Below, one piece after another: positions 1-64,000 of a DNA stretch of 64,000 bases. Source of the stretch: Agrobacterium cucumeris. GTDB taxonomy: Bacteria > Pseudomonadota > Alphaproteobacteria > Rhizobiales > Rhizobiaceae. The notes under the pieces are model-generated. The model was not told where the DNA came from, searched no databases, and was given only the letters and a program-made list of their open reading frames with translations. The DNA lies in NCBI RefSeq assembly GCF_030036535.1, contig NZ_CP080388.1, positions 372,001 to 436,000 on the forward strand, in the 5' to 3' direction. Within the stretch, counting starts at the first letter, position 1. Each line of letters begins with the position of its first letter. Position numbers and translations under genes: made by a program.

Positions 1-2
1 AG

Positions 3-893
3 GAAGCTTACAAGCTCCTCACGGAATCGACGACGCAGACCAAGAACGGCTCCTCGCTCAATTCCGGCGTCGTTGATGTCGGCGCCGTTTCGGTTCCCGG
101 CAGCAGCGTGGGCGGCAAGGTCGATGTTGGATACGACGCCAGCACCAACAGCTTCAATTTCGACGTGACGTCGGCATGGAACTCGGTGAAAAACGTTCTC
201 GCCAAGTCCGACTCCGCAGAAAACCTTTCGTTCAAGGATTTCGTGCAGGTTGACGTTCACCTTGGCGGCACCACCGCTTCCAACGTTGAAGTTCTCAATG
301 CCAAGCGTGGTAATATCTCCACCGGCTCGGGCAATGACACGGTCACCCTCTCACTTCTGTCGAACGACAAAGCCTGGGTAAACGCCTTCAACATCGACAC
401 CGGTGCCGGCAACGACACCATCATCGTCAAGGCGGGCTCGGCCCTTAATGATCTGTCTTCGGCGGGCGCAGGCGGCGTTGCTGCCGGCACCAATGTCGTA
501 AACGGCGGCAAGGGCATCACCGACGGTAGCGCAACCTCTGTCACGATCAACGCTGGTGACGGCAACGACACGATTGATCTTAGCGGCGTCAAGCTCGCTT
601 CGTCGCTGGTAACCGGCGGCAAGGGCATCGATCACATCATCGCCAGCGGCGGTGCCGATACTTTCGTGTTCAATCTCGGCGACATGGCCAAGAGCCTTGC
701 GACCGACTCCATCAGTGGCTTCAACGCCAGCGTGGACAAGCTCAAGCTGGTTGGCACGACAATCTCGGACTGGACGCTGTCGAACTTCGGCGACGACACC
801 GTCCTCGACTACAATGTGGACGGCGCGCACAAGGGTGAAAAAATCATCGTTTCAGGTGTTCACCTTACCGGCAGCGGCTGGTTCACCGCATAA
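3..893 (+). CDS. RTX-type calcium-binding secreted protein, 3' part only
   Basis: The frame is open from the first base of the window, so the start lies upstream; 296 C-terminal residues are visible. Three glycine/aspartate motifs of RTX type can be read: GSGNDTVTL (about nt 324-350), GAGNDTIIV (about nt 402-428) and GDGNDTIDL (about nt 552-580). They are followed by a closing block GGADTFVFN near nt 650 and a segment ending in DKLKLVG, typical of the C-terminal cap of RTX proteins. Proteins of this kind bind calcium outside the cell and are normally exported by a type I secretion system through an uncleaved C-terminal signal. No type I transporter lies in the window. The repeats are few and degenerate, so adhesin versus enzyme cannot be decided from this part. 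A strong terminator follows. Confidence 0.75.
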   Translation, partial: EAYKLLTESTTQTKNGSSLNSGVVDVGAVSVPGSSVGGKVDVGYDASTNSFNFDVTSAWNSVKNVLAKSDSAENLSFKDFVQVDVHLGGTTASNVEVLNAKRGNISTGSGNDTVTLSLLSNDKAWVNAFNIDTGAGNDTIIVKAGSALNDLSSAGAGGVAAGTNVVNGGKGITDGSATSVTINAGDGNDTIDLSGVKLASSLVTGGKGIDHIIASGGADTFVFNLGDMAKSLATDSISGFNASVDKLKLVGTTISDWTLSNFGDDTVLDYNVDGAHKGEKIIVSGVHLTGSGWFTA

Positions 894-939
894 TTCTCTC
901 AAAGAGAATTTGCATTAGCAGCGCCATTGCCTAAAATGA

Positions 940-977
940 TCGTGGTCCGGATCGTATATCCGGACCACGATTTTTTT
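940..977 (+). terminator. Strong intrinsic terminator after the RTX gene
   Basis: A perfect 13-bp stem (TCGTGGTCCGGAT at 940-952 pairing with 958-970), a 5-nt loop and seven T residues at 971-977. It lies 46 bp after the RTX stop codon and separates that gene from the acyltransferase. Confidence 0.9.
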
Positions 978-1042
978 GTCCTGAAATTTCTCATTCTCTT
1001 TTGAACTTTTAGATTTTATCAAAAACTTTTCAGAGCACCGAG

Positions 1043-2092
1043 ATGGAACAGAAAAAGTCGCGCGACAATAGTTATGATGTCGCCAAAGGCCTGTGCATGA
1101 TCCTTGTGGTTTTCGGTCACGCGGAAAGGGGACTAAGCGTTTCCGGCGCACCACCGCAATTCAGCCTTCTGGGATTTTTCGACTACACGATCTATACTTT
1201 TCATATGCCGTTTTTTTTCTTCGTTTCGGGGCTTTTTTTCTCATCTGGAAAAACGACGGACCCCAGAGATTTCCTGGGCAAGCTGGGAAAAAATATCGCT
1301 TATCCCTATCTGTTCTGGTCGCTCCTGCACGGCAGCCTCATGGTTGCCATGGGGCGTCTCGGCCTCACAAATACTGTCATTGATTTTACCAGAATTCTCG
1401 AAATCCTGTGGAATCCGATCAGTCCCTTCTGGTTTCTCTACGCGCTGTTTTTCTGCCAGCTCGCATCCTTTGTTTTAACACAGCTATCCGCGCTAGTCCG
1501 CCTGGCACTCGCACTTGTTCTTTTCACACTGCTTTATTCACTCAGCCATTCCGTCCTCTGGGATATCGCCTACGGCTTCGTGTATTTCACACTCGGCATC
1601 GTCGCGAAACAATATGGTTTTCAGCAGCGACGATACGATACGCGCTCATTTCTCGGACTGCTCGTAGCCTTTGCAATTTCAGCCTATTTGTCATGGCAAG
1701 CCGAGATTCCCGAAAGGCTCCCATTTATCTCCGCTGTTCTCGGCATCTTTCTGGTGATCGCACTATCGCAAATTCTCGCGAGGAGCGAAAACGCGATATC
1801 GTCCGTATTTGAAACGCTTGGGAGACTGTCCGTCGGCATTTATGTCATGCACATCATCGCCATCGGCTTTGGCCGGGCTGTTGCAGTAAAACTGTTTCAG
1901 GTGACAGATATGGCAAGCCTTCTGGCAATCACGACAATCATCGGTGTTGCGCTGCCGGCCATCGTTCAAATGGCCGCCATCCGCCTTGGCATCCATGAGT
2001 GGCTGGCATTGCCCGCCTCGGCCCATAGAAGATCAAACGACATCACACCGTCTTTCGGGCGCATCCGCAAAAAGCTGAAAAAACATTCGTAA
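1043..2092 (+). CDS. Acyltransferase family 3 membrane protein (OafA/ExoZ-like)
   Basis: A 349-residue, very hydrophobic protein with about ten predicted membrane segments. The N-terminal motif VVFGHAERG (about residues 20-30) contains the conserved GH of the acyltransferase-3 family, with an Arg three residues on. Members transfer acyl groups, mostly acetyl, to exopolysaccharides, O-antigens or other extracytoplasmic glycans, acting in the inner membrane. It starts with ATG at 1043 behind a weak purine-rich stretch. Codon and base use are more AT-rich than in the neighbouring genes, which may point to separate acquisition. The next gene downstream is a polysaccharide export lipoprotein, so modification of an exported polysaccharide is a reasonable guess. 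The substrate is unknown. Confidence 0.8.
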   Translation: MEQKKSRDNSYDVAKGLCMILVVFGHAERGLSVSGAPPQFSLLGFFDYTIYTFHMPFFFFVSGLFFSSGKTTDPRDFLGKLGKNIAYPYLFWSLLHGSLMVAMGRLGLTNTVIDFTRILEILWNPISPFWFLYALFFCQLASFVLTQLSALVRLALALVLFTLLYSLSHSVLWDIAYGFVYFTLGIVAKQYGFQQRRYDTRSFLGLLVAFAISAYLSWQAEIPERLPFISAVLGIFLVIALSQILARSENAISSVFETLGRLSVGIYVMHIIAIGFGRAVAVKLFQVTDMASLLAITTIIGVALPAIVQMAAIRLGIHEWLALPASAHRRSNDITPSFGRIRKKLKKHS

Positions 2093-2476
2093 AACAAATA
2101 ATTACCAATTCGTGATATCAAGACATAAAGAAACTTCTCAAGCGTGACAAAACTGCACTAGCGCAATGCAGCAATCGAAGAGATTATGGCTCTGACTGAA
2201 TATTAAAAGCAAAGACATCAACGCTCCTCTGAACCACGAATGTGCGCGATTGCAGCTTTCTGGCACAGATGATCGGTGAATGAACTTGAAGCATCGCCTG
2301 GAATTGGGCATATGCCTGATGCGGGCAGAAGCAGTTTCTAAATACGTTTCTGCTTAAGGAATGTAATACCGGTGAAGTTTACTTTACCGGCTCTGTTTAT
2401 GACGTGTCTATTTTTTAAAAATTATACGATGTCCGGACTGTTTTACTTTTCGGACGAAATTCATTTTGAGGACCAA
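2093..2476. other. Intergenic region, no gene seen
   Basis: 384 bp between the acyltransferase and the export lipoprotein, clearly AT-richer than the surrounding genes. An in-frame ATG at 2372 would extend the next gene, but the extension (hydrophobic, Phe-rich) has no convincing ribosome binding site and would bury the lipoprotein signal. I take this stretch as promoter/leader. I see no clear terminator or operator. Confidence 0.5.
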
Positions 2477-3673
2477 ATGCGTTTATTGAATGTTTCGATT
2501 CTGCTTGCCTCCGCAGCACTGACAGGCTGCACGGTCACAGCGGCGTCCGGGCCTGATGCGGCGTCAATCGAATCCAACGCTTCGGTAAAATTCGGTTCCA
2601 AGGACAAGCAGAAAACCGCAGGCGTCGACTACGCGCTGATCGACATAAACAGTTCCGTCCTGAATTATGTCGGCGATACCACGACAACGACCCTGCTCGG
2701 CAGCTTCGGTGGTGGCAAGGGCGGTGTGCCTGCGCTGCCAATGGGTGTCGGCGACGTGGTGCAGGTGGCGATCTTCGAAAGTCAGGCGGGTGGTCTGTTC
2801 ATCCCGAGTGATGCGGGCAGCCGCCCCGGCAACTTTATCAGCCTGCCCAACCAGACGGTGGATCGGGAAGGCAATATCAGCGTGCCCTATGCCGGCAAGA
2901 TCCGCGCGACCGGCCGCAATGTCGAGGATGTGCAGAGCGAAATCGAGGAGCGACTTGCCAACCGCGCCATCGAACCGCAGGTTCTCATCACCAAGATTTC
3001 CAGCCGTTCGGCGCAGGCCTCCGTGCTTGGCGATGTCAAGGAGCCGACAAAGGTCCAGCTGTCGGAAGCGGGCGATCGCGTTCTTGACGTGATCTCCTAT
3101 GCCAAGGGCCTCAGCGCGCCCAATATCGAATCCTATGTAACGCTGATCCGCCGCGGCAAGACTGCGCGCGTCAACTATAATCACCTCGTCAGCACGCCGA
3201 GCGAGAACATCTATGTGGTTCCGGGCGACACGATCATGGTGGAACGTGAGCGCCGCACTTATCTCGCCTTCGGCGCTTCCGGCCTCAACGGCCGTTTCGA
3301 ATTCGAGGACGCCGATCTCAAGCTTTCGGATGCGCTCGGCAAGGCGGGCGGATTGCTCGATTCCCGCGCGGATCCGGCCCAGGTCTATGTCTATCGCACC
3401 GTCAAGCGCGAGCTTCTGGTCAAACTGGGCATCAATACGTCCAAGTTCCCCGGGCAGGACGTTCCGGTCATCTTCCGCGCCAATCTGCGCGATCCCTCCA
3501 CCTTCTTCGCCAGCACGAAATTCCCGATGCAGGATCGCGACATCATCTACGTCACGAATTCGCAGGCAACCGAACTTTACAAGTTCCTCGATCTCGTCGG
3601 CTCCGTTCCCGCAACGACGGGCAATGTGGCCGAGGATGTACTTGCGACGCGCAACGCCATCCGGGCCTTCTGA
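2477..3673 (+). CDS. Wza/BexD-type polysaccharide export outer-membrane lipoprotein
   Basis: 398 residues from the ATG at 2477, chosen because GAGG stands just upstream (2468-2471) and because it gives a compact lipoprotein signal with lipobox LTGC, Cys18. A poly_export (PES) domain begins around GVGDVVQVAIFES (about residues 88-100). It is followed by SLBB-type domains, including the region around ASVLGDVKEPTKV and the later VFGxSG-like segment AFGASGLNGRFEF. The family forms octameric translocons in the outer membrane for capsule or exopolysaccharide. No Wzc-type kinase or polymerase sits next to it, so it is either an orphan or serves a glycan made elsewhere, possibly one modified by the upstream acyltransferase. 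A terminator follows directly. Confidence 0.88.
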   Translation: MRLLNVSILLASAALTGCTVTAASGPDAASIESNASVKFGSKDKQKTAGVDYALIDINSSVLNYVGDTTTTTLLGSFGGGKGGVPALPMGVGDVVQVAIFESQAGGLFIPSDAGSRPGNFISLPNQTVDREGNISVPYAGKIRATGRNVEDVQSEIEERLANRAIEPQVLITKISSRSAQASVLGDVKEPTKVQLSEAGDRVLDVISYAKGLSAPNIESYVTLIRRGKTARVNYNHLVSTPSENIYVVPGDTIMVERERRTYLAFGASGLNGRFEFEDADLKLSDALGKAGGLLDSRADPAQVYVYRTVKRELLVKLGINTSKFPGQDVPVIFRANLRDPSTFFASTKFPMQDRDIIYVTNSQATELYKFLDLVGSVPATTGNVAEDVLATRNAIRAF

Positions 3674-3700
3674 CCCATGGCATCGCGCCGCTGACACCAA

Positions 3701-3729
3701 AGCCGCCCCGGAAACGAGGCGGCTTTTTT
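3701..3729 (+). terminator. Intrinsic terminator after the export lipoprotein gene
   Basis: AGCCGCC (3701-3707) pairs with GGCGGCT (3718-3724), with a 10-nt loop and a T-run at 3724-3729. Confidence 0.85.
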
Positions 3730-4070
3730 GGCTGAAACCATCAGCGGAGATTGTCCGCCGGTCAGGATGCATATCGACGACATTCCGCTCCAGCAACTGA
3801 CGGCACCGGTGAACACAGATGCTGATCGTGGAGGCAGAGGCCGACGCTCAGGCAGCGGCTGTCGCGTGGTAAGCCGGCGACCGACATCGACCAAGAACCG
3901 CCACACCCCCTGCTCCGCAAGGCGTAGCGCCGTGGCCATTGTCGCCGCCATTACAAAAGTTTAAGGTGATTTCGCAGCGCAATGGGTATCTTCTGGGTGG
4001 CAAGCTGCTCCCAAGGCTTGCCGCACATGTTCGGGAAACATGTATCGCTCTCATTATGCGGAATCGTCAG
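3730..4070. other. Intergenic region before the RND operon
   Basis: About 340 bp between the terminator and the RND adaptor. A minus-strand frame starting at 3951 (MAATMATALRLAEQG...) reads through it and into the preceding gene, but it has no ribosome binding site and no recognisable domain. An upstream in-frame ATG at 3939 would extend the adaptor by 44 residues ahead of its membrane anchor. I see no supported gene here, only the likely promoter region of the efflux operon. Confidence 0.4.
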
Positions 4071-5357
4071 ATGAAACGTTTCTGGACCGCCCTCAGCGTT
4101 CTTGCCATCGCAGCCATCGGCGCGTGGTATTTCAAAGACCGCCTGCCGCTCGATCAAATTCCCTATCTCAAGCAATTCGCCAGCGTCTCGCAACAGACGG
4201 CCCCTGCCACGGCTGATACCAGGGCGCAGCACGCACAAAACGGCCAGGCCGCCCCACAACAGGGCCAAAGACAGGGTGGCGGGCGGCGCAATGGCGGACC
4301 GCCCACCGTCAGCACCATCGCCGTCGACAAGGCGACGCTGCCGATGGATGCCATGGCGACAGGCTGGGCGGTTGCGGCCGATATCACCAATATCGCCCCG
4401 CTTCAGGCCGGTCTCGTCACGGAAATCGCGGCAAAGGACGGCCAGCATATCAAGGCCGGTGATCTGATCCTGAAAATGGATGACCGCATCGCCCGCGCCG
4501 CCGTCGACAAGGACCAGGCCAATATTGCCGCCGATCAGGCGACGCTCGATCAGGCCGAGGCGGCTTTCCAGCGCGCCGCCAATCTGGTCAAGCAGAATGC
4601 CGAAGCCCAGCAAGTGCTGGATCTCGCCAAGGCGGCGCGGGATTCGGCCAGCGCCAAGATCGGTGCTGACCGCGCGGCACTGGCCGCCGACCAGGTGACG
4701 CTCGAGAATATGGAGATCCGTGCGCCCTTTGACGGTCGGCTGGGCGATATCAGCGTCAGCCCCGGCGCTTATCTCAGCGCCGGCGTCAATATCGTGACGA
4801 TCACGAAATACGACCCCATCGATGTCAGCTTCCGTCTGTCCCAACGTTACCTGCCGCAATTGCGCGAAGGCCTCGAGAAGGGCGCAACTGTGGATGTGGA
4901 CCCGGCGGCAACCGGCGGTGAAGCCATGCAGGGCGTGCTGCGCTTTTACGACAATACGGTGGACCAGACCTCCGGCACCGTGCTGGCGAAAGCCGAATTC
5001 AAGAACGACCGCGGCCTTTTATGGCCCGGCCAGTCCGTCAACGTCACAGCCCACTTCGTCTCGGATGAAGAGATGATCGTCGTGCCGACGGTTGCGGTTC
5101 GGCCGGGGCCGAAGGGAAGTTTCGTCTATACCGTCGATGAAAACCACCGTGTCCATATGACGACGGTCGAAGTCGCCCGTTCGAACGGCGATCTCACCGC
5201 CATCGCCAGCGGCCTGTCCGGTGGAGAACATGTCATCATCGAAGGCCAGTCGGAACTCGCCGATGGCCAGCAGGTTGTCGAGCAGTTTTCCGACAAGGGT
5301 GGCGCAGATGGCAATCTGGCCGCCAATGTTCCACAGGAAAAGGCTGGCACCCCATGA
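4071..5357 (+). CDS. RND efflux periplasmic adaptor (membrane fusion protein)
   Basis: 428 residues from ATG 4071 (ATG 4056 is an in-frame alternative; I prefer 4071 because the protein then begins MKRFWTALSVLAIAAIGAW, a normal N-terminal anchor). Order: membrane anchor, Gln/Gly-rich linker, barrel-sandwich half with the GQHIKAGDLIL motif, Ala/Asp-rich alpha hairpin, second half-motif IRAPFDGRLGDISVSPG, then beta-barrel and membrane-proximal domains. This is the MdtA/AcrA architecture that bridges an RND pump to an outer-membrane channel. The stop overlaps the next gene's start (ATGA at 5354-5357), so adaptor and pump are translationally coupled. No TolC-type channel is present, so one encoded elsewhere would be shared. 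Substrates cannot be read from sequence. Confidence 0.92.
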   Translation: MKRFWTALSVLAIAAIGAWYFKDRLPLDQIPYLKQFASVSQQTAPATADTRAQHAQNGQAAPQQGQRQGGGRRNGGPPTVSTIAVDKATLPMDAMATGWAVAADITNIAPLQAGLVTEIAAKDGQHIKAGDLILKMDDRIARAAVDKDQANIAADQATLDQAEAAFQRAANLVKQNAEAQQVLDLAKAARDSASAKIGADRAALAADQVTLENMEIRAPFDGRLGDISVSPGAYLSAGVNIVTITKYDPIDVSFRLSQRYLPQLREGLEKGATVDVDPAATGGEAMQGVLRFYDNTVDQTSGTVLAKAEFKNDRGLLWPGQSVNVTAHFVSDEEMIVVPTVAVRPGPKGSFVYTVDENHRVHMTTVEVARSNGDLTAIASGLSGGEHVIIEGQSELADGQQVVEQFSDKGGADGNLAANVPQEKAGTP

Positions 5358-8300
5358 TCTCGAATTTCTGCATCAACCGGCCCGTCGCAACCACTCTTCT
5401 CGCCATCGGCCTCGTGCTGGCCGGGCTTGCCGGTTTCCGCCTGCTGCCCGTCGCCGCACTGCCGAAGGTCGATTTTCCGACAATCAGCGTCTCGTCGTCG
5501 CTATCGGGCGCTTCGCCGCAGACCATGGCCACATCGGTCACCACCCCGCTGGTCAAGCAGTTCGAGACCATTCCGGGCGTCAGCGAGATCAGCGCCACCA
5601 ATACGTTGGGCAACAGCTCGATCGTGCTGCAATTCGACCTTAACCGCGATATCGATGCGGCGGCTGCCGATGTTCAGGCAGCGATTTCGCGCGCGCAACG
5701 GCAATTGCCAAGCAACATGACGACGACGCCAAGCTACCGCAAGACCAACCCGGCCGATGCCCCGGTGCTGTTGCTGGCGATAAACAGCAAGGAACTGCCA
5801 ACCAGCAAGGTGGATGAGATCGCCGAAGATATCATCTCGCCGCTACTTTCCACCATTTCCGGCGTCGCCCAGGTCAGTGTCTATGGGGCGCAGACCTATG
5901 CCGTGCGCATCGGCCTCGATCCGGCGCAGCTTCAGGCGCGCGGGCTCGGCGTCGATACCGTTACCAATGCGATAGCACAGGCGAATAATCAGGTGCCCGT
6001 TGGTGCATTACAGAACGACAACCAGCGCCTGACAATCGAGGCCGATACCCAGCGCACGGATGCCGCGGCCTTCCGTACCCTCGTCGTAGCGACGAATAAT
6101 GGCGCACCTATCCATCTCGGTGACATCGCCAATGTTACCGATAGCATCGACAACACCAATGCCGGTAGCTGGTTTGACGGCGAACAGGCGATCATCCTTG
6201 CCGTACAGCGACAGCCGGACGCCAATACCGTCGACGTTGTCGATGCCATCAAGGCCAAGCTGCCGGCACTTCGCCAGCAATTACCGCCCTCGGTGAACAT
6301 CAACGTCATGAATGACGCCTCGACCGCCATCACGGATGCGATCTCCGATGTCCAGTTCACGCTTTTCCTCACCATCGGGCTGGTCGTCGCGGTCATCTAT
6401 CTTTTCACCGGCCACCTGACGGCGACCATCATTCCGGGCCTTGCCGTACCTTTGTCGCTGATCACCGCCTTCGGCGCCATGTATGTGCTGGGTTACAGCA
6501 TCGACAATATCTCACTGCTTGGCCTCACATTGTCCGTGGGGCTGGTGGTGGACGATGCCATCGTCATGCTGGAAAACATATTACGCCTGCATGAAAAAGG
6601 GCTGACCATGCGGGAAGCTGCCCTTCAGGGGGCGGCCGAAGTCAGCAATACCATCCTGTCCATGTCCATCTCGCTGGTTGCCGTGTTTATTCCCATCCTG
6701 TTGATGGGTGGGGTGATCGGCAGGCTCTTCAACGAATTCGGCATGGTCGTCACGCTCGCAATCATGGCCTCGGCGCTGGTGTCGCTGACGGTAACGCCGA
6801 TGCTCGCCTCGCGCCTTTCCGGCAATTCGTCCAGACCGCCAGCCATCGTCCGGTGGTTTGATGCCGGTTTCGAGCGCACGCTGCGTGGTTATGGCCGTGC
6901 AGTCGGCTGGTGCCTTTCCCACCGCCGTGTGGTTCTGGCTTCGTTTCTGGCCTCGATTGCCGCCTCGCTCTATCTGTTCGAGACCCTGCCCTCCAGCTTC
7001 TTCCCGCAGGAGGATATTGGCCGTCTTTCTGTGTCGACGCAGGCGCGCGAGGATATTTCCTATACTGCGATGCGGGACCTTCAGGCCCAGGTCGCCGACC
7101 AGATCCGCAAGAACCCGGCCGTTGTGCATGTCACCTCCATTGTCGGCGGCAACTCCCGCAATCCGCTGAACAATGGTTCGATGTTCGTTGAACTTAAGCC
7201 CAAGGAACAACGCGCGCCGCTCAGCCAGGTGCTAGCGGAACTGGGGCAGGCCACATCGAAAGTGGCCGGCATCCGCACCTATATCAATCCGCAGCAGAGC
7301 CTGCGTTTCGGCGGGCGCAGTTCCGCCAGCCAGTATCAGCTCGTCGTTCAGGGCCTCAATGCCGATACGACCAATGACTGGTCTAACAAGCTGATGGAAG
7401 CGATGCGCCGCGACCATACGTTCACTGCCGTCACTTCCGACGCCCAGAACGGCGCCATCGCCGCAACAATCACCGTCGATCCGGAAAAAGCCGCCGCCTT
7501 CGGCATCACCAATGACCAATTGCGCAAGACGCTGGAAATGTCCTTCGGCGGTTATACGGCGGCGCAAATCCAGTCGACTGGCGACAGCTATGATGTGATC
7601 GTGGAGTTCGACAGTTCGAAACAGTGGAATGATGATTTCCTGAGCGATATCAATATTCTCTCGGCCAAATCCGGCGTTCTGGTTCCGCTTTCCAATTTTG
7701 CTGCCCTCACCCGCACCCAGGCACCGGTCACCATCAACCAGACCGGCCAGCTCGTTTCCACGACGATTTCCTTCAACCTGCCGGATGGGGTGGCGCTGTC
7801 CGATGCCACCAGCCGGATCGATCAGCTCAAAAGCACGATCGGCCTGCCGCAGGACGTTTTCACCAGCTATGGCGGCACGGCGGCAATCTTCCAGCAGAGC
7901 CAGGGCAATACCGGCATCCTCATTCTTGCGGCGGTGCTGACCATCTATGTGGTTCTCGGCGTTCTCTACGAGAGCTTCATTCACCCGCTGACCATTCTTT
8001 CCGGCCTGCCGGCAGCAGCCTTCGGCGCGCTGGTGGCGTTGAAGGTGATGGGCATGGATTTCTCGATCATCGCGCTTATCGGCCTGTTGATGCTGATAGG
8101 CATCGTCAAGAAAAATGCGATCATGATGATCGACGTGGCGGTGGAACTGATGCGCGAAAAGGCCGAGCCGGCCGTCACCGCCATTCACGAAGCCTGCGTT
8201 CGCCGGTTTCGGCCGATCATGATGACGACCTTCTGCGCGTTGCTGGGCGCGCTGCCAATCGCGCTCGGCTCGGGTGCCAGTTCGGAACTGCGCCAGCCGC

Positions 8301-8494
8301 TCGGCGTCGCCGTGGTTGGCGGCCTTATCGTCTCGCAATTGCTGACGCTGTTCATCACCCCTGTTATCTTCGTGGAAATGGACCGGTTCGGCAATTTCCT
8401 CGCCGGTCTGTTTTCCCGCAAGAAATCAGCCGGCAAGCACGCCGAGCCACAAAAGCCGGAGGGTGAAGGCGAGCCTGATTCCGTCGCTGCCTAG
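5354..8494 (+). CDS. RND efflux pump, HAE1 family inner-membrane permease
   Basis: 1046 residues, the normal length for AcrB/MdtBC-type proton-driven multidrug pumps. It starts MISNFCINRPVATTLLAIG, the usual first transmembrane helix, followed by a large periplasmic loop with the NTLGNSSIVLQFDL porter motif. The helix-4 proton relay GLVVDDAIVMLEN carries the two adjacent Asp residues, and a second half repeats the fold (ETLPSSFFPQEDIG, then helices ending near GIVKKNAIMMID). It is coupled to the adaptor gene by an ATGA overlap. Its N-terminal half resembles MdtB/MdtC-like pumps rather than AcrB, but this is by impression. An intergenic palindromic repeat follows and may end the transcript. 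Confidence 0.95.
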   Translation: MISNFCINRPVATTLLAIGLVLAGLAGFRLLPVAALPKVDFPTISVSSSLSGASPQTMATSVTTPLVKQFETIPGVSEISATNTLGNSSIVLQFDLNRDIDAAAADVQAAISRAQRQLPSNMTTTPSYRKTNPADAPVLLLAINSKELPTSKVDEIAEDIISPLLSTISGVAQVSVYGAQTYAVRIGLDPAQLQARGLGVDTVTNAIAQANNQVPVGALQNDNQRLTIEADTQRTDAAAFRTLVVATNNGAPIHLGDIANVTDSIDNTNAGSWFDGEQAIILAVQRQPDANTVDVVDAIKAKLPALRQQLPPSVNINVMNDASTAITDAISDVQFTLFLTIGLVVAVIYLFTGHLTATIIPGLAVPLSLITAFGAMYVLGYSIDNISLLGLTLSVGLVVDDAIVMLENILRLHEKGLTMREAALQGAAEVSNTILSMSISLVAVFIPILLMGGVIGRLFNEFGMVVTLAIMASALVSLTVTPMLASRLSGNSSRPPAIVRWFDAGFERTLRGYGRAVGWCLSHRRVVLASFLASIAASLYLFETLPSSFFPQEDIGRLSVSTQAREDISYTAMRDLQAQVADQIRKNPAVVHVTSIVGGNSRNPLNNGSMFVELKPKEQRAPLSQVLAELGQATSKVAGIRTYINPQQSLRFGGRSSASQYQLVVQGLNADTTNDWSNKLMEAMRRDHTFTAVTSDAQNGAIAATITVDPEKAAAFGITNDQLRKTLEMSFGGYTAAQIQSTGDSYDVIVEFDSSKQWNDDFLSDINILSAKSGVLVPLSNFAALTRTQAPVTINQTGQLVSTTISFNLPDGVALSDATSRIDQLKSTIGLPQDVFTSYGGTAAIFQQSQGNTGILILAAVLTIYVVLGVLYESFIHPLTILSGLPAAAFGALVALKVMGMDFSIIALIGLLMLIGIVKKNAIMMIDVAVELMREKAEPAVTAIHEACVRRFRPIMMTTFCALLGALPIALGSGASSELRQPLGVAVVGGLIVSQLLTLFITPVIFVEMDRFGNFLAGLFSRKKSAGKHAEPQKPEGEGEPDSVAA

Positions 8495-8523
8495 ATCGTT
8501 TTGATTTTACGCGTTGTCCGGAC

Positions 8524-8555
8524 GTAAAAGCGTTTCCGCTTTTACTGGAAACGCT
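8524..8555. repeat. Short palindromic intergenic repeat, possible bidirectional terminator
   Basis: GTAAAAGCG (8524-8532) pairs perfectly with CGCTTTTAC (8537-8545). An alternative hairpin forms between AGCGTTTCC (8529-8537) and GGAAACGCT (8547-8555). The element fills the gap between two convergent genes. Elements of this type, centred on AGCGTTTCC/GGAAACGCT, are common between genes in Agrobacterium and relatives as I remember them; the copy number cannot be checked here. Confidence 0.65.
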
Positions 8556-9131
8556 CTAACGCAGATTTCCGAGGCGCTTCAGCGCCTCGGAAAAACCCGC
8601 CGCTTGCAACTGGAACGACACCGTGCGGCCCTGCAGATCGGGGGCTTCAATCGTCAATGTCTTTCCCGCCTCAAGCGCCGAGACGAGCTCGACAAAGGGC
8701 GTGAAGGACACGATGCAGCCGACGGGCAGGCAGGTGCTGACCTGCACTTCCTGCAGCCGCACAGTTCCGGATTTCACCGAAAACAACTTTGTGACGGCAA
8801 GGCCGAAAGGCATGACGATGGTGCCGGACAATTTGTCCGGTATTTTCGGATCATCAATCCGGAATTCGACCGAGACGACAAGCTTGCGGGTTTTCTCCTC
8901 AAGCTGCACCTGGGCTATGGCGCAGGCCGGCTTTTCCGCCGCCACTGAAGCGTTCGGGTTGGCCTCGTCGTTTTCCGCTGGTGCCGCGCAGGCGAGCTGC
9001 CAGCTTCCATAAACCTCGTGCATGGGCGCAGCAATCTTCGCTGCCTCCTGCGCAAGCGCACTCGCTGCAACACTGGCAAAGAGGAAGGCAGCGAGGGTTG
9101 TCTTCCCAACCAAGTTTTGACCACGCCTCAT
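8556..9131 (-). CDS. IalB-family (invasion-associated locus B) secreted protein
   Basis: 191 residues starting at the ATG at 9131, whose A is shared with the TGA of the upstream autotransporter (TGATG), so translation is coupled. The signal peptide ends near SALAQ. The mature part shows IalB-family features: YGSWQLACA after the signal, paired cysteines (CAIAQVQ and CLPVGC), the LSGTIVMPFGLAV segment and the VGCIVSF block. IalB proteins are periplasmic or outer-membrane-associated in alphaproteobacteria. The name comes from Bartonella erythrocyte entry, but homologues are widespread in non-pathogens and their molecular role is not settled. Sharing an operon with an autotransporter suggests a role in its passage or assembly, which is inference. 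Confidence 0.85.
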   Translation of the reverse strand: MRRGQNLVGKTTLAAFLFASVAASALAQEAAKIAAPMHEVYGSWQLACAAPAENDEANPNASVAAEKPACAIAQVQLEEKTRKLVVSVEFRIDDPKIPDKLSGTIVMPFGLAVTKLFSVKSGTVRLQEVQVSTCLPVGCIVSFTPFVELVSALEAGKTLTIEAPDLQGRTVSFQLQAAGFSEALKRLGNLR

Positions 9132-12100
9132 CAAAAACGGACTCCCAGTTCGGCAGAGGCGGATTGATCCAGCATGCCTGCTCCGAAAACAGCGCCATAA
9201 CGGAATGTCAAAGTGGCGGCAGGATTGAGGTCGTAGCGCAGTCCCAGATTGATCAACGCCACATCCTGCGCCATCGCCGCACTTGTAACGGAAAAGCCTT
9301 GGCCACCCGTGTAGAACAAGGTGCTCTCAACCGCCGGATCGCCATAGGCATGACGCCAGCCGATATCGAACATCGCCTGCCCAGCCATGCCCTCAAATGC
9401 GATATCACGGCTGAAACGCGCACCAAGCGTCGAATAAAGCTGGTCATGGCTGGCGGAGCCGGAAGAAACGGCGGCCATGCCGCCCTTCTCGCCGAAGGCA
9501 TCCGACCGTGTGTTCACATAGCTGATATTGGCATAGGGCTCAAACTGGACGAGATCAAAATCGAAACGCCAGGCGGCCTCGGCAAAGACCTGCGTGGTGG
9601 AGGCGTCATAGCCGGCGGTCAGATTTTCCTGCAATGTCGAAAACGACACCGCCCGGCGGGTTTCGACGTCCTGAAAAGCGTGGATCGCTCCGAGGCGCAG
9701 CGAGGCCGGGCCAATTGCTCCGCCCGCATAGGCGGCCGCATAATAGCTGTCCACATCCGCCGACGCCAAAAAAGACTTCTGGCTGATGACATCACGGCCA
9801 TAACCGGCAGCAACACCGGCGCGCCAACCGTTGCCCCAATCACCATCGAGACCAAAAAAGACGCCGCCACCCTTCATACTGACCGACGAGCCGTTGCCAT
9901 CGCCATCGATATGTCCGCGCGACCCGAAACCATTGGACCAGAAAGTGAGGGAGCCTTCATCGATATTCATCGGATCCGATGCACCCGCCCTTCCGACAGC
10001 GGGCAGGATCGGACGCGCATCGATACCCTTGAAGGCGCTGCGCAGCCGGTTGAGAATAACGTCGCGGGTCAACTGACTGCGGTTTATCAATGCCATGGCA
10101 ATTGAAGGATGCAGTTCACCGGCAAGCTGTGAGAAGGCGGATTGGGTTTCGCCGTCCTGCAGAAACAACGCCGCCTGATAAAGCGAGGAAGCCTCCCCAA
10201 GCGCCTCGACGGCCTTGGCGGCGCTGCGCGCGTTATCCGACGATGTTGCAGCAGCAAAAAGCCCGTTCTCCGATGATGCCCGATTGAAGGAGAGATAGGC
10301 GTTGCCGTTATCTGCGCTCTTTGTGACACTCGCAATTACGTAAGCGAAATTATCATCCACACCGGAGAATGTGCCAACAATACCGCCCGTCGCCGTCAGG
10401 ATTCGATATTGGGTGTCGAGACTGTAGGCCGCATAGTTTGAAAGCGGTGTAACGACGAGACGGACATTGTTATCGATGGTGATGGCGCCATTGACATCAA
10501 GCCTGTCGGAACTGCCTGATGCGTCGATTTCGACCGCATAGGCCGAGCCGCTGGCGAATGTCACATCGCCCGTGGAGGTGAGCGTGCCGATGGAATTGCC
10601 GGGCGAAAGCGTGCCGCCCGAGGCGACGGTCAGGCCGCCGATGGTGCCGGACCCGCCGAGCACCGCACCGCCGCCGACCGAAACCACGCTTGTGAGTGAT
10701 CCATTGACGCTGAGCTTGCCCGACGAGACCTCGGTGGGGCCTGAATAGGTGCTGTTTCCGGAAAGGACCAGATTGCCCTCACCGGTCTTTTCGAAAGCAC
10801 CGGTGCCGCTGACGACGTTCGAAAACGTGCCGGCACCATCTACGGCGAGTTTCGCATTATTGACGATGTTCCCCGAGCCGAAGCTTTTTGCGGTTCCCGT
10901 CAGCGTGCCGGCCGAAACAGTGGTGCCGCCGGAATAGCTGTTGTCGCCGGCGAGAAGGAGATTGCCGGTACCCGTCTTTTCAAACGAGCCGGAACCGCTG
11001 ATGACATTGGAAAGCCTACCGGCCCCATCCACGATAAGCTGCGCATTATTGGCGATCTCGCCCGAACCGAAACTGCTGGCGGCTCCCTTCAGCGTGCCGC
11101 CCGAAATCATCGTTCCACCGGAATAGCTGTTGTTGCCGCTGAGCGTCGTGACGCCGTTTTCGGCATTGATCCGGCCAGCGCCGGAAATATCCGCGGAAAG
11201 TTCGTAGTCGCTTTCCGAGTGGTTGAGGACGATGCTGCCGTTGCCGGAACCGAAGGCAATCGCATTCGCCTCAACCTCCCCGGCAGAACGCGCCGTCTGC
11301 CCGGCGGCAGCGCCGATATTCAAAACGCCGGTGGACCCCGCCGCCGATGCGATCACGATGGTCGTCGCGGCAAGGGAACCACCGCCCGTCACCTCCACCA
11401 TGCCGCTGCCGCTTTTCCCGATAACGAGGGTGTTGCCGATTTCCGCGCGTGACCCCGCCCCGGCGACCTGCAATGCCCCGTCCGAACCGGCCTCCGCGCC
11501 GAGAAAAAGCTGATTGGCATTCAGGGAAGCGCCATTGAATACCGTTACGGAGCCGCTGCCGGAGCGGCCGATATTCATGGAGCCGGAACCGGCAAGGTTG
11601 TTATCGACCGCAACCGTGACATTCGAGCCGGTGCCTTCGATGGTCATTGTGCCGGACGAACCGGCAAGTTCGCCCAGGGTTATCTGCCCTGCCTCAATGC
11701 CGCCGCCGGTACTGACCACCACCTCTCCCTCGGCATCATTCTGATATCCGACGAAAAGGGTCTTCGCCACCGTCCAGCTCGATCCGCCGCCGTCGACGAT
11801 CACGGAAGATCTCGAACCGCTAAGCGTTGCGACATAACCGGTATCGCTGTCGACGGAGCCGCCCGTATCGATCTGCAGCGAGCCCTCGCCGGCATTGCCG
11901 ACATGGAGATTTCCGGAATTGCGCAGGGCGCTCCCCGAACCGGAGATACTGGCGGAGCCGACGCCGCCGGCATTTACCCCGAGAACCGTATCGACCGCTT
12001 CGACAAGCCCGCCGCCGGTTATTGTCAGCCGGCCTGTGCCGTTGACGCCAACGCCGAGACTGCCGCTGCCGACCGTCCATACGGAACCGCTGCCATCCAC

Positions 12101-13270
12101 GCCAACATTACCCGTCGCACCCGCGGCATTGCCGAGACGCGCGGATGTACTGTCCACCGCGCCTCCCGACTTCACATTCAGCGTGCCATAACCAGCCGTT
12201 CCCACCGGGTCTGACGCATCGCCGCCAATCTGCAAATCACCCGTCGTCCATTGCGTGCCGCCGCCGGTTACATCCACCACGGCAATCGAATGGCGGCCGA
12301 TGGTGACGGCGCCGCTGGTGACGGTCGCGGCTGTACCGACAGCCATAGTGGCCGCGCCCTCATTGCCGACAACCAATGTGCCCTGGGTTTCCAATACGGA
12401 ACCAGCGCCATCTATCCTGAGCCCACTTCCATCCGATGACCCCAGATTGCCAACGACCGTTTTGCCTTGGCTGATCACCACGCCCCCGCCAGCGATGGAG
12501 AAAGAGGCTAGCCCGCCACCGCCGATGATCATATCGCCGGAGCCTGTCACTGTGCTGCCGGCACCCTCCACGGATACGGTCCCCATGGAGCCAACTCCGT
12601 TGGCGACAACCAGTCCGCCGGTGGTAAACTCGCTTGCGCCCAGCACCTCCAGCAAACCGAAGCCGCCATAACCCACGAAAACGGTGCCGGAATTGTCAAA
12701 GCTGGACGAATTGTCCAGTTTGACGGTGCCATATCCCAACCCGTCCTTACCGACGTAGATATTTCCCGCAGACGTGGCCGAACTTCCACTGAGTGAAAGC
12801 TCACCGACGCCGCTTCCGCCCACGGTTATATCGTCGGTATTCGACCAGGTTCCCCCCGAAAAGTTCAATTTTCCGGTAACGCCGGCGTTGTAGCCAATGT
12901 CGCTCCCGACTGTCGTCAGGCCGCCATTGACTGAAAGCGAGCCATCGGTGTCGATCCCGATCAACAGATCTGAGATATCGGCATGCTTCCCCACTGCAAT
13001 CGTCGGCCCCGCGGAATTGAAGCCGGCAGTATCGTTTGGTCCAGGAACTCGCGTATAGCCGTACCAGTTGGAGGGCAAGAACCAGTCGTCCGTCGATGAT
13101 CCAACCCAGACGATCGTCTCCGCCAGCGCGGGTGACGCGAGTGCGGCGGAAAACATCAGGGCAAAAAGGCTCGTCGAGCCACGCAGAGAGCGCCAGGATA
13201 CGGGCGCTGGCTTCAAGGGCGCCTTCTGCGGATCTTTCTCTTCAGAAACACCACAGAACCAACCGGACAT
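9131..13270 (-). CDS. Large autotransporter with repeat passenger and C-terminal beta-barrel (type Va)
   Basis: 1379 residues. GAGGGAG precedes the ATG at 13270. The long signal region (about 50 residues) ends at SPALA before ETIVWVGSS. The passenger is Gly/Ser/Val-rich, with many 'GG...V.G.GS.(W/L)' repeats typical of a right-handed beta-helix. It contains tandem passenger-associated repeats of the 'NSYSGGT..S.GTL.G.A.SFGSG.I.NNA.L.VDGAG' type, and ends with a linker and an autotransporter barrel of about 280 residues closing in ...ELGVRF with the expected terminal Phe. It should export itself across the outer membrane and display an adhesin-like passenger. Cysteines are confined to the extreme N-terminus. 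No protease active site was recognised. Its gene is coupled to the IalB gene. Confidence 0.92.
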   Translation of the reverse strand: MSGWFCGVSEEKDPQKAPLKPAPVSWRSLRGSTSLFALMFSAALASPALAETIVWVGSSTDDWFLPSNWYGYTRVPGPNDTAGFNSAGPTIAVGKHADISDLLIGIDTDGSLSVNGGLTTVGSDIGYNAGVTGKLNFSGGTWSNTDDITVGGSGVGELSLSGSSATSAGNIYVGKDGLGYGTVKLDNSSSFDNSGTVFVGYGGFGLLEVLGASEFTTGGLVVANGVGSMGTVSVEGAGSTVTGSGDMIIGGGGLASFSIAGGGVVISQGKTVVGNLGSSDGSGLRIDGAGSVLETQGTLVVGNEGAATMAVGTAATVTSGAVTIGRHSIAVVDVTGGGTQWTTGDLQIGGDASDPVGTAGYGTLNVKSGGAVDSTSARLGNAAGATGNVGVDGSGSVWTVGSGSLGVGVNGTGRLTITGGGLVEAVDTVLGVNAGGVGSASISGSGSALRNSGNLHVGNAGEGSLQIDTGGSVDSDTGYVATLSGSRSSVIVDGGGSSWTVAKTLFVGYQNDAEGEVVVSTGGGIEAGQITLGELAGSSGTMTIEGTGSNVTVAVDNNLAGSGSMNIGRSGSGSVTVFNGASLNANQLFLGAEAGSDGALQVAGAGSRAEIGNTLVIGKSGSGMVEVTGGGSLAATTIVIASAAGSTGVLNIGAAAGQTARSAGEVEANAIAFGSGNGSIVLNHSESDYELSADISGAGRINAENGVTTLSGNNSYSGGTMISGGTLKGAASSFGSGEIANNAQLIVDGAGRLSNVISGSGSFEKTGTGNLLLAGDNSYSGGTTVSAGTLTGTAKSFGSGNIVNNAKLAVDGAGTFSNVVSGTGAFEKTGEGNLVLSGNSTYSGPTEVSSGKLSVNGSLTSVVSVGGGAVLGGSGTIGGLTVASGGTLSPGNSIGTLTSTGDVTFASGSAYAVEIDASGSSDRLDVNGAITIDNNVRLVVTPLSNYAAYSLDTQYRILTATGGIVGTFSGVDDNFAYVIASVTKSADNGNAYLSFNRASSENGLFAAATSSDNARSAAKAVEALGEASSLYQAALFLQDGETQSAFSQLAGELHPSIAMALINRSQLTRDVILNRLRSAFKGIDARPILPAVGRAGASDPMNIDEGSLTFWSNGFGSRGHIDGDGNGSSVSMKGGGVFFGLDGDWGNGWRAGVAAGYGRDVISQKSFLASADVDSYYAAAYAGGAIGPASLRLGAIHAFQDVETRRAVSFSTLQENLTAGYDASTTQVFAEAAWRFDFDLVQFEPYANISYVNTRSDAFGEKGGMAAVSSGSASHDQLYSTLGARFSRDIAFEGMAGQAMFDIGWRHAYGDPAVESTLFYTGGQGFSVTSAAMAQDVALINLGLRYDLNPAATLTFRYGAVFGAGMLDQSASAELGVRF
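10749..11132. repeat. 192-bp tandem repeat inside the autotransporter passenger
   Basis: Two adjacent 192-bp units (10749-10940 and 10941-11132), each encoding 64 residues of passenger-associated repeat. They diverge at third positions and several codons, so the duplication is old rather than recent. A third, weaker relative lies on the C-terminal side (the NSTYSGPTEVSSGKL segment). Confidence 0.75.
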
Positions 13271-13412
13271 CCAAGCTCCCTCACCGGCGCATTACGCCGC
13301 CCTGCCCTGACCGGCGAATCACTGTTTCAGACAAATCAATTAGCCCATTCTGAAAGATAATTGATAGTATAAACAGCATAAAAATTGCTCTGAACGTCTG
13401 CGCAAATATAAA

Positions 13413-13437
13413 ATGGAGCGTGACAGGCACGCTCCAT
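13413..13437 (-). terminator. Probable terminator of the smoCBA transcript
   Basis: A perfect 10-bp stem (ATGGAGCGTG at 13413-13422 with CACGCTCCAT at 13428-13437) and a 5-nt loop, about 70 bp beyond the smoA stop. On the minus strand it is followed by the T-rich TTTATATTTG. Confidence 0.65.
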
Positions 13438-13507
13438 GAAATAGTTGGAAAGATTGCTTGAGCAGCGGAATTTTTGCCGAAAACCGAAGCGGAAACGGCA
13501 GTTTCTA

Positions 13508-14038
13508 CTACTGCCGGGAAAACCGCCCAAAGGCTCCGCCTGAAAAGCACAGGGGATCGCCATCACGGTGTGCGGCGCGCAAAACCTCGCCGACGATGAT
13601 GGTGTGGTCGCCCGCATCATGGGCGGCGGCCTGCCGGCATTCAAACCGGGCGAGCGTTCCGGGAATGACCGGCACACCCTCATCGTTCAATTCCCAGTCC
13701 AGATCGTCAAAGGCACGGCCATTGCGGGTGAAGCGGGCGCTCAGCACGTCCTGATCGGCGCTCAGCACATGAATGGCGAAATGGGTGGCACCGCTGAAGG
13801 CCTGATAACGCGACGAGTTTTTGGCAGGCGACCACAGCACCAGCGGCGGATCAAGCGATACCGACGCGAAGCTGTTGACCGTCATGCCGATCGGTCCGTC
13901 CGGCGTCGTTGCCGTCACAACCGTAACCCCCGTCGTGAAGGCGCCGAGCGCGTTGCGAAAGCTGCGGCTGTTCTCGCCGCCGGGAACAAATACATGCTCA
14001 TTGGGCATTTTGATCGCCTCTGCCATTGCCACTGTCAT
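13508..14038 (-). CDS. smoA: SmoA, FMN/flavin reductase partner of the sulfoquinovose monooxygenase
   Basis: 176 residues from the ATG at 14038, which overlaps the smoB stop as TGATG. It belongs to the flavin-reductase-like (HpaC/SsuE-type two-component partner) domain family: FRNALGAFTTGVTVVTA near residue 28, then GMTVNSFASVSLDPPLVLW, the flavin-binding core, and a C-terminal GDHTIIVGEV block. It supplies reduced FMN for the SmoC reaction using NAD(P)H, in the cytosol. The gene order smoC-smoB-smoA beside the SQ importer and sulfoquinovosidase identifies it. In A. fabrum this pathway has been worked out biochemically (established knowledge, recalled). Last gene of a three-gene coupled operon. 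Confidence 0.9.
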   Translation of the reverse strand: MTVAMAEAIKMPNEHVFVPGGENSRSFRNALGAFTTGVTVVTATTPDGPIGMTVNSFASVSLDPPLVLWSPAKNSSRYQAFSGATHFAIHVLSADQDVLSARFTRNGRAFDDLDWELNDEGVPVIPGTLARFECRQAAAHDAGDHTIIVGEVLRAAHRDGDPLCFSGGAFGRFSRQ

Positions 14039-14931
14039 CACGGCACCTCGTTTCCGATTGCGAGTGTATAAAGCTCAAACCATGTCTGGCGGTCGATCGT
14101 GACGCGCAGGGCGTCGGCCGCCGTTTTGATGCGCTCGATATTGTTGGTGCCAAGCACCGGCACGATCTTGGCCGGATGGCGCAAAAGCCAGGCGATGGCG
14201 ACAGCGGTGGCATCCACGCCCTGCTCTTTGCCGATGCGCTGCAGCGCCGCCATCGTTCCCCCATGGGCGCCGGAAAATAGCGAGCCGCCGCCAAGCGGTG
14301 ACCAGGCCATCGGCGAAACGCGCTTTTCCTGCAGGAAGGCGAGATCGCCATTGGTGAAACTATCCGTGGCAAGCAGGCTCATTTCGATCTGGTTCGTCAC
14401 CAGCCGGTTTTTCATGGCCGATTGCAGCAGCGAGAAATCCCATGGCCGGAAGTTGGAGACACCAACGGCCTTCACCTTGCCCGACGCGACCAGTGCGTCG
14501 AGCGCCTTGCCGGTTTCCTCCGCATCAACAAGCGGATCAGGGCGATGAATGAGCAGGAGATCGACATAATCGGTTCCCATGTCGCGCAGCGACGCCTCGA
14601 CCGAGGCATTGATATGGCCTGCCGTCGTATCATAGTGCTTGACGCGGGCGGCGGAATGCCGGCCGGCCGGTGCGACGATGCCGCATTTGGTGACGATCTC
14701 TATTTTGTCGCGCAGTCCCGGAGCAGCCTTGAGGCCGTTACCCAGAATGGCTTCCGCCGTGTATCCGCCGTAAATATCGGCCTGATCCATGGTGGTGATG
14801 CCCTGCGCCAGGCAGGCTTCGATCTTGGCCTGCACATGGGCGGGCGAAGTGTCCTTATCGTCGCCGATGCGCCACATGCCATAAACGATGCGGCTGAGTT
14901 CGAGTTTGTCGGAAAGAGCGATGCGTTCCAT
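14038..14931 (-). CDS. smoB: SmoB, aldo/keto reductase (6-oxo-glucose reductase)
   Basis: 297 residues, an aldo/keto reductase. The N-terminal DQADIYGGYTAE holds the catalytic Asp and Tyr, VTKCGIV the Lys, and LLIHRPDP the His. The C-terminal cofactor segment IVPVLGTNNIERI binds NADPH. In sulfoquinovose catabolism it reduces 6-dehydro-D-glucose, the product of SmoC desulfonation, to glucose, which then enters central metabolism. The start ATG 14931 shares one base with the smoC stop (TGATG), and its own stop overlaps smoA, so the three proteins are translated together. The active-site tetrad appears intact. Naming rests on family plus gene context. Confidence 0.9.
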   Translation of the reverse strand: MERIALSDKLELSRIVYGMWRIGDDKDTSPAHVQAKIEACLAQGITTMDQADIYGGYTAEAILGNGLKAAPGLRDKIEIVTKCGIVAPAGRHSAARVKHYDTTAGHINASVEASLRDMGTDYVDLLLIHRPDPLVDAEETGKALDALVASGKVKAVGVSNFRPWDFSLLQSAMKNRLVTNQIEMSLLATDSFTNGDLAFLQEKRVSPMAWSPLGGGSLFSGAHGGTMAALQRIGKEQGVDATAVAIAWLLRHPAKIVPVLGTNNIERIKTAADALRVTIDRQTWFELYTLAIGNEVP

Positions 14932-16088
14932 CAGTGGCGTTCCCCGTTGCCGAGCGGCGTGGCAGGCGTTTCAGAAGGTACCCGGCCGTAAGCATGCGGC
15001 AGGGAGCAGGTTTTCATCTGCGGCAGAACCTTGGTGCCGAAGTGTTCCGCCTCATCAATATGCGGATAGCCGGAAAGAATGAAGGCGCGAATGCCCATCT
15101 TCTGGTATTCCTCCAGCGTCGACAGAACCTGATCCGTCGAACCGACGAGAGCCGCACCGCAGCCGGAGCGCGCCCGACCGATGCCGGTCCACAGATTGGG
15201 TTCGACATAACCGAACTTGTCAGCCAGTTCGCGGGCACGCGCCTGATGCGACACGCCGAGCGAGCCGCTGTCATGGGCGCGGTTACGGATCAGCTGGCCA
15301 TATTCGTCATCAAGCTTCGAGACCAGATGTTCGGCGTATTCGCGCGCTTCCTGTTCGGTATCGCGCACCACCATGTGGACGCGCAGGCCGTAATCCAGCG
15401 TGCGGCCATGGGCGGCTGCACGTTCATTGGCGGCGCGCATGCGGTCCGCCAGCTGGTCCTTCGTCTCAGGCCACATCAGATAGACGTCACACTGCGCGCC
15501 ACAGAGTTCCAGCGCATCCGGCGAATAACCGCCGAAATAAAGCAGCGGTCCGCCATTCTGCTGGTAAGGCCGTGCCGGCTCGGTGGAGACACCCTTGAAC
15601 TGGTAGATTTCACCGTCATGGTCGATGGTGTCGCGCGTCCAGGCCTGACGCAGGATCTCAACGACCTCGTGGCTGCGCTTGTAACGAAACGCACTATCGG
15701 CCACTTCTCCGGGAAAATCGGAGCTGATGACGTTGAGCGTCAGGCGGCCCTTCAGCATGTGGTCGAGCGTCGCCACCGTGCGCGCCAGCATGATCGGCTG
15801 CATCTCGCCGCAGCGGATCGCCGCAAGGAAATTGATGCGGTCACTGATCGGCGCACAGCCTGCAACGAAGCTCAGCGTATCCTGCCCGACCTGATAGGAT
15901 GAGGGGCAGAGGATGTTGCGGAAACCGAGTTCCTCGGCCTTTTTGACGATATCGGAGCAATGGTCGAAGCTGGAGCGCAGGCTGCCGTCTGGCACGCCCA
16001 GATAGGCGTAATCATCGGAGCACAAAGCGGAAAACCAGGAGACCTCGGCAGCATCGAGATCAGCGGATGTAACGGGTACGACGGTCAT
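14931..16088 (-). CDS. smoC: SmoC, sulfoquinovose monooxygenase (LLM class flavin-dependent)
   Basis: 385 residues, a luciferase-like monooxygenase of the SsuD alkanesulfonate monooxygenase type. GAGGAGG precedes ATG 16088. Landmarks: LCPSSYQVGQDTLSFVAGCAP, INFLAAIRCGEMQPIMLARTVATLDHM, LTLNVISSDFPGE, and YFGGYSPDALEL. It uses FMNH2 from SmoA and O2 to cleave the C-S bond of sulfoquinovose, releasing sulfite and 6-oxo-glucose. First gene of smoCBA, transcribed divergently from smoD across a 100-bp promoter region that contains the TTGAT-type repeat at 16144-16163. SsuD is the closest alternative reading, but the full SQ gene set around it favours SmoC. Confidence 0.92.
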   Translation of the reverse strand: MTVVPVTSADLDAAEVSWFSALCSDDYAYLGVPDGSLRSSFDHCSDIVKKAEELGFRNILCPSSYQVGQDTLSFVAGCAPISDRINFLAAIRCGEMQPIMLARTVATLDHMLKGRLTLNVISSDFPGEVADSAFRYKRSHEVVEILRQAWTRDTIDHDGEIYQFKGVSTEPARPYQQNGGPLLYFGGYSPDALELCGAQCDVYLMWPETKDQLADRMRAANERAAAHGRTLDYGLRVHMVVRDTEQEAREYAEHLVSKLDDEYGQLIRNRAHDSGSLGVSHQARARELADKFGYVEPNLWTGIGRARSGCGAALVGSTDQVLSTLEEYQKMGIRAFILSGYPHIDEAEHFGTKVLPQMKTCSLPHAYGRVPSETPATPLGNGERH

Positions 16089-16143
16089 GCAATTCCTCCT
16101 CAGGGCCGCTCTTGTTTTTCTTGCATAACATCAAGAAATATGT

Positions 16144-16163
16144 AAATCAATGATGTATCAATT
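16144..16163. promoter_or_regulatory. Candidate SmoD operator in the smoC-smoD divergent promoter
   Basis: AAATCAATGATGTATCAATT contains two ATCAA direct repeats 11 bp apart, one helical turn. A nearly identical sequence (18 of 20 positions, opposite orientation) lies upstream of smoE at 17036-17055. Its position between the regulator and the monooxygenase operon fits an operator for SmoD. The link to SmoD is inferred from position and repetition only. Confidence 0.6.
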
Positions 16164-16188
16164 TTTGTTTCGGGGAGGAAACGACATC

Positions 16189-16893
16189 ATGAAAAACACT
16201 GGCGGCAGCCTGCCCATGTATCTGCAGATCGCCGAAATGCTGGTGCGCGAGGTGGCGGCGGGCCGGCTGATCGACGGCGAAAAGCTGGCGCCGGAGCGTG
16301 ATATGGCGGCCGATCTCGGCATTGCCGTCGGCACGCTTCGCAAGTCACTCGCCGAATTGCAGGAGCGCGGCCTGCTGGAGCGCGTGCAGGGTTCGGGCAA
16401 TTACATCCGCGCCGTCAGCGATCCGCAAAGCGTTTACGCCTTCTTCCGCCTCGAGATGATCGAGGGCGGCGGCCTGCCGACGGCAGAGGTTCTGGATGTG
16501 GCGCGGCTTGCCAAACCCGCCGCCCTGCCCGCTTTCGGCACTTCCGCCGAAGGGCATCGCATTCGCCGCCTCCGGCGCATTGCCGGAAAACCGGCGGCCA
16601 TCGAGGAAATCTGGCTTGATGGTTCTTATGTCGACACGATCGCCATCGAGAACATGTCGGAATCCCTCTATCTTTATTATCGCACCCGTCTCAATCTCTG
16701 GATCTCGAAGGCGGAAGACCGCATCGATCTGGGCGACGTACCCGACTGGGCACCCGAGGCCTTCGGCCAGAAGCCGGGCGCGCCGGTGCCGCGCGTGCTG
16801 CGTCTCAGCCAGGCGCAGGATGGCGCGGTGGCCGAAGTTTCATGGACATGGTTCGACCATACGGTTGCCCGCTACGTTTCTCGCATACGTTGA
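16189..16893 (+). CDS. smoD: SmoD, GntR/HutC-family regulator of the SQ genes
   Basis: 234 residues from ATG 16189, preceded by GGGGAGGAA; an in-frame ATG at 16150 falls inside the candidate operator and is unlikely. The N-terminal winged helix-turn-helix (about residues 1-75) has the GntR pattern PMYLQIAEMLVREVAAG, LAPERDMAADLGIAVGTLRKSL and QGSGNYI. The C-terminal UTRA effector domain (about residues 90-230) ends VSWTWFDHTVARYV. Regulators of this subfamily bind a pathway sugar and release DNA. Standing between divergent smoCBA and smoEFGHI, it probably represses both, with sulfoquinovose or its glycoside as inducer. Likely autoregulated through the 16144-16163 element. Confidence 0.88.
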   Translation: MKNTGGSLPMYLQIAEMLVREVAAGRLIDGEKLAPERDMAADLGIAVGTLRKSLAELQERGLLERVQGSGNYIRAVSDPQSVYAFFRLEMIEGGGLPTAEVLDVARLAKPAALPAFGTSAEGHRIRRLRRIAGKPAAIEEIWLDGSYVDTIAIENMSESLYLYYRTRLNLWISKAEDRIDLGDVPDWAPEAFGQKPGAPVPRVLRLSQAQDGAVAEVSWTWFDHTVARYVSRIR

Positions 16894-16994
16894 GATCGCC
16901 GCATATTCGCGTGATCTACATGGAGGCAAGAATTTGACGGGAGGCAAGGAAGCGACGACCTGCCTTGCGGCGAGTTTCGCCACTATATTTCTTT

Positions 16995-17055
16995 AAATCA
17001 ACGACTTAATAGTTTTTGATTTCTGTCAGAAATAAAATTGATACACTATTGATTT
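16995..17055. promoter_or_regulatory. Cluster of TTGAT/ATCAA elements upstream of smoE, candidate operator
   Basis: Within the 335-bp AT-rich gap between smoD and smoE: AAATCAA (16995-17001) and TTGATTT (17016-17022) form an inverted pair. AATTGATACACTATTGATTT (17036-17055) is the reverse complement, with 2 mismatches, of the element at 16144-16163. The remaining leader (17056-17228) ends in GAGGAGG before smoE and shows no gene or convincing hairpin. Confidence 0.58.
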
Positions 17056-17228
17056 CCTTTTTGTGAAAGGTAATATCACGGAATTAGGGAGACAGGCGTT
17101 TCGCCATCCCACGCTATCGCCGGATAATCGGAACAGATTTTCGACAGAGCGATACGTGGAACTTGAAGGTTGATACCGGCTTTTGCGTCCATCGGGATTT
17201 TGGACGCGTCGGTTGTGAGGAGGAAAAT

Positions 17229-18305
17229 ATGGCTTCAGTCAGCCTGCGCAAGCTGGATAAGAGTTACGGTGCCCTGCGCATCGTCAAGGGCATCGACCTT
17301 GAAATCAACGACGGTGAATTCGTGGTGTTCGTCGGCCCTTCCGGCTGCGGCAAATCCACGACGCTGCGTATGGTCGCGGGTCTGGAAAGCATCAGCGGCG
17401 GGGAGGTCATGATCGGTGACCGTGTCGTCAACAGGCTGCCGCCGCGCGAACGCGACATCGCCATGGTGTTTCAGGATTATGCGCTTTATCCGCACAAGAC
17501 CGTGCGCGAAAACATGGGTTTCAGCCTGAAGGTGCGCGGCGTGAGCGCTTCGCAGGCCAATGCCAGCATCGATGAGGCGGCAAAGATGCTCGGCATCGAG
17601 CATCTGCTCGACCGCCGGCCCGGCCAGCTTTCCGGCGGCCAGCGCCAGCGTGTGGCCATGGGCCGCGCCATTGTGCGCCGCCCGCAGGTCTTCCTGTTCG
17701 ACGAGCCGCTTTCCAACCTCGACGCCAAACTCCGCGGACAGGTGCGCACGGAAATCAAGCGCCTGCACCAGCAGCTTGGCACGACAATCATCTATGTCAC
17801 TCATGACCAGGTGGAGGCCATGACGCTGGCCGACCGCATCGTCATCCTGCGTGGCGGCGATATCGAGCAGGTCGGCACCCCGGACGAGGTCTATAACCGT
17901 CCGGAAAGCGTCTTTGTCGGCGGCTTCGTCGGTGCTCCCGCCATGAATTTCGCCCGCGCCAGGGTAAGTGGCGACCGGCTGACATTTTCCGACGGCAATT
18001 TCCTGCCGATGGCGGCCATCCGGCCAGCCCGCGAAACGGGCCTCGAAGGGCGCGACGTCATTGTCGGCATTCGCCCGGAACATTTCGGCCCCGCCGAGGG
18101 CTTCGACAGCCAGCTTGCAGTCAAGGTGCAGGTGGTGGAACCGCTGGGTTCCGATACGCTCGTCCATTTCAGCCTCGGCGATGCGGCGCTGACCGCCAGA
18201 ATGCCGCCGCAGCTTCGCCCGGCGCCGAACGAGGAGCTTAAGATCGGGCTCGATCCGTCCAAGGTCCATCTTTTCGACGCCGCGACGGAACGCTCCATTC
18301 ACTGA
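17229..18305 (+). CDS. smoE: SmoE, ATP-binding subunit of the sulfoquinovosyl glycerol importer
   Basis: 358 residues from ATG 17229 (GAGGAGG just upstream; an in-frame ATG at 17163 lacks a ribosome site). It is a MalK/UgpC-type CUT1 ATPase: Walker A GPSGCGKST (residues 36-44), Q-loop FQDYALYPHKTV, signature LSGGQRQRV, Walker B FLFDEPLSNLD, H-loop VTHDQ, then a C-terminal MOP/TOBE-like regulatory domain (about residues 240-358) with IVGIRPEHFGP. It energises the SmoF-SmoGH sugar importer at the inner membrane. First gene of smoEFGHI. Confidence 0.9.
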   Translation: MASVSLRKLDKSYGALRIVKGIDLEINDGEFVVFVGPSGCGKSTTLRMVAGLESISGGEVMIGDRVVNRLPPRERDIAMVFQDYALYPHKTVRENMGFSLKVRGVSASQANASIDEAAKMLGIEHLLDRRPGQLSGGQRQRVAMGRAIVRRPQVFLFDEPLSNLDAKLRGQVRTEIKRLHQQLGTTIIYVTHDQVEAMTLADRIVILRGGDIEQVGTPDEVYNRPESVFVGGFVGAPAMNFARARVSGDRLTFSDGNFLPMAAIRPARETGLEGRDVIVGIRPEHFGPAEGFDSQLAVKVQVVEPLGSDTLVHFSLGDAALTARMPPQLRPAPNEELKIGLDPSKVHLFDAATERSIH

Positions 18306-18345
18306 TTGCCGGGCGTGGAAACGCTGCGGCCAACGGGTTTAATAA

Positions 18346-19593
<1,248 letters not shown>

Positions 19594-19719
19594 GCTTCAA
19601 GGCCGGAAAGCGGCGTGGTTTCATGCCCTTTCCGGCTGCTTCGACGGACAGGAATAAACGCGCCCGGGCGGTGCGATAAACGGGCCGGGTATGAACCGGT
19701 CCGATCGGGAGACGATGAC

Positions 19720-20679
19720 GTGAATCCAGTTGCGGGAGTGGCAGGTGTGACAATGCCGGAAAGAACCATGGTCCGGGTGGACGAAAAGCAGCTGCCGCGC
19801 TGGACGCGGTGGCTCGATCTCGGCGACCGGTCGCTTGCCGTGCTTCTGCTGGCGCCTGCTGCCATTCTTCTGTCGCTGATCATCGTCTATCCGGTGGCGC
19901 GGCTCGTTTATACCTCGTTTTTCAGCCTGTCGCTGACATCGGGCCTGCCGGCGGAATTCATCGGCTTTGAAAACTACACGGCGATGTTCGACGATCCGAT
20001 CTTCTGGGAAACGACCTGGAACACGGTTCTGATAACGCTGATTACCGTGCCCGGCGCCCTGTTCATGGGCCTTGGCCTCGCGCTGCTCGCCAACCTGCCC
20101 TTTTCCATGCAATGGCCGATGCGGCTGTCGCTGCTCATCCCCTGGGCGCTGCCGCTCTCTTTTGCCGGCCTGATCTTTGCGTGGTTCTTCCACTACGAGT
20201 ATGGCGTGGTCAATGATGTGCTGAACCGGCTGGGCTTTGAAGGCGTCATCTGGTTCAACTCCCCCAACTGGGCGTTTGCGGCCATCTGCCTGACGATCAT
20301 CTGGAAGACATCCTCTTTCATGGCGCTGATGATCCTTGCCGGCCTGCAGACCATTCCGCGCTCGCTCTATGAGGCGGCGGATGTGGATGGCGCCGGCAAA
20401 ATCCGGCAGTTCTTCGAAATCACCCTGCCGCTGCTCAAGCCCTCGATCGTCGTCGCCCTCATCTTCCGCACGATCACGGCGCTGCAGACCTTTGATATTC
20501 CTTACATGATGACCGGCGGTGGCCCCGGCACATCCACCACGACGCTTGCCATGTACATTCACCAGAACACCGTTTCCTTCCTCGATCTCGGTTACGGTTC
20601 GGCGCTCGCTGTCATGATGTTTGCGCTCTCCATGTGCGTCACCGCCGTTTATCTCCGCATCATCAGGACGAAGGACTGA
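19720..20679 (+). CDS. smoG: SmoG, ABC importer permease
   Basis: 319 residues if translation begins at GTG 19720, which has CGGGAGA seven bases upstream; ATG 19753 is the alternative. It is a MalF/UgpA-type permease with about six membrane helices (first near LAVLLLAPAAILLSLIIVYPVA) and the EAA loop 'YEAADVDGAGKIRQFFEITLPLLKPS', which contacts SmoE. It pairs with SmoH to form the transmembrane path for SQ-glycerol. A 126-bp GC-rich gap after smoF precedes it, with no strong terminator seen. Four bases separate its stop from smoH. Confidence 0.87.
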   Translation: MNPVAGVAGVTMPERTMVRVDEKQLPRWTRWLDLGDRSLAVLLLAPAAILLSLIIVYPVARLVYTSFFSLSLTSGLPAEFIGFENYTAMFDDPIFWETTWNTVLITLITVPGALFMGLGLALLANLPFSMQWPMRLSLLIPWALPLSFAGLIFAWFFHYEYGVVNDVLNRLGFEGVIWFNSPNWAFAAICLTIIWKTSSFMALMILAGLQTIPRSLYEAADVDGAGKIRQFFEITLPLLKPSIVVALIFRTITALQTFDIPYMMTGGGPGTSTTTLAMYIHQNTVSFLDLGYGSALAVMMFALSMCVTAVYLRIIRTKD

Positions 20680-20683
20680 TCCC

Positions 20684-21538
20684 ATGAGCACCGTTGCAAA
20701 TTCCGGTCTGTCCTCGTTCTTCTCCGGCAAGCCGCTGCGCTTCATCGCGGCCTCCATCCTTTTGGTCAACGGCCTGTTTCCGGCAATCTGGATCCTCTTC
20801 ACCTCGCTGAAGACCGAAGCGGAACTGACGGCGAAGCCGATCACCTGGTTTCCGCACGCGCCGACGCTGGCCAACTACATGCAGGCCTTTTCCGATCAGC
20901 CGCTGCACCTCTTCCTGTTCAACAGCTTCATGGTGGCGCTGCTTTCGACCGCACTCACCATCCTGATTTCGGTGCTGGCGGCTTACGCGCTGGCGCGGCT
21001 CAACCTAAAATACCGGGCGCTGATCCTCTCGCTCATCATCGCCGTTTCCACCTTTCCGCTGGTAACGCTGCTGGTGCCGCTGTTCGAAATCATGCGGGCG
21101 CTGAACCTGCTCAACAGCTGGACGGCGCTTATCCTGCCCTACACCGTGCTTTCGCTGCCGGTCTGCACGTTGATGCTGGTCTCCTTCTTCGAAAGCATTC
21201 CGCGCGATCTCGAAAACGCCGCCATGATCGATGGCTGCACTCGCATCGGCGCGCTGTTCAAGGTGGTCGTGCCGCTCTGCGCACCGGGCGTTTTCACCGC
21301 CGGTATTCTCGCCTTCGTTAATGCCTGGGATGAATTCCTGCTGGCGCTTTCCTTCAATTCCAATCCGGCCCTTCGCACCCTGCCCGTCGGCATCCAGCTT
21401 TATCAGGGTGAATTCGCCTTCCCCTGGCCGGTCATTTCGGCGGCGCTGGTGGTTGGCATCGTGCCGGTCGCCATCCTGATCGTCATCTTTCAGGAACGGG
21501 TTGTCTCCGGCCTCACCGCCGGCGGTCTCAAGGGCTAA
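20684..21538 (+). CDS. smoH: SmoH, ABC importer permease
   Basis: 284 residues, a MalG/UgpE-type permease starting MSTVANSGLSSFFSG at ATG 20684, four bases after smoG. Helices begin at RFIAASILLVNGLFPAIWILF. The EAA loop is at 'LENAAMIDGCTRIGALFKVVVPLCAPG'. The conserved AFVNAWDEFLLAL and the C-terminal helix before ERVVSGLTAGGLKG are typical of this partner. It acts with SmoG, SmoE and SmoF to bring sulfoquinovosyl glycerol into the cytosol, where SmoI cleaves it. Confidence 0.88.
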   Translation: MSTVANSGLSSFFSGKPLRFIAASILLVNGLFPAIWILFTSLKTEAELTAKPITWFPHAPTLANYMQAFSDQPLHLFLFNSFMVALLSTALTILISVLAAYALARLNLKYRALILSLIIAVSTFPLVTLLVPLFEIMRALNLLNSWTALILPYTVLSLPVCTLMLVSFFESIPRDLENAAMIDGCTRIGALFKVVVPLCAPGVFTAGILAFVNAWDEFLLALSFNSNPALRTLPVGIQLYQGEFAFPWPVISAALVVGIVPVAILIVIFQERVVSGLTAGGLKG

Positions 21539-21550
21539 ACAGGTACAGTC

Positions 21551-23542
21551 ATGCATTTCGAAAAGACCAAAGACGGCTTCACGCTCGCAATCGGCGGCCG
21601 CACCATCCTGTCCCATTCGCCAGACAACCCCGCCTTCTTCGCCGGTTCTGGCCGCGAGCGGATGGATATGTATCGCGGCAATTTCGACATAGAGGATTAT
21701 GTCATCGAGCGGATCGCCCTGCGCCACGCCGAGTTGAATGGCGACAGCGTTACGCTTTCCTCCGCACCAGGACAGGCACCTCACCTCCGCCTGACGCTCG
21801 ACGGCAACGCCATCAGGCTGACGGCGCTGGATGAAACCATCAACCGCCTGTGGCTGCGCATCGTTGCGGAAACGGACGAGCACGTCTGGGGCGGCGGCGA
21901 GCAGATGTCCTATTTCGACATGCGCGGCCGGTGTTTTCCGCTCTGGACTTCTGAACCCGGCGTCGGCCGCGACAAGACCTCGGAGATCACCTTCAAGGCC
22001 GATGTGAGCGGCAAGGCGGGCGGTGATTATTACAACACCAACTACCCGCAGCCGACGTATCTCTCGTCGCGCAAATTCGCCCTGCATGTGGAAACGAGCG
22101 CCTATTCGGTGTTCGATTTTCGCAACGGCGATTTCCACGAAATCGAAATATGGGCGATCCCGGAAAAGATCGAGTTCTTCGCGGGCGATGCCTTCACCGA
22201 TATCGTCTCCGCCCTGTCGCTGCGGTTCGGACGCCAGCCGGAACTGCCGGAATGGGTCTATAACGGCGCGATCATCGGATTAAAGGACGGCGTCAACTCC
22301 TTTGCTCGATTGGAGAAAATCCGTGCGGCCGGAACGAAGGTTTCCGGCCTCTGGTGCGAGGACTGGGTGGGCCTGCGCCAAACATCTTTCGGCGCGCGTC
22401 TCTTCTGGGACTGGCAGGCCAATGACACCCGCTACCCGCATCTGCGCCAGAAGATCGCCGAGCTGGCCGATCACGACATTCGTTTCCTGGGCTATGTGAA
22501 CCCCTATCTCTGCGTTGACGGCCGGCTATTCCCGGTCGCCGAGGAAGCCGGTTATTTCGCAACTGGCGCAGACGGCAAGACGGCGCTGGTGGATTTCGGC
22601 GAATTCGACTGCGGCGTCGTCGATTTCACCAATCCGGCCGCCGCCGACTGGTTTGCCGAAGAGATCATCGGCAAAAACATGCTGGATTTCGGCCTTTCCG
22701 GCTGGATGGCCGATTTTGGCGAATATCTGCCGATCGACATCAACCTTTCCAACGGTGTCGATGCCAAGCTGATGCACAATGCCTGGCCCACCCTCTGGGC
22801 CGAGGTTAACGCGAAGGCCGTCGAAAGCCGGGGCAAGACGGGTGAAGCGCTGTTTTTCATGCGCGCCGGCTTCACCGGCGTGCAGGCCCATTGCCCGCTG
22901 ATCTGGGGCGGCGACCAGTCCGTCGATTTCTCCCGCCACGACGGGCTTGTCACCGTCATCTGCGGCGCGCTCTCCTCCGGCCTGATGGGCAACGCCTATC
23001 ACCATTCCGACATCGGTGGATACACCAGCCTGTTTGGCAATGTCCGGACAGCGGAACTCATCATGCGGTGGACGGAGATGGCCGCCTTCACGCCTGTCAT
23101 GCGCACCCATGAGGGCAACCGCCCGCGCGACAATCTCCAGATCGATCAGGACGAAACGGTTCTCGCCCATTTCGCTCGCATGACGGCAATTTACGTCGCG
23201 CTCGCCCCCTATCTTAAATCGCTTTCCGCAGAGGCGGCCGAGACAGGTCTGCCGGTGCAACGCCCGCTTTTCCTGCATTTCGAGGATGACCGGCAAACCT
23301 ACGCCATTCAGGACAGTTATCTCTATGGAGCCGACGTGCTGGTTGCGCCGGTCTGGAAAGCGGGCGAAACGCAGCGCACGCTTTATCTTCCGGGCAATGG
23401 CGAATGGGTGCACCTGTGGAGCAGCGCGCGCCATCCCGGCGGGCGCGAAGTCACCATCGAAGCGCCGCTCGGCCAGCCGGCGGTTTTCTATCGTGCCGAT
23501 AGCCGACATATCGCCCTGTTTGAACAGCTTCGCAGCATCTGA
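21551..23542 (+). CDS. smoI: SmoI, sulfoquinovosidase (GH31)
   Basis: 663 residues, glycoside hydrolase family 31. The nucleophile Asp388 lies in WMADFGEYLP and the acid/base Asp455 in WGGDQSVDFSR. The sulfonate-recognition loop carries Arg283 and Trp286 in ARLFWDW, equivalent to the R-x-x-W pair known from E. coli YihQ and the Agrobacterium sulfoquinovosidase, and the numbering agrees with the latter as I recall it. It hydrolyses alpha-sulfoquinovosyl glycerol to sulfoquinovose and glycerol, feeding SmoC. It closes the smoEFGHI operon. These residues distinguish it from alpha-glucosidases and alpha-xylosidases of the same family. Confidence 0.95.
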   Translation: MHFEKTKDGFTLAIGGRTILSHSPDNPAFFAGSGRERMDMYRGNFDIEDYVIERIALRHAELNGDSVTLSSAPGQAPHLRLTLDGNAIRLTALDETINRLWLRIVAETDEHVWGGGEQMSYFDMRGRCFPLWTSEPGVGRDKTSEITFKADVSGKAGGDYYNTNYPQPTYLSSRKFALHVETSAYSVFDFRNGDFHEIEIWAIPEKIEFFAGDAFTDIVSALSLRFGRQPELPEWVYNGAIIGLKDGVNSFARLEKIRAAGTKVSGLWCEDWVGLRQTSFGARLFWDWQANDTRYPHLRQKIAELADHDIRFLGYVNPYLCVDGRLFPVAEEAGYFATGADGKTALVDFGEFDCGVVDFTNPAAADWFAEEIIGKNMLDFGLSGWMADFGEYLPIDINLSNGVDAKLMHNAWPTLWAEVNAKAVESRGKTGEALFFMRAGFTGVQAHCPLIWGGDQSVDFSRHDGLVTVICGALSSGLMGNAYHHSDIGGYTSLFGNVRTAELIMRWTEMAAFTPVMRTHEGNRPRDNLQIDQDETVLAHFARMTAIYVALAPYLKSLSAEAAETGLPVQRPLFLHFEDDRQTYAIQDSYLYGADVLVAPVWKAGETQRTLYLPGNGEWVHLWSSARHPGGREVTIEAPLGQPAVFYRADSRHIALFEQLRSI

Positions 23543-23565
23543 GCCGTTGACAGCCAGCTAAAAAA

Positions 23566-23677
23566 GCGACAGTTTCCGACGCATTCCGAGGGGAGCACCG
23601 AACGGTGCTGAGATGGCGATGAGCCGGACCCTTGAACCTGATCCGGGTCATGCCGGCGTAGGAACGGAAACTGTCGC
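23566..23677 (+). ncRNA. TPP riboswitch (THI element) controlling the thiamin operon
   Basis: All THI-box landmarks are present: GGGGAGC near 23589, GCTGAGAT at 23607-23614, ACCCTTGAACCTGATCCGGG around 23628-23646 and TGCCGGCGTAGG at 23651-23662. The closing P1 stem is unusually long and perfect: GCGACAGTTTCCG (23566-23578) with CGGAAACTGTCGC (23665-23677). It lies 24 bp after smoI and about 130 bp before the permease gene, so thiamin pyrophosphate should shut off the downstream operon. I see no clear terminator hairpin with a T-run, so control may act on translation. Confidence 0.95.
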
Positions 23678-23809
23678 ACCCTTCAGGCGCTGCCCTTTCT
23701 CTTCTCCGCTTGGCCATGATCTCCGTGATTGTCACATCTGGAGACTGAATGATGATGCTGAAACCTTCTGTCCTTCGCACATGGTGCGTTTGCGTCTGAG
23801 GTCCGGCTC

Positions 23810-24595
23810 ATGCGTGCCACCCATGCATTGAACGGTATCGGTCTCCTGCTGCTTCTGTGGCAGGCAGGCACTTGGCTGTTTGCGCCGCCGCGCTATATCC
23901 TGCCGTCGCCCGCCGATGTCGCCGCCGCCTTCTGGCGTCAGCCCGGCTTCCTGTTCGGCCAGGCCATGGTAACGCTTGGCGAAATGGCGCTCGGGCTAGC
24001 GGCCGGTGTTACGGCGGGCATTCTCGTCGCGTTTACGATCGCCGCCATCCCGCGTCTTGGCCGCCTCGTCTGGCCCATGGTTCTGGTGCTGCAGGCCTTC
24101 CCGGTCTTCGTGCTCGCCCCCATTCTCGTGCTCTGGTTCGGTTTCGGCATGGCCTCGAAAGTGGTGATGACGGCGATCATCATCTTCTTCCCCGTCGCCT
24201 CCTCCTTCACCGATGGCCTTAACCGCACGGATCGCGCCATTCTCGACGCCGCCTCGCTGACGGAAGCAAGCCACTGGCAGATCCTCACCCGGCTGCGCGT
24301 GCCGCTGGCGCTGCCATCGCTTATTTCCGGGCTGAGGGTCGCCGCACCACTCGCCCCGCTGGGCGCCGTCATCGGCGAATGGGTGGGTGCTTCGGCCGGG
24401 CTCGGTTTCGTCATGATCCAGTCAAATGCCCGCATGCAGACCGACACGATGTTTGCCGCCATGGCCATTCTTGCCGTCATGGCGGTGCTGCTGCGGCTCA
24501 TCGTCGACCGGGCGACCGCCAATCTGGCCCCCTGGGCCAAGGAAACAGAACATACCATTCCTCTCAGATATTTACGGAGACTTTCGGCACCATGA
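23810..24595 (+). CDS. thiX: Thiamin-precursor ABC transporter permease (ThiX-like)
   Basis: 261 residues, a BPD-type permease of the NMT1/SsuC class with about six helices (LNGIGLLLLLWQAGTWLF, then VLVLQAFPVFVLAPILVLWFG). Its EAA loop (ILDAASLTEASHWQILTRLRVPLALPS) would contact an ATPase. GAGG stands eight bases before ATG 23810. It is the first gene after the TPP riboswitch and is coupled by ATGA to thiY. It should import the pyrimidine precursor bound by ThiY. The matching ATPase (ThiZ) is not in this operon, so an ATPase encoded elsewhere must serve it. The symbol follows the ThiXYZ naming and is by context. Confidence 0.8.
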   Translation: MRATHALNGIGLLLLLWQAGTWLFAPPRYILPSPADVAAAFWRQPGFLFGQAMVTLGEMALGLAAGVTAGILVAFTIAAIPRLGRLVWPMVLVLQAFPVFVLAPILVLWFGFGMASKVVMTAIIIFFPVASSFTDGLNRTDRAILDAASLTEASHWQILTRLRVPLALPSLISGLRVAAPLAPLGAVIGEWVGASAGLGFVMIQSNARMQTDTMFAAMAILAVMAVLLRLIVDRATANLAPWAKETEHTIPLRYLRRLSAP

Positions 24596-25542
24596 AACGA
24601 ACGCTTCTTTCCCTCGTCGTCGCGGCAGCAGGCGCATTTGCCCCCATGCAATCACAGGCGGCCGACAAGCTTACCGTATTGCTCGAATGGTTCGTGAACC
24701 CCGATCATGCGCCGATGGTGATCGCCAGGGAACGTGGCCTGTTTGCCGACGCCGGGCTGGAGGTGGAACTGGTGCCGCCGGCCGACCCTTCCGCCGTGCC
24801 GCGTCTCGTCTCGGCAAAGCAGGCCGATATCGGCGTGCATTACCAGCCGAACCTCTATCTCGATCACGATGCCGGCCTGCCGCTCGTGCGTTTCGGCACA
24901 CTGGTGGAAACTCCGCTGAACACCGTCACGGTTCTCGCGGATGGGCCGATCAAGAGCCTGAAGGACCTGAAGGGCAAGAAGGTCGGTTTTTCCGTTTCCG
25001 GTTTTGAAGATGCGATGCTTAAGCGCATGCTGGAAAAGGACGGCCTGACGAAGGATAATGTCGAACTCATCAACGTCAATTTCTCGCTCTCGCCGTCGCT
25101 GATCGCCGGCAAGGTGGATGCAACGCTCGGCGGTTTCCGCAATTTCGAACTGACGCAGATGAAGCTCGAGGGGCACGAGGGCCGTTCCTTCTTCCCGGAA
25201 GAACATGGTGTGCCGGCCTATGACGAGCTGATCTTCGTCACCCATCGCGATCTCGCAAAAGACAACCGCCTGCCGCGTTTCCTCTCTGCCGTGGAGCAGG
25301 CCGCGATCTTCATCACCAATCACCCGCAGGACTCCTGGCAGCTTTTCATCAAAGCCTATCCGAACCTTGACGATGCGCTGAACAAGCAGGCCTTCTTCGA
25401 CACGCTACCGCGTTTCGCCAAACGTCCCGCCGCTCTCGACCGCGCGCGCTACGACCGCTTCGGCGCCTTCATGCAGGAGATGCAGCTGATCAAGCAGGCA
25501 CCGAAGGCAGACGATATCGCCGTGGAGCTGCAGCAGCCATGA
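24592..25542 (+). CDS. thiY: ThiY-like periplasmic pyrimidine-precursor binding protein
   Basis: 316 residues with a signal peptide ending at SQAADKL. NMT1/THI5-like fold: LEWFVNPDHAPMVIARERG at the start of the mature protein and SAKQADIGVHYQPNLYLDHD, similar to the pyrimidine-binding pocket of ThiY and yeast Thi5, then VGFSVSGFEDAML. ThiY proteins bind N-formyl-4-amino-5-aminomethyl-2-methylpyrimidine, a thiamin breakdown product, for salvage. It starts at an ATGA overlap with the permease and ends at an ATGA overlap with thiM. Location behind a TPP riboswitch supports this ligand class over the related sulfonate or taurine binders. Confidence 0.86.
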   Translation: MKRTLLSLVVAAAGAFAPMQSQAADKLTVLLEWFVNPDHAPMVIARERGLFADAGLEVELVPPADPSAVPRLVSAKQADIGVHYQPNLYLDHDAGLPLVRFGTLVETPLNTVTVLADGPIKSLKDLKGKKVGFSVSGFEDAMLKRMLEKDGLTKDNVELINVNFSLSPSLIAGKVDATLGGFRNFELTQMKLEGHEGRSFFPEEHGVPAYDELIFVTHRDLAKDNRLPRFLSAVEQAAIFITNHPQDSWQLFIKAYPNLDDALNKQAFFDTLPRFAKRPAALDRARYDRFGAFMQEMQLIKQAPKADDIAVELQQP

Positions 25543-26279
25543 CGACGAATTTCCCGACAGCGGCAAAAGCCGCCGAGATTCTGGAGCGGGTGCGCAAGAC
25601 GCGCCCGCGCGTACACTGCCTGATGAACACCGTGGTGCAGAAATTCACCGCCGACGGCATCACCGTCGTCGGCGGCATTCCCTCGATGACCACCTCGCTC
25701 GAGGAAATCGAGAGCTTCGTCACCAAGGCGGATGCATTGACCGTCAATCTCGGCACGCTGGATGCCGAGCGGCGCAAGGTCATCCGGCTGGCGATCGAGA
25801 TCGCCAATGCATCCGGCAAGCCGTGGATCGTCGACCCCGTCCATTGCGATTATTCGCCATCCCGTCTGGAGTTTGCCCGCGAACTCATCGCACTTTCCCC
25901 GACGATCGTGCGCGGTAACCGCGCCGAAATGAGCCTGATCGGCGATGTGCCCGACGCGGTGCGGATCGAAACAGGGCCGGTCGATCATCTCCGCGACACG
26001 ACCCGTGGCGTCAGGATCGTCAACGGTCATCCATGGATGGCAAAGGTCACCGGCACCGGTTGCCTCTCGGGCGGCATCATCGCCGCTTTCATGGCCGTGG
26101 AGAAAGATGCGCTGGCGGCGGCGTCCTCCGCCCTTGCCGTGACAGGGGTTTCCGCCGAGTTAGCTGCGAAACAGGCCAGAGGCCCCGGCACCTTCGAACC
26201 GGCATTTCTGGATGCGCTTTCCGAAATTTCAGGGGAAGACATCATCAACCACGCGAGGATAGAGCATGAACAAGGTTGA
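25539..26279 (+). CDS. thiM: Hydroxyethylthiazole kinase ThiM
   Basis: 246 residues, ThiM family of the ribokinase superfamily. It phosphorylates 4-methyl-5-(2-hydroxyethyl)thiazole for salvage. Visible: VHCLMNTVVQKFTADGI near the N-terminus, where typical ThiM proteins have an N-x-V-x-x-x-x-x-A-N pattern; NLGTLDAERRKV; PWIVDPVHCDYS; NRAEM; and the anion hole/catalytic segment VTGTGCLSGG with its Cys. The N-terminal substrate motif departs from the consensus (no 'SPVM' but GGIPSMT), so substrate range could differ. Coupled to thiY by ATGA; its last 14 bases overlap thiE. Confidence 0.87.
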   Translation: MTTNFPTAAKAAEILERVRKTRPRVHCLMNTVVQKFTADGITVVGGIPSMTTSLEEIESFVTKADALTVNLGTLDAERRKVIRLAIEIANASGKPWIVDPVHCDYSPSRLEFARELIALSPTIVRGNRAEMSLIGDVPDAVRIETGPVDHLRDTTRGVRIVNGHPWMAKVTGTGCLSGGIIAAFMAVEKDALAAASSALAVTGVSAELAAKQARGPGTFEPAFLDALSEISGEDIINHARIEHEQG

Positions 26280-26928
26280 TTACCGCCTCAACGCATTGGT
26301 CGATGCCAGTCTTGCCGATGTCGCGCCCTTACCCGAGCTTGCTTTGGCGGCCGCACTCAACGGTGCGACCATTCTGCAATATCGTGACAAGCACGGCTCG
26401 ACGCGGGAGATGATCGACAACGCCCGCGCCATTCATGAGGCCATCGCCGGCACCGGTGTCCCGCTTGTTATCAACGACCGCGTCGATGTGGCGCTCGCCT
26501 CCGGCGCTGATGGCGTGCATCTCGGTGCCGATGACATGGATGCGAAGACCGCACGGCGCATTCTCGGCGAAAAGGCGATCATCGGCCTCACCGTCAAGAA
26601 CCGCGCCGATGCCGAGCGAGCGGCCTCCATGCCTGCCGATTACGCCTGCATTGGCGGCGTGTTCGAAACGGTTTCCAAGGTGAACCCGGACAAGCCGGTC
26701 GGTATCGATGGTTTTGCGACGCTTCGCGCCCTGCTGCGCGAATGGCGGCCGGATATGCCTGTCGGCGCCATCGCCGGTATCGACCTTGCCCGTGTACCGT
26801 CAATCATCGCCGCCGGCGCGGATGGTGTCGCGGTTATTTCCGCCATCTTCCGGGCAGGCGATATTGCCAGCGCAACCAAGGGCTTCCGCTCTGCAATTGA
26901 CGCGGCGCTGAAAGCGAGACAGCCATGA
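26266..26928 (+). CDS. thiE: Thiamin-phosphate synthase ThiE
   Basis: 220 residues, a TIM-barrel that joins hydroxymethylpyrimidine diphosphate and thiazole phosphate to give thiamin monophosphate. Motifs: ILQYRDKHGSTREM (usual QLR.K replaced by QYRDK), PLVINDRVDVALASGADGVHLGADDM, which carries the pyrimidine and Mg2+ residues, IGLTVKN, and IAGIDLARVPSIIAAGADGVAVISAIF for phosphate binding. The 14-bp overlap with thiM and the ATGA overlap with thiD mark a tightly coupled operon under the TPP riboswitch. Confidence 0.92.
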   Translation: MNKVDYRLNALVDASLADVAPLPELALAAALNGATILQYRDKHGSTREMIDNARAIHEAIAGTGVPLVINDRVDVALASGADGVHLGADDMDAKTARRILGEKAIIGLTVKNRADAERAASMPADYACIGGVFETVSKVNPDKPVGIDGFATLRALLREWRPDMPVGAIAGIDLARVPSIIAAGADGVAVISAIFRAGDIASATKGFRSAIDAALKARQP

Positions 26929-27719
26929 CATCCATTGCATTGACCATTGCCGGCTCCGACAGCGGCGGCGGTGCCGGCATTCAGGCCGACATCAAGACCT
27001 TCTCCGCTCTCGGCGTCTATGCCGCCAGCGTCATCACCGCCATCACCGCCCAGAACACCAGGGGCGTGACGGCGGTGGAGGATATTTCGGTGGCCACCAT
27101 CATTGCCCAGATGGACGCGGTTTTTTCCGATCTCGCCGTCAACGCAGTGAAGATCGGCATGGTCTCACGCATCGAAACCATCGCCGCCATCGCGGAACGG
27201 CTGCGGCGGCAATCGCAACCGGTGGTGCTCGACCCCGTCATGGTGGCGACATCAGGCGACCGGCTGCTGCATGAAGACGCCATCGAGACATTGCGGCGGG
27301 AGCTTTTGCCGCTCGCGGCCATCATCACGCCAAACCTGCCCGAAGCGGCGCTGCTGACCGGCACGCCGATTGCACAGACGCAGACGGACATCAACCGCCA
27401 GGCCGAGACGATCCTCAAGGCCGGTGCAAAAGCCGTGCTCATCAAGGGCGGACATGGCGATGGGCCTGAGAGCACGGATTATCTGTTTGCTGATGGCACC
27501 ATGCTGGCGCTTGCCGCGCCGCGGGTGGACACGAAGAACGACCACGGCACCGGCTGCACGCTGGCGGCGGCGATTACGGCCCACATTGCCAAGGGTTGTG
27601 AGCTGCGGGAGGCGGTCGGGCTTTCGAAGGAATATTTGAACGGAGCGCTTGAGGCTGGGCGCGGGCTTGCCGTCGGGAATGGGCGGGGGCCGGTGCATCA
27701 TTTTTATCGGTGGTGGTGA
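26925..27719 (+). CDS. thiD: Hydroxymethylpyrimidine/phosphomethylpyrimidine kinase ThiD
   Basis: 264 residues, ribokinase fold: ALTIAGSDSGGGAGIQADIKT at the start, then SALGVYAASVITAITAQNT, LDPVMVATSGDRLL, TPNLPEAALL, VLIKGGHG and the catalytic NDHGTGCTLAAAI. It phosphorylates HMP and HMP-P for ThiE. Last gene of the thiamin salvage operon; a RIME-like inverted repeat starts 20 bp after the stop and probably ends the transcript. The N-terminus is taken at ATG 26925, overlapping the thiE stop. Confidence 0.93.
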   Translation: MTSIALTIAGSDSGGGAGIQADIKTFSALGVYAASVITAITAQNTRGVTAVEDISVATIIAQMDAVFSDLAVNAVKIGMVSRIETIAAIAERLRRQSQPVVLDPVMVATSGDRLLHEDAIETLRRELLPLAAIITPNLPEAALLTGTPIAQTQTDINRQAETILKAGAKAVLIKGGHGDGPESTDYLFADGTMLALAAPRVDTKNDHGTGCTLAAAITAHIAKGCELREAVGLSKEYLNGALEAGRGLAVGNGRGPVHHFYRWW

Positions 27720-27738
27720 CGGGATGCCGCAGGAGCGT

Positions 27739-27926
27739 GGGGCTCCCCCCCCTCTGTCCTACCGGACATCTCCCCCTCAAGGGGGGAGATCGACAAGCGG
27801 CTTGCTCACCATTCAATGAGCGAAGTTTCTCACATTGAGAGGATTGCGTGGGACTGAGGCAGAAACCTCACCCGATCTCCCCCCTTGAGGGGGAGATGTC
27901 CGGCAGGACAGAGGGGGGTAAGCCCC
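27739..27926. repeat. RIME-like long intergenic inverted repeat
   Basis: Two 53-bp arms (27739-27791 and 27874-27926) are reverse complements at about 50 positions. Each contains CATCTCCCCCTCAAGGGG-type sequence and a CCTCTGTCC end, separated by about 80 bp. This matches the rhizobial intergenic mosaic element type as I remember it. It fills the gap between two convergent genes (thiD and the Lrp-type regulator) and can fold into a long hairpin that would stop transcription both ways. Confidence 0.8.
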
Positions 27927-27936
27927 AACCTCGACG

Positions 27937-28395
27937 CTACCTCGCCTTCGGTGTCGCCAACACATTCCGGATCGCAAAACTCGAATGAATCCGCGAAACC
28001 CCCGGCAGTTTCGATAGAATCTCCTTGTGAATCCGTTCGAAATCCCCCGCACTTTCCGCCTCACAGCGGAGGAAATAATCCGAGCCGCCCGTCATCAGGT
28101 AACATTCGCGGATTTCCGGATACCGCCGCACCGCATTCTCGAACCGGTTGAGAAAATCCTCCGTCTGGCGGTCGAGCGTAATCTGCACGATGACCGAGAT
28201 GACCTCGCCGCCCGCGAGACCGCTGGTCAGCGCCGTATATCCGCGGATAATGCCCTCCCGTTCGAGAATATCGACCCGGCGCAGGCAAGCCGAGGCCGAA
28301 AGCCCGACCTCCGCGGCCAGCTTTGCATTGCTGATACGGGCGTTGAGCCGAAGCAGGCGGATGATGTGGCGGTCGGTCGCATCAAGTGACGACAT
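27937..28395 (-). CDS. Lrp/AsnC-family regulator, probable DadR
   Basis: 152 residues from ATG 28395 (a TTG four codons upstream is an alternative). N-terminal helix-turn-helix: LDATDRHIIRLLRLNARISNAKLAAEVGLSASACLRRVDILEREGII. C-terminal RAM/ligand domain: VIVQITLDRQTEDFLNRFE, YLMTGGSDYFLR. It is divergent from alanine racemase and D-amino acid dehydrogenase across 127 bp, the arrangement of DadR/DadA systems in rhizobia, where an Lrp-type activator responds to alanine. That role is inferred from context. The shared 127-bp gap is AT-rich and holds its probable binding sites, but I cannot point to a defined motif. Confidence 0.88.
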   Translation of the reverse strand: MSSLDATDRHIIRLLRLNARISNAKLAAEVGLSASACLRRVDILEREGIIRGYTALTSGLAGGEVISVIVQITLDRQTEDFLNRFENAVRRYPEIRECYLMTGGSDYFLRCEAESAGDFERIHKEILSKLPGVSRIHSSFAIRNVLATPKAR

Positions 28396-28522
28396 AGAAA
28401 ATTCCAATCAGACAAAGAAAATTGCGCCATTTTTAATTCTATCGCATTTCCTTCGAACAATCGCCAAGAAATTCGATAATCGTTGCAATACTCTCATGGG
28501 ATAAGAATGAGGGTGAACGACC

Positions 28523-29686
28523 ATGGACATGCAGATCAGCCGCCAGCAGGCAGCCGGTGGTGCAAGCGGCCATCTGAGCATCGATCTCGGCGCATTACGC
28601 GACAATTACCTGACCCTTGCGGCCATGGCCCCGGCATCGCAGACGGCAGCGGTCGTTAAGGCGGATGCTTATGGCCTCGGCGCTGATATCGTCTCGCAAA
28701 CCCTGTTCGACGCAGGCTGTCGCAATTTCTTTGTCGCCCATATCGATGAGGCGCTGGCGCTCCGGCTTCGTCTGTCGGCACAGGCGCGGATTTTCGTGCT
28801 CAACGGTCTTCAGCCCGGCAATGAGACCTCCTGCGCCGCCATGGCCGTCACCCCGGTTCTGAACTCGCTGGAGCAGATTGCGCAATGGTCGGCCCACGCG
28901 CGCCATCTCGGCAAGACGCTACCGGCGGCGGTGCAGATCGATACCGGCATGTGCCGTCTTGGCCTCTCCCCCGCAGAGCTGGAAATCCTCACGTCCCAGC
29001 CGCAATTGCTCGATGGTATCGACACCGCCTTCGTCATGAGCCACCTCGCCTGCGCCGACGAGCCGGATCATGCCGCCAACGCCCTGCAGCTTGCGGTGAT
29101 GCGTAAAGCTGCCATTGCTTTTCCCGATGCGCCCGTCTGCTTTTCCAACTCCGGCGGCATATTTCTCGGCAATGACTACCACAATCATCTGCTGCGCCCC
29201 GGCATCGCGCTTTATGGCGGCGCGCCCTCCGTTGCCCGCCCGAACCCGATGAAGCCGGTCGTGCGTCTCGATCTCGCCGTCATCCAGACCCGCACCGTGT
29301 CCGCCGGCTCGCTCGTCGGTTATGGCGGCTCCTTCGAAGCCGCAGGTCCCACATGTCTTGCAACAATCGCCGCCGGTTATGCCGATGGTCTGCCACGCTC
29401 GCTCAGCAATCGCGGGGCGGCGTGGTATAATGGAATTCGTCTGCCAATTGCCGGGCGTGTTTCGATGGACAGCATCATTCTCGACATATCGGCCCTGCCC
29501 GAGGGAACATTAACCCAGGGTAGCCTCGTTCAGATGATAGGGCCTGAACAGACACTGGAAGACATCGCCGAGGATGCCGGCACGATTGCCTATGAAATCC
29601 TGACCGGCCTCGGACGCCGTTACCGCCGCAGCTACATTCAGCCGGGAGAAACCCCCGGTAACCGCTTCAACATCAGTCAATCATAA
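28523..29686 (+). CDS. Alanine racemase, catabolic (DadX-like)
   Basis: 387 residues, fold-type III PLP enzyme. Lys46 in [11 protein letters not shown] binds [23 protein letters not shown] and RPGIALYGG line the cofactor site. [13 protein letters not shown] and [13 protein letters not shown] are C-terminal family signatures. It interconverts L- and D-alanine. Twelve bases before dadA and divergent from an Lrp-type regulator, it most likely acts in alanine catabolism with DadA rather than in wall synthesis, so DadX is the better name than Alr, though sequence alone cannot separate them. Starts at ATG 28523; a GAGGGTGA stretch lies upstream. Confidence 0.92.
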
Positions 29687-29697
29687 GTGAGACGATC

Positions 29698-30954
29698 ATG
29701 AACGTCACTATCCTCGGAGCCGGCGTTGTCGGCGTGACATCCGCCTGGTACCTGGCCAAAGCCGGACACAAGGTGACGGTGATCGACCGCCAGCCGGCCG
29801 CAGCGCTCGAAACCAGCTTCGCCAATGCCGGTGAGGTCTCCCCCGGCTACTCCTCGCCATGGGCAGCGCCCGGCATTCCGATGAAGGCGATGAAATGGCT
29901 GTTCATGAAACATGCCCCCCTCATCATCCGCCCGACGGCCGATCCGGCGGCGTGGCGCTGGATGAGCCAGATGCTGCGCAACTGCACCTCGGCGCGTTAT
30001 GCCATCAACAAAAGCCGCATGGTGCGCGTCGCCGAATATAGCCGCGATTGCCTGATGGCGCTGCGCGACGAGACCGGCATCCAATATGACCAGCGCATGC
30101 AGGGCACGCTTGAGGTCTTCCGCACCCAGAAGCAGTTCGATGCCATCGGCAAGGATGTCGACGTGCTGACCGCCGGCGGTGTACCCTTCGAAATTCTCGA
30201 CCGCGACGGGTGCGCTGCCATTGAGCCCGGTCTTGCACCCGCCAAGGAGAAGATCGTCGGTGGCCTGCGTCTGCCCGGCGACGAGACTGGCGACTGCTTC
30301 ATGTTCACCACCGAGCTCGCCCGCATGGCGGAAGAAGCCGGTGTTACCTTCATCTATGATACCGGCATCATGCGTCCTGTCGTTGAAGCCGGCCGCATCA
30401 AGGCCGTGGAAACCACCAAGGGTCTGGTGGAAGCCGATGTTTTCGTCGCTGCACTTGGCAGCTATTCTCCGCAATTCGTGCGCCAGCTCGGCCTCAACCT
30501 GCCGGTTTATCCGGTCAAGGGTTACTCCATCACCGTTCCGGTCGTGAAGGAGGAGCGCGCCCCCGTCTCCACCGTGATGGACGAGGCCTACAAGGTGGCG
30601 ATCACCCGGCTGGGTTCGCGCATCCGCGTCGGCGGCATGGCAGAGATCGCCGGTTTCAGCAAGGATCTGCCGGCCGCGCGGCAGGGAACGCTGACCCATT
30701 CAGTGGAAGACCTGTTCGGTGGCGCGGGGGATCAGAGCCAGGCGAAATTCTGGTCTGGCCTGCGCCCGATGACACCGGATGGTACGCCAGTCATCGGCGC
30801 TACCCGCTACAGCAATCTTTACCTCAACACCGGCCACGGCACGCTTGGCTGGACCATGTCCTGCGGTTCCGCCCGCGTACTTGCCGATCTCATCAGCGGG
30901 ACCAAGCCGGAGATCGACACGCACGATCTGGCGATCAGCCGTTACGCCGCATGA
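29698..30954 (+). CDS. dadA: D-amino acid dehydrogenase small subunit DadA
   Basis: 418 residues, FAD-dependent DAO-family oxidoreductase. N-terminal dinucleotide-binding motif [19 protein letters not shown]; then [21 protein letters not shown], the DadA signature; [12 protein letters not shown]; and the C-terminal [16 protein letters not shown] with [16 protein letters not shown]. It oxidises D-alanine to pyruvate and ammonia at the inner membrane, passing electrons to the respiratory chain. The upstream racemase feeds it from L-alanine. A GC-rich perfect hairpin follows nine bases after the stop. Confidence 0.94.
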
Positions 30955-30963
30955 TCAACGCTT

Positions 30964-30989
30964 GCCGCGCCGCCACCTGGCGGCGCGGC
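30964..30989 (+). terminator. Hairpin after dadA
   Basis: GCCGCGCCGCC (30964-30974) pairs perfectly with GGCGGCGCGGC (30979-30989) around a 4-nt loop. There is no T-run (TTGCG follows), so it is either a weak terminator or an RNA-stabilising end. Confidence 0.6.
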
Positions 30990-31133
30990 TTGCGAAAATC
31001 GGGCCGGCCCGCGCGAATTTCGGCCGTCAACACGCCACAATTCATTCAGCGCCCGTTCAGCAGCAGCGCTATATTTCTTTAACCATCGAATTTGCAACTG
31101 GCAGCGCCCCTGCCATCTGGATGGAAGAAGACC

Positions 31134-31637
31134 ATGTCGTCCTTTGCAGCTAAAACCGTTCTGGCCGTCGCCGTAGCCGCCGCCACCATCGTTCCTTTCA
31201 ACACCGCGTCTGCCGACGACTGGGGTCGCCGTGACCGCCGCGACGCCGCCATTCTGGGTGGCGTACTTGGCCTTGCTGCCGGTGTTGCCGTCGGCTCCGC
31301 CCTTTCCCGCCCGGCGCCTGTTGACGATGAGCGCGTCTACATCGACCCGCCGCGCCGTTACGAGCCGAGCTATGTCTATGACGAGCCGGATTACCAGGAA
31401 TACCGCCCGGCCCCCGTCTACCGTCCCGCTCCCGTCTATCGCCCGGCACCGGTCTATCGCCCGCAGCCGGTTTATGACAGCCGCCCGGTCTATGGCCAGC
31501 GCGCCACCTATCGCACCATCGAGCCGTGGACCAACGCCTGGTACGACTATTGCTCGCAGCGTTACCGCAGCTTCAATACCCGCACCGGCACCTATACGGA
31601 TTATGACGGCCAGCGTCATTTCTGCGTCGCGGGCTAA
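31134..31637 (+). CDS. BA14K-family exported protein
   Basis: 167 residues from ATG 31134 (GGAAGAAG upstream). Signal peptide ending near TASA/DDWGRR; a hydrophobic helix ILGGVLGLAAGVAVGSAL follows; then a Pro/Tyr-rich stretch with tandem 'RPAPVY' heptads (about residues 95-125); and a C-terminal BA14K domain (WYDYCSQRYRSFNTRTGTY with DGQRHFC) holding the two conserved cysteines. The family is named after a 14-kDa Brucella immunoreactive protein and is common, in many copies, in Rhizobiales. Lectin-like or envelope roles have been proposed, but the function is open. Monocistronic; an inverted repeat lies downstream. Confidence 0.85.
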   Translation: MSSFAAKTVLAVAVAAATIVPFNTASADDWGRRDRRDAAILGGVLGLAAGVAVGSALSRPAPVDDERVYIDPPRRYEPSYVYDEPDYQEYRPAPVYRPAPVYRPAPVYRPQPVYDSRPVYGQRATYRTIEPWTNAWYDYCSQRYRSFNTRTGTYTDYDGQRHFCVAG

Positions 31638-31714
31638 TAGCGCCAGCGGCTTCCAGCAGGAGCGACAGCAGAAAAGCTGAGCGTCATACTGGCGATGCGC
31701 GCCAAAGTCTCCTC

Positions 31715-31790
31715 CGTCATCCTCGCCCTTGAGGCGAGGATCCACACTTTCGATCTCCGATGGATCCTCGCCTCAGGGGCGAGGATGACG
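31715..31790. repeat. 30-bp inverted intergenic repeat
   Basis: Arms 31715-31744 and 31761-31790 are reverse complements at 29 of 30 positions (outer CGTCATCCTCGCC, inner GCGAGGATCCA). It lies between convergent BA14K and dctD genes. The sequence type, with GTCATCCTCG ends, is familiar from dispersed repeats in Agrobacterium and Rhizobium. It probably also acts as a bidirectional terminator. Confidence 0.75.
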
Positions 31791-31838
31791 CCGAGTGTGA
31801 GAAAGCCGTCCAAAGCGTTGCGGCTCTTTCACGCCCCC

Positions 31839-33194
31839 TCAGTTCTTCACATAATCCGCCCGGTTGATGCCGTGGCGTTGCAGCTTGTCATAAAACGTCT
31901 TGCGGGCGATGCCGAGCGTTGCAATTGTCTCCGCCACATCCCCATTCGACTGTTCCAGCGTTTCGCGAATGATCCGCGCCTCGATCGCATCCATGCGTTC
32001 GGGCAAGGTGCCGGATGCGGGCATGGCAGCCTGCGCAACGGGTGCAACGGCCGCTTCCGTTTCCAGTCCCAGAACCACCCTTTCGGCGAAATGCCCGAGT
32101 TCGCGCACATTGCCCGGCCAGTCATGATCCTGAAGCCGACGGGAAATTCCGGCGCTGATCTGCGGCACGGCCATGTTGAAACGGTTGGCGGCCTTGGTGA
32201 CGAAGTGGGAGAACAGCAGCGGAATATCCGCCTTGCGCTCCCGCAGCGGCGGTATCGACAGCGTCACCACATTCAGTCGGTAGTAAAGATCCTCGCGAAA
32301 GGTGCCGCGCTCGGCGGGATCGCCGAGATCGACCTTGGCCGCCGCCACCACGCGGATATCGACCGGCCGTTCCTCGTTTGAACCCAGCGGCGACACCTCG
32401 CGCATTTCCAGCACGCGCAGCATCTTCACCTGCACGGCAAGCGGCATGCTTTCAATCTCGTCCAGAAACAGCGTGCCGCCGCTGGAATGCTCGATACGGC
32501 CGACACGTTTCTTCTGCGCGCCGGTAAAAGCGCCGGGCTCATGGCCGAAAAGCTCGCTTTCGATCACCGTTTCCGGCAGTGCACCGCAATTCAGCGCCAC
32601 GAAATTTCCTCGCGAGCGCTTCTTGCTCCAGCGGTGCAGCGCCGTCGCCACCACTTCCTTGCCGCTGCCTGTCTCACCCGCCACCAGCACATCCACATCC
32701 GTATCGGCAATGTGCCTGAGCGTGGTGCGCAGACGCTCCATGGCCGGCGTCTGGCCAATCAGCGGCAAATCGTCTTCCGCCTGCCCGGCAGCGCGGCGAA
32801 GCGCGCGGTTTTCCAGCACGAGGCGGCGCTTTTCCAGCGCACGGCGGGCACTCTCCACCATGCGTTCGGCGGGAAAGGGCTTGGCGATGAAATCATAGGC
32901 GCCGTTATGAAGCGCATCGACCGCCATCGGCACGTCGCCATGGCCGGTGATGAGGATGACAGGCAGATCGGCATCGATCTTGCGGACATGGTCGAAGAAT
33001 TCGAGGCCGGTCATGCCCGGCATGCGCACATCCGTGATGACGATGCCGTCGAAATCCTCGTTCAGCGCCGCAAGCGCCTGTTCGGCGCGGGAAAAGGAGG
33101 TGACCGGCAATCCGTCGAGTTCCAGCGTCTGCACCATCGCCTTGCGCAGCTGCGAGTCGTCATCCACCAGGAATATGGTTCCATCCACCGTCAT
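31839..33194 (-). CDS. dctD: DctD, sigma-54-dependent response regulator for C4-dicarboxylate transport
   Basis: 451 residues. Receiver domain (about 1-120): IFLVDDDSQ with acidic residues, [12 protein letters not shown] with the phosphorylated Asp, and the Lys in IAKPFP. AAA+ domain (about 145-380): Walker A GETGSGKE, sigma-54 contact loop GAFTGA, Walker [11 protein letters not shown], and the VRELGHF helix. A Fis-type HTH at the C-terminus ([19 protein letters not shown]). It activates dctA from the upstream sites at 35045-35098 with RNA polymerase-sigma-54. One base separates its ATG from the dctB stop. Confidence 0.93.
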
Positions 33195-33195
33195 G

Positions 33196-35037
33196 TCATG
33201 CTCGCTTCAGATATACGGAAAAAGCCGTGCCCGCCCCGCTGCTCGTCACCTCGATACGTCCGCCATAATCCGAGGCAATATCGTTGGAGATGACGAGGCC
33301 TAGACCGAGGCCGCTTTCCTTTGAGGTGTTGAAGGGCGAAAACAGCTGGGCGCGGATGGCCTCGGGAATACCCCCGCCATTGTCGCTGACCGAAAGCACG
33401 ACCATGTCGCTCTCCTCGCGCACGCGCACTTCCACGCGGGCAGCGCTAATCTCTTCGGTGGCTTCCAGCGCGTTTTGCAGAAGGTTGATGAGGATCTGCT
33501 CCAGCCGGATGCGGCTGCCGAGCACCTTCAAATCCTCATCCGGAAGCGCGATATCCAGCGCATCCATCTGCCCGGAAAAACGGCTGCGCAACAGCATGAC
33601 CGCGCCTTCGATGACCAGTTTGAGGCTGACCGGCTCGGCGGCGGTGCGGCCCTTGCGGGCCAAAATCTTCAGGTCACCGGTAATCGTGCCGATGCGCTCG
33701 GTCAGCGCGGCGATGTTTTCGAGATTTTCGGTCGCCTCGGACAAACGGTCGCGTTTCAGCAGGGTGCGGGCATTGTCGGCAAAGGCGCGGATGGTCGCCA
33801 CCGGCTGGTTGATTTCATGCGCCACACCCGCCGCCACCTGGCCGAGAATCGAAAGGCGGTTGGCCTGCACCAGCTCATGCTGCACATTGCGCAACTCGCC
33901 CGTCGTCTTTTCATGCAAAGCGATTTCCGCCTGCAGATGGTCGCGGGTCTTCGTCAGGTCACGGGTCCGCTCCTGCACCTTCATTTCCAGCTCCGCGCGG
34001 GCGCGCTGCTCCTCTTCCTTTTCCTTGAGCGTCTTGTGCCGGCGCCACAGCCACAGGGCCGAAAGACCCATCAGCGGCATCAGCGTCGCCAGCGCCACCA
34101 CCCGGCCCTCGCGGATTGCGGCGTTCAGCGCAGGCGCTACGGGTTGCAGGTAATGCAGCGTCCATGTGGTCGTCGGCACCGACGTTTCCAGCCGCAGATA
34201 ATCGCCGCGCTCCCGCCCCGGCTCATCGACATGGATGAGCGGAACATCATCGCCCGATGAGCGGGCCGGCCGGAACGGCAGGATCGCCAGCGTCTCATTG
34301 CCGAATTGCAGGCTTTCGGAAATCACCTTTCGCCGCGCTTCGTCAATCGGCGCAACGGTCTTGAAGCGCCATTCCGGCACGCTCGTCATCAGCACCACGC
34401 CGTTTCTGTCGACCACATAAACCGGCTTGCCGCCAATGTTCCAGTCCGATTCCAGACGATTGAACTCCACCTTGGCGATGACAACACCAAGCGGCCGCCC
34501 GTCCGCGGCATCGATGCGGCGGGAAATATAAAGACCCGGCCGGCGGCTGACATTGCCGAGCGCATAATGTTCGGACATGCCGGTCTTCATCGCCGCCTGA
34601 AAATATTCGCGGAACGCGTAGTTGGAGCCGACGAAGCTGTCCTCCTCCCGCCAGTTGCTGGAAGCGATGGTGAGACCGGTTGGCCCGGTCACATAGATGA
34701 CAGACGACTGCGTGCCTTCGATCAGCCCCTCCAGCTTGCGGTTCAGCCGGTCGACCGCGACGGCGTCGCCGCCATCCAGCGCGGTGGAAAGATCGGGATC
34801 ACCTGACAGAACCAGCGGAATGGCCCGCGGCCGCTCCAGCGCGACATTCAGCAACGCAATCTTCAGTTCAGCATCGGTTGACGCCTCGAAACCCGCCGTT
34901 CGCATTGCCTGATGACGGGCGAATTCATCGGCCACCAGCAAGGCACCAAGACTGACGAGCAGCCACAGGCCGGCCAGCGCCAGCCACTGCGCGCGACGTT
35001 TCGCCTGAGAATGAGGTGCCTGATCCTGATAAGTCAT
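33196..35037 (-). CDS. dctB: DctB, C4-dicarboxylate sensor histidine kinase
   Basis: 613 residues. An N-terminal membrane helix ([19 protein letters not shown]), a large periplasmic tandem-PAS sensor (about 45-305) and a second membrane helix ([19 protein letters not shown]). A coiled coil with repeated Glu/Arg comes next, then the phosphoacceptor region [19 protein letters not shown] and an HATPase with [10 protein letters not shown] and [10 protein letters not shown]. It senses succinate, malate or fumarate, modulated by DctA, and phosphorylates DctD. Transcribed as dctBD, divergently from dctA. Confidence 0.93.
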
Positions 35038-35044
35038 GCGCTAA

Positions 35045-35098
35045 TTGTGCGGATTTACACACAGACCGCAAGAGAATTTGTCCGGAATTCCGCACAAA
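35045..35098. promoter_or_regulatory. Two DctD-type upstream activator sites
   Basis: TTTGTCCGGAATTCCGCACAAA (35077-35098, written here only by its halves TTTGTCCGGAA and TTCCGCACAAA) is an inverted repeat with one mismatched pair. A second, weaker copy, TTGTGCGGATTTACACA, starts at 35045. Tandem sites of the TGTGCGGA-type lie upstream of rhizobial dctA and bind DctD. They stand about 70-125 bp before the sigma-54 promoter. Confidence 0.75.
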
Positions 35099-35169
35099 TG
35101 CTCGTGAGCCGGCAAAGCACCAATAAAAAGTACTTTTTAAATCAGGTAATTACGACAAATAAGCAAGTC

Positions 35170-35185
35170 TGGCATGCGTATTGCA
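35170..35185 (+). promoter_or_regulatory. Sigma-54 promoter of dctA
   Basis: TGGCATGCGTATTGCA matches the -24/-12 consensus TGGCAC-N5-TTGCA, with the invariant GG and GC spaced correctly. It lies about 90 bp before the dctA ATG and downstream of the DctD-type sites. Confidence 0.9.
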
Positions 35186-35273
35186 CATGACTCCGCAATC
35201 GGCGCGAAGCCGTCAACGTCACGGCGATCCCGGGAGGCCAATAAAGGCAGGGTGAGGCCGAGGAGGAAAAAAC

Positions 35274-36623
35274 ATGATCGATAGCACAGCCGTGGCCGCA
35301 GGCCACGCCAAGCAGCCATTTTACAAGCACCTGTATTTCCAGGTTCTGGTCGCCATCATCGCCGGTATCGCGCTTGGCCATTTCTATCCGACCTTCGGTG
35401 AGCAGCTGAAGCCGCTCGGCGACGGCTTCATCCGCCTCGTCAAGATGATCATCGCTCCCGTCATCTTCCTCACCGTCGCAACCGGCATTGCCGGCATGAA
35501 CGACATGAAGAAGGTTGGACGCGTGGCCGGCAAGGCCATGATCTACTTCCTGGTGTTCTCCACCCTCGCGCTCGTTGTCGGCCTCATCGTCGCCAATACC
35601 GTGCAGCCGGGTGCCGGCATGAACATCGATCCTTCGACGCTGGATGCCAAGGCCGTCGCGACCTACGCCGACAAGGCCCATGAGCAGACCATCACCGGCT
35701 TCCTGATGAACATCATCCCGACCACCATCGTCGGCGCATTTGCCAGCGGTGACATTCTGCAGGTGCTGTTCTTCTCGGTTCTGTTCGGCATCGCGCTCGG
35801 CATCGTCGGCGAAAAGGGCAAGCCCGTCACCGATTTCATGCATGCCATGATGTATCCGATCTTCAAGCTGGTCGCGATCCTGATGAAGGCCGCCCCCATC
35901 GGCGCTTTCGGCGCCATGGCGTTCACCATCGGCAAATACGGCATCTCGTCCGTCACCAACCTCGCAATGCTGATCGGCACCTTCTACGTCACGTCGGCCC
36001 TGTTCGTGTTCGTGGTTCTCGGCGCCGTCTGCCGCTACAACGGCTTCTCCATCGTCGCGCTCATCCGCTACATCAAGGAAGAACTGCTGCTGGTTCTCGG
36101 CACCTCGTCTTCCGAAGCCGCCCTGCCGGGCCTGATGAGCAAGATGGAAAAGGCCGGCTGCAAGCGCTCCGTCGTCGGCCTCGTCATTCCCACCGGTTAC
36201 TCCTTCAACCTTGACGGCACCAACATCTACATGACGCTGGCGGCCCTCTTCATCGCCCAGGCCACCGGTATCCACCTGTCCTTCGGTGAACAGATCCTGC
36301 TGCTGCTCGTCGCCATGCTCTCCTCCAAGGGCGCGGCCGGCATCACCGGCGCAGGCTTCATCACGCTCGCTGCAACGCTCTCCGTCGTGCCTTCCGTTCC
36401 GGTTGCCGGCATGGCGCTGATCCTCGGTATCGACCGCTTCATGTCGGAATGCCGCGCGCTCACCAACTTCGTCGGCAACGCCGTCGCCACCATCGTCGTC
36501 GCCCGCTGGGAAGGTGAACTGGATCAGGACCAGCTTGCCCGCGTGCTCAGCGGCCAGGAAGAAATCTCCGGCATTGCCGATGTGGATGCGGCACTGCCGG
36601 CATCGGTTCAGCCCGCCGAATAA
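35274..36623 (+). CDS. dctA: DctA, C4-dicarboxylate/proton symporter
   Basis: 449 residues, DAACS (SLC1-like) transporter. AGGAGG precedes ATG 35274. Signatures: [19 protein letters not shown] at the first helix; [22 protein letters not shown]; the serine-rich re-entrant loop [30 protein letters not shown]; and the C-terminal [10 protein letters not shown] and [16 protein letters not shown]. It imports succinate, malate, fumarate and orotate across the inner membrane. Expression is set by DctB/DctD through the sigma-54 promoter upstream. It is followed by a 14-bp perfect hairpin. Confidence 0.95.
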
Positions 36624-36678
36624 TACGACCTCCCAAGGTCCGGCCTGTCCCGGCTCCGTCCGGACAGGCTCTTACAAG

Positions 36679-36712
36679 AAGGCCGGCGCATCATGATCGA
36701 TGCGCCGGCCTT
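36679..36712 (+). terminator. Hairpin downstream of dctA
   Basis: AAGGCCGGCGCATC (36679-36692) pairs perfectly with 36699-36712 around a 6-nt loop; a shorter hairpin (GCCTGTCC / GGACAGGC) lies just upstream. No long T-run follows, but the stem strength suggests the dctA transcript ends here. Confidence 0.7.
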
Positions 36713-36806
36713 CCACGTTCAGATATAGTCGTGAAAACAGTTCTTATCGCCGGGCAGATGCTGTAGAGCCAGACGGGAGCGAATGGATGAACGGAGTTGG
36801 CATCAT

Positions 36807-37244
36807 ATGAAGAACCTGTTTCTCGCCTGGCAATTCTGGGCACTGCTGTCAGCGGCTTTTGCGGCGCTCACCGCCATTTTTGCGAAGATCGGCATCGAAA
36901 ACGTCAATTCCGATTTCGCCACCTTCATCCGCACCATCGTCATTCTCGCCGCCGCCGGCCTGATGATTTACATCACCGGCAACTGGCAGCAGCCCTCCAC
37001 CATTTCCGGGCGCACCTGGTTGTTCCTCGTGCTTTCAGGCCTGGCGACCGGCGCATCGTGGATATGTTATTTCCGGGCACTGAAAATCGGCGATGCCGCC
37101 CGCGTCGCCCCCATCGACAAGCTGAGCGTCGTCTTCGTCGCCGTCTTTGCGGTGCTGTTTCTCGGGGAAAGGCTGTCGTTGCCCAATTGGCTCGGCGTTG
37201 TCCTGATCGCCTGCGGTGCAGTGCTCGTGGCCTACAGGGGATAA
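36807..37244 (+). CDS. Single-repeat EamA/DMT family membrane protein
   Basis: 145 residues from ATG 36807 (GGAG upstream; the ATG at 36783 is less likely). It has five hydrophobic segments (FWALLSAAFAALTAIFAKIG, then IVILAAAGLMIYITG, LFLVLSGLATGASWICYF, VVFVAVFAVLFLGE and LGVVLIACGAVLVAY). It contains one EamA domain, half of the usual ten-helix transporter, as in the RhaT/EmrE-like short forms that work as dimers. The conserved end GE(R/P)...W.G..LI..G is present. Substrate unknown. It is a single-gene unit, convergent with the aminotransferase. Confidence 0.82.
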   Translation: MKNLFLAWQFWALLSAAFAALTAIFAKIGIENVNSDFATFIRTIVILAAAGLMIYITGNWQQPSTISGRTWLFLVLSGLATGASWICYFRALKIGDAARVAPIDKLSVVFVAVFAVLFLGERLSLPNWLGVVLIACGAVLVAYRG

Positions 37245-37288
37245 GCCAGCCGGGCAGGAACGCTCGGCCAGCGCAATCGATAAAATCG

Positions 37289-38641
37289 TCAGCCGCGTGC
37301 AGCCGCGACCTTGTCCAGTCCGCGTTTCACGCCAGCGAATAGCTCATCCAGCTGCTCGGCCGTGATGATCAGCGGCGGGCAGAAGCAGATGGATTCGCCG
37401 ATCGGCCGGGTGATGACACCCTCCTCCTCGATGGCGGCGGCAATGGCGAGCGTCGTATCGCCGGCCTTCAGGCCTTCCCATGGCTTCACTTCCAGCGCGC
37501 CAAGAAGACCGACGCCGCGCGAGGAATGAATGAGCGGGTGATCGGCAAGCGCCTTCAGATGATCGAGAAATTTGCCCTCCAGCCGGGCAACGTTGCCGAC
37601 CAGATCCCGCTCCTGGATGATCTTCAGGTTTTCCAGCCCCACTGCCGTCGCGACCGGATGACCGGAAGCGGTGTAACCATGGCCGAAGGAACCGATCCGG
37701 TCGGACTCATCGGCAATCGGCTGGTAAAAACTGTCATTCATGATGATCGCCGAAAGCGGCATGTAGGACGACGAAATCTGCTTGGAAACAACAAGCACAT
37801 CCGGCTTGATGCCATAGGTCTCGCAGGCAAACATCTTGCCGGTGCGGCCAAAACCGCAGATCACCTCATCCACGACAAGCAGAATGTCGTATTTCTTCAG
37901 GATCGCCTGCACGCCTTCCCAATATCCTTCCGGCGGCAGGAGAACCCCGCCGGCGCCCATCACCGGCTCGCCCCAGAACGCGGCGACGGTTTCGGGGCCT
38001 TCGCGAAGGATCAGGTCTTCCAGCTCCTTCAGGATACGCGTGGTGAAATCCGCTTCGCTTTCCCCATCCTTGCCGAAATGCACATAGGAGGGGCAAGCCG
38101 TATGCAGCATACGGTCCAGCGGCAGGTCGAAGCTTTCATGGTTGCGCGGCAGGCCGGTGATCGAGGCTGATGCGATGGTCACGCCATGGTAACCCTTGAT
38201 GCGGCCGATGATCTTCTTCTTGTCTCGTCTGCCGAGCGCATTGGAGCGATACCAAACCATCTTGGCGGCAAGATCATTCGCCTCGGAACCGGACGATGTG
38301 AAGTGCACCTTCGACATCGGCACCGGCGAAAGCTCGATCAGCAATTCAGCGAGATCAACGGATGGGCCATGCGTCTTGTAGGAGAAGGTGTGGTAATAGG
38401 GCAGCTTCTGCATCTGCTTCGTTGCAGCATCCACCAGCCGCTGTTCGCCAAAACCGAGCGCCACCGACCACAGCCCCGCCATCGCCTCGATATAACGCTT
38501 GCCGCTGCTGTCGGTGACGTAGATGCCCTCGCCGCTTTCGATCACCAGACCGCCGGTCTTTTCGAATTTGCGCAGGTTGACATTCGGGTGCATCTGATAG
38601 GCGATGTCGCGTGCCTCGACGGAATTCGGCAGGATGGTCAT
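37289..38641 (-). CDS. Class III aminotransferase (omega-amino acid:pyruvate type)
   Basis: 450 residues, fold type I PLP enzyme. Key segments: FTSSGSEANDLAAKM (PLP phosphate), KGYHGVTIASASITG, LLVVDEVICGFGRTG with the PLP-pyridine Asp, VVSKQISSSYMPLSA with the Schiff-base Lys, and GHGYTASGHPVA. Members act on omega-amino acids, polyamines, beta-alanine, GABA or taurine with pyruvate as acceptor; the exact donor cannot be read. A short SDR gene lies 38 bp upstream on the same strand, so the two may be cotranscribed and act in one catabolic route. Confidence 0.9.
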   Translation of the reverse strand: MTILPNSVEARDIAYQMHPNVNLRKFEKTGGLVIESGEGIYVTDSSGKRYIEAMAGLWSVALGFGEQRLVDAATKQMQKLPYYHTFSYKTHGPSVDLAELLIELSPVPMSKVHFTSSGSEANDLAAKMVWYRSNALGRRDKKKIIGRIKGYHGVTIASASITGLPRNHESFDLPLDRMLHTACPSYVHFGKDGESEADFTTRILKELEDLILREGPETVAAFWGEPVMGAGGVLLPPEGYWEGVQAILKKYDILLVVDEVICGFGRTGKMFACETYGIKPDVLVVSKQISSSYMPLSAIIMNDSFYQPIADESDRIGSFGHGYTASGHPVATAVGLENLKIIQERDLVGNVARLEGKFLDHLKALADHPLIHSSRGVGLLGALEVKPWEGLKAGDTTLAIAAAIEEEGVITRPIGESICFCPPLIITAEQLDELFAGVKRGLDKVAAARG

Positions 38642-38679
38642 CGGTAAGGGCTCCGTTTCGGTTGGATTGGGCTGAGGCG

Positions 38680-39414
38680 TCAGACGTGCTGGCCGCCATT
38701 GATGTGAATTTCCGCGCCATTAATGTAGCGCGACTGGTCCGAGCAGAGGAAATAGATGGTCTGCGCCACCTCCGCCGTGGTGCCCAGCCGGCCGAGCGGC
38801 ACCTGGGCTTCTACCAGCTCCGCCGTTCCGGGAGAGAGGATGGCGGTGTTGATCTCGCCCGGCGCAATGGCATTGGCGCGCACGCCGCGAGGGCCGAATT
38901 CATGTGCCAGTTCCCGCGTCAGCGCCGCGAGCGCTGCCTTCGAGGTGGCATAGGCCACGCCGGCAAAAGGATGCACGCGCGAGCCGACAATCGAGGTGAC
39001 ATTGACGATGGAGCCTTTCGCGGCCTCCAGTTCCGGTAAAAGCGCGCGGGCGAGCAATGCCGTTGAAACGAGGTTGACGTTGAGCACCCGCGTCCAGATG
39101 TCAGCCGTGGTATCCGCCACACCAAGTCGGCTGCCGCCTTCGCCCTTCGGTGAAATACCGGCATTGTTGACGAGAGCCGCGAGTTTTCCTTCCGGCAGGC
39201 GCGAACGCACCTCGGCCGCCAGATCTTCAATGCCGGATAAATCCTCGAGATCTGCCTGGATATGGCTCTCCCGCGCCGATGGCCAGCGGCATTCCTCCGA
39301 GAACGGTTGCCGCGATACGGTAAGGATCCTCCAGCCCTTCTCCTGAAACAGCTTGACGGTGGCATGTCCTATTCCACGGCTGGCGCCGGTCAGAAGCATA
39401 AAAGGAACTGCCAT
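38680..39414 (-). CDS. Short-chain dehydrogenase/reductase
   Basis: 244 residues from ATG 39414 (MAVPFMLLTGASRGIGHATVKL). The frame stays open far upstream, antisense to celD, but SDR homology starts exactly here. NAD(P)-binding TGASRGIG, NNAGIS, catalytic Ser in NVTSIVGSR, and Y-A-T-S-K (YATSKAAL), followed by PGEINTAIL and the terminal YINGAEIHINGGQHV. A classical SDR of the 3-oxoacyl-ACP reductase-like group; the Arg in the first loop suggests NADP preference. It probably forms a pair with the downstream aminotransferase. Substrate unknown. Confidence 0.88.
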   Translation of the reverse strand: MAVPFMLLTGASRGIGHATVKLFQEKGWRILTVSRQPFSEECRWPSARESHIQADLEDLSGIEDLAAEVRSRLPEGKLAALVNNAGISPKGEGGSRLGVADTTADIWTRVLNVNLVSTALLARALLPELEAAKGSIVNVTSIVGSRVHPFAGVAYATSKAALAALTRELAHEFGPRGVRANAIAPGEINTAILSPGTAELVEAQVPLGRLGTTAEVAQTIYFLCSDQSRYINGAEIHINGGQHV

Positions 39415-39648
39415 ATGAGAACTCCCGTGCCATGCGGACCGTTGAGCCGATCGAACATTCAGCCCGCATGTTAGAGAGTTACAACCGGTGGACAAGGGCT
39501 TTTTTGTCGCGGCGCACCGGCGGGAAAACCGCCACGGGTTAATCCCATTTGATGGGCGCCTTTCACCCGAAGGGAATATTTGAAGCCGGCCGTTTGCCCA
39601 TAAAATGAAGTCTCCCGAATTTGTGATCTGTATTGGGAGGGGGCAAAA

Positions 39649-41295
39649 ATGCGTATCGACATCATCGACACCGACGCCGGTTTCGAGGCGATCCGGCAAA
39701 ACTGGGACGCGGTGTTCATGGCCGATCCCCATGCACGGCATTTCCTCTCCTGGGGCTGGCTCAGGGATTATATGCCACGCCGCAAGCGCTGGTTCATTCT
39801 GGCCCTGCGTGAACGCCCGGAAGGCTCGCCCTATGTGGCGTTTTTCCCGCTGCGCCTCGTCACCGAGCCGGACAAGAAAACCGGCCGCTTCCACGACAGC
39901 ATCGTCATGGCCGGCAATGCAGCGGCGGATTACACCGGCTTCATCACCCTGCCGGACTATGAAAATCACGCCGTCGCCGGTTTCTGTTCCTACATTCGCC
40001 AGCAGAACTGGACCGAACTGAAACTCGACTACCTCTCCGGCCCGCCGGAACGGCACAGTGCGATGGTCCGTGCGCTGCAGGGTCCGCTCGTCATGTTTCG
40101 CGACAACATGCCGACCAACCCCTATAACATCAACAATTGCATCTGCCCGGTGGTCGCCCTGCCCGACACTTTCGACGGCTATCTCGACAGCCATATGAGC
40201 AGCCAGACCCGCCAGAAGCTCAGGCGCTTCCTGCGGAAAGTGGAGGGCGGCGATGAATATCGCATCACCTTCGCAACGAAAGAAACGATCAAACGGGACA
40301 TGGATATCCTGTTCGACTTCTGGCGCATCCGCTGGGCGCCACACAAGGGCAAGGAACGCACGGAACTGCTGATCGGCGCAACACGGCAGATGCTGATGGA
40401 TGTCTATATCCGAGGCGATCTGGAAGTGCCTGTCCTGTGGTTCGGCGACCAGCCGCTCGGTGCACTCGCCAACATCATCGACCGGCAGAAAAAGTCTGTG
40501 CTGTTCTACATCACCGGCCGCGACGAAAACTGGAAGACCCCCTCGCCCGGTCTTGTGCTGCACGGGCATTGCATCCGCAGAGCCATCGAGCAGGGTTTCA
40601 AAACCTATGACTTCCTGCGCGGTAATGAGCCCTATAAATATTTCTTCGGACCGGAAGAGCAGAAGCTCAGCTGCACGCTGTTCCGCACCCGCTCGGGCGA
40701 AAATCTCGGCGGCACGCTGCATCCACGCAGTATCCGTTTCGTCTATGAACAGGGTCTCAAATTTTACAAGACCGGCAAGAAACCCGCCGCCAACATCGCC
40801 TTTGCCCAGGTGCTGGCGGCAGCACCCGACCATTCCGGCGCGCAATTCGGTCTCGCCAACCTGTCTTTCGACCGGGGTGAATTCCGGGAGGCGGAAATCG
40901 CCTTTCTGGCACTTCTCGCCAGCGGTCAGGACCCGGTTCTGCTGTGGATGCGCATCGGTGAGGCGCGGCTGGCGCAACAACATTATCACGAGGCATCGGA
41001 GGCTTTCCGGCAGGTGACCAATCGCGCGCCTTTCCACCGCGAGGCGCTTTATAAATGCGCCGTCGCCCTCATCGCCGCCGAAAGGGCGGTGGAAGGTGCC
41101 GAAATCCTCGACAGGCTGCAGCACTACCATTCGGACGACGCCGCGCATCTGGAATATGCCGAGAAGGCACGCGTGGCCCTTGCAAGGCTGGAATTGGCCA
41201 AACCAAAGGCCGCCATGCCTGCCGATGTCATCACCCTAGCCGCCAAGCCCAAAACAACCGGCAAACGCTGGCACCCGCCAAAGGTTTTGCATTGA
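39649..41295 (+). CDS. celD: CelD/BcsL, GNAT-type acetyltransferase of cellulose synthesis with TPR tail
   Basis: 548 residues; GGGAGGGGG precedes ATG 39649. The N-terminal two thirds form a duplicated GNAT-like 'acetyltransferase 6' fold: WDAVFMADPHARHFLSWGW, then SSQTRQKLRRFLRKVE, VLWFGDQPLGALANII, and HGHCIRRAIEQGFKTYDFLRG. This is the CelD/BcsL family. The last 180 residues are TPR-like helices (NLSFDRGEFREAEIAFLALL and similar). Mutants in celD of A. tumefaciens fail to make cellulose (established, recalled). The acyl acceptor is unknown. It is transcribed with celE toward the celABCG operon. Confidence 0.87.
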   Translation: MRIDIIDTDAGFEAIRQNWDAVFMADPHARHFLSWGWLRDYMPRRKRWFILALRERPEGSPYVAFFPLRLVTEPDKKTGRFHDSIVMAGNAAADYTGFITLPDYENHAVAGFCSYIRQQNWTELKLDYLSGPPERHSAMVRALQGPLVMFRDNMPTNPYNINNCICPVVALPDTFDGYLDSHMSSQTRQKLRRFLRKVEGGDEYRITFATKETIKRDMDILFDFWRIRWAPHKGKERTELLIGATRQMLMDVYIRGDLEVPVLWFGDQPLGALANIIDRQKKSVLFYITGRDENWKTPSPGLVLHGHCIRRAIEQGFKTYDFLRGNEPYKYFFGPEEQKLSCTLFRTRSGENLGGTLHPRSIRFVYEQGLKFYKTGKKPAANIAFAQVLAAAPDHSGAQFGLANLSFDRGEFREAEIAFLALLASGQDPVLLWMRIGEARLAQQHYHEASEAFRQVTNRAPFHREALYKCAVALIAAERAVEGAEILDRLQHYHSDDAAHLEYAEKARVALARLELAKPKAAMPADVITLAAKPKTTGKRWHPPKVLH

Positions 41296-41352
41296 AGGCA
41301 ATGATCTGTAAGTTGCGGCAGGAAAAACCGGCCGCAACCCGCAGGGATTTTT

Positions 41353-42507
41353 ATGTTTCTGACCAATAAGGACATGCTCGATCTCATCGAGCTTCGCCAT
41401 GATCTTCACCGCCATCCGGAAATCTCCGGCGAAGAAAAGGAAACAGCCCGACGCATCCGCGCTTTCCTCGAACAGGCAAAACCCGACCGGCTTTATGCCG
41501 ATCTGGGTGGCCATGGCGTCGCGGCGGTCTATGACAGCGGCAAAAGCGGCCCGGCGATCCTGATCCGCTCGGAACTTGATGCCCTGCCCATCCACGAAAA
41601 AAGCGAGGCCGACCACCGTTCCGGCACCGACGGCAAGGGCCACCTTTGCGGCCATGACGGCCATTCGACCATTTTGACGGCGCTGGCGCTTGGCCTTTCC
41701 CGCAACCGACCGCAAACCGGCAGCGTCATTCTCCTTTACCAGCCGGCGGAAGAAACCGGCGCTGGGGCGGCAGCCGTCATCGCCGATCCGCGCTTTGGCG
41801 AGATAAAGCCGGACTACGCCTTTTCCCTCCACAATCTTCCAGGCCTGCCATTCGGCCATGTCAGCGTAGTGGAAGGGCCGGTCAACTGCGCTTCGCGTGG
41901 CATCAAAATCCGTTTCTCCGGCAAGACGGCGCATGCCTCCTCGCCGGAACACGGCGTTTCGCCGATGCGGGCGATATCGCAGCTGATGCCGGCCTTGACC
42001 GATCTCGGCTCCGGCTTTCCGCCAGAACCCGATTTTTCGATGGTGACGATCACCCATGCGGTGATGGGCGAAGCGGCCTTCGGCATCTCGCCGGCCGACG
42101 CGGAAATCTGGGCGACGCTGCGCACACTCACCGACGACCGGATGGAAAAGCTCTGCGCGGCTGCGGAAGCGCTCGCAAAAAAGCAGGCGGACGAACAGAA
42201 ACTGATGCTCGACATCACCTACGACGATATTTTCCTGCATTGCGAAAATGCGCCTGACGCGGTCAATCACATTCTACAGGCGCTGGAGGAAGAGAAAATT
42301 TCCCATAGTTCGGAAGGGCTTCCCATGCGCGCTTCCGAGGATTTCGGCCGCTTCCGCGCCGTCTCGTCATCGGCCATGTTCTTTTTAGGCGCCGGCAAGG
42401 ATTATCCCAACCTGCACAATCCCGATTATGATTTTCCGGACGCGCTGATCGGCATCGGCGCAGGCATTTTCATGCGCATCATCCGCAACCTGACGGATGC
42501 GGGATAA
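41353..42507 (+). CDS. celE: CelE/BcsM, M20-family amidohydrolase of cellulose synthesis
   Basis: 384 residues, M20D metal-dependent amidohydrolase (hippurate/acetyl-amino-acid hydrolase-like). Metal and catalytic motifs are intact: RHDLHRHPEISGEE, SELDALP, HLCGHDGHSTIL, YQPAEETGAGA, LHNLPGLPFG, and a C-terminal SEDFGRF and HNPDYDFPD. AGGGA lies before ATG 41353, 57 bp after celD. It corresponds in position to CelE, required for cellulose synthesis in Agrobacterium, and to BcsM of type III cellulose loci. The pairing of an acetyltransferase and an amidohydrolase suggests opposing acyl transfer steps on an unknown cofactor or substrate (inference). Confidence 0.83.
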   Translation: MFLTNKDMLDLIELRHDLHRHPEISGEEKETARRIRAFLEQAKPDRLYADLGGHGVAAVYDSGKSGPAILIRSELDALPIHEKSEADHRSGTDGKGHLCGHDGHSTILTALALGLSRNRPQTGSVILLYQPAEETGAGAAAVIADPRFGEIKPDYAFSLHNLPGLPFGHVSVVEGPVNCASRGIKIRFSGKTAHASSPEHGVSPMRAISQLMPALTDLGSGFPPEPDFSMVTITHAVMGEAAFGISPADAEIWATLRTLTDDRMEKLCAAAEALAKKQADEQKLMLDITYDDIFLHCENAPDAVNHILQALEEEKISHSSEGLPMRASEDFGRFRAVSSSAMFFLGAGKDYPNLHNPDYDFPDALIGIGAGIFMRIIRNLTDAG

Positions 42508-42509
42508 CA

Positions 42510-42528
42510 GCGGCCATTTTCTGGCCGC
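42510..42528. terminator. Hairpin between convergent celE and celG
   Basis: GCGGCCA (42510-42516) pairs with TGGCCGC (42522-42528), loop TTTTC, in the 38-bp gap between the two stops. Short and without T-runs on either side, so a modest candidate. Confidence 0.5.
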
Positions 42529-42545
42529 CGCCTTCTCTCCCAACG

Positions 42546-44888
42546 TCAGCCACCTTGCGGACCGTTGCTCGGCCGGGCCGCGCGCACCGCCGCCAGTCCG
42601 CGGATACCGTCCTTATTGCCGATGGACGTCAGGCTTTCGAAAATCTGGGTCGCTTCGCCGTAACGGCGCATGGCAAGATAGGAATAACCGCGCAGCACCA
42701 TCAGATCCGCACGCTCATCGGCAAGCCGAGAACGCTGATCGAGCAGCAGCAGCGTCTCCGCATAGCGTTTCGACTGGAAGGCGGAAACCGCCCTGTCCGC
42801 CAGGATAGAGACCTGCAATTCGGTCGCGCGGGACCGGTCCATCCCCGATTTCGTCGCTGAAACGGCCGCATGGTCCGTCAGCCCCATGCGCAGATAAGCA
42901 AGGCTCTGGCCATAGGCCGCATCGCTTTTGACCGTCGACTGGCCGCCTTCAATGGCGGATTCGAAGGCTTTCAGGGCCTCCGCCGGCCGGTTTGTCTCCA
43001 TCAGGCACCAGCCAAGATCGAGCGCCTGCTGCGGCGGCAGTCGCTGCGGATCGGGATAGGCTGTGCAGGAACGGGGGCGCGATGCGGCGCGGGCTTCCCG
43101 TTGCGCTTGCGCCGGGCGGCGTGCCTGCTTGCGCGAAGGCTCCGGAGCCGATTGCTGAACGGCTGGCTGGCTGTACACCACCGCTGTCTCCGCCTGCGGC
43201 ACATAGGGCGCGGGTGCTGTCGTCGGAGAGGCCGCGGCAACAGGCGGTGAGGTTACCGGCGCCAGCGGCTGGCCGGACTGGTCCACCATGCGTGCGGTTC
43301 CCACATCGGCGATGCGCTGCGAGCGGCTTGCCCATTGCTGCTGGATGCCGCGCAGACCGGCAAGATTGCGCAGGTCATGATAGCTGAGCGCCACGCCATA
43401 GGCCGAAGGTTCGTCATCCGGTTTCCAGCCAAGCGCCGTACTGAACCATTGCAAGGCAAGCGGCGTCTGCCGGAAAGCGAGCGAATACCAGCCGAATTGC
43501 TGCGCCGTCGCCGCATCCTTGCGCGCCACCGTTTCGGCGGCGATGCGTTGCAGCACATCCGGCGGCAGCACGACAGGCGGTTCAAGCGCCAGAAGATTGG
43601 CAGTCGCGGCAAGATAGGTGGCACGCGCGTCATCGGAAGAGGTGCGCCACTTATACATGACGTCCTCGGCCTCACGCGGCTCGTTGCGGTCGATCAAGGC
43701 CAGCGCCAACCCTTGCGAGGCAGATGCGCTGTCTTCCTCTTCCCGCGCCTTGCGGAACCATTTTTCCGCCTCTGTCATGTTTTTCTGGCGAATATTGTAC
43801 CAGCCGAGCAGCAGGGCGTCGCTGGCCAGCTTGTCAGTCTCGGCAAGTCTTTCAAGCCGCATCAGGTAAGCGGAAGGAACGGCAATGCCTTCCTTCTCCC
43901 CCGCCTTTGCCACGAACTGGCGGGCGAGATCATTCTTGACCGGTTCGAATTCCAGCTGGCCATCGGCGCCGGGCTTTTCCTTGGCCAGCAGCTCGCTCAT
44001 CATCTCCGTCGGCAAAAGCGCGGATGCCTTCTGCACCGTGGCCAGCCTGTCGCTTGGCATCATGCAATTGTTGAGAATGTAGAGATAAGCGTCCCGTGCC
44101 CGCCCCATGCGGTCGGTATTGGCAAATGCATCGGCGACCCGCCATAAAACATCGACTTCGCTGCAGGTCAGCAGGCCGGGATTGTTTGCCGCAGCGTCAA
44201 CCACCGTCGCATATTGCTTGAGATCAGACGCATTGACGAGGCGCTGGCGCGCTTCGGCGAGAGACAGCATGCCGGTCAGATTGTCGGGCGGCTGCCAGCC
44301 GGGTTCCGTCTGCTGGCGGTCGGCAATCGCCTTTCGCACTTCGGCATAACGGCCGTCGGTATAAAGCTGCCACATGGCATCGAGTTTGGGATCGCCATTT
44401 TCGGGAATGGCGAGCGGATCGGCAGGCGGCGTCCAGTTCGGATAAAGCGTGCGCAGCCGGGCAATCTCGGCCTGAAGGCGCTGGGTATCGCCTCTGGCCG
44501 CGAAGTAACGCAGCGCGCTGAGATCGACCTCGGGCATATCGGCCGCAGCCGGCTCAGCCGCGCGGGGAGTGGGCGCCTGCGCCATTTGCGGCTGTGGTGA
44601 TTGCCAGCCGGTCTGTGACGGGCGGTCCATCGCCGGCACCGTTACCGGCGGCGTTGCGGCCGGCACCGTGACAGGCGGCGTTACCTGCGCCATCTCGCGA
44701 TTTTTCAGGAAGGCATTGATCTGCGCGGGATTGGCCGCAGCCGGGGATGGGCGCGGCACCGCACGGTTGTCGCCAACCGCCGACGTATGCACGTCAGACA
44801 CCCGCCCGAGAATGCTGTCGCGCCAGTGGAAGGCGGCAAGCGCAATCAGAAGCAGGATGAGAGCCGAGGTCGACAGTGGCTTGTTCAT
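42546..44888 (-). CDS. celG: CelG/BcsK-type TPR protein of the cellulose operon
   Basis: 780 residues from the ATG at 44888, which overlaps the celC stop (ATGA). N-terminal membrane anchor (STSALILLLIALAAFHWRDS), a Pro/Thr-rich linker with repeated TVPAATPPVTVPA, then many TPR-like helical pairs (VRKAIADRQQTEPGW, SDALLLGWYNIRQKNMTEAEKWFRKA, DLGWCLMETNRPAEALKAFESA) over the full length. In type III cellulose loci a TPR protein called BcsK stands where BcsC would be. No outer-membrane barrel is visible here. Likely a periplasmic scaffold. The name celG rests on my memory of a celABCG operon; other sources may number it differently. Confidence 0.78.
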   Translation of the reverse strand: MNKPLSTSALILLLIALAAFHWRDSILGRVSDVHTSAVGDNRAVPRPSPAAANPAQINAFLKNREMAQVTPPVTVPAATPPVTVPAMDRPSQTGWQSPQPQMAQAPTPRAAEPAAADMPEVDLSALRYFAARGDTQRLQAEIARLRTLYPNWTPPADPLAIPENGDPKLDAMWQLYTDGRYAEVRKAIADRQQTEPGWQPPDNLTGMLSLAEARQRLVNASDLKQYATVVDAAANNPGLLTCSEVDVLWRVADAFANTDRMGRARDAYLYILNNCMMPSDRLATVQKASALLPTEMMSELLAKEKPGADGQLEFEPVKNDLARQFVAKAGEKEGIAVPSAYLMRLERLAETDKLASDALLLGWYNIRQKNMTEAEKWFRKAREEEDSASASQGLALALIDRNEPREAEDVMYKWRTSSDDARATYLAATANLLALEPPVVLPPDVLQRIAAETVARKDAATAQQFGWYSLAFRQTPLALQWFSTALGWKPDDEPSAYGVALSYHDLRNLAGLRGIQQQWASRSQRIADVGTARMVDQSGQPLAPVTSPPVAAASPTTAPAPYVPQAETAVVYSQPAVQQSAPEPSRKQARRPAQAQREARAASRPRSCTAYPDPQRLPPQQALDLGWCLMETNRPAEALKAFESAIEGGQSTVKSDAAYGQSLAYLRMGLTDHAAVSATKSGMDRSRATELQVSILADRAVSAFQSKRYAETLLLLDQRSRLADERADLMVLRGYSYLAMRRYGEATQIFESLTSIGNKDGIRGLAAVRAARPSNGPQGG

Positions 44889-45940
44889 CGGCATTCCCCG
44901 TTATTCCTTGCCAGAAACGACAATGCCAGAAGATGCAATGTGGAAGGATAATAAAGTGTTGGCTGGAAGCTTTTAAGTTCGGCGGGAATGGCCGGACCGC
45001 CGGCAACGCAGGCCGCCAGCGCCGGAATGATGCGGTAGCCGGGGTCCGACAGGACGTCCTTGACCGCTCCGCTCTTCAGGTCGAAAGTCCCTGCGGCACC
45101 GCTTTCCAGCATCATGCCATCCTTCAGCCGCGCAAGCAGTTCCGGCGCTCCCATTTTTGCCCTTGAGAGATAAAGCGGGATGCGCACCGCATTATAACCG
45201 AATTCGGGAGGAAAACCCGAAGCCGGCTCCGGCTTCGTCTTCACCGACACCCAGTCGGCCGGCAACTTTCTGTCGCTGAAGGCAAAAGCGCCGACCTGTG
45301 CCACGCCGTCATCGGCAAGCGCTTTCCACAGCGGTGATGGCGCAACCAGATCAAGGACCGGAAACGCCTCGAAAATGAGGTAGGAGGGGTTGACCACCGG
45401 GCCATCGCCTCGGTCATCCTCACCAAAACCGCTAGCGGCCGGCAAAAGCAGTGTTCGCCCGCCGCGCTGCACCACGGTCTTCCTGAGGATGGCGGATGCG
45501 ATGGCTGCGGATGCCTCGGCATAATCCTGTCGGTTCCACTGGCCGGCGGCGAGCGCCAGCGCATAGGCGATCAGGATATCGCCATCGGTCGCGTTATTGA
45601 TATCAGTGACGTGCGGCCTTGTGCGCGGATCCCATTTCCAGGCGGAAAGTCCGTCGTCGCGCACCAGCAATTCTGTCCGGGTAAAGCTCCAGATCAGTTC
45701 GAAATCGGCAAGGTTGTCGGAGAGCACGGCGAGCCACATGCCGTAGCCCTGCCCTTCGCTGTGGCTGATATTGCCGTTACCGGTATCGATGATGCGCCCG
45801 CCGGGATCAAGGAAGGCACTTTTATACACGGACCAGGCCTCCGGCGACACCGACGCGGCGCGGCCGGCGGAGATGCCCGCGACCAATGCCATCACCGACA
45901 GGCAGATAATGCGGGCAAGTTTCGAAATCCCGCCCGTCAT
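44885..45940 (-). CDS. celC: CelC/BcsZ, GH8 endo-beta-1,4-glucanase
   Basis: 351 residues, signal peptide ending near GRAA/SVSPEAW. Glycoside hydrolase family 8: the catalytic acid Glu in ISHSEGQGYGMWLAVL, WKWDPRTRP, NNATDGDILIAYALALAAG with the base Asp, and the closing YPSTLHLLALSFLA. It cuts beta-1,4-glucan in the periplasm or at the exit site. It is required for normal cellulose output rather than for degrading external cellulose (established for CelC/BcsZ). It starts by ATGA overlap with celB and ends by ATGA overlap with celG. Confidence 0.93.
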   Translation of the reverse strand: MTGGISKLARIICLSVMALVAGISAGRAASVSPEAWSVYKSAFLDPGGRIIDTGNGNISHSEGQGYGMWLAVLSDNLADFELIWSFTRTELLVRDDGLSAWKWDPRTRPHVTDINNATDGDILIAYALALAAGQWNRQDYAEASAAIASAILRKTVVQRGGRTLLLPAASGFGEDDRGDGPVVNPSYLIFEAFPVLDLVAPSPLWKALADDGVAQVGAFAFSDRKLPADWVSVKTKPEPASGFPPEFGYNAVRIPLYLSRAKMGAPELLARLKDGMMLESGAAGTFDLKSGAVKDVLSDPGYRIIPALAACVAGGPAIPAELKSFQPTLYYPSTLHLLALSFLARNNGECR

Positions 45941-48411
45941 CGATGTCGTCCCATCAGGCGCAGCATCACGAAGGTGGCAAAGCCCAGAAGCGACACGAAG
46001 CCAATGAATGCCAGCGAATAGGAAAGCACATTGGAGGACAGCCAGTTGGCAGCGATCAGTCTCCAGTTGGAGAGCGAAAACGCCCCGGTAATATAGAAAT
46101 ACGGTCGTTCCACCTCGACTGTTTCGACCTTTCCAGCCGCCGCATCGTAAGCGGCGACCCGTCCGGTGACGTCGCCCCAGCGGTTCTCGCGCGTCATGGC
46201 CGACATGCCGTCGAGAAGCTCTGCCGACGTTGGCGCGGTGGCAAGCGTCCAGACGCCTTCTCCGGAAGGGCTGAGCCCCTGCGCCAGCATGAAGGAGGCG
46301 TTGGCAGGCGGGGCATAGGGCTGCTCGGCGGCCGGCAGGAAACGCAGCGTATCCGAACTCAGATCGAAATTCCGCTTCATCCAGTCCTCGAAGGACGAGA
46401 CCTGCCCCTCCCAGACGCCGCCATCCACCCTCTCCCGCCAGTCGTTGAACAGGGTCTCGCTGTTTTGCGCGGGTGGCTGGACACCGGTTCCGACTTTCCA
46501 GGATATCTGGCTGGAGGGAACGAGATTGAACTGGCTGATCAACGCCTGCGGAAATTGCGAAATCGTTCCGACAAACAGCGCATCTCGATCGCCGATGACC
46601 AGGGGCGAAGCGACGGTCTCAACATTGATCGGATGTCCCGCAACACTCGCAAGCCGGCTGACGAGAGTTGCCGCCGCCGACATGGTGTCGGTATCGAACC
46701 GATCCAGCGAAAGCGCAACCGGGCTTCCGGCAGCCCTGTAAGGCTGGCCGGCACCCGCCATCGCCGCGAGATCCGGTTTGCGACCGATCCGGGCGTAATC
46801 CGGAATATGGATTTCGGTGGTGTCGAACAGGGCAAACCGCGGGGTCGTGCTGGCCGGCGCGCCCGGTGCGCAGGCCTGATCCTGCGCCGTCATCAACACC
46901 GCCTCGATCGTTATCTTGTTCGGTCCCGGCTTCAGATGGCGCATCGTGACATTGATGGGCAGATGCCGGAAAATACCGCCGCCATTGTTGGAGATCGGCA
47001 CCGTCGAAGCAATCTCGTTATTAACGTAGATGTCGATATGGCTGCCGGGCAAGACCTGCGAGGAATAGGCAGCGTCGAGCAGCAGCGATGCCTCACCATA
47101 GGCTGACGCATAAAAATCCGCGGGCATGCCGATGTAAAACTCGTTGCGGAAACGACGTCCGCTAAATTCGCTGCTTTCGAGACCAAGTTCGGAAAGCGCG
47201 ATGCGGCGATCCGAGGTGATGAGCGGAACGTCCGGCGCATGCCAGCTGCGGGTCGAAAAAGCCGTTCTCTGGGAGCCAGGGGCGCGCGAGATCGAGGAAA
47301 ACAGTGTCTCAATGGCCGCCTGCACCGCCTGCGGAGTGGGGCCGCTGACAAAAAGCGGCGAAAAACCGCGAGGCACGGCACCGCCAAAACCGGCAAAGGC
47401 GCCCGCCGATGCTTCCGGCGGCAACGCCCCGGCTATACCCGCAATCTCACGGGCGGTGCCTACCAGAACCGTCAGCGTTCCGGGCTTGCGCTCGGATGAA
47501 GGGGCCGTCACGAAGCGGATCGACTGGTTCGGCATCAGGGTTCGGAGCGCCAGCGCCTGCGAAAGGCGCAGGAGTGAATCCGCAAATGCCGGATTACCGA
47601 GCGACGGCGCGACTATCTCGATCGAGGTCGTGGCTTTACCATCAGGTCCAGTTGCCTGAATGTCGTCTATGTTAGTGAAAGCGCCGGCAACATCGGCATT
47701 GAAGCCGATATAGGTGTTCGCCGGACTGACGTCGGTCCACAGATCGTAGGTGGACTGGATCGTGCAATCGGTCCTGTGTCGCTGCTGCACACCGAGCGTC
47801 ACGACATTCGAGCCGACCTGCAGCACGCCGGGCGGGATTTTCAGGGAGACATTGCCCTCACCGTCAGGCGCTTCAATGCGCGCCACATCCAGTGGAACAT
47901 TGTTCAGGCTGACCTGAAAATTCGAGCTTTCAGGCGCAACCACAATGGCGTTCTGATACCCGATATTAAGCGAAACGGCGGCATTGGCCTGCTCTGGAGT
48001 AAGATAGATGCCCCATTGCCGCCGGTCCGTCTCGCCGGAAAGGCTGAGCTTCTCATAGGGCAAAATGTAACGGCGGCGGCTATCAGCAGGGGACAAGGGG
48101 GTCTGCACCGTAGCTGGTCTTGCTCCCTCCTGACGCGGAGGAACAGTAACCGGCGGAACGACGGAGCGCTGCGGCGCTGGCGAAACGGGCGCCGGCTGAA
48201 TCACAAAGGGCGGCTGCGCCGGTGGTATGGCAGGCGGCTGTCTGGGTGCCGCTGGAGGAACAACGACGGGCGGCGACACCGGTGCAGGCGCAGTCTGCGC
48301 CGGCCTTTCCGGGGACATATCAAAGGGTGAGGACTGCGCCATCGCACCGCTTGCGGCGGCGCCCCACATCAATGCTGTCAGAGAACCCCTGATCTTTTTA
48401 CCGCCGGTCAT
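45937..48411 (-). CDS. celB: CelB/BcsB, cellulose synthase periplasmic subunit
   Basis: 824 residues from the ATG at 48411, overlapping the celA stop (ATGA). Signal peptide ending near GAMAQ, a long Pro-rich linker (residues about 30-105), then the BcsB fold of alternating carbohydrate-binding-like and flavodoxin-like domains (WGIYLTPEQANAAVSLNIGY, YTNIDD-like AFTNIDDIQATG, VLPGSHIDIYVNNEIA). A single C-terminal membrane helix (VLSYSLAFIGFVSLLGFATFVML) completes the CelA channel. It guides the nascent glucan through the periplasm. The longer open frame upstream lies inside celA and is not used. Confidence 0.92.
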   Translation of the reverse strand: MTGGKKIRGSLTALMWGAAASGAMAQSSPFDMSPERPAQTAPAPVSPPVVVPPAAPRQPPAIPPAQPPFVIQPAPVSPAPQRSVVPPVTVPPRQEGARPATVQTPLSPADSRRRYILPYEKLSLSGETDRRQWGIYLTPEQANAAVSLNIGYQNAIVVAPESSNFQVSLNNVPLDVARIEAPDGEGNVSLKIPPGVLQVGSNVVTLGVQQRHRTDCTIQSTYDLWTDVSPANTYIGFNADVAGAFTNIDDIQATGPDGKATTSIEIVAPSLGNPAFADSLLRLSQALALRTLMPNQSIRFVTAPSSERKPGTLTVLVGTAREIAGIAGALPPEASAGAFAGFGGAVPRGFSPLFVSGPTPQAVQAAIETLFSSISRAPGSQRTAFSTRSWHAPDVPLITSDRRIALSELGLESSEFSGRRFRNEFYIGMPADFYASAYGEASLLLDAAYSSQVLPGSHIDIYVNNEIASTVPISNNGGGIFRHLPINVTMRHLKPGPNKITIEAVLMTAQDQACAPGAPASTTPRFALFDTTEIHIPDYARIGRKPDLAAMAGAGQPYRAAGSPVALSLDRFDTDTMSAAATLVSRLASVAGHPINVETVASPLVIGDRDALFVGTISQFPQALISQFNLVPSSQISWKVGTGVQPPAQNSETLFNDWRERVDGGVWEGQVSSFEDWMKRNFDLSSDTLRFLPAAEQPYAPPANASFMLAQGLSPSGEGVWTLATAPTSAELLDGMSAMTRENRWGDVTGRVAAYDAAAGKVETVEVERPYFYITGAFSLSNWRLIAANWLSSNVLSYSLAFIGFVSLLGFATFVMLRLMGRHR

Positions 48412-50597
48412 TTTACAGCTCCGGCAGGTTTGACGTTTTTGGCCGCGGGCCGGAGCGCCTTGACCAGATAAAAGAGACCGCGCTGCGTCTGGAACAGCGA
48501 TATGGCAAGGAAGATCGCCGTACCGCGAATGAGGCCGGGGTTTCTGCGGCGCACGCGCTGGAACTCGCTCCACTGTTCGGAATTGGCGAAGATCAGGTCG
48601 GCGATCAGGCGGTGATCGACGGCGCGCTGTGGTGAGAAGGTGCACCCGATGGAAACCAGTCCTTCGCCGCGCACCGTCCGGACCACCTTGACGGGCATGG
48701 TTTCCGGCACGCCCTCGCTGTGCGGCTTCACCTTCACGATCGCCGTCGTGTTCTTTTCGACGGTCGTGGCACTGTCGAACAGATTGATCAGCAGCCCATG
48801 CACCGATACGTTGTCGATGGAGGCCGGCACCCATGCGTCACTGCCCTCGAGCTTGACCTCACAGCGCCGCTTGACGGTGATGCGGCGCGACGCCGACTTG
48901 TCACCGCGTTCCGAGACGACACCGAGCGCGCAGCCGGCAAAAATGAGGTTGAGCAGGTTCCAGCCGCCGACGACCAGCGTCACATCGGCCTTGTAGGGCT
49001 CGCTATAGATGCGCCAGATGGCAAAGGCCATCGCAACCACCAGAAGCGCGAAAATCACGAAGAAGGGACGGCTGATTTCCGATAGCCGCGCCTCCGCAAT
49101 GGATTCGTCCTTGGCCGTCACCTTGAAGGTGGGTTTGCCGGGATTGAAAATCACGGAGACGACCGCAGGCAGAAGGTGGACCGTCTGCACATATTCGTAA
49201 AGTTCAGAAATCCACGGCCAGCGGAAGCTGCCATAGAGATAGTTCTGCATCATCAGGTTCACGAGCATGTAGGCGGCCGTATAGGCGAGGAATTCGCCAC
49301 CCGAAGCCACGAAAATCTGAAGGTCGAAGAACAGGTAAAACAGCGGCGCGAACAGGAAGATCGTGCGCGGGAACGGAAACAGCCAGAACAGCGTCGACGA
49401 CATGTAACAGAGGCGCTGCGTGAAGGAGAGGCCACGCTTGAACAAAGGCTGACGGAAGATCAGGATCTGCATCATGCCCTGCGCCCAGCGGCTGCGCTGG
49501 CCGATGAAGCTTGCAAACGTGGCCGGCTGCAGGCCGGCGATCAGCGGTTTGTCGACATAGATGCTGTTCCAGCCGCGCGAATGCAGCGCCAGTGCCGTTT
49601 CGCAATCCTCGGTGATGCTGACACCGCTGAAGCCTTCGGTATCCTGCAGCGCCTCGCGCCGCAGCACGGCGGCGGAACCGCAGAAAAACGCGCCGTTCCA
49701 CTTGTCGAGACCACGCTGGATGATGCCGTAAAACATCTCGTTTTCGCTGGGCATCGTCTCGAAGGTGCGCAGATTGCGCTCGATCGGATCGGGATTGACG
49801 AAGAAATGCGGCGTCTGCACCAGGAAGAGCCGGGGGTCTTCCTCGAAATAACCAACCGTCTCCAGAAGAAAATCGCGGGCGGGCGCATGGTCGGCATCAA
49901 ACACCGTCACCAGTTCGCCGGTGGAATGGGCAAGACCATTATTGAGATTGCCGGCCTTGGCGTGGACGTTGCGCTCGCGCGTCAGATAACGCACGTCGAG
50001 ATCCTCGCAGAGCTGCTTCAGCTCCTCGTGACGACGCTGCGCCGCTTGCGCCTCGACGATGTTGCTGGAATTGCGCTTCTGCACCGAGCCGCCATCATCC
50101 AGTAGCCACACCGTGAACCGGTCGGCCGGATAATCCATGTTCTTGGCCGCCGCCAGCGTGTTGGCCAGAAGCTCGGCATCCTCATTATAACTCGGCACGA
50201 AGACATCGACCGTCGGCCGATAGTCCGGTGAGCCGGGCCGCGTCTTGCGCGACGGCAGCGGCATGGAGACGATGACAAGGCTGAGGCCCAGCATCACGAC
50301 GCTGTACATTTCCGCCAGATAAAGCAGAAAGCCGGGAATGAAGTTCTCGAGCTGGTTGACGGGCGGCAACGTGCTGGTGGTGCGCCAATAGACGTAACGC
50401 AGAACGATGGCCGTGCCGAAACCCAGCGCCACCAGACGCCAGGCCCCCTGCCCGTTGAACCCCTTGATGGTCGCCAGAAGAACCAGCGAGATCGCGGTCG
50501 CGACCAGATGCGTCTGCAGGCTGACCGGCATCGTGACGATGGCCAGAACGCAAAGCGACACAAGCAACCAGACAATGACTGTGATGGCCTTGTTCAT
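48408..50597 (-). CDS. celA: CelA/BcsA, cellulose synthase catalytic subunit with PilZ domain
   Basis: 729 residues from ATG 50597, chosen because GGAAAG stands seven bases upstream; ATG 50624 would add nine residues. GT2 processive synthase: a set of N-terminal helices; VDVFVPSYNEDAELL; DxD in VFDADHAP (about residue 233); TED in SITEDCETAL (about 329); QRSRW in the Q-x-x-R-W motif (about 367); further helices; then a PilZ domain (about 550-660) with ITVKRRCEVKL and DNVSVHGLL, which binds cyclic di-GMP. It polymerises UDP-glucose into beta-1,4-glucan and extrudes it. Activation by c-di-GMP is established for the family. Coupled to celB; 67 bp after bcsN. Confidence 0.95.
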   Translation of the reverse strand: MNKAITVIVWLLVSLCVLAIVTMPVSLQTHLVATAISLVLLATIKGFNGQGAWRLVALGFGTAIVLRYVYWRTTSTLPPVNQLENFIPGFLLYLAEMYSVVMLGLSLVIVSMPLPSRKTRPGSPDYRPTVDVFVPSYNEDAELLANTLAAAKNMDYPADRFTVWLLDDGGSVQKRNSSNIVEAQAAQRRHEELKQLCEDLDVRYLTRERNVHAKAGNLNNGLAHSTGELVTVFDADHAPARDFLLETVGYFEEDPRLFLVQTPHFFVNPDPIERNLRTFETMPSENEMFYGIIQRGLDKWNGAFFCGSAAVLRREALQDTEGFSGVSITEDCETALALHSRGWNSIYVDKPLIAGLQPATFASFIGQRSRWAQGMMQILIFRQPLFKRGLSFTQRLCYMSSTLFWLFPFPRTIFLFAPLFYLFFDLQIFVASGGEFLAYTAAYMLVNLMMQNYLYGSFRWPWISELYEYVQTVHLLPAVVSVIFNPGKPTFKVTAKDESIAEARLSEISRPFFVIFALLVVAMAFAIWRIYSEPYKADVTLVVGGWNLLNLIFAGCALGVVSERGDKSASRRITVKRRCEVKLEGSDAWVPASIDNVSVHGLLINLFDSATTVEKNTTAIVKVKPHSEGVPETMPVKVVRTVRGEGLVSIGCTFSPQRAVDHRLIADLIFANSEQWSEFQRVRRRNPGLIRGTAIFLAISLFQTQRGLFYLVKALRPAAKNVKPAGAVK

Positions 50598-50664
50598 CCA
50601 GAAACTTTCCGTTCTCTTCGCCATCCGGAATTTCGGCCCGGAATTTCCGCTTCATTCCCGGTGA

Positions 50665-51663
50665 TCATCTGCATCCCTGGGCCACTCCCGAACCGGCCAG
50701 ACATGCTGGCGAGGGAATGGACACCTGCGGAACCTGTGATGGTTGCTGGCCGCTCCTTGCCGTTCCGCTCTCGGCGCGCTGGCCCATTGCTGCTGGTCGT
50801 GCAGGCTGAACGGGCGCGCCAGCCGATGTGGGCGACGGAATATTGACAGCAGCAACGGGCGGCAGCGGCTGTGGTTCCGGCTGCACCGGCGGGGCGGCAA
50901 CCGCGCGACGGACTGGCGGCGTTGTCGGCACGCTGGCAGTCACTTCACCGCCGGGCCGCATCGGCACCTCGTTTGTCTTCAGGGGATAAACCGGATTGCC
51001 CGGCCGTCCGAGGTTTTTGTCCACCGCCTGCGGCGTGCCGTAAGGGTTCCAGCTTTCAGAAGCATAGGTGCCGGTGATCGTGTAATTATACATGACCGCC
51101 AGAAGTCGCTCGACACTCGCGCCGGACTGGCAGAGGCGCAGCCGCACCTTGATGCGGCCGAGATTGCGGAAATCCTGCCGCATGCTTTCCGGCGAGCGTA
51201 TATCCTGCCAGCCATAAAGGCAGGTATCATCACCCCGGCCGCTGCCGGCGGCATAAGAAAAGGCGCCATAGCCATTCTGCAGGTAGTTCGCCGACATGGC
51301 GATGTTTTGTCCCGGAAATTCGGTGCGGATTTCGCGCGCGACTGACGCAGCCCGGAAACCGCTGAAACCAAGAGCGTCGCGATCGGTATCACCAGCCTGC
51401 TGCGGGCCGAAAAACTCCGCCTTGATGTAGTTCTGTCCGGGTGTGGCAGCCTCGGATCGCAATATGACCTGTTGCGCCACCGCATTGGAATAGGTGCGGT
51501 TGACCACGGTGACAATTTCCGGACCACCAGGCGGCGGGAAAACCAGCGCTTCGGACGGAGACAACATCTGTGCGCCCCCGAACGAGCGAACGCCCGCGGG
51601 AGTATTGCAGCCCGTAAGAACCACAATGGAGAACAGCAATGAAGTATAGGCAGAAAATCTCAC
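50665..51663 (-). CDS. bcsN: BcsN, cellulose biosynthesis lipoprotein
   Basis: 332 residues if translation starts at GTG 51663, which has AGGGG nine bases upstream and yields a compact lipoprotein signal ending in LTGC. A longer frame from 51735 would put 24 polar residues ahead of the signal and is less likely. The protein has the CBP_BcsN pattern: PSEALVFPPPGGPEIVTVVNRTYSNAVAQ, YGAFSYAAGSGRGDDTCLYGWQDI, RLRLCQSGASVERLLAVMYNY, and a Pro/Ala-rich, low-complexity C-terminus. BcsN occurs in rhizobial cellulose loci; its role is not known, and an outer-membrane or periplasmic accessory is likely. It heads the bcsN-celABCG transcript. Confidence 0.83.
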   Translation of the reverse strand: MRFSAYTSLLFSIVVLTGCNTPAGVRSFGGAQMLSPSEALVFPPPGGPEIVTVVNRTYSNAVAQQVILRSEAATPGQNYIKAEFFGPQQAGDTDRDALGFSGFRAASVAREIRTEFPGQNIAMSANYLQNGYGAFSYAAGSGRGDDTCLYGWQDIRSPESMRQDFRNLGRIKVRLRLCQSGASVERLLAVMYNYTITGTYASESWNPYGTPQAVDKNLGRPGNPVYPLKTNEVPMRPGGEVTASVPTTPPVRRAVAAPPVQPEPQPLPPVAAVNIPSPTSAGAPVQPARPAAMGQRAESGTARSGQQPSQVPQVSIPSPACLAGSGVAQGCR

Positions 51664-51999
51664 TGCCTTGTGCCCCTCTATTTCCCCAACGCCGCCCATA
51701 TTAAAAAGAGGCCGAATCACTAATGACGAGACCATTGCTACGAAATACGTGAGGACTACGAATAAGCAATCTCAAATTTTCGTTGTAATTTCTGACACTT
51801 TGTGGATTCCGAATCACCCTGGACGCACTATTTGCCACTGAGGACCGTGGAACCAAACGCACGAATGCGGGTTGGCTCAGGGTGAGGTCGATGATTTTAC
51901 GGTTGCAGCGCAATATGTCCCATGGTCTACTTGCTTCTATAATCACGTATTTTTATTGATCTATTTTTTCATTCGACTGTAAAAACAGAGAGTTAACTG
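51664..51999. other. Divergent promoter region of bcsN and the AGE epimerase
   Basis: 336 bp, AT-rich toward the epimerase side (TTTTTATTGATCTATTTTTTC just before it). It must hold the promoters of the cellulose operon and of the epimerase gene. I see no strong hairpin, sigma-54 site or clear operator. Confidence 0.5.
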
Positions 52000-53184
52000 A
52001 TGACAGTGCAATTTCCGAGTGCCGCCCAGGCGCTTGCCGAAGAGATCGGAACATTACGGAAATGGCTGGATGAGGATGCCCTGCCGCTATGGTGGGAGGC
52101 GGGTTCGGCCCGCCCGGATGGCGGCTTTTACGAGCGCCTCGGCCAGGATGCCAAACCGGTTTTTTCCGATGATCGTCGCGCCCGCGTGCAGCCGCGTCAG
52201 GCCTATTGTTTCGCCGCCGCCGGCCAGCACGGCTGGCAGGGGCCCTGGAAAGAGGCGCTCCTGCATGGCCTCAGCTGGTTCGAAAAGGTCTATCGTCTCG
52301 ATAACGGTCTTTACGGCAACCTCGCCGACCAGACCGGCAAACTGATCGATCCGTCCTTCGATCTCTACAATCAGGCCTTTGCGCTTTTCGCCGCCGCCCA
52401 GACCGCTGCGAGCCTGCCCGAGCGCAAGGACGAGATGCGCGGCCGGGCGCTGGATATTCTTGCCATCCTCAAACGTGACTACAAACATCCCGTCGCCGGT
52501 TTCGAGGAGGCGAACCCGCCGCGCACGCCTCTCTGTTCCAATCCGCACATGCATCTGTTCGAGGCGATGCTGGCCTGGGAGGTGCAAGATCCAGATGGCC
52601 CATGGTCGGCTTTGGCCGACGAGATCGCCGATCTGGCGCTCACCCGCTTCATCGATGGCGGCAATGGCGGCCTTCGAGAATTCTTCGAGCATGACTGGAC
52701 GCCGCATAAGAGCGACAAGGGCCGGATCATGGAGCCGGGCCACCAGTTCGAATGGGCATGGCTTCTGGTGCGCTGGGGCAGCCTGCGCAACAGCGGCGAG
52801 GCGATCGAAAAAGCCAAGCGCATGTTTGAGATCGGCGAAGAGCATGGCATCTGCGCCCGCCGCAAGGTGGCGGTCATGAGCCTCTACGACGATTTTTCGG
52901 TGCATGACGCGTTGGCGCGCCTATGGCCCCAGACGGAATGGCTGAAGGCGGCGGTGCGCCTTGCCAGCGTCACATCAGGTGAGGAACGGCAGCGTTACCT
53001 TGCGTCGGGCCTCAGGGCCATCGGCGCGCTGCAGCCTTTCCTCGACACGCCGGTGAAGGGTCTCTGGTTCGACAAATGGCCGGCCAACAGGCCGATGCTC
53101 GACGAGCCGGCACCGGCCAGCACGTTCTATCACATCGTCTGCGCCATCTATGAGGCTGAGGCCGTGCTGGCGGTCAGCGGATAA
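52000..53184 (+). CDS. AGE-family epimerase/isomerase (N-acylglucosamine 2-epimerase-like)
   Basis: 394 residues, (alpha/alpha)6 barrel family. Landmarks: WWEAGSARPDGGFYERL; RARVQPRQAYCFA, with the conserved Arg; NQAFALFAAAQ; PRTPLCSNPHMHLFEAMLAW; IMEPGHQFEWAWLLVRW, with the catalytic His; and a late PASTFYHIVCAIYE with the second His. Members isomerise mannose/fructose, mannose/glucose or cellobiose, or epimerise N-acylglucosamine. The RIMEPGHQFEW type resembles mannose isomerase/YihS-like enzymes more than renin-binding protein. Standing next to cellulose genes does not settle the substrate. Convergent with the GH26-like gene. Confidence 0.85.
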   Translation: MTVQFPSAAQALAEEIGTLRKWLDEDALPLWWEAGSARPDGGFYERLGQDAKPVFSDDRRARVQPRQAYCFAAAGQHGWQGPWKEALLHGLSWFEKVYRLDNGLYGNLADQTGKLIDPSFDLYNQAFALFAAAQTAASLPERKDEMRGRALDILAILKRDYKHPVAGFEEANPPRTPLCSNPHMHLFEAMLAWEVQDPDGPWSALADEIADLALTRFIDGGNGGLREFFEHDWTPHKSDKGRIMEPGHQFEWAWLLVRWGSLRNSGEAIEKAKRMFEIGEEHGICARRKVAVMSLYDDFSVHDALARLWPQTEWLKAAVRLASVTSGEERQRYLASGLRAIGALQPFLDTPVKGLWFDKWPANRPMLDEPAPASTFYHIVCAIYEAEAVLAVSG

Positions 53185-53197
53185 TGTCCGGGCGGGC

Positions 53198-53227
53198 GAG
53201 CGGGCCGGGCGTCCGCTCGGCCCGCTC
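53198..53227. terminator. Bidirectional hairpin between convergent genes
   Basis: GAGCGGGCCG (53198-53207) pairs perfectly with CGGCCCGCTC (53218-53227) in the 52-bp gap between the AGE and GH26-like stops. No T-runs. Confidence 0.55.
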
Positions 53228-53236
53228 CGGCCTCAA

Positions 53237-54199
53237 TCAAGCCTTGGCCGGGCGCACCACGCGCCAGTCGGGCTTGCCGAGATTGTGCGGCCAGGGGTGC
53301 ACGTCCTTGTCGTTGAAATAGACGACTTCTTCCAGCCTCGGAAAATCCGCCTGTTTCAGCGTTACGTCGTTCATCCATGGACGGACATAGGAATCGCCGC
53401 CTTCATAACCGAGTTCTGCGACCCAGACCGGTCGGTTGAAGGTTTCGACAAGTCCGTATCCCTTGCGCAGCAGATCGGAGAACGTCTTCGGTCCGCCATA
53501 TTCGATCTTGTCGTAATCTTCGAGACCGAAGACCGAAAGGCCGACGAGATCGGCGTAGTTATCGCCGGGATAATAAGCCCGAAGGCCATCAAGTCCCTTG
53601 GGCGACCACATCACCTTGACACCGGGAACCGCCCTGCGGGTCATGTCCACCATGCGTTTATAGGCCGTGATGTAGTCCCGAGGGTTCCAGCCGGACCATG
53701 AGAAGCGGCCGGACGTGTCTTCCATTTCCTGACCCCAGCGCAGGATCAGCGGGCTTTTCATCGCCGACATGCGTGCGGCTATCGCCTGCATGTTCTTGTC
53801 GTAGTCGCCTCCCAGCACCTTGCGGCGCAACTCGTCGGAGGAAAGCCGCCAGTTGACGTCCCATGACCATGGTTCGACGGTGATCAGCACATTGCGCTTG
53901 CGCTCCAGGGCATACGCGTCCGCGAGCGCAAGACTGTCGAGATCCACGTCTTCCCAGGGCAGGAACAGATGTTCCGTCGCCACCCCGGCCTGTCCGGTGA
54001 AATCACCATGCGGATCGTAAGCACCGAAACGGATACCATCCGCATGCAATGTCGGACGTTTGTCGGCAAGCGTCTTCATGCCCGTGGCGCCCATGGGTGC
54101 AACACCCTGCGCATCCAGTTTGAACATGGGGTACATGCTGGCCGAAAAAGCCACTGCCGCCCCGCTTGCGAAGAGAAGTTTTCTTCTTGTTATCTGCAT
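53237..54199 (-). CDS. GH26-like glycosidase with Tat-type signal
   Basis: 320 residues. The N-terminus TRRKLLFASGAAVAFSASM fits a twin-arginine signal. The mature protein resembles GH26 beta-mannanases and beta-1,3-xylanase/lichenase relatives: TVEPWSW, LRWGQEMED with the likely acid/base Glu158 (RWGQE), VMWSPKGLDGLRAYYPGD, and WVAELGYEGG with the likely nucleophile Glu262. Expected to cut a beta-linked glycan outside the cytoplasm. As the last gene of an operon with a cellulose-synthase-like GT2, it may trim or release the product, as BcsZ does for cellulose (inference). Family assignment is by motif and spacing. Confidence 0.78.
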   Translation of the reverse strand: MQITRRKLLFASGAAVAFSASMYPMFKLDAQGVAPMGATGMKTLADKRPTLHADGIRFGAYDPHGDFTGQAGVATEHLFLPWEDVDLDSLALADAYALERKRNVLITVEPWSWDVNWRLSSDELRRKVLGGDYDKNMQAIAARMSAMKSPLILRWGQEMEDTSGRFSWSGWNPRDYITAYKRMVDMTRRAVPGVKVMWSPKGLDGLRAYYPGDNYADLVGLSVFGLEDYDKIEYGGPKTFSDLLRKGYGLVETFNRPVWVAELGYEGGDSYVRPWMNDVTLKQADFPRLEEVVYFNDKDVHPWPHNLGKPDWRVVRPAKA

Positions 54200-54212
54200 G
54201 ACACTTTCCTCC

Positions 54213-54716
54213 CTACCGCGTCGCCGTCATCGCCTTGCCATAGGCGGCGATCTGCGGGGTGACGTCGTCCTTGCGGACAAGTTTCAGGAATTCATCGCCG
54301 GGCCTTGGCGGGTTGTGCCGGAACACATACCACTGGCCGCCCTGCTTGCGCTGATAGAGCATCTTGCCGATGCGGCCGTGGTCAAAGCAGGTATCGGCCT
54401 TGCCGCTGCCATTATCGGCTTTCCAGGTGGCGCGCATGCACAGCGTGCCTTTGGCATCGACGGTCCAGATGCCCTCACCGACGGATTTTTTGCCTTTTTC
54501 TTCCGTCAGGGCGATGAATTTGCGGCCATCGGCAATGAAACGCCCGCCGCCCGTATCCCATTTCCAGGTCTTGTCGAAGTACATTTCCACGACTTCGCTG
54601 GTTCTGAGCGGTTTCGGCGTCTTCGTGCCGCCTGCGGCGTGGACGGCACTGGGCGCGATCACCGCAAGGCAGAGTACGAAAGCGGAGAATCCGCAGTTGC
54701 TTATTGTTGTTCTCAT
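54213..54716 (-). CDS. DUF995 domain exported protein
   Basis: 167 residues from ATG 54716 (GGAGGAGG upstream). Signal peptide ending near AVHA/AGG. The mature part shows the DUF995 pattern: LRTSEVVEMYFDKTWKWDTGGG, RFIADGRKFIAL, GIWTVDAKGTLCMRATW, TCFDHGRIGKMLYQR and a terminal GDEFLKLV. Two cysteines are placed to bridge. The family is common in rhizobia; function unknown, with a lipocalin-like small barrel plausible. It sits between the GT2 and the GH26-like gene in one transcript, so a role in handling the glycan is likely but unproven. Confidence 0.82.
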   Translation of the reverse strand: MRTTISNCGFSAFVLCLAVIAPSAVHAAGGTKTPKPLRTSEVVEMYFDKTWKWDTGGGRFIADGRKFIALTEEKGKKSVGEGIWTVDAKGTLCMRATWKADNGSGKADTCFDHGRIGKMLYQRKQGGQWYVFRHNPPRPGDEFLKLVRKDDVTPQIAAYGKAMTATR

Positions 54717-54731
54717 CACAGCCTCCTCCTT

Positions 54732-56678
54732 CTATTGTCCGACCCTATTGTCGGCCAGCATGATTTCTCCGGTTGCCACTGTCGGCGACGGTGCGACGGC
54801 CGGTTCCGCCTGCATTTCCCGATGACCGGGCAAGCCCGGCAGGGTGATGCGCAGCTTCACGCGCACCGATCTCGCGCCCTCCACACCCGCACCGGCAACC
54901 GTAAAACGCGTTTCGGTGAAGGTGACGTAGGGCTGCCCGTGCGACAGGGCTTCAAGCCCACCGATCGCATGTGAGCTGAGTTCCGCGGCGCTGCCGGCGA
55001 CGAGCAACAGTGAACAGGCCGCAGCGGTTGCGCCGCCGCGCATCGCCGGCAATCGCGGCAAGCCGTTTTCCATCACGTGGCGGATGAGCAGGAACACGGA
55101 AAGTCCCGCATAAATCGCCACATTGATCGCCCCGAAAATGAAGAAGCCTTCCGCTCCGCTATCGCGTGGCGCCAGCACCATGGCGAGAAAGCTCACCGCC
55201 GCCAGAACCATGTAGGGCACGATGACCCGCAGCGGCAGCGGCGGTTTGGCCTGCGTGCCCTTGGGCGTGATGCGGAAATCGACGAAGTCACCACGGATGG
55301 TGTCGCGGATCGCCGCCAGCACGCCCATCAGCGACCAGGGCCAGCGCAGGAACAGGAACACCATGGCTTCCCAGCTGAAAAGCTTCGCATCATGAGGGCG
55401 GAATGCCCCCGTTGCCCGCCAGAAGAAGGCGAACAGGATCATGATCAGCGAAATGGGCAGGAAATGCGCCAGGAACGCCGGATAGGACGCATTGACCAGC
55501 ACTTGCCCACGCAACAGGGCAACGACGGGAAGCACGAACATCAGCGCCATGAAGCCGGAAAACAGCGGATACCAGAGCTGCGAAAACAGGAACTGGAATT
55601 TCAGCCGCAAAGGCAGCTTCGGCACATAGTGCCGTGAATATTGCAACAGGATGGTCATCAGGCTGCGTGACCACTGGAATTCCTGCACGATGAGATCGGC
55701 AAAGGTCGCCGGCCCGTCGCCATGGGCGATGGCGTTGACGGCATGGACACCGCGCCAGCCACCGGCATTCATCAAAAGCGTGGTGGAATGATCCTCGGCA
55801 AGCTCGGGGCCGAGACCGCCCACCTCACGCAGCGCTTTCGTGCGCACGGCGTAGTGAGAGCCGATGCAGAGCGGCGCCCAGCTATTGTTGTAACCGAGCT
55901 GCAGCGCGCCGTGCAGGCTTGCCTCCGCATAAAGCCTGCCGCGCGCGGCCCAGCTCTCGCTGGCATTGGCGTCGCAGATGCTTGGGGCGGAGACATATCC
56001 AACCGACGGATCGGCAAAGGGACGGATGATCTCGCTCAGATAATCCGGTTCCGGCACATGATCCGCGTCGAACTGTGCGACGAAATCATAACGCTCATAG
56101 CCATAATGATCGTAGAAATAAGCGAGATTACCTTCCTTGCAGCGGGTGCGGCGCGGCCAGGTCTTGCGGTGATAATCAGCGACGCCCTTCCGGGTCGAGA
56201 CGAAAACACCATGCGCACCACACCAGGCAAGCGTCTGCGCATCCGGATCTTCATCCGCAAGCCAGACGTCGAATTCCAGGCCCTTCTGTTCCATGCCCCT
56301 TTGATCCAGCATGGCCAGCAGCGTCTTGCGCACCACGGCGAAAGGCTCCGACGGGGCCTTGGTGACCACCATCGCCACCCGGCCCTTGGGCAAAGGGGAA
56401 CGCCGGTCAACGACGCGGGCGTTGAGGAATATGAAAATGAAATAGGACGGCAGCAGCGTGATCCACGCCAGCGTCAGGGTAACGACGGTATAATAGGGCC
56501 AGTCGATCACCCGGTCACGGTCGAGCCACCAGACCCAGAAATAGCCAAGCGTCACCAGCCAGCCGCCGATGCCCAGACGATAGGCCATGCGGTTCCAGCC
56601 GGTGAAGACCGGCAGCATCCGCAATGAGCCCGCGGCGGCACGTACAGGTTGGACGGAAGGAGTGGAGCGCGCCGTCAT
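54732..56678 (-). CDS. Cellulose-synthase-like processive GT2 membrane glycosyltransferase
   Basis: 648 residues; ATG 56678 overlaps the galE stop (ATGA). Two N-terminal helices, a cytosolic GT2 domain with VAMVVTKAPSEPF, DxD in QFDADHVPEPD (Asp204-Asp206), ED in LAEDHSTT (Glu295-Asp296), then QEFQW (332-336), where the usual Q-x-x-R-W has Gln335 in place of Arg. Five or more helices follow, and a C-terminal tail after a membrane segment that could be extracytoplasmic. No PilZ domain. It probably polymerises and exports a beta-linked glycan. The donor could be UDP-Glc, UDP-Gal or UDP-Xyl given its neighbours. Product unknown. Confidence 0.85.
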   Translation of the reverse strand: MTARSTPSVQPVRAAAGSLRMLPVFTGWNRMAYRLGIGGWLVTLGYFWVWWLDRDRVIDWPYYTVVTLTLAWITLLPSYFIFIFLNARVVDRRSPLPKGRVAMVVTKAPSEPFAVVRKTLLAMLDQRGMEQKGLEFDVWLADEDPDAQTLAWCGAHGVFVSTRKGVADYHRKTWPRRTRCKEGNLAYFYDHYGYERYDFVAQFDADHVPEPDYLSEIIRPFADPSVGYVSAPSICDANASESWAARGRLYAEASLHGALQLGYNNSWAPLCIGSHYAVRTKALREVGGLGPELAEDHSTTLLMNAGGWRGVHAVNAIAHGDGPATFADLIVQEFQWSRSLMTILLQYSRHYVPKLPLRLKFQFLFSQLWYPLFSGFMALMFVLPVVALLRGQVLVNASYPAFLAHFLPISLIMILFAFFWRATGAFRPHDAKLFSWEAMVFLFLRWPWSLMGVLAAIRDTIRGDFVDFRITPKGTQAKPPLPLRVIVPYMVLAAVSFLAMVLAPRDSGAEGFFIFGAINVAIYAGLSVFLLIRHVMENGLPRLPAMRGGATAAACSLLLVAGSAAELSSHAIGGLEALSHGQPYVTFTETRFTVAGAGVEGARSVRVKLRITLPGLPGHREMQAEPAVAPSPTVATGEIMLADNRVGQ

Positions 56679-57658
56679 GACCGCACCTCCAGTCCGAAAC
56701 CGGGACCGGCCGTGCGGATGATCGTGTCGATATCGGAATGTTTCGGCGCAAAGCCGAGCGTCTGCCTTGCCCTTTCAATATCGGCGAACAGCGCCGGCGG
56801 ATCGCCCTCGCGCCTCGCGCCGAAATGCACTGGCACTTCCTGACCCGTAACGCGATGGATAGCCCGGATGATATCGCCAACCGAGGTGCCGTGGCCCGAA
56901 CCAAGATTGACACGCAGCGTCTCCCCGCCATCCGCCAGATAATTGACGGCGGCCACATGGGCATCGGCGAGATCGCTGACATGGATGTAGTCGCGAATGC
57001 AGGTGCCGTCCGTGGTGTCGTAATCCGCGCCGAAGATATCGAGTTGCGGCAACCGCGCCGCAGCCGCCATCAGTGCCCGGGGGATCAGGTGGGTCTCCGG
57101 TTCGTGGCGTTCGCAAAGCTCGCCATCGGGATCGGCGCCGGCCGCGTTGAAATACCGCAGCGCCACGAAACGCAGGCCATAGGCCGCGGCGTAATCATCC
57201 AGCGCCATTTCGAAAATCAGCTTGGTGCGCCCGTAAGGATTGACCGGCATCTGCGCGGTTTCCTCGCGGATTGGTAATTGTGGCGGCACGCCATAGGTGG
57301 CGCAGCTGGAGGAGAATACCAGCCCGCCAATATTCTGGTCGAGACAGGCATCCAGCAGCGAAAGGCTGCCGCCGACATTGTTGCGGTAATATTTGCGCGG
57401 ATCTTCGACGGATTCGCCGACATAGGCGTTGGCGGCGCAATGGATGACGAAGGCCGGCTGGAACTCCCTGAGCGTGGCCTTCAGCAGGCCACGATCAAGA
57501 ATGTCACCCTCGATGAAAGGCCCCCAGCGAACCGCATCCGCATGGCCGGTCGAGAGATTGTCATATGCGATGGGCCTGAAGCCGGATTTTGCCAGCGCCT
57601 TGCAGATGTGGCTGCCTATGAATCCGGCCCCGCCCGTGACGAGGATTGTGCGGGCCAT
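56675..57658 (-). CDS. galE: UDP-glucose 4-epimerase (GalE family)
   Basis: 327 residues from ATG 57658, one base after the uxs stop. Extended SDR: TILVTGGAGFIGSHICKAL at the N-terminus, AYDNLSTGHADAV, Ser in VFSSSCATYGVP, and the Tyr and Lys in NPYGRTKLIFE. RYFNAAGADPDGELCE and DGTCIRDYIHVSDLADAH are GalE hallmarks, with LGSGHGTSVGDII near the end. It interconverts UDP-glucose and UDP-galactose. Another galE may exist elsewhere for the exopolysaccharides. This copy appears dedicated to the adjacent GT2. The UDP-arabinose/UDP-xylose 4-epimerase activity of some GalE relatives is a real alternative, given the neighbour. Confidence 0.88.
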   Translation of the reverse strand: MARTILVTGGAGFIGSHICKALAKSGFRPIAYDNLSTGHADAVRWGPFIEGDILDRGLLKATLREFQPAFVIHCAANAYVGESVEDPRKYYRNNVGGSLSLLDACLDQNIGGLVFSSSCATYGVPPQLPIREETAQMPVNPYGRTKLIFEMALDDYAAAYGLRFVALRYFNAAGADPDGELCERHEPETHLIPRALMAAAARLPQLDIFGADYDTTDGTCIRDYIHVSDLADAHVAAVNYLADGGETLRVNLGSGHGTSVGDIIRAIHRVTGQEVPVHFGARREGDPPALFADIERARQTLGFAPKHSDIDTIIRTAGPGFGLEVRS

Positions 57659-57659
57659 C

Positions 57660-58682
57660 TCATACGGCCTCCGCCACTTTCCTGCCGGACAGCAAAGCAT
57701 CGAAATAGACGATGGTTTTTTCCAGTCCGATTTCGAGCGGCACGCGCGGTTGCCATCTCAGCTGCTCGTTGGCCCGCGAAATATCCGGGCGGCGCTGCTG
57801 CGGATCGTCGATTGCAGCCGGCAGATGCACGATGCGCGAGCGGGAACCCGTCATGCGAATGACGATATCGGCCAGCTGCCGCACCGGAATTTCGCTCGGA
57901 TTGCCGAGATTGATCGGCCCGGTGCAATCCTTCGGCTTGGCCGAAAAACGCAGGAAACCATCGATCAGGTCATCGACATAACAGAAGGAGCGTGTCTGGC
58001 TGCCATCGCCATAAATGGTGATGTCGGCCCCCTTCAGTGCCTGGACAATGAAGTTGGAAACCACACGTCCATCATCGGGCCGCATGCGCGGCCCATAGGT
58101 GTTGAAGATTCGTCCCACCTTGATATCAACGCCATAAAAGCGGTGATAATCGAAAAACAGCGTTTCGGCGCTGCGTTTGCCCTCATCGTAACAAGCTCGC
58201 GGCCCGATTGTATTTACATTGCCGAAATAGCTTTCCGGCTGGGGATTGACGAGTGGATCGCCGTAGACTTCCGATGTAGAGGACTGCACTACGGTTGCAC
58301 CGCATCTGCGCGCGACCTCCAGCACATTGACGGCGCCAAGCACATTGGTGAGCAAAGTGCCGACGGGATCGCGCTGGTAATCCGGCGGCGAAGCCGGCGA
58401 GGCGAAGTTGAAGATCAGCGAGACGTCGATATCATAGGGTTTGCGCACGTCGTGCTCGACGAGCAAAAACCGCTTATTGTCCCGTAAATGCTCCACATTC
58501 GCCGTCCGCCCGGTCGAAAGATCGTCGAGACAGATCACTTCGTGGCCGCAGACCAGCAGACGCTCGCAAAGATGGGAACCAAGGAAACCAGCGCCGCCAT
58601 TGACGAGAACGCGCTGGCCAGGACGCCATTCCGAGTAGATCGTGACGCCATTATCATGCTCGTTGGGAACGAAATTACGCAT
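57660..58682 (-). CDS. UDP-glucuronate decarboxylase (UDP-xylose synthase, UXS type)
   Basis: 340 residues; GGGGAGGAG stands six bases before ATG 58682. Extended SDR with [67 protein letters not shown] with the catalytic Tyr and Lys, [11 protein letters not shown], and [17 protein letters not shown]. These are UXS hallmarks, separating it from dTDP-glucose dehydratases. It converts UDP-glucuronate to UDP-xylose. First gene of uxs-galE-GT2-DUF995-GH26. The supply of UDP-xylose implies a xylose- or arabinose-containing product, or a sugar-nucleotide pool for another pathway. Confidence 0.88.
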
Positions 58683-59078
58683 TACACACTCCTCCCCATG
58701 AGGAATCAGCCCGGCTGATTCATCTTGAACTGAATCAAACTCCCGATTGTGCGGTATCTTGAATATCATCCTCCGGTTTTTATTTCTTCTGGAGGTTTTA
58801 ATATTTCGATTCGATAGTTTTCAACTTTTATGATAGGCGCGGTGAAAAACAGGTCAACTTCATTTTGTCGAAATATTACAATTGATTACCCTGAATTACT
58901 AAAAATAGCCCTTGGTTTAATACTTTTTAACTACGCCTCCTTTATGCCTTTGTTATTGAGCATTAGCGCAAGCTTCGCTCAACCAGTCGGGACTATCCTG
59001 GTTTTGTAAGGCTCGGTCCACCGGGACAAAACCGCCCGGCGAGATGCGACAGACAGTCGATTTCAGGGGACATACACG
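58683..59078. other. AT-rich divergent intergenic region
   Basis: 396 bp between the uxs operon and the small secreted protein gene. AT-rich from about 58780 to 58960 (for example TTTTTATTTCTTCTGGAGG and TTAATACTTTTTAACT). It must contain the promoter of the five-gene glycan operon. No gene, strong hairpin or recognised operator was seen. Confidence 0.5.
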
Positions 59079-59429
59079 ATGAATGAAATGCCTTATTCCA
59101 AGAGTGGCAAAGCGGCCAGACGCAATCATTTTGCGCTCGTTGCCGCAGCCCTTTCAGCACTCACTTTCGCAACGGCCTCGTGCGCCGTGGTCGAAGACGC
59201 TGTTTTCATCAAGACCGCATCAGCGGATACGACAACAATGAAGACGCGGGTTACTCCTACCAGGGCTTCCTACGGCTACGACAAGACAGGCAATGCAGCT
59301 GTAACGCTTGTTGCCGACGCGTCGTCCGAGGCACCGTCGATAGCGCGACATTCCTATTCCGGTTCTTCTCCCTATATTTGCTCGCCGAGCGGATTTGGCC
59401 AGAAGTCCCGCTGCTTCCTGAGACCGTAA
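59079..59429 (+). CDS. Small exported protein, unknown function
   Basis: 116 residues; AGGGGA lies before ATG 59079. After a basic start (KSGKAARRNHF) comes a hydrophobic stretch LVAAALSALTFATASCA that could be a signal peptide or a lipoprotein signal (the Cys follows TAS rather than a canonical lipobox). The rest is Ser/Thr/Ala-rich and ends in SPYICSPSGFGQKSRCFLRP, two cysteines eleven residues apart that could form a disulfide. I do not recognise the family. It ends 59 bp before the convergent LuxR-type gene and is divergent from the glycan operon. Confidence 0.6.
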   Translation: MNEMPYSKSGKAARRNHFALVAAALSALTFATASCAVVEDAVFIKTASADTTTMKTRVTPTRASYGYDKTGNAAVTLVADASSEAPSIARHSYSGSSPYICSPSGFGQKSRCFLRP

Positions 59430-59488
59430 GTCTCGGGCCGGAACATCGGCGGAAACCGGCGCCCGGGCGGCCTCGGCCTGCCTGATGC

Positions 59489-60259
59489 TTAGTTCTTCCA
59501 GCCGGATAACGTAGCGTCGTCGTCCTTGTTGAAGAAGCGCGATGCCGCCTCGGTTCGGTTGCGCACGTTCATCTTCTTATAGATGTTGCGAACGTGAACC
59601 TTCACGGTGTTTTCGGACAGATGCAGCTTGTCAGCAATGATCTTGTTTTGCGTACCCTTGCAAAGCAGGTCGAGGATTTGCACCTCCCGTGTCGTCAGCG
59701 CCGCCATTTCACCCCTGTTTGCCGCAAGGGCGTCGGCGCGGTTGGCAATAACGGCGTTTGTCTGAACGCTCTTGCCGCTGACGGCCTGGGAATAGGGTGT
59801 GAGCTTGCCGAGGAGAGCCGCGGGAAAATGTTCTCCGCCCTTCATCAAAAGATCAACAGCCGCCATGAACACGTCAAGCCGCAGATTGAGCGGCAACACG
59901 CCGTCGATGACGCGCATTCCCACCAACTGCTTCAGCGGTTCCTCAAACTTGTCGATGGTTTCGACCACCAGTGCGATCGGCGCATCCGGATGCTTTTCGT
60001 GGATTGCCGCAAGAAGATTATGGAGCCGCTCGCCGGACATGCGATAAGGCAGCACCAGCCGGACATTCGCCCCGTAGTCGTCGTTAATAGTCGACGACGA
60101 GGTAACGCTCACCACCGCGAATGTGGGGAACTTTTTGCCCAACGCCTCCACGAGGCACTCGGAAAACAGGTCCGGATCCGCTATGATCAATAAAGTTCCA
60201 TTTATAGGTGAAACGGCGTTTTTTTGTTTTGCCGCATAATCTGAAGTTCCCATGAACAT
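59489..60259 (-). CDS. LuxR-type (FixJ/NarL-like) transcriptional regulator
   Basis: 256 residues from ATG 60259, which has AGGGAGG five bases upstream; the open frame extends further without a ribosome site. The N-terminal part (LLIIADPDLFSECLVEALGKKFP) looks like a degenerate receiver: the fold pattern is there, but the phosphoacceptor Asp and surrounding acidic pocket are not clear. The C-terminal LuxR HTH (about residues 185-245) reads TTREVQILDLLCKGTQNKIIADKL and SENTVKVHVRNIYKKMNVRNRTEA. Probably phosphorylation-independent. A role in controlling surface glycan or secreted protein genes nearby is inference from position only. Confidence 0.87.
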   Translation of the reverse strand: MFMGTSDYAAKQKNAVSPINGTLLIIADPDLFSECLVEALGKKFPTFAVVSVTSSSTINDDYGANVRLVLPYRMSGERLHNLLAAIHEKHPDAPIALVVETIDKFEEPLKQLVGMRVIDGVLPLNLRLDVFMAAVDLLMKGGEHFPAALLGKLTPYSQAVSGKSVQTNAVIANRADALAANRGEMAALTTREVQILDLLCKGTQNKIIADKLHLSENTVKVHVRNIYKKMNVRNRTEAASRFFNKDDDATLSGWKN

Positions 60260-61164
60260 TGACGCCTCCCTAAAGCGCTTACGCATTACATTCTTTTTGG
60301 TGTGCCGTCTGTCGTCCGCCAGGACGCCCCCAAGACCATAGGGGGCAATTCCCGCCTCAAGCCATGTCAACTATCATTAATTACCTGTTAATTTAGGAGG
60401 CTAATACGAAAAGCTGTGTAAATAAATGGCCCATACGGGTTATTTTTTACATTAGGCATACAAAATTGATTACGGTGAGAGAAAATCATTCACTTGGAAA
60501 TCATCAAGGAAACAAAGGCGTTAGAAATGCCTCCGCTCCGGTTTTGTATTCCAAGAAAATATAACTTTTAGTTGAAAGACCTTTTCATATCTCGCCTGCA
60601 AACGATCCCGGACGATGTGCCGTTTCGGGATAACGCCCTTTTCCCTTGCAAAAGCACGATGGTTTTAAGAGGCCGGTTTTTTGCCGCCAAATCTGCGGAT
60701 ATTTGCTGCAGCGGCCGCGAAAACGAGCCTTGGCCTACCCCTCCGGCATATATATTCCGGTTACGGGTGCCGATATGTTTAGCCCGAATTGATAGCTAGA
60801 AAGCGCAATTTTTCTGCGGCACAGTCTGACCGTCGCTAAACGGCGGCCGATGAAAAGACTATCCCGGCCTTAACGTGTGTTTGCCAACGCCGGTTCCTTT
60901 TCAAGAAAACACGCAAGCAAAAAGACGAAGCCACCGCGCTCCCCATTGGAGCGAGGAACGGATTTGTGCGCCTTTTTACCGAGTAGCGCACAGGGGCTGA
61001 ACGAAAAGAGCCCGGTCGCGGGCCGATGCCGAACCGCAGATGAAACGTACCGAGTGCATCTGCAAACATCAATCTTTGTGCAACACGGAGCAAGCGCGAA
61101 AAAATCCCGTTTGAGATGAGAGGGATTTCGAAAGCTGCTCCGAGCTTTTTCGGAGGAAATCGAA
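60260..61164. other. Long intergenic region, no convincing gene
   Basis: About 905 bp, AT-rich in its first third. Features: a CCCATACGGG near-palindrome at 60430-60439 flanked by AATAA and TTATT, in the likely promoter region of the LuxR-type gene; several short open frames (for example 60572-60799 and 60877-61119) with no ribosome site or domain. It closes with CGGAGG eight bases before the next gene. It may hold a long regulated leader or a small RNA; I cannot show either. Confidence 0.5.
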
Positions 61165-62124
61165 ATGGGTTACAATTCACAGCCAGCCGGCGACGACATC
61201 ACCAAGATCGGCGCTCTTTCCGAGGGTTTTGCCAACACCTCGACCAATGACGCCAAGGTGGAAGACAGCAATGTCGGCACCGCAAACGGTGAAAACCGCA
61301 ACAACGACAACAGCGACAACAGCACCAATGTGGATGTTGACGCCAAGATCGATGTAGCAGTCGGCAATGGCGACAATCGCGACAACGACTATGACTGGAG
61401 CTATGACAGCAAGTCGTACAGCGACAACGACACGACCACCAAGACGAGCACCGAAACCAACACTGATATCAAGACGGATTACGACTGGAGCTACGAAAGC
61501 AAGTCGTACAGCGACAATGATACCAATGTGAAAACGATCACGGACACGGACAACAAGACGTTCTCCTACTCCGACAACGACACCTCCACCAAGACCACGA
61601 CGACCTCCGACAGCTTCAACTCCGCCGACAGCTACTACAAGTCTGATGACGACTTCGGTAACATCGCCGGCGTCAAGGATGTCGGCAATCTCGGCATCGC
61701 CGGCGGGGACCTCACCTTCAACCTGGGTGACGACTTCTCCTTCACGCTCGATGTCGACAACATCCTCAACAGCTCGCTCAACGGCGACGGCAATGACACC
61801 GGCTTCAGCATGGTGCAGGCCAACCACCTGGCAGACCAGGATCAGGCCTACGACATCAAGATGCAGAATGGCGGTGCGGAAAACCACCTGAGCGCCAATG
61901 CCGGCGACGCCTATGGCGCGGAAGGCATGGACGGCAAGGGATGGGACCTCAAGGCCGGCGACGACGCAGCAGGCACCAGCACTGCAGATGCATCGGCAAT
62001 CCTTGCAAATTCCGGCTTCCATCTGGAACTGGTGCAGGGCGCCAACATGCTCTCCAATGCCGTTGACGTCACGATCACAGGCGGTAACTCGCATGTATCC
62101 GATGTCGGTGAGGATCACTCCTGA
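61165..62124 (+). CDS. Acidic Asp/Asn/Ser/Thr-rich repeat protein, probably secreted
   Basis: 319 residues, no cysteine and no ordinary signal peptide. It starts MGYNSQPAGDDITKIG; residues about 25-70 are Asn/Asp-rich. Then come two 28-30-residue repeats beginning DYDWSY(D/E)SKSYSDND and a shortened third (FSYSDNDTSTKTTTTS). A C-terminal half alternates Asp/Gly with hydrophobic residues (GGDLTFNLGDDFSFTLDVDNIL, HLELVQGANMLSNAVDVTI). A strongly acidic, Thr-rich protein of this kind, lacking a Sec signal, suggests type I secretion. The segment GANMLSNAVDVTITGGN resembles GANVVANIATLVNTG in the next gene, so the two are probably related. Family not recognised. Confidence 0.7.
   Translation: MGYNSQPAGDDITKIGALSEGFANTSTNDAKVEDSNVGTANGENRNNDNSDNSTNVDVDAKIDVAVGNGDNRDNDYDWSYDSKSYSDNDTTTKTSTETNTDIKTDYDWSYESKSYSDNDTNVKTITDTDNKTFSYSDNDTSTKTTTTSDSFNSADSYYKSDDDFGNIAGVKDVGNLGIAGGDLTFNLGDDFSFTLDVDNILNSSLNGDGNDTGFSMVQANHLADQDQAYDIKMQNGGAENHLSANAGDAYGAEGMDGKGWDLKAGDDAAGTSTADASAILANSGFHLELVQGANMLSNAVDVTITGGNSHVSDVGEDHS
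61387..61560 (+). repeat. In-frame ~90-bp tandem repeats within the Asp/Asn-rich gene
   Basis: Unit 1 at 61387-61476 and unit 2 at 61477-61560 share GACTGGAGCTA and AGCAAGTCGTACAGCGACAA; a third partial unit starts at 61561. Both begin with codons for D-Y-D-W-S-Y. Length polymorphism between strains is likely. Confidence 0.75.
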
Positions 62125-62147
62125 TACCCACCTCTTGACGAAAAGAG

Positions 62148-62171
62148 CTGCACCGGCACCCGCCGGTGCAG
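62148..62171 (+). terminator. Hairpin between the two acidic protein genes
   Basis: CTGCACCGGC (62148-62157) pairs perfectly with GCCGGTGCAG (62162-62171), loop of four. No T-run follows (TTCGCGG), so it may be an attenuating or stabilising element rather than a full stop. The next gene starts 104 bp later. Confidence 0.55.
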
Positions 62172-62274
62172 TTCGCGGTTGAAGGACCGGTCTGCGTAAG
62201 ACGAAGCACCGCCTTTGAGACGGGTGCCCTGCGCAGCCTCAGGCTCTGCCGCGATGATCAGGGAGGGACCTTCA

Positions 62275-64000
62275 ATGCATATCGACAAGATTTCCGACAT
62301 GATCGCGCATTTCATCGGCATGTTCGACACGGTGGTCGAGGAAGCGCGTCTGAGAAGCAACTATAGCGAAGGCCCGGCGCATTCCGATCCGGACCGACTG
62401 CCGGACGATGAGGTAGCAAGGCTGCTCGACAAGAACTATGACGTCCCGCTCGAGGATTACGATCCCGGCGTCAAATATCGCTCCGGCTATTACGATTTCG
62501 ATTACATGCGACCGCATTTCGCCCGCGCTGTCGAATACGACATGCAGCAGCTTGCAAATGCCATCCCGGTCGATATTTCCGGCGCGCATTTCCGTTTTCC
62601 CGGCCGCCTTTCCTTTGATGAGCGCGAACTGGTGGTTCATACCGGTCCAGGCTCGGTAGCCGGCCATCTTACTCAGGTCAATATTCTCCAGGACGATGAC
62701 TATCTGAACATGACGGACGGCCCGAATGTGGCGCGCGACACGACCTTCGTGACCGAGCGCACTGTCGAGTTCTACAACGAAGCCGCCGTCTTCACGCCCT
62801 TTTCCACCTTCCAGCGCACCGATAATTACGACGCGCTACAGGCGCTTGCCAAATCCGCGCACGACTATATCGAACACGCCCGCGACAATGACGTGACCTC
62901 GCTTGGCACCGGCGCGGACCAGGATTTCGTTCTGGCCGGCAACGATATCAACGGTCTTTATATCAATGGCGCCGTGGCCTACGACAAGCCGACGCTCGAC
63001 GACTTCATGCCGGACCGCGGCATTGCCAAACCCGCCGAGGCACCGGAAAAAAGCGACGTCTCCCTGCATGAAGACAGCCCGGCCGGCAACAGCCTCGATA
63101 TCGCCGCTGGCGCCAATGTCGTCGCCAACATCGCCACGCTGGTCAATACCGGCGTCATGACCTCGGTCACCGCCGTCATGGGCGATTATCACCAGATCGA
63201 CGCCATCACCCAAGCCTATATCTACAGTGACCGGGACGAGATTTCTTCCGTCTTCACGCACTCGGAGGATCAGGCGGCAACGGCTGCCTACAACATCGCC
63301 AGCTTTCAGCGCAGTGTCTATCCGGGCGCGGAAAATGCCGCGGCGGACAGCCATGAGAGCGGCGAGCCGCCGATATTCCCCACCGCCTGGCGCGTCAGCG
63401 TGCTGGAAGGGGATGTGTCCTTCGTTCACTGGATCGAACAATACCAGTTCATCAGCGACAATGACACGATGACCATCACCACATCGGGTGCAAGTGTCAG
63501 CCTTTTGACCGGCGGTAACGCCGCGCTCAACATCGCCAATTTTCTCGGCATCGGCATGCAGTACGATCTGATCATCGTCGGCGGCAATGTGCTGGACATG
63601 AACCTCATCAGCCAGATTGCCGTGCTTTACGACAATGACTGGGCCCGCGCCAATCCCGATGCACCTGGTGGCGCCACCATCCAGTCCGGCAATAACCTGC
63701 TGTGGAACGATGCCAGCATTCATAATGTCGGCAGCAACGACCGCTTCGAGACCATGCCGGACTATATGCACCAGACGGTAAACGCGATCAACGAACGCGA
63801 TCCCAACATGCCGGATGCGCTTGCCCACGACGCCAACTTCGCCGGCTATCAGGGGCTGAACGTCCTTTACATCACCGGCAACCTTTATGATGTCAGCATC
63901 ATCAAGCAGGTGAGCGTGCTCGGCGATTCCGACGACGTGACCCAGGCCGCCGCCAAGGTCCTCGAAAACAACGACAATGCCACGGTCCATATCGATACCG
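62275..64000 (+). CDS. Large acidic protein, probable type I secreted surface protein, 5' part
   Basis: At least 575 residues; the frame is open at the window end. AGGGAGGGA precedes ATG 62275. No Sec signal. N-terminal 60 residues are helical and charged (MHIDKISDMIAHFIGMFDTV), then a long Asp/Asn-rich region without cysteine. It carries recurring blocks of the form 'hydrophobic-N-x-(G/D)-hydrophobic': GLYINGAVAYDKP, GANVVANIATLVNTGVM, YDLIIVGGNVLDMNLISQIAVLYDND, LNVLYITGNLYDVSIIKQVSVLGDSDDV. The last two are clear repeats of about 130-residue spacing. This periodic acidic beta pattern suits an extracellular repeat protein. As I recall, annotators call similar Agrobacterium proteins 'type I secretion protein', but I cannot verify a family here. 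Confidence 0.65.
   Translation, partial: MHIDKISDMIAHFIGMFDTVVEEARLRSNYSEGPAHSDPDRLPDDEVARLLDKNYDVPLEDYDPGVKYRSGYYDFDYMRPHFARAVEYDMQQLANAIPVDISGAHFRFPGRLSFDERELVVHTGPGSVAGHLTQVNILQDDDYLNMTDGPNVARDTTFVTERTVEFYNEAAVFTPFSTFQRTDNYDALQALAKSAHDYIEHARDNDVTSLGTGADQDFVLAGNDINGLYINGAVAYDKPTLDDFMPDRGIAKPAEAPEKSDVSLHEDSPAGNSLDIAAGANVVANIATLVNTGVMTSVTAVMGDYHQIDAITQAYIYSDRDEISSVFTHSEDQAATAAYNIASFQRSVYPGAENAAADSHESGEPPIFPTAWRVSVLEGDVSFVHWIEQYQFISDNDTMTITTSGASVSLLTGGNAALNIANFLGIGMQYDLIIVGGNVLDMNLISQIAVLYDNDWARANPDAPGGATIQSGNNLLWNDASIHNVGSNDRFETMPDYMHQTVNAINERDPNMPDALAHDANFAGYQGLNVLYITGNLYDVSIIKQVSVLGDSDDVTQAAAKVLENNDNATVHIDT

Follow-up and report, generated by a model that had tools for sequence, protein, structure and literature searches.

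A conserved head-to-tail repeat at the smo promoters of Agrobacterium, the probable operator of the GntR/HutC-type regulator SmoD

Transcription factors of the GntR/HutC type are repressors for the most part. According to Suvorova and co-workers (PMC4494728), the canonical HutC consensus is the palindrome NyGTMTAKACNy, and FarR (TGTATTAWTT) and NagQ (TGGTATT) are exceptions with direct repeats. A preliminary description of the locus considered here had called direct repeats unusual for such a regulator; with FarR and NagQ in view they are indeed unusual, but not unknown. Sulfoquinovose is a sulfur sugar of plants. CsqR (YihW), the regulator of the E. coli sulfoquinovose genes, is a DeoR-family protein, and the CsqR pathway is sulfo-EMP, unlike that of SmoD. 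CsqR is a local regulator of sulfoquinovose catabolism (PMC10991401), the role that we propose for SmoD. No description of a SmoD operator was found among the matches listed in the literature searched, which is no proof of absence, and a term search of the main text of PMC12890257, PMC9594981 and PMC13372026 returned no mention of SmoD.

The window, the whole stretch of 64,000 nucleotides that was analysed, holds an Agrobacterium smo (sulfoquinovose monooxygenase) locus. Its minus strand encodes a flavin reductase, an aldo-keto reductase and a luciferase-like monooxygenase (smoA, smoB and smoC), and its plus strand smoD (GntR helix-turn-helix (HTH) and UTRA domains), smoE (ABC ATPase), smoF (binding protein) and a GH31 glycosidase. 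The names smoA-I follow the published sulfoquinovose monooxygenase pathway. In window coordinates, the features are as follows:

14931 to 16088, minus strand: smoC, luciferase-like monooxygenase, divergent from smoD
16189 to 16893, plus strand: smoD, regulator with GntR HTH and UTRA domains (domain matches; start by alignment of relatives)
17229 to 18305, plus strand: smoE, ABC transporter ATPase (gene and domain calls)
16143 to 16163, minus strand: candidate operator 1, AATTGATACATCATTGATTTA, a conserved 11-bp direct repeat in the smoC-smoD gap
16157 to 16161, minus strand: distal half-site of operator 1, TTGAT (of ATTGATACA; repeat match, conservation)
16145 to 16150, minus strand: proximal half-site of operator 1 and predicted smoC -35 (TTGATT; conservation, promoter table)
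16122 to 16127, minus strand: predicted smoC -10 (TATGCA), 17 nt from the -35 (conservation)
16121 to 16126, plus strand: predicted smoD -35 (TTGCAT within the conserved CTTGC; deduced)
16143 to 16148, plus strand: predicted smoD -10 (TAAATC), 16 nt from the -35, a weak consensus match that overlaps operator 1 (deduced)
17036 to 17056, plus strand: candidate operator 2, AATTGATACACTATTGATTTC, ahead of smoE
17049 to 17054, plus strand: proximal half-site of operator 2 and predicted smoE -35 (TTGATT; promoter table)
17071 to 17076, plus strand: predicted smoE -10 (TAATAT), 16 nt from the -35 (promoter table)

The smoD start most likely lies at 16189 rather than at 16150, because close relatives align from 16189 and a GGAGG precedes it; the alternative frame from 16150 would place part of the operator within the coding sequence. 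SmoD combines an N-terminal GntR winged HTH (PF00392, residues 11-73, 44.2 bits, cut-off 27) with a C-terminal UTRA ligand domain (PF07702, 79.9 bits, cut-off 23.8), and its nearest PDB relatives are YvoA and DasR. A domain search at E up to 0.001 returned GntR and UTRA only; SmoD was rejected as a MocR regulator on the absence, at that threshold, of an aminotransferase-like domain. Directly downstream of smoD (16922-16957) lie two imperfect tandem copies of 18 nt (78%) of GGAGGCAAG..., followed by a terminator-like stem at 16969-16981, a type of stem of which the scan expects 1.8 by chance. Elsewhere in the window, a very long repeat-rich protein, autotransporter-like by eye, is encoded near smoA (9131-13270, minus strand), and a TPP riboswitch (Rfam RF00059, 74.8 bits) at 23579-23681 on the plus strand precedes genes that resemble, by eye, a thiamine-precursor ABC transporter and a thiM-like kinase.

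A repeated element in the smoC-smoD gap and ahead of smoE had been pointed out in the preliminary description, and its particulars were reproduced: positions 16144-16163 (AAATCAATGATGTATCAATT) and the reverse complement of 17036-17055 (AAATCAATAGTGTATCAATT) are identical at 18 of 20 bases, the pattern TTGAT-N6-TTGAT is exact at 16146-16161 (minus strand) and 17038-17053 (plus strand), and the two copies lie in the two places named. The window holds no third exact copy of this pattern; with up to one mismatch the only further match is at 59208, and 3.4 are expected by chance, so the half-site pair alone is unremarkable in a single window; what supports the element independently is its conservation, described below. 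The 20-mer AAATCAATNNTGTATCAATT with up to three mismatches matched the window only at the two smo places, against an expectation of 0.01 that is descriptive, the pattern having been derived from the sites themselves. In the whole 5.7-Mb genome, AATTGATACANNATTGATYTA with up to three mismatches matched the two smo sites (0 and 1 mismatches) and one place with three; up to two mismatches, the smo sites were the sole matches, and a reversed control pattern matched once.

The preliminary description had also suggested aligning the corresponding gaps from other Rhizobiaceae, and in that comparison the element is kept. A SmoD search gave 178 relatives, from which 80 loci of Rhizobiaceae, Rhodobacteraceae and relatives were retained, and 75 of these carry an exact ATCAA-N6-ATCAA at most 170 bp upstream of smoD. 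When the spacer between half-sites was varied from 0 to 15, N6 was found in 75 loci, N11 in 12 and every other length in none; the same scan of the reversed gaps gave zero matches. Grouping the 75 sites at 80% identity over 76 bp leaves 47 clusters, with the consensus AATTGATACA-NN-ATTGATYTA, an 11-bp direct repeat that reads AATTGATACANNATTGATYTACA in the smoC sense. Both TTGAT are invariant by construction, as the clusters were chosen by the exact repeat, a choice that loses only 5 of the 80 loci; outside the picking pattern, AA at -1/0, A11 and TA18-19 are likewise invariant across all 47 clusters. Variation is seen at the two middle bases and in the upstream flank, and the far flank is near background.

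Among the five loci with no site upstream of smoD, four (L042, L052, L060 and L064) have one ahead of smoC in the same genome instead. In L042, L052 and L064 this site is on the contig of smoD, which comes late in a smoC-smoB-transporter-smoE-smoD operon and has no site of its own. The fifth, L076, offers a weak candidate only (14.7 bits). A separate observation concerns L133 (1485-1519) and L160, where a single smoC-smoD gap holds two adjacent TTGAT-N6-TTGAT pairs at a distance of 19 bp; the half-sites may form an extended array there.

The site stands in a near-constant relation to the predicted promoters. In all 47 divergent clusters the TA of a predicted -10 lies 17 nt from the proximal half-site, as TGnTA in 46. 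In 20 other contexts, chosen by hand, without near-identical loci and without the degenerate sites on the smoE side of L149 and L151, the distance is 16 or 17 nt in 18 and, by eye, 18 nt in L026 and L203. Beside the smoC -10, GCAAG (CTTGC on the other strand) is present with at least four of five letters in 42 of the 47 clusters, in which smoD faces away, and in none of the 20 contexts that lack a smoD facing away; a 21st row, L243, does face smoD, and its GCAAG is one base closer. A counter-example from outside the clusters is L203 (2041-2100), whose smoC-smoD site has a perfect operator and TGnTA and no GCAAG. We predict that CTTGC is the smoD -35 and that operator 1 sits on the smoC -35 and the predicted smoD -10 at once, an arrangement by which the smoC-smoD copy can serve both divergent promoters. 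An automatic promoter scan found one site, with 0.7 expected, and did not return the proposed smo promoters.

We consider it highly likely that AATTGATACA-NN-ATTGATYTA is the operator of SmoD, acting as a GntR/HutC-type repressor that a sulfosugar releases. The candidacy that the preliminary description had put forward for both smo promoters has strong support, because the site is conserved, co-occurs with smoD, is nearly limited to smo genes and moves with them; its position, repeat symmetry, conservation and pathway-limited distribution are read directly from the genomes. In the proposed mechanism, SmoD would read two ATTGATACA-like half-sites arranged head to tail at a distance of one helical turn (11 bp), of which the gene-proximal one would double as the -35 box of the target promoter. 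Bound SmoD would then keep sigma factor and RNA polymerase off the promoters of smoC(BA) and smoE(FGHI), and at the smoC-smoD operator it would also hold down smoD itself through the predicted smoD -10 region, until a sulfoquinovose-type ligand in the UTRA domain releases it. From these patterns we infer SmoD binding, repression over activation, the ligand and the stoichiometry.

It is unlikely that SmoD binds the site and activates. PhoB-type activator boxes are same-orientation direct repeats one turn apart over the -35, and the fixed orientation of the smo site, its near-fixed distance to the predicted -10 in the contexts tabulated and the poor smoC -10 (TAYGCA) would suit a protein of that kind. 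However, no activator seems to be needed, because the -35 hexamer is close to consensus and several smoE -10 boxes are good (TAATAT, TATGAT), and the general habit of GntR/HutC proteins also favours repression.

The distribution of the site across genomes bears on whether SmoD or another protein reads it. In an even sample of 247 family genomes, with the site allowed at most one mismatch and SmoD called at E up to 1e-50, the site was found in 30, SmoD in 35 and both in 27 (Fisher P 1e-25, kinship not corrected). The three site-only genomes (G502, G534 and G630; loci L115, L119 and L128) have one-mismatch matches with no smo gene within about 1.5 kb, against two matches of a reversed control pattern in the same 247 genomes. 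The G502 match (L205, 2101-2123) scores 25.9 bits, inside the range of accepted sites, and lies away from smo genes, shortly upstream of a reading frame that resembles dihydrodipicolinate synthase by eye. At a lowered threshold, each of the eight SmoD-only genomes showed a degenerate or diverged site in its smoC-smoD gap: two degenerate sites (G491 and G532, 26.5 and 28.2 bits) and six of the AATTCATT type (G442, G483, G493, G557, G564 and G617, 11.4 to 24.6 bits), with that of G617 scoring under 11 and read by eye from its gap. The resulting 35 of 35 SmoD genomes with a site is a count made after inspecting the misses.

In a 385-genome class sample, exact AATTGATANNNNATTGAT was found at 23 places in 22 genomes. 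Six places, in five genomes, belong to smo loci. Each of the remaining 17 scores under 20 bits, and apart from a 37% ATPase hit in L100 none has a smo gene in its vicinity; these 17 look like background, since a reversed control gave 19 matches. A whole-genome site search covered 49 of the 80 locus genomes and returned 70 places with up to three mismatches. Of these, 51 have at most two and fall in 48 of the 49 genomes; seven were unforeseen by the locus scans and, when fetched, all seven lay ahead of smo genes, the remaining 44 not having been matched one by one to locus-scan coordinates. The 19 places with three mismatches, of which only the two of G635 were inspected, compare with 18 reversed-control matches.

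The site moves with the pathway genes, namely with a detached smoA, a second smoC and other transporter operons. In three genomes of one genus (L121-L123) it precedes a smoA whose contig is not the one that carries smoD, and separate contigs in draft assemblies do not establish distance; in a fourth genome of that genus (L124), it is ahead of a second smoC located 650 kb from smoD on one contig. The smoC-smoD gaps of all four genomes likewise carry TTGAT-N6-TTGAT. A second site in L203, L240 and L241 precedes a sugar-type transporter operon with no more than a distant likeness to smoEFGH (30-52%), and in L240 both sites share the derived letters TACCC. The site precedes the whole operon in L236-L238, with smoD as a late gene, and in G679 the smoC contig and the smoA/smoD contig have one site each. 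Beside several of these relocated-site loci is a Gfo/Idh-like gene, whose context, together with PMC10755693, suggests a putative GH188 (SqgA-type) sulfoquinovosidase.

A somewhat less probable reading than activation is that the site serves a different transcription factor, whether one of the pathway or one of the cell. smoC is accompanied by smoD in 35 of 36 smoC genomes, too tight a co-occurrence to separate the two by distribution; the single exception, G607, has smoC and smoB, with smoD not detected and no site in the stretches fetched. Close matches are nevertheless nearly limited to smo genes, and four genomes have the site ahead of smo genes away from smoD, which is elsewhere in the genome. 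In addition, HTH and half-site differ together in one clade. In this distant SmoD clade, half-site 1 is TTCAT in six of six and half-site 2 is ATTGATACA in five of six, with ATTGATATA in G442; the arginine of the PER motif in the SmoD HTH is replaced (PTE) in all six and PER is kept in 41 other SmoD, a comparison of 47 hand-chosen loci in which PTE marks one clade and so one event.

The symmetry of the site supports the direct-repeat reading of the preliminary description. Over positions -2 to 21, self-likeness is strongest at a direct shift of 11 (score 8.5, next shift 4.0), and the best inverted centre is position 8 (5.1, or 4.8 in the permutation run). With 20000 column permutations, the direct repeat is significant (P 0.004) and inverted symmetry is not (P 0.42). 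A palindromic reading was rejected, as 42% of the permutations equalled its inverted score, and with it the canonical HutC palindrome with GT-N4-AC. The direct-repeat statistic is weakened because the sites were picked by exact repeat and perhaps because the proximal half-site owes part of its conservation to its -35 role; true repeats are supported by the distant clade, because its half-site 2 (ATTGATACA) has the half-site 1 letters of other loci.

Another idea, which we regard as very improbable, is that only a core promoter (-35 and -10) is conserved and the second TTGAT arose by chance. It would accommodate the proximal TTGATY, which lies at -35 spacing from the predicted -10 in the contexts tabulated, but hardly an exact TTGAT pair in 75 of 80 loci, with TTGAT instead of the usual TTGAC. 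The distal AATTGATACA, moreover, shows conservation outside TTGAT as well (AA in all 47 clusters; the letters of ACA in 46, 44 and 44).

Two further half-sites, near 16995 and 17016, had been noted close to operator 2; both exist, but they are poorly kept beyond the closest loci, and as operator components they were rejected. Of the 8 closest loci tested, all keep the TTGAT near 17016 and 7 keep the ATCAA near 16995; among 9 other loci the corresponding counts are 0 and 2. Both half-sites are thus probably not part of the conserved operator. The 16995 half-site falls inside an IHF-consensus-like match, AATCAACGACTTA (16996-17008, plus strand), about 40 bp upstream of operator 2, which occurs in exact form in 4 of 15 loci and in relaxed form in 8 of 15 and was retained as no more than a lead. 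That the operator itself is an IHF site is extremely unlikely, because although its ATCAA cores resemble the IHF consensus WATCAA-N4-TTR, the TTR part is missing from the operator consensus, and near restriction to smo genes would not be expected of a global bending protein.

Returning to SmoD as the protein that reads the site, we suggest, tentatively and with rather less than even confidence, that it may represent a direct-repeat branch of HutC regulators in Alphaproteobacteria. Its recognition helix, which has a TLR core but lacks the usual SRxTVR arginine, would read 9-bp head-to-tail half-sites one turn apart. Sigma factor would recognise the same hexamer as the -35, and the operator could then not drift without the promoter. 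If so, either one dimer with one DNA-binding domain turned or two dimers side by side would bind, and for UTRA-type regulators either arrangement would be structurally new. The SmoD paralogues of the same genome were considered as a probe of a wider direct-repeat class and dropped, the best being 30% identical. The operator would provide a precise and testable regulatory code for the sulfoquinovose monooxygenase pathway, which belongs to a very large natural flux of sulfur, and could be used to locate detached smoA genes, second smoC genes and alternative transporters in genomes. A deeply conserved direct-repeat site of a HutC protein may also help to explain how proteins that mostly read palindromes bind tandem repeats.

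Among known regulators, FarR of Corynebacterium glutamicum belongs to another pathway and phylum than SmoD. Its direct repeats (TGTATTAWTT) agree, counted by eye, with the SmoD half-site TGTATCAATT at 9 of 10 positions (PMC4494728). NagQ, of the HutC type, and NanR, of the FadR subfamily, also have direct-repeat operators like the SmoD site, with half-sites (TGGTATT and TGGTATAW) unlike that of SmoD (PMC4494728). YvoA/NagR and DasR share the GntR HTH and UTRA domains with SmoD but read a canonical palindrome, not a direct repeat, whereas the MocR-type regulators GabR, TauR and PdxR combine a GntR HTH with direct-repeat operators (PMC4494728) and have an aminotransferase-like sensory domain in place of the UTRA of SmoD. 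Direct-repeat HutC operators are already known, and the SmoD site is a new, deeply conserved member.
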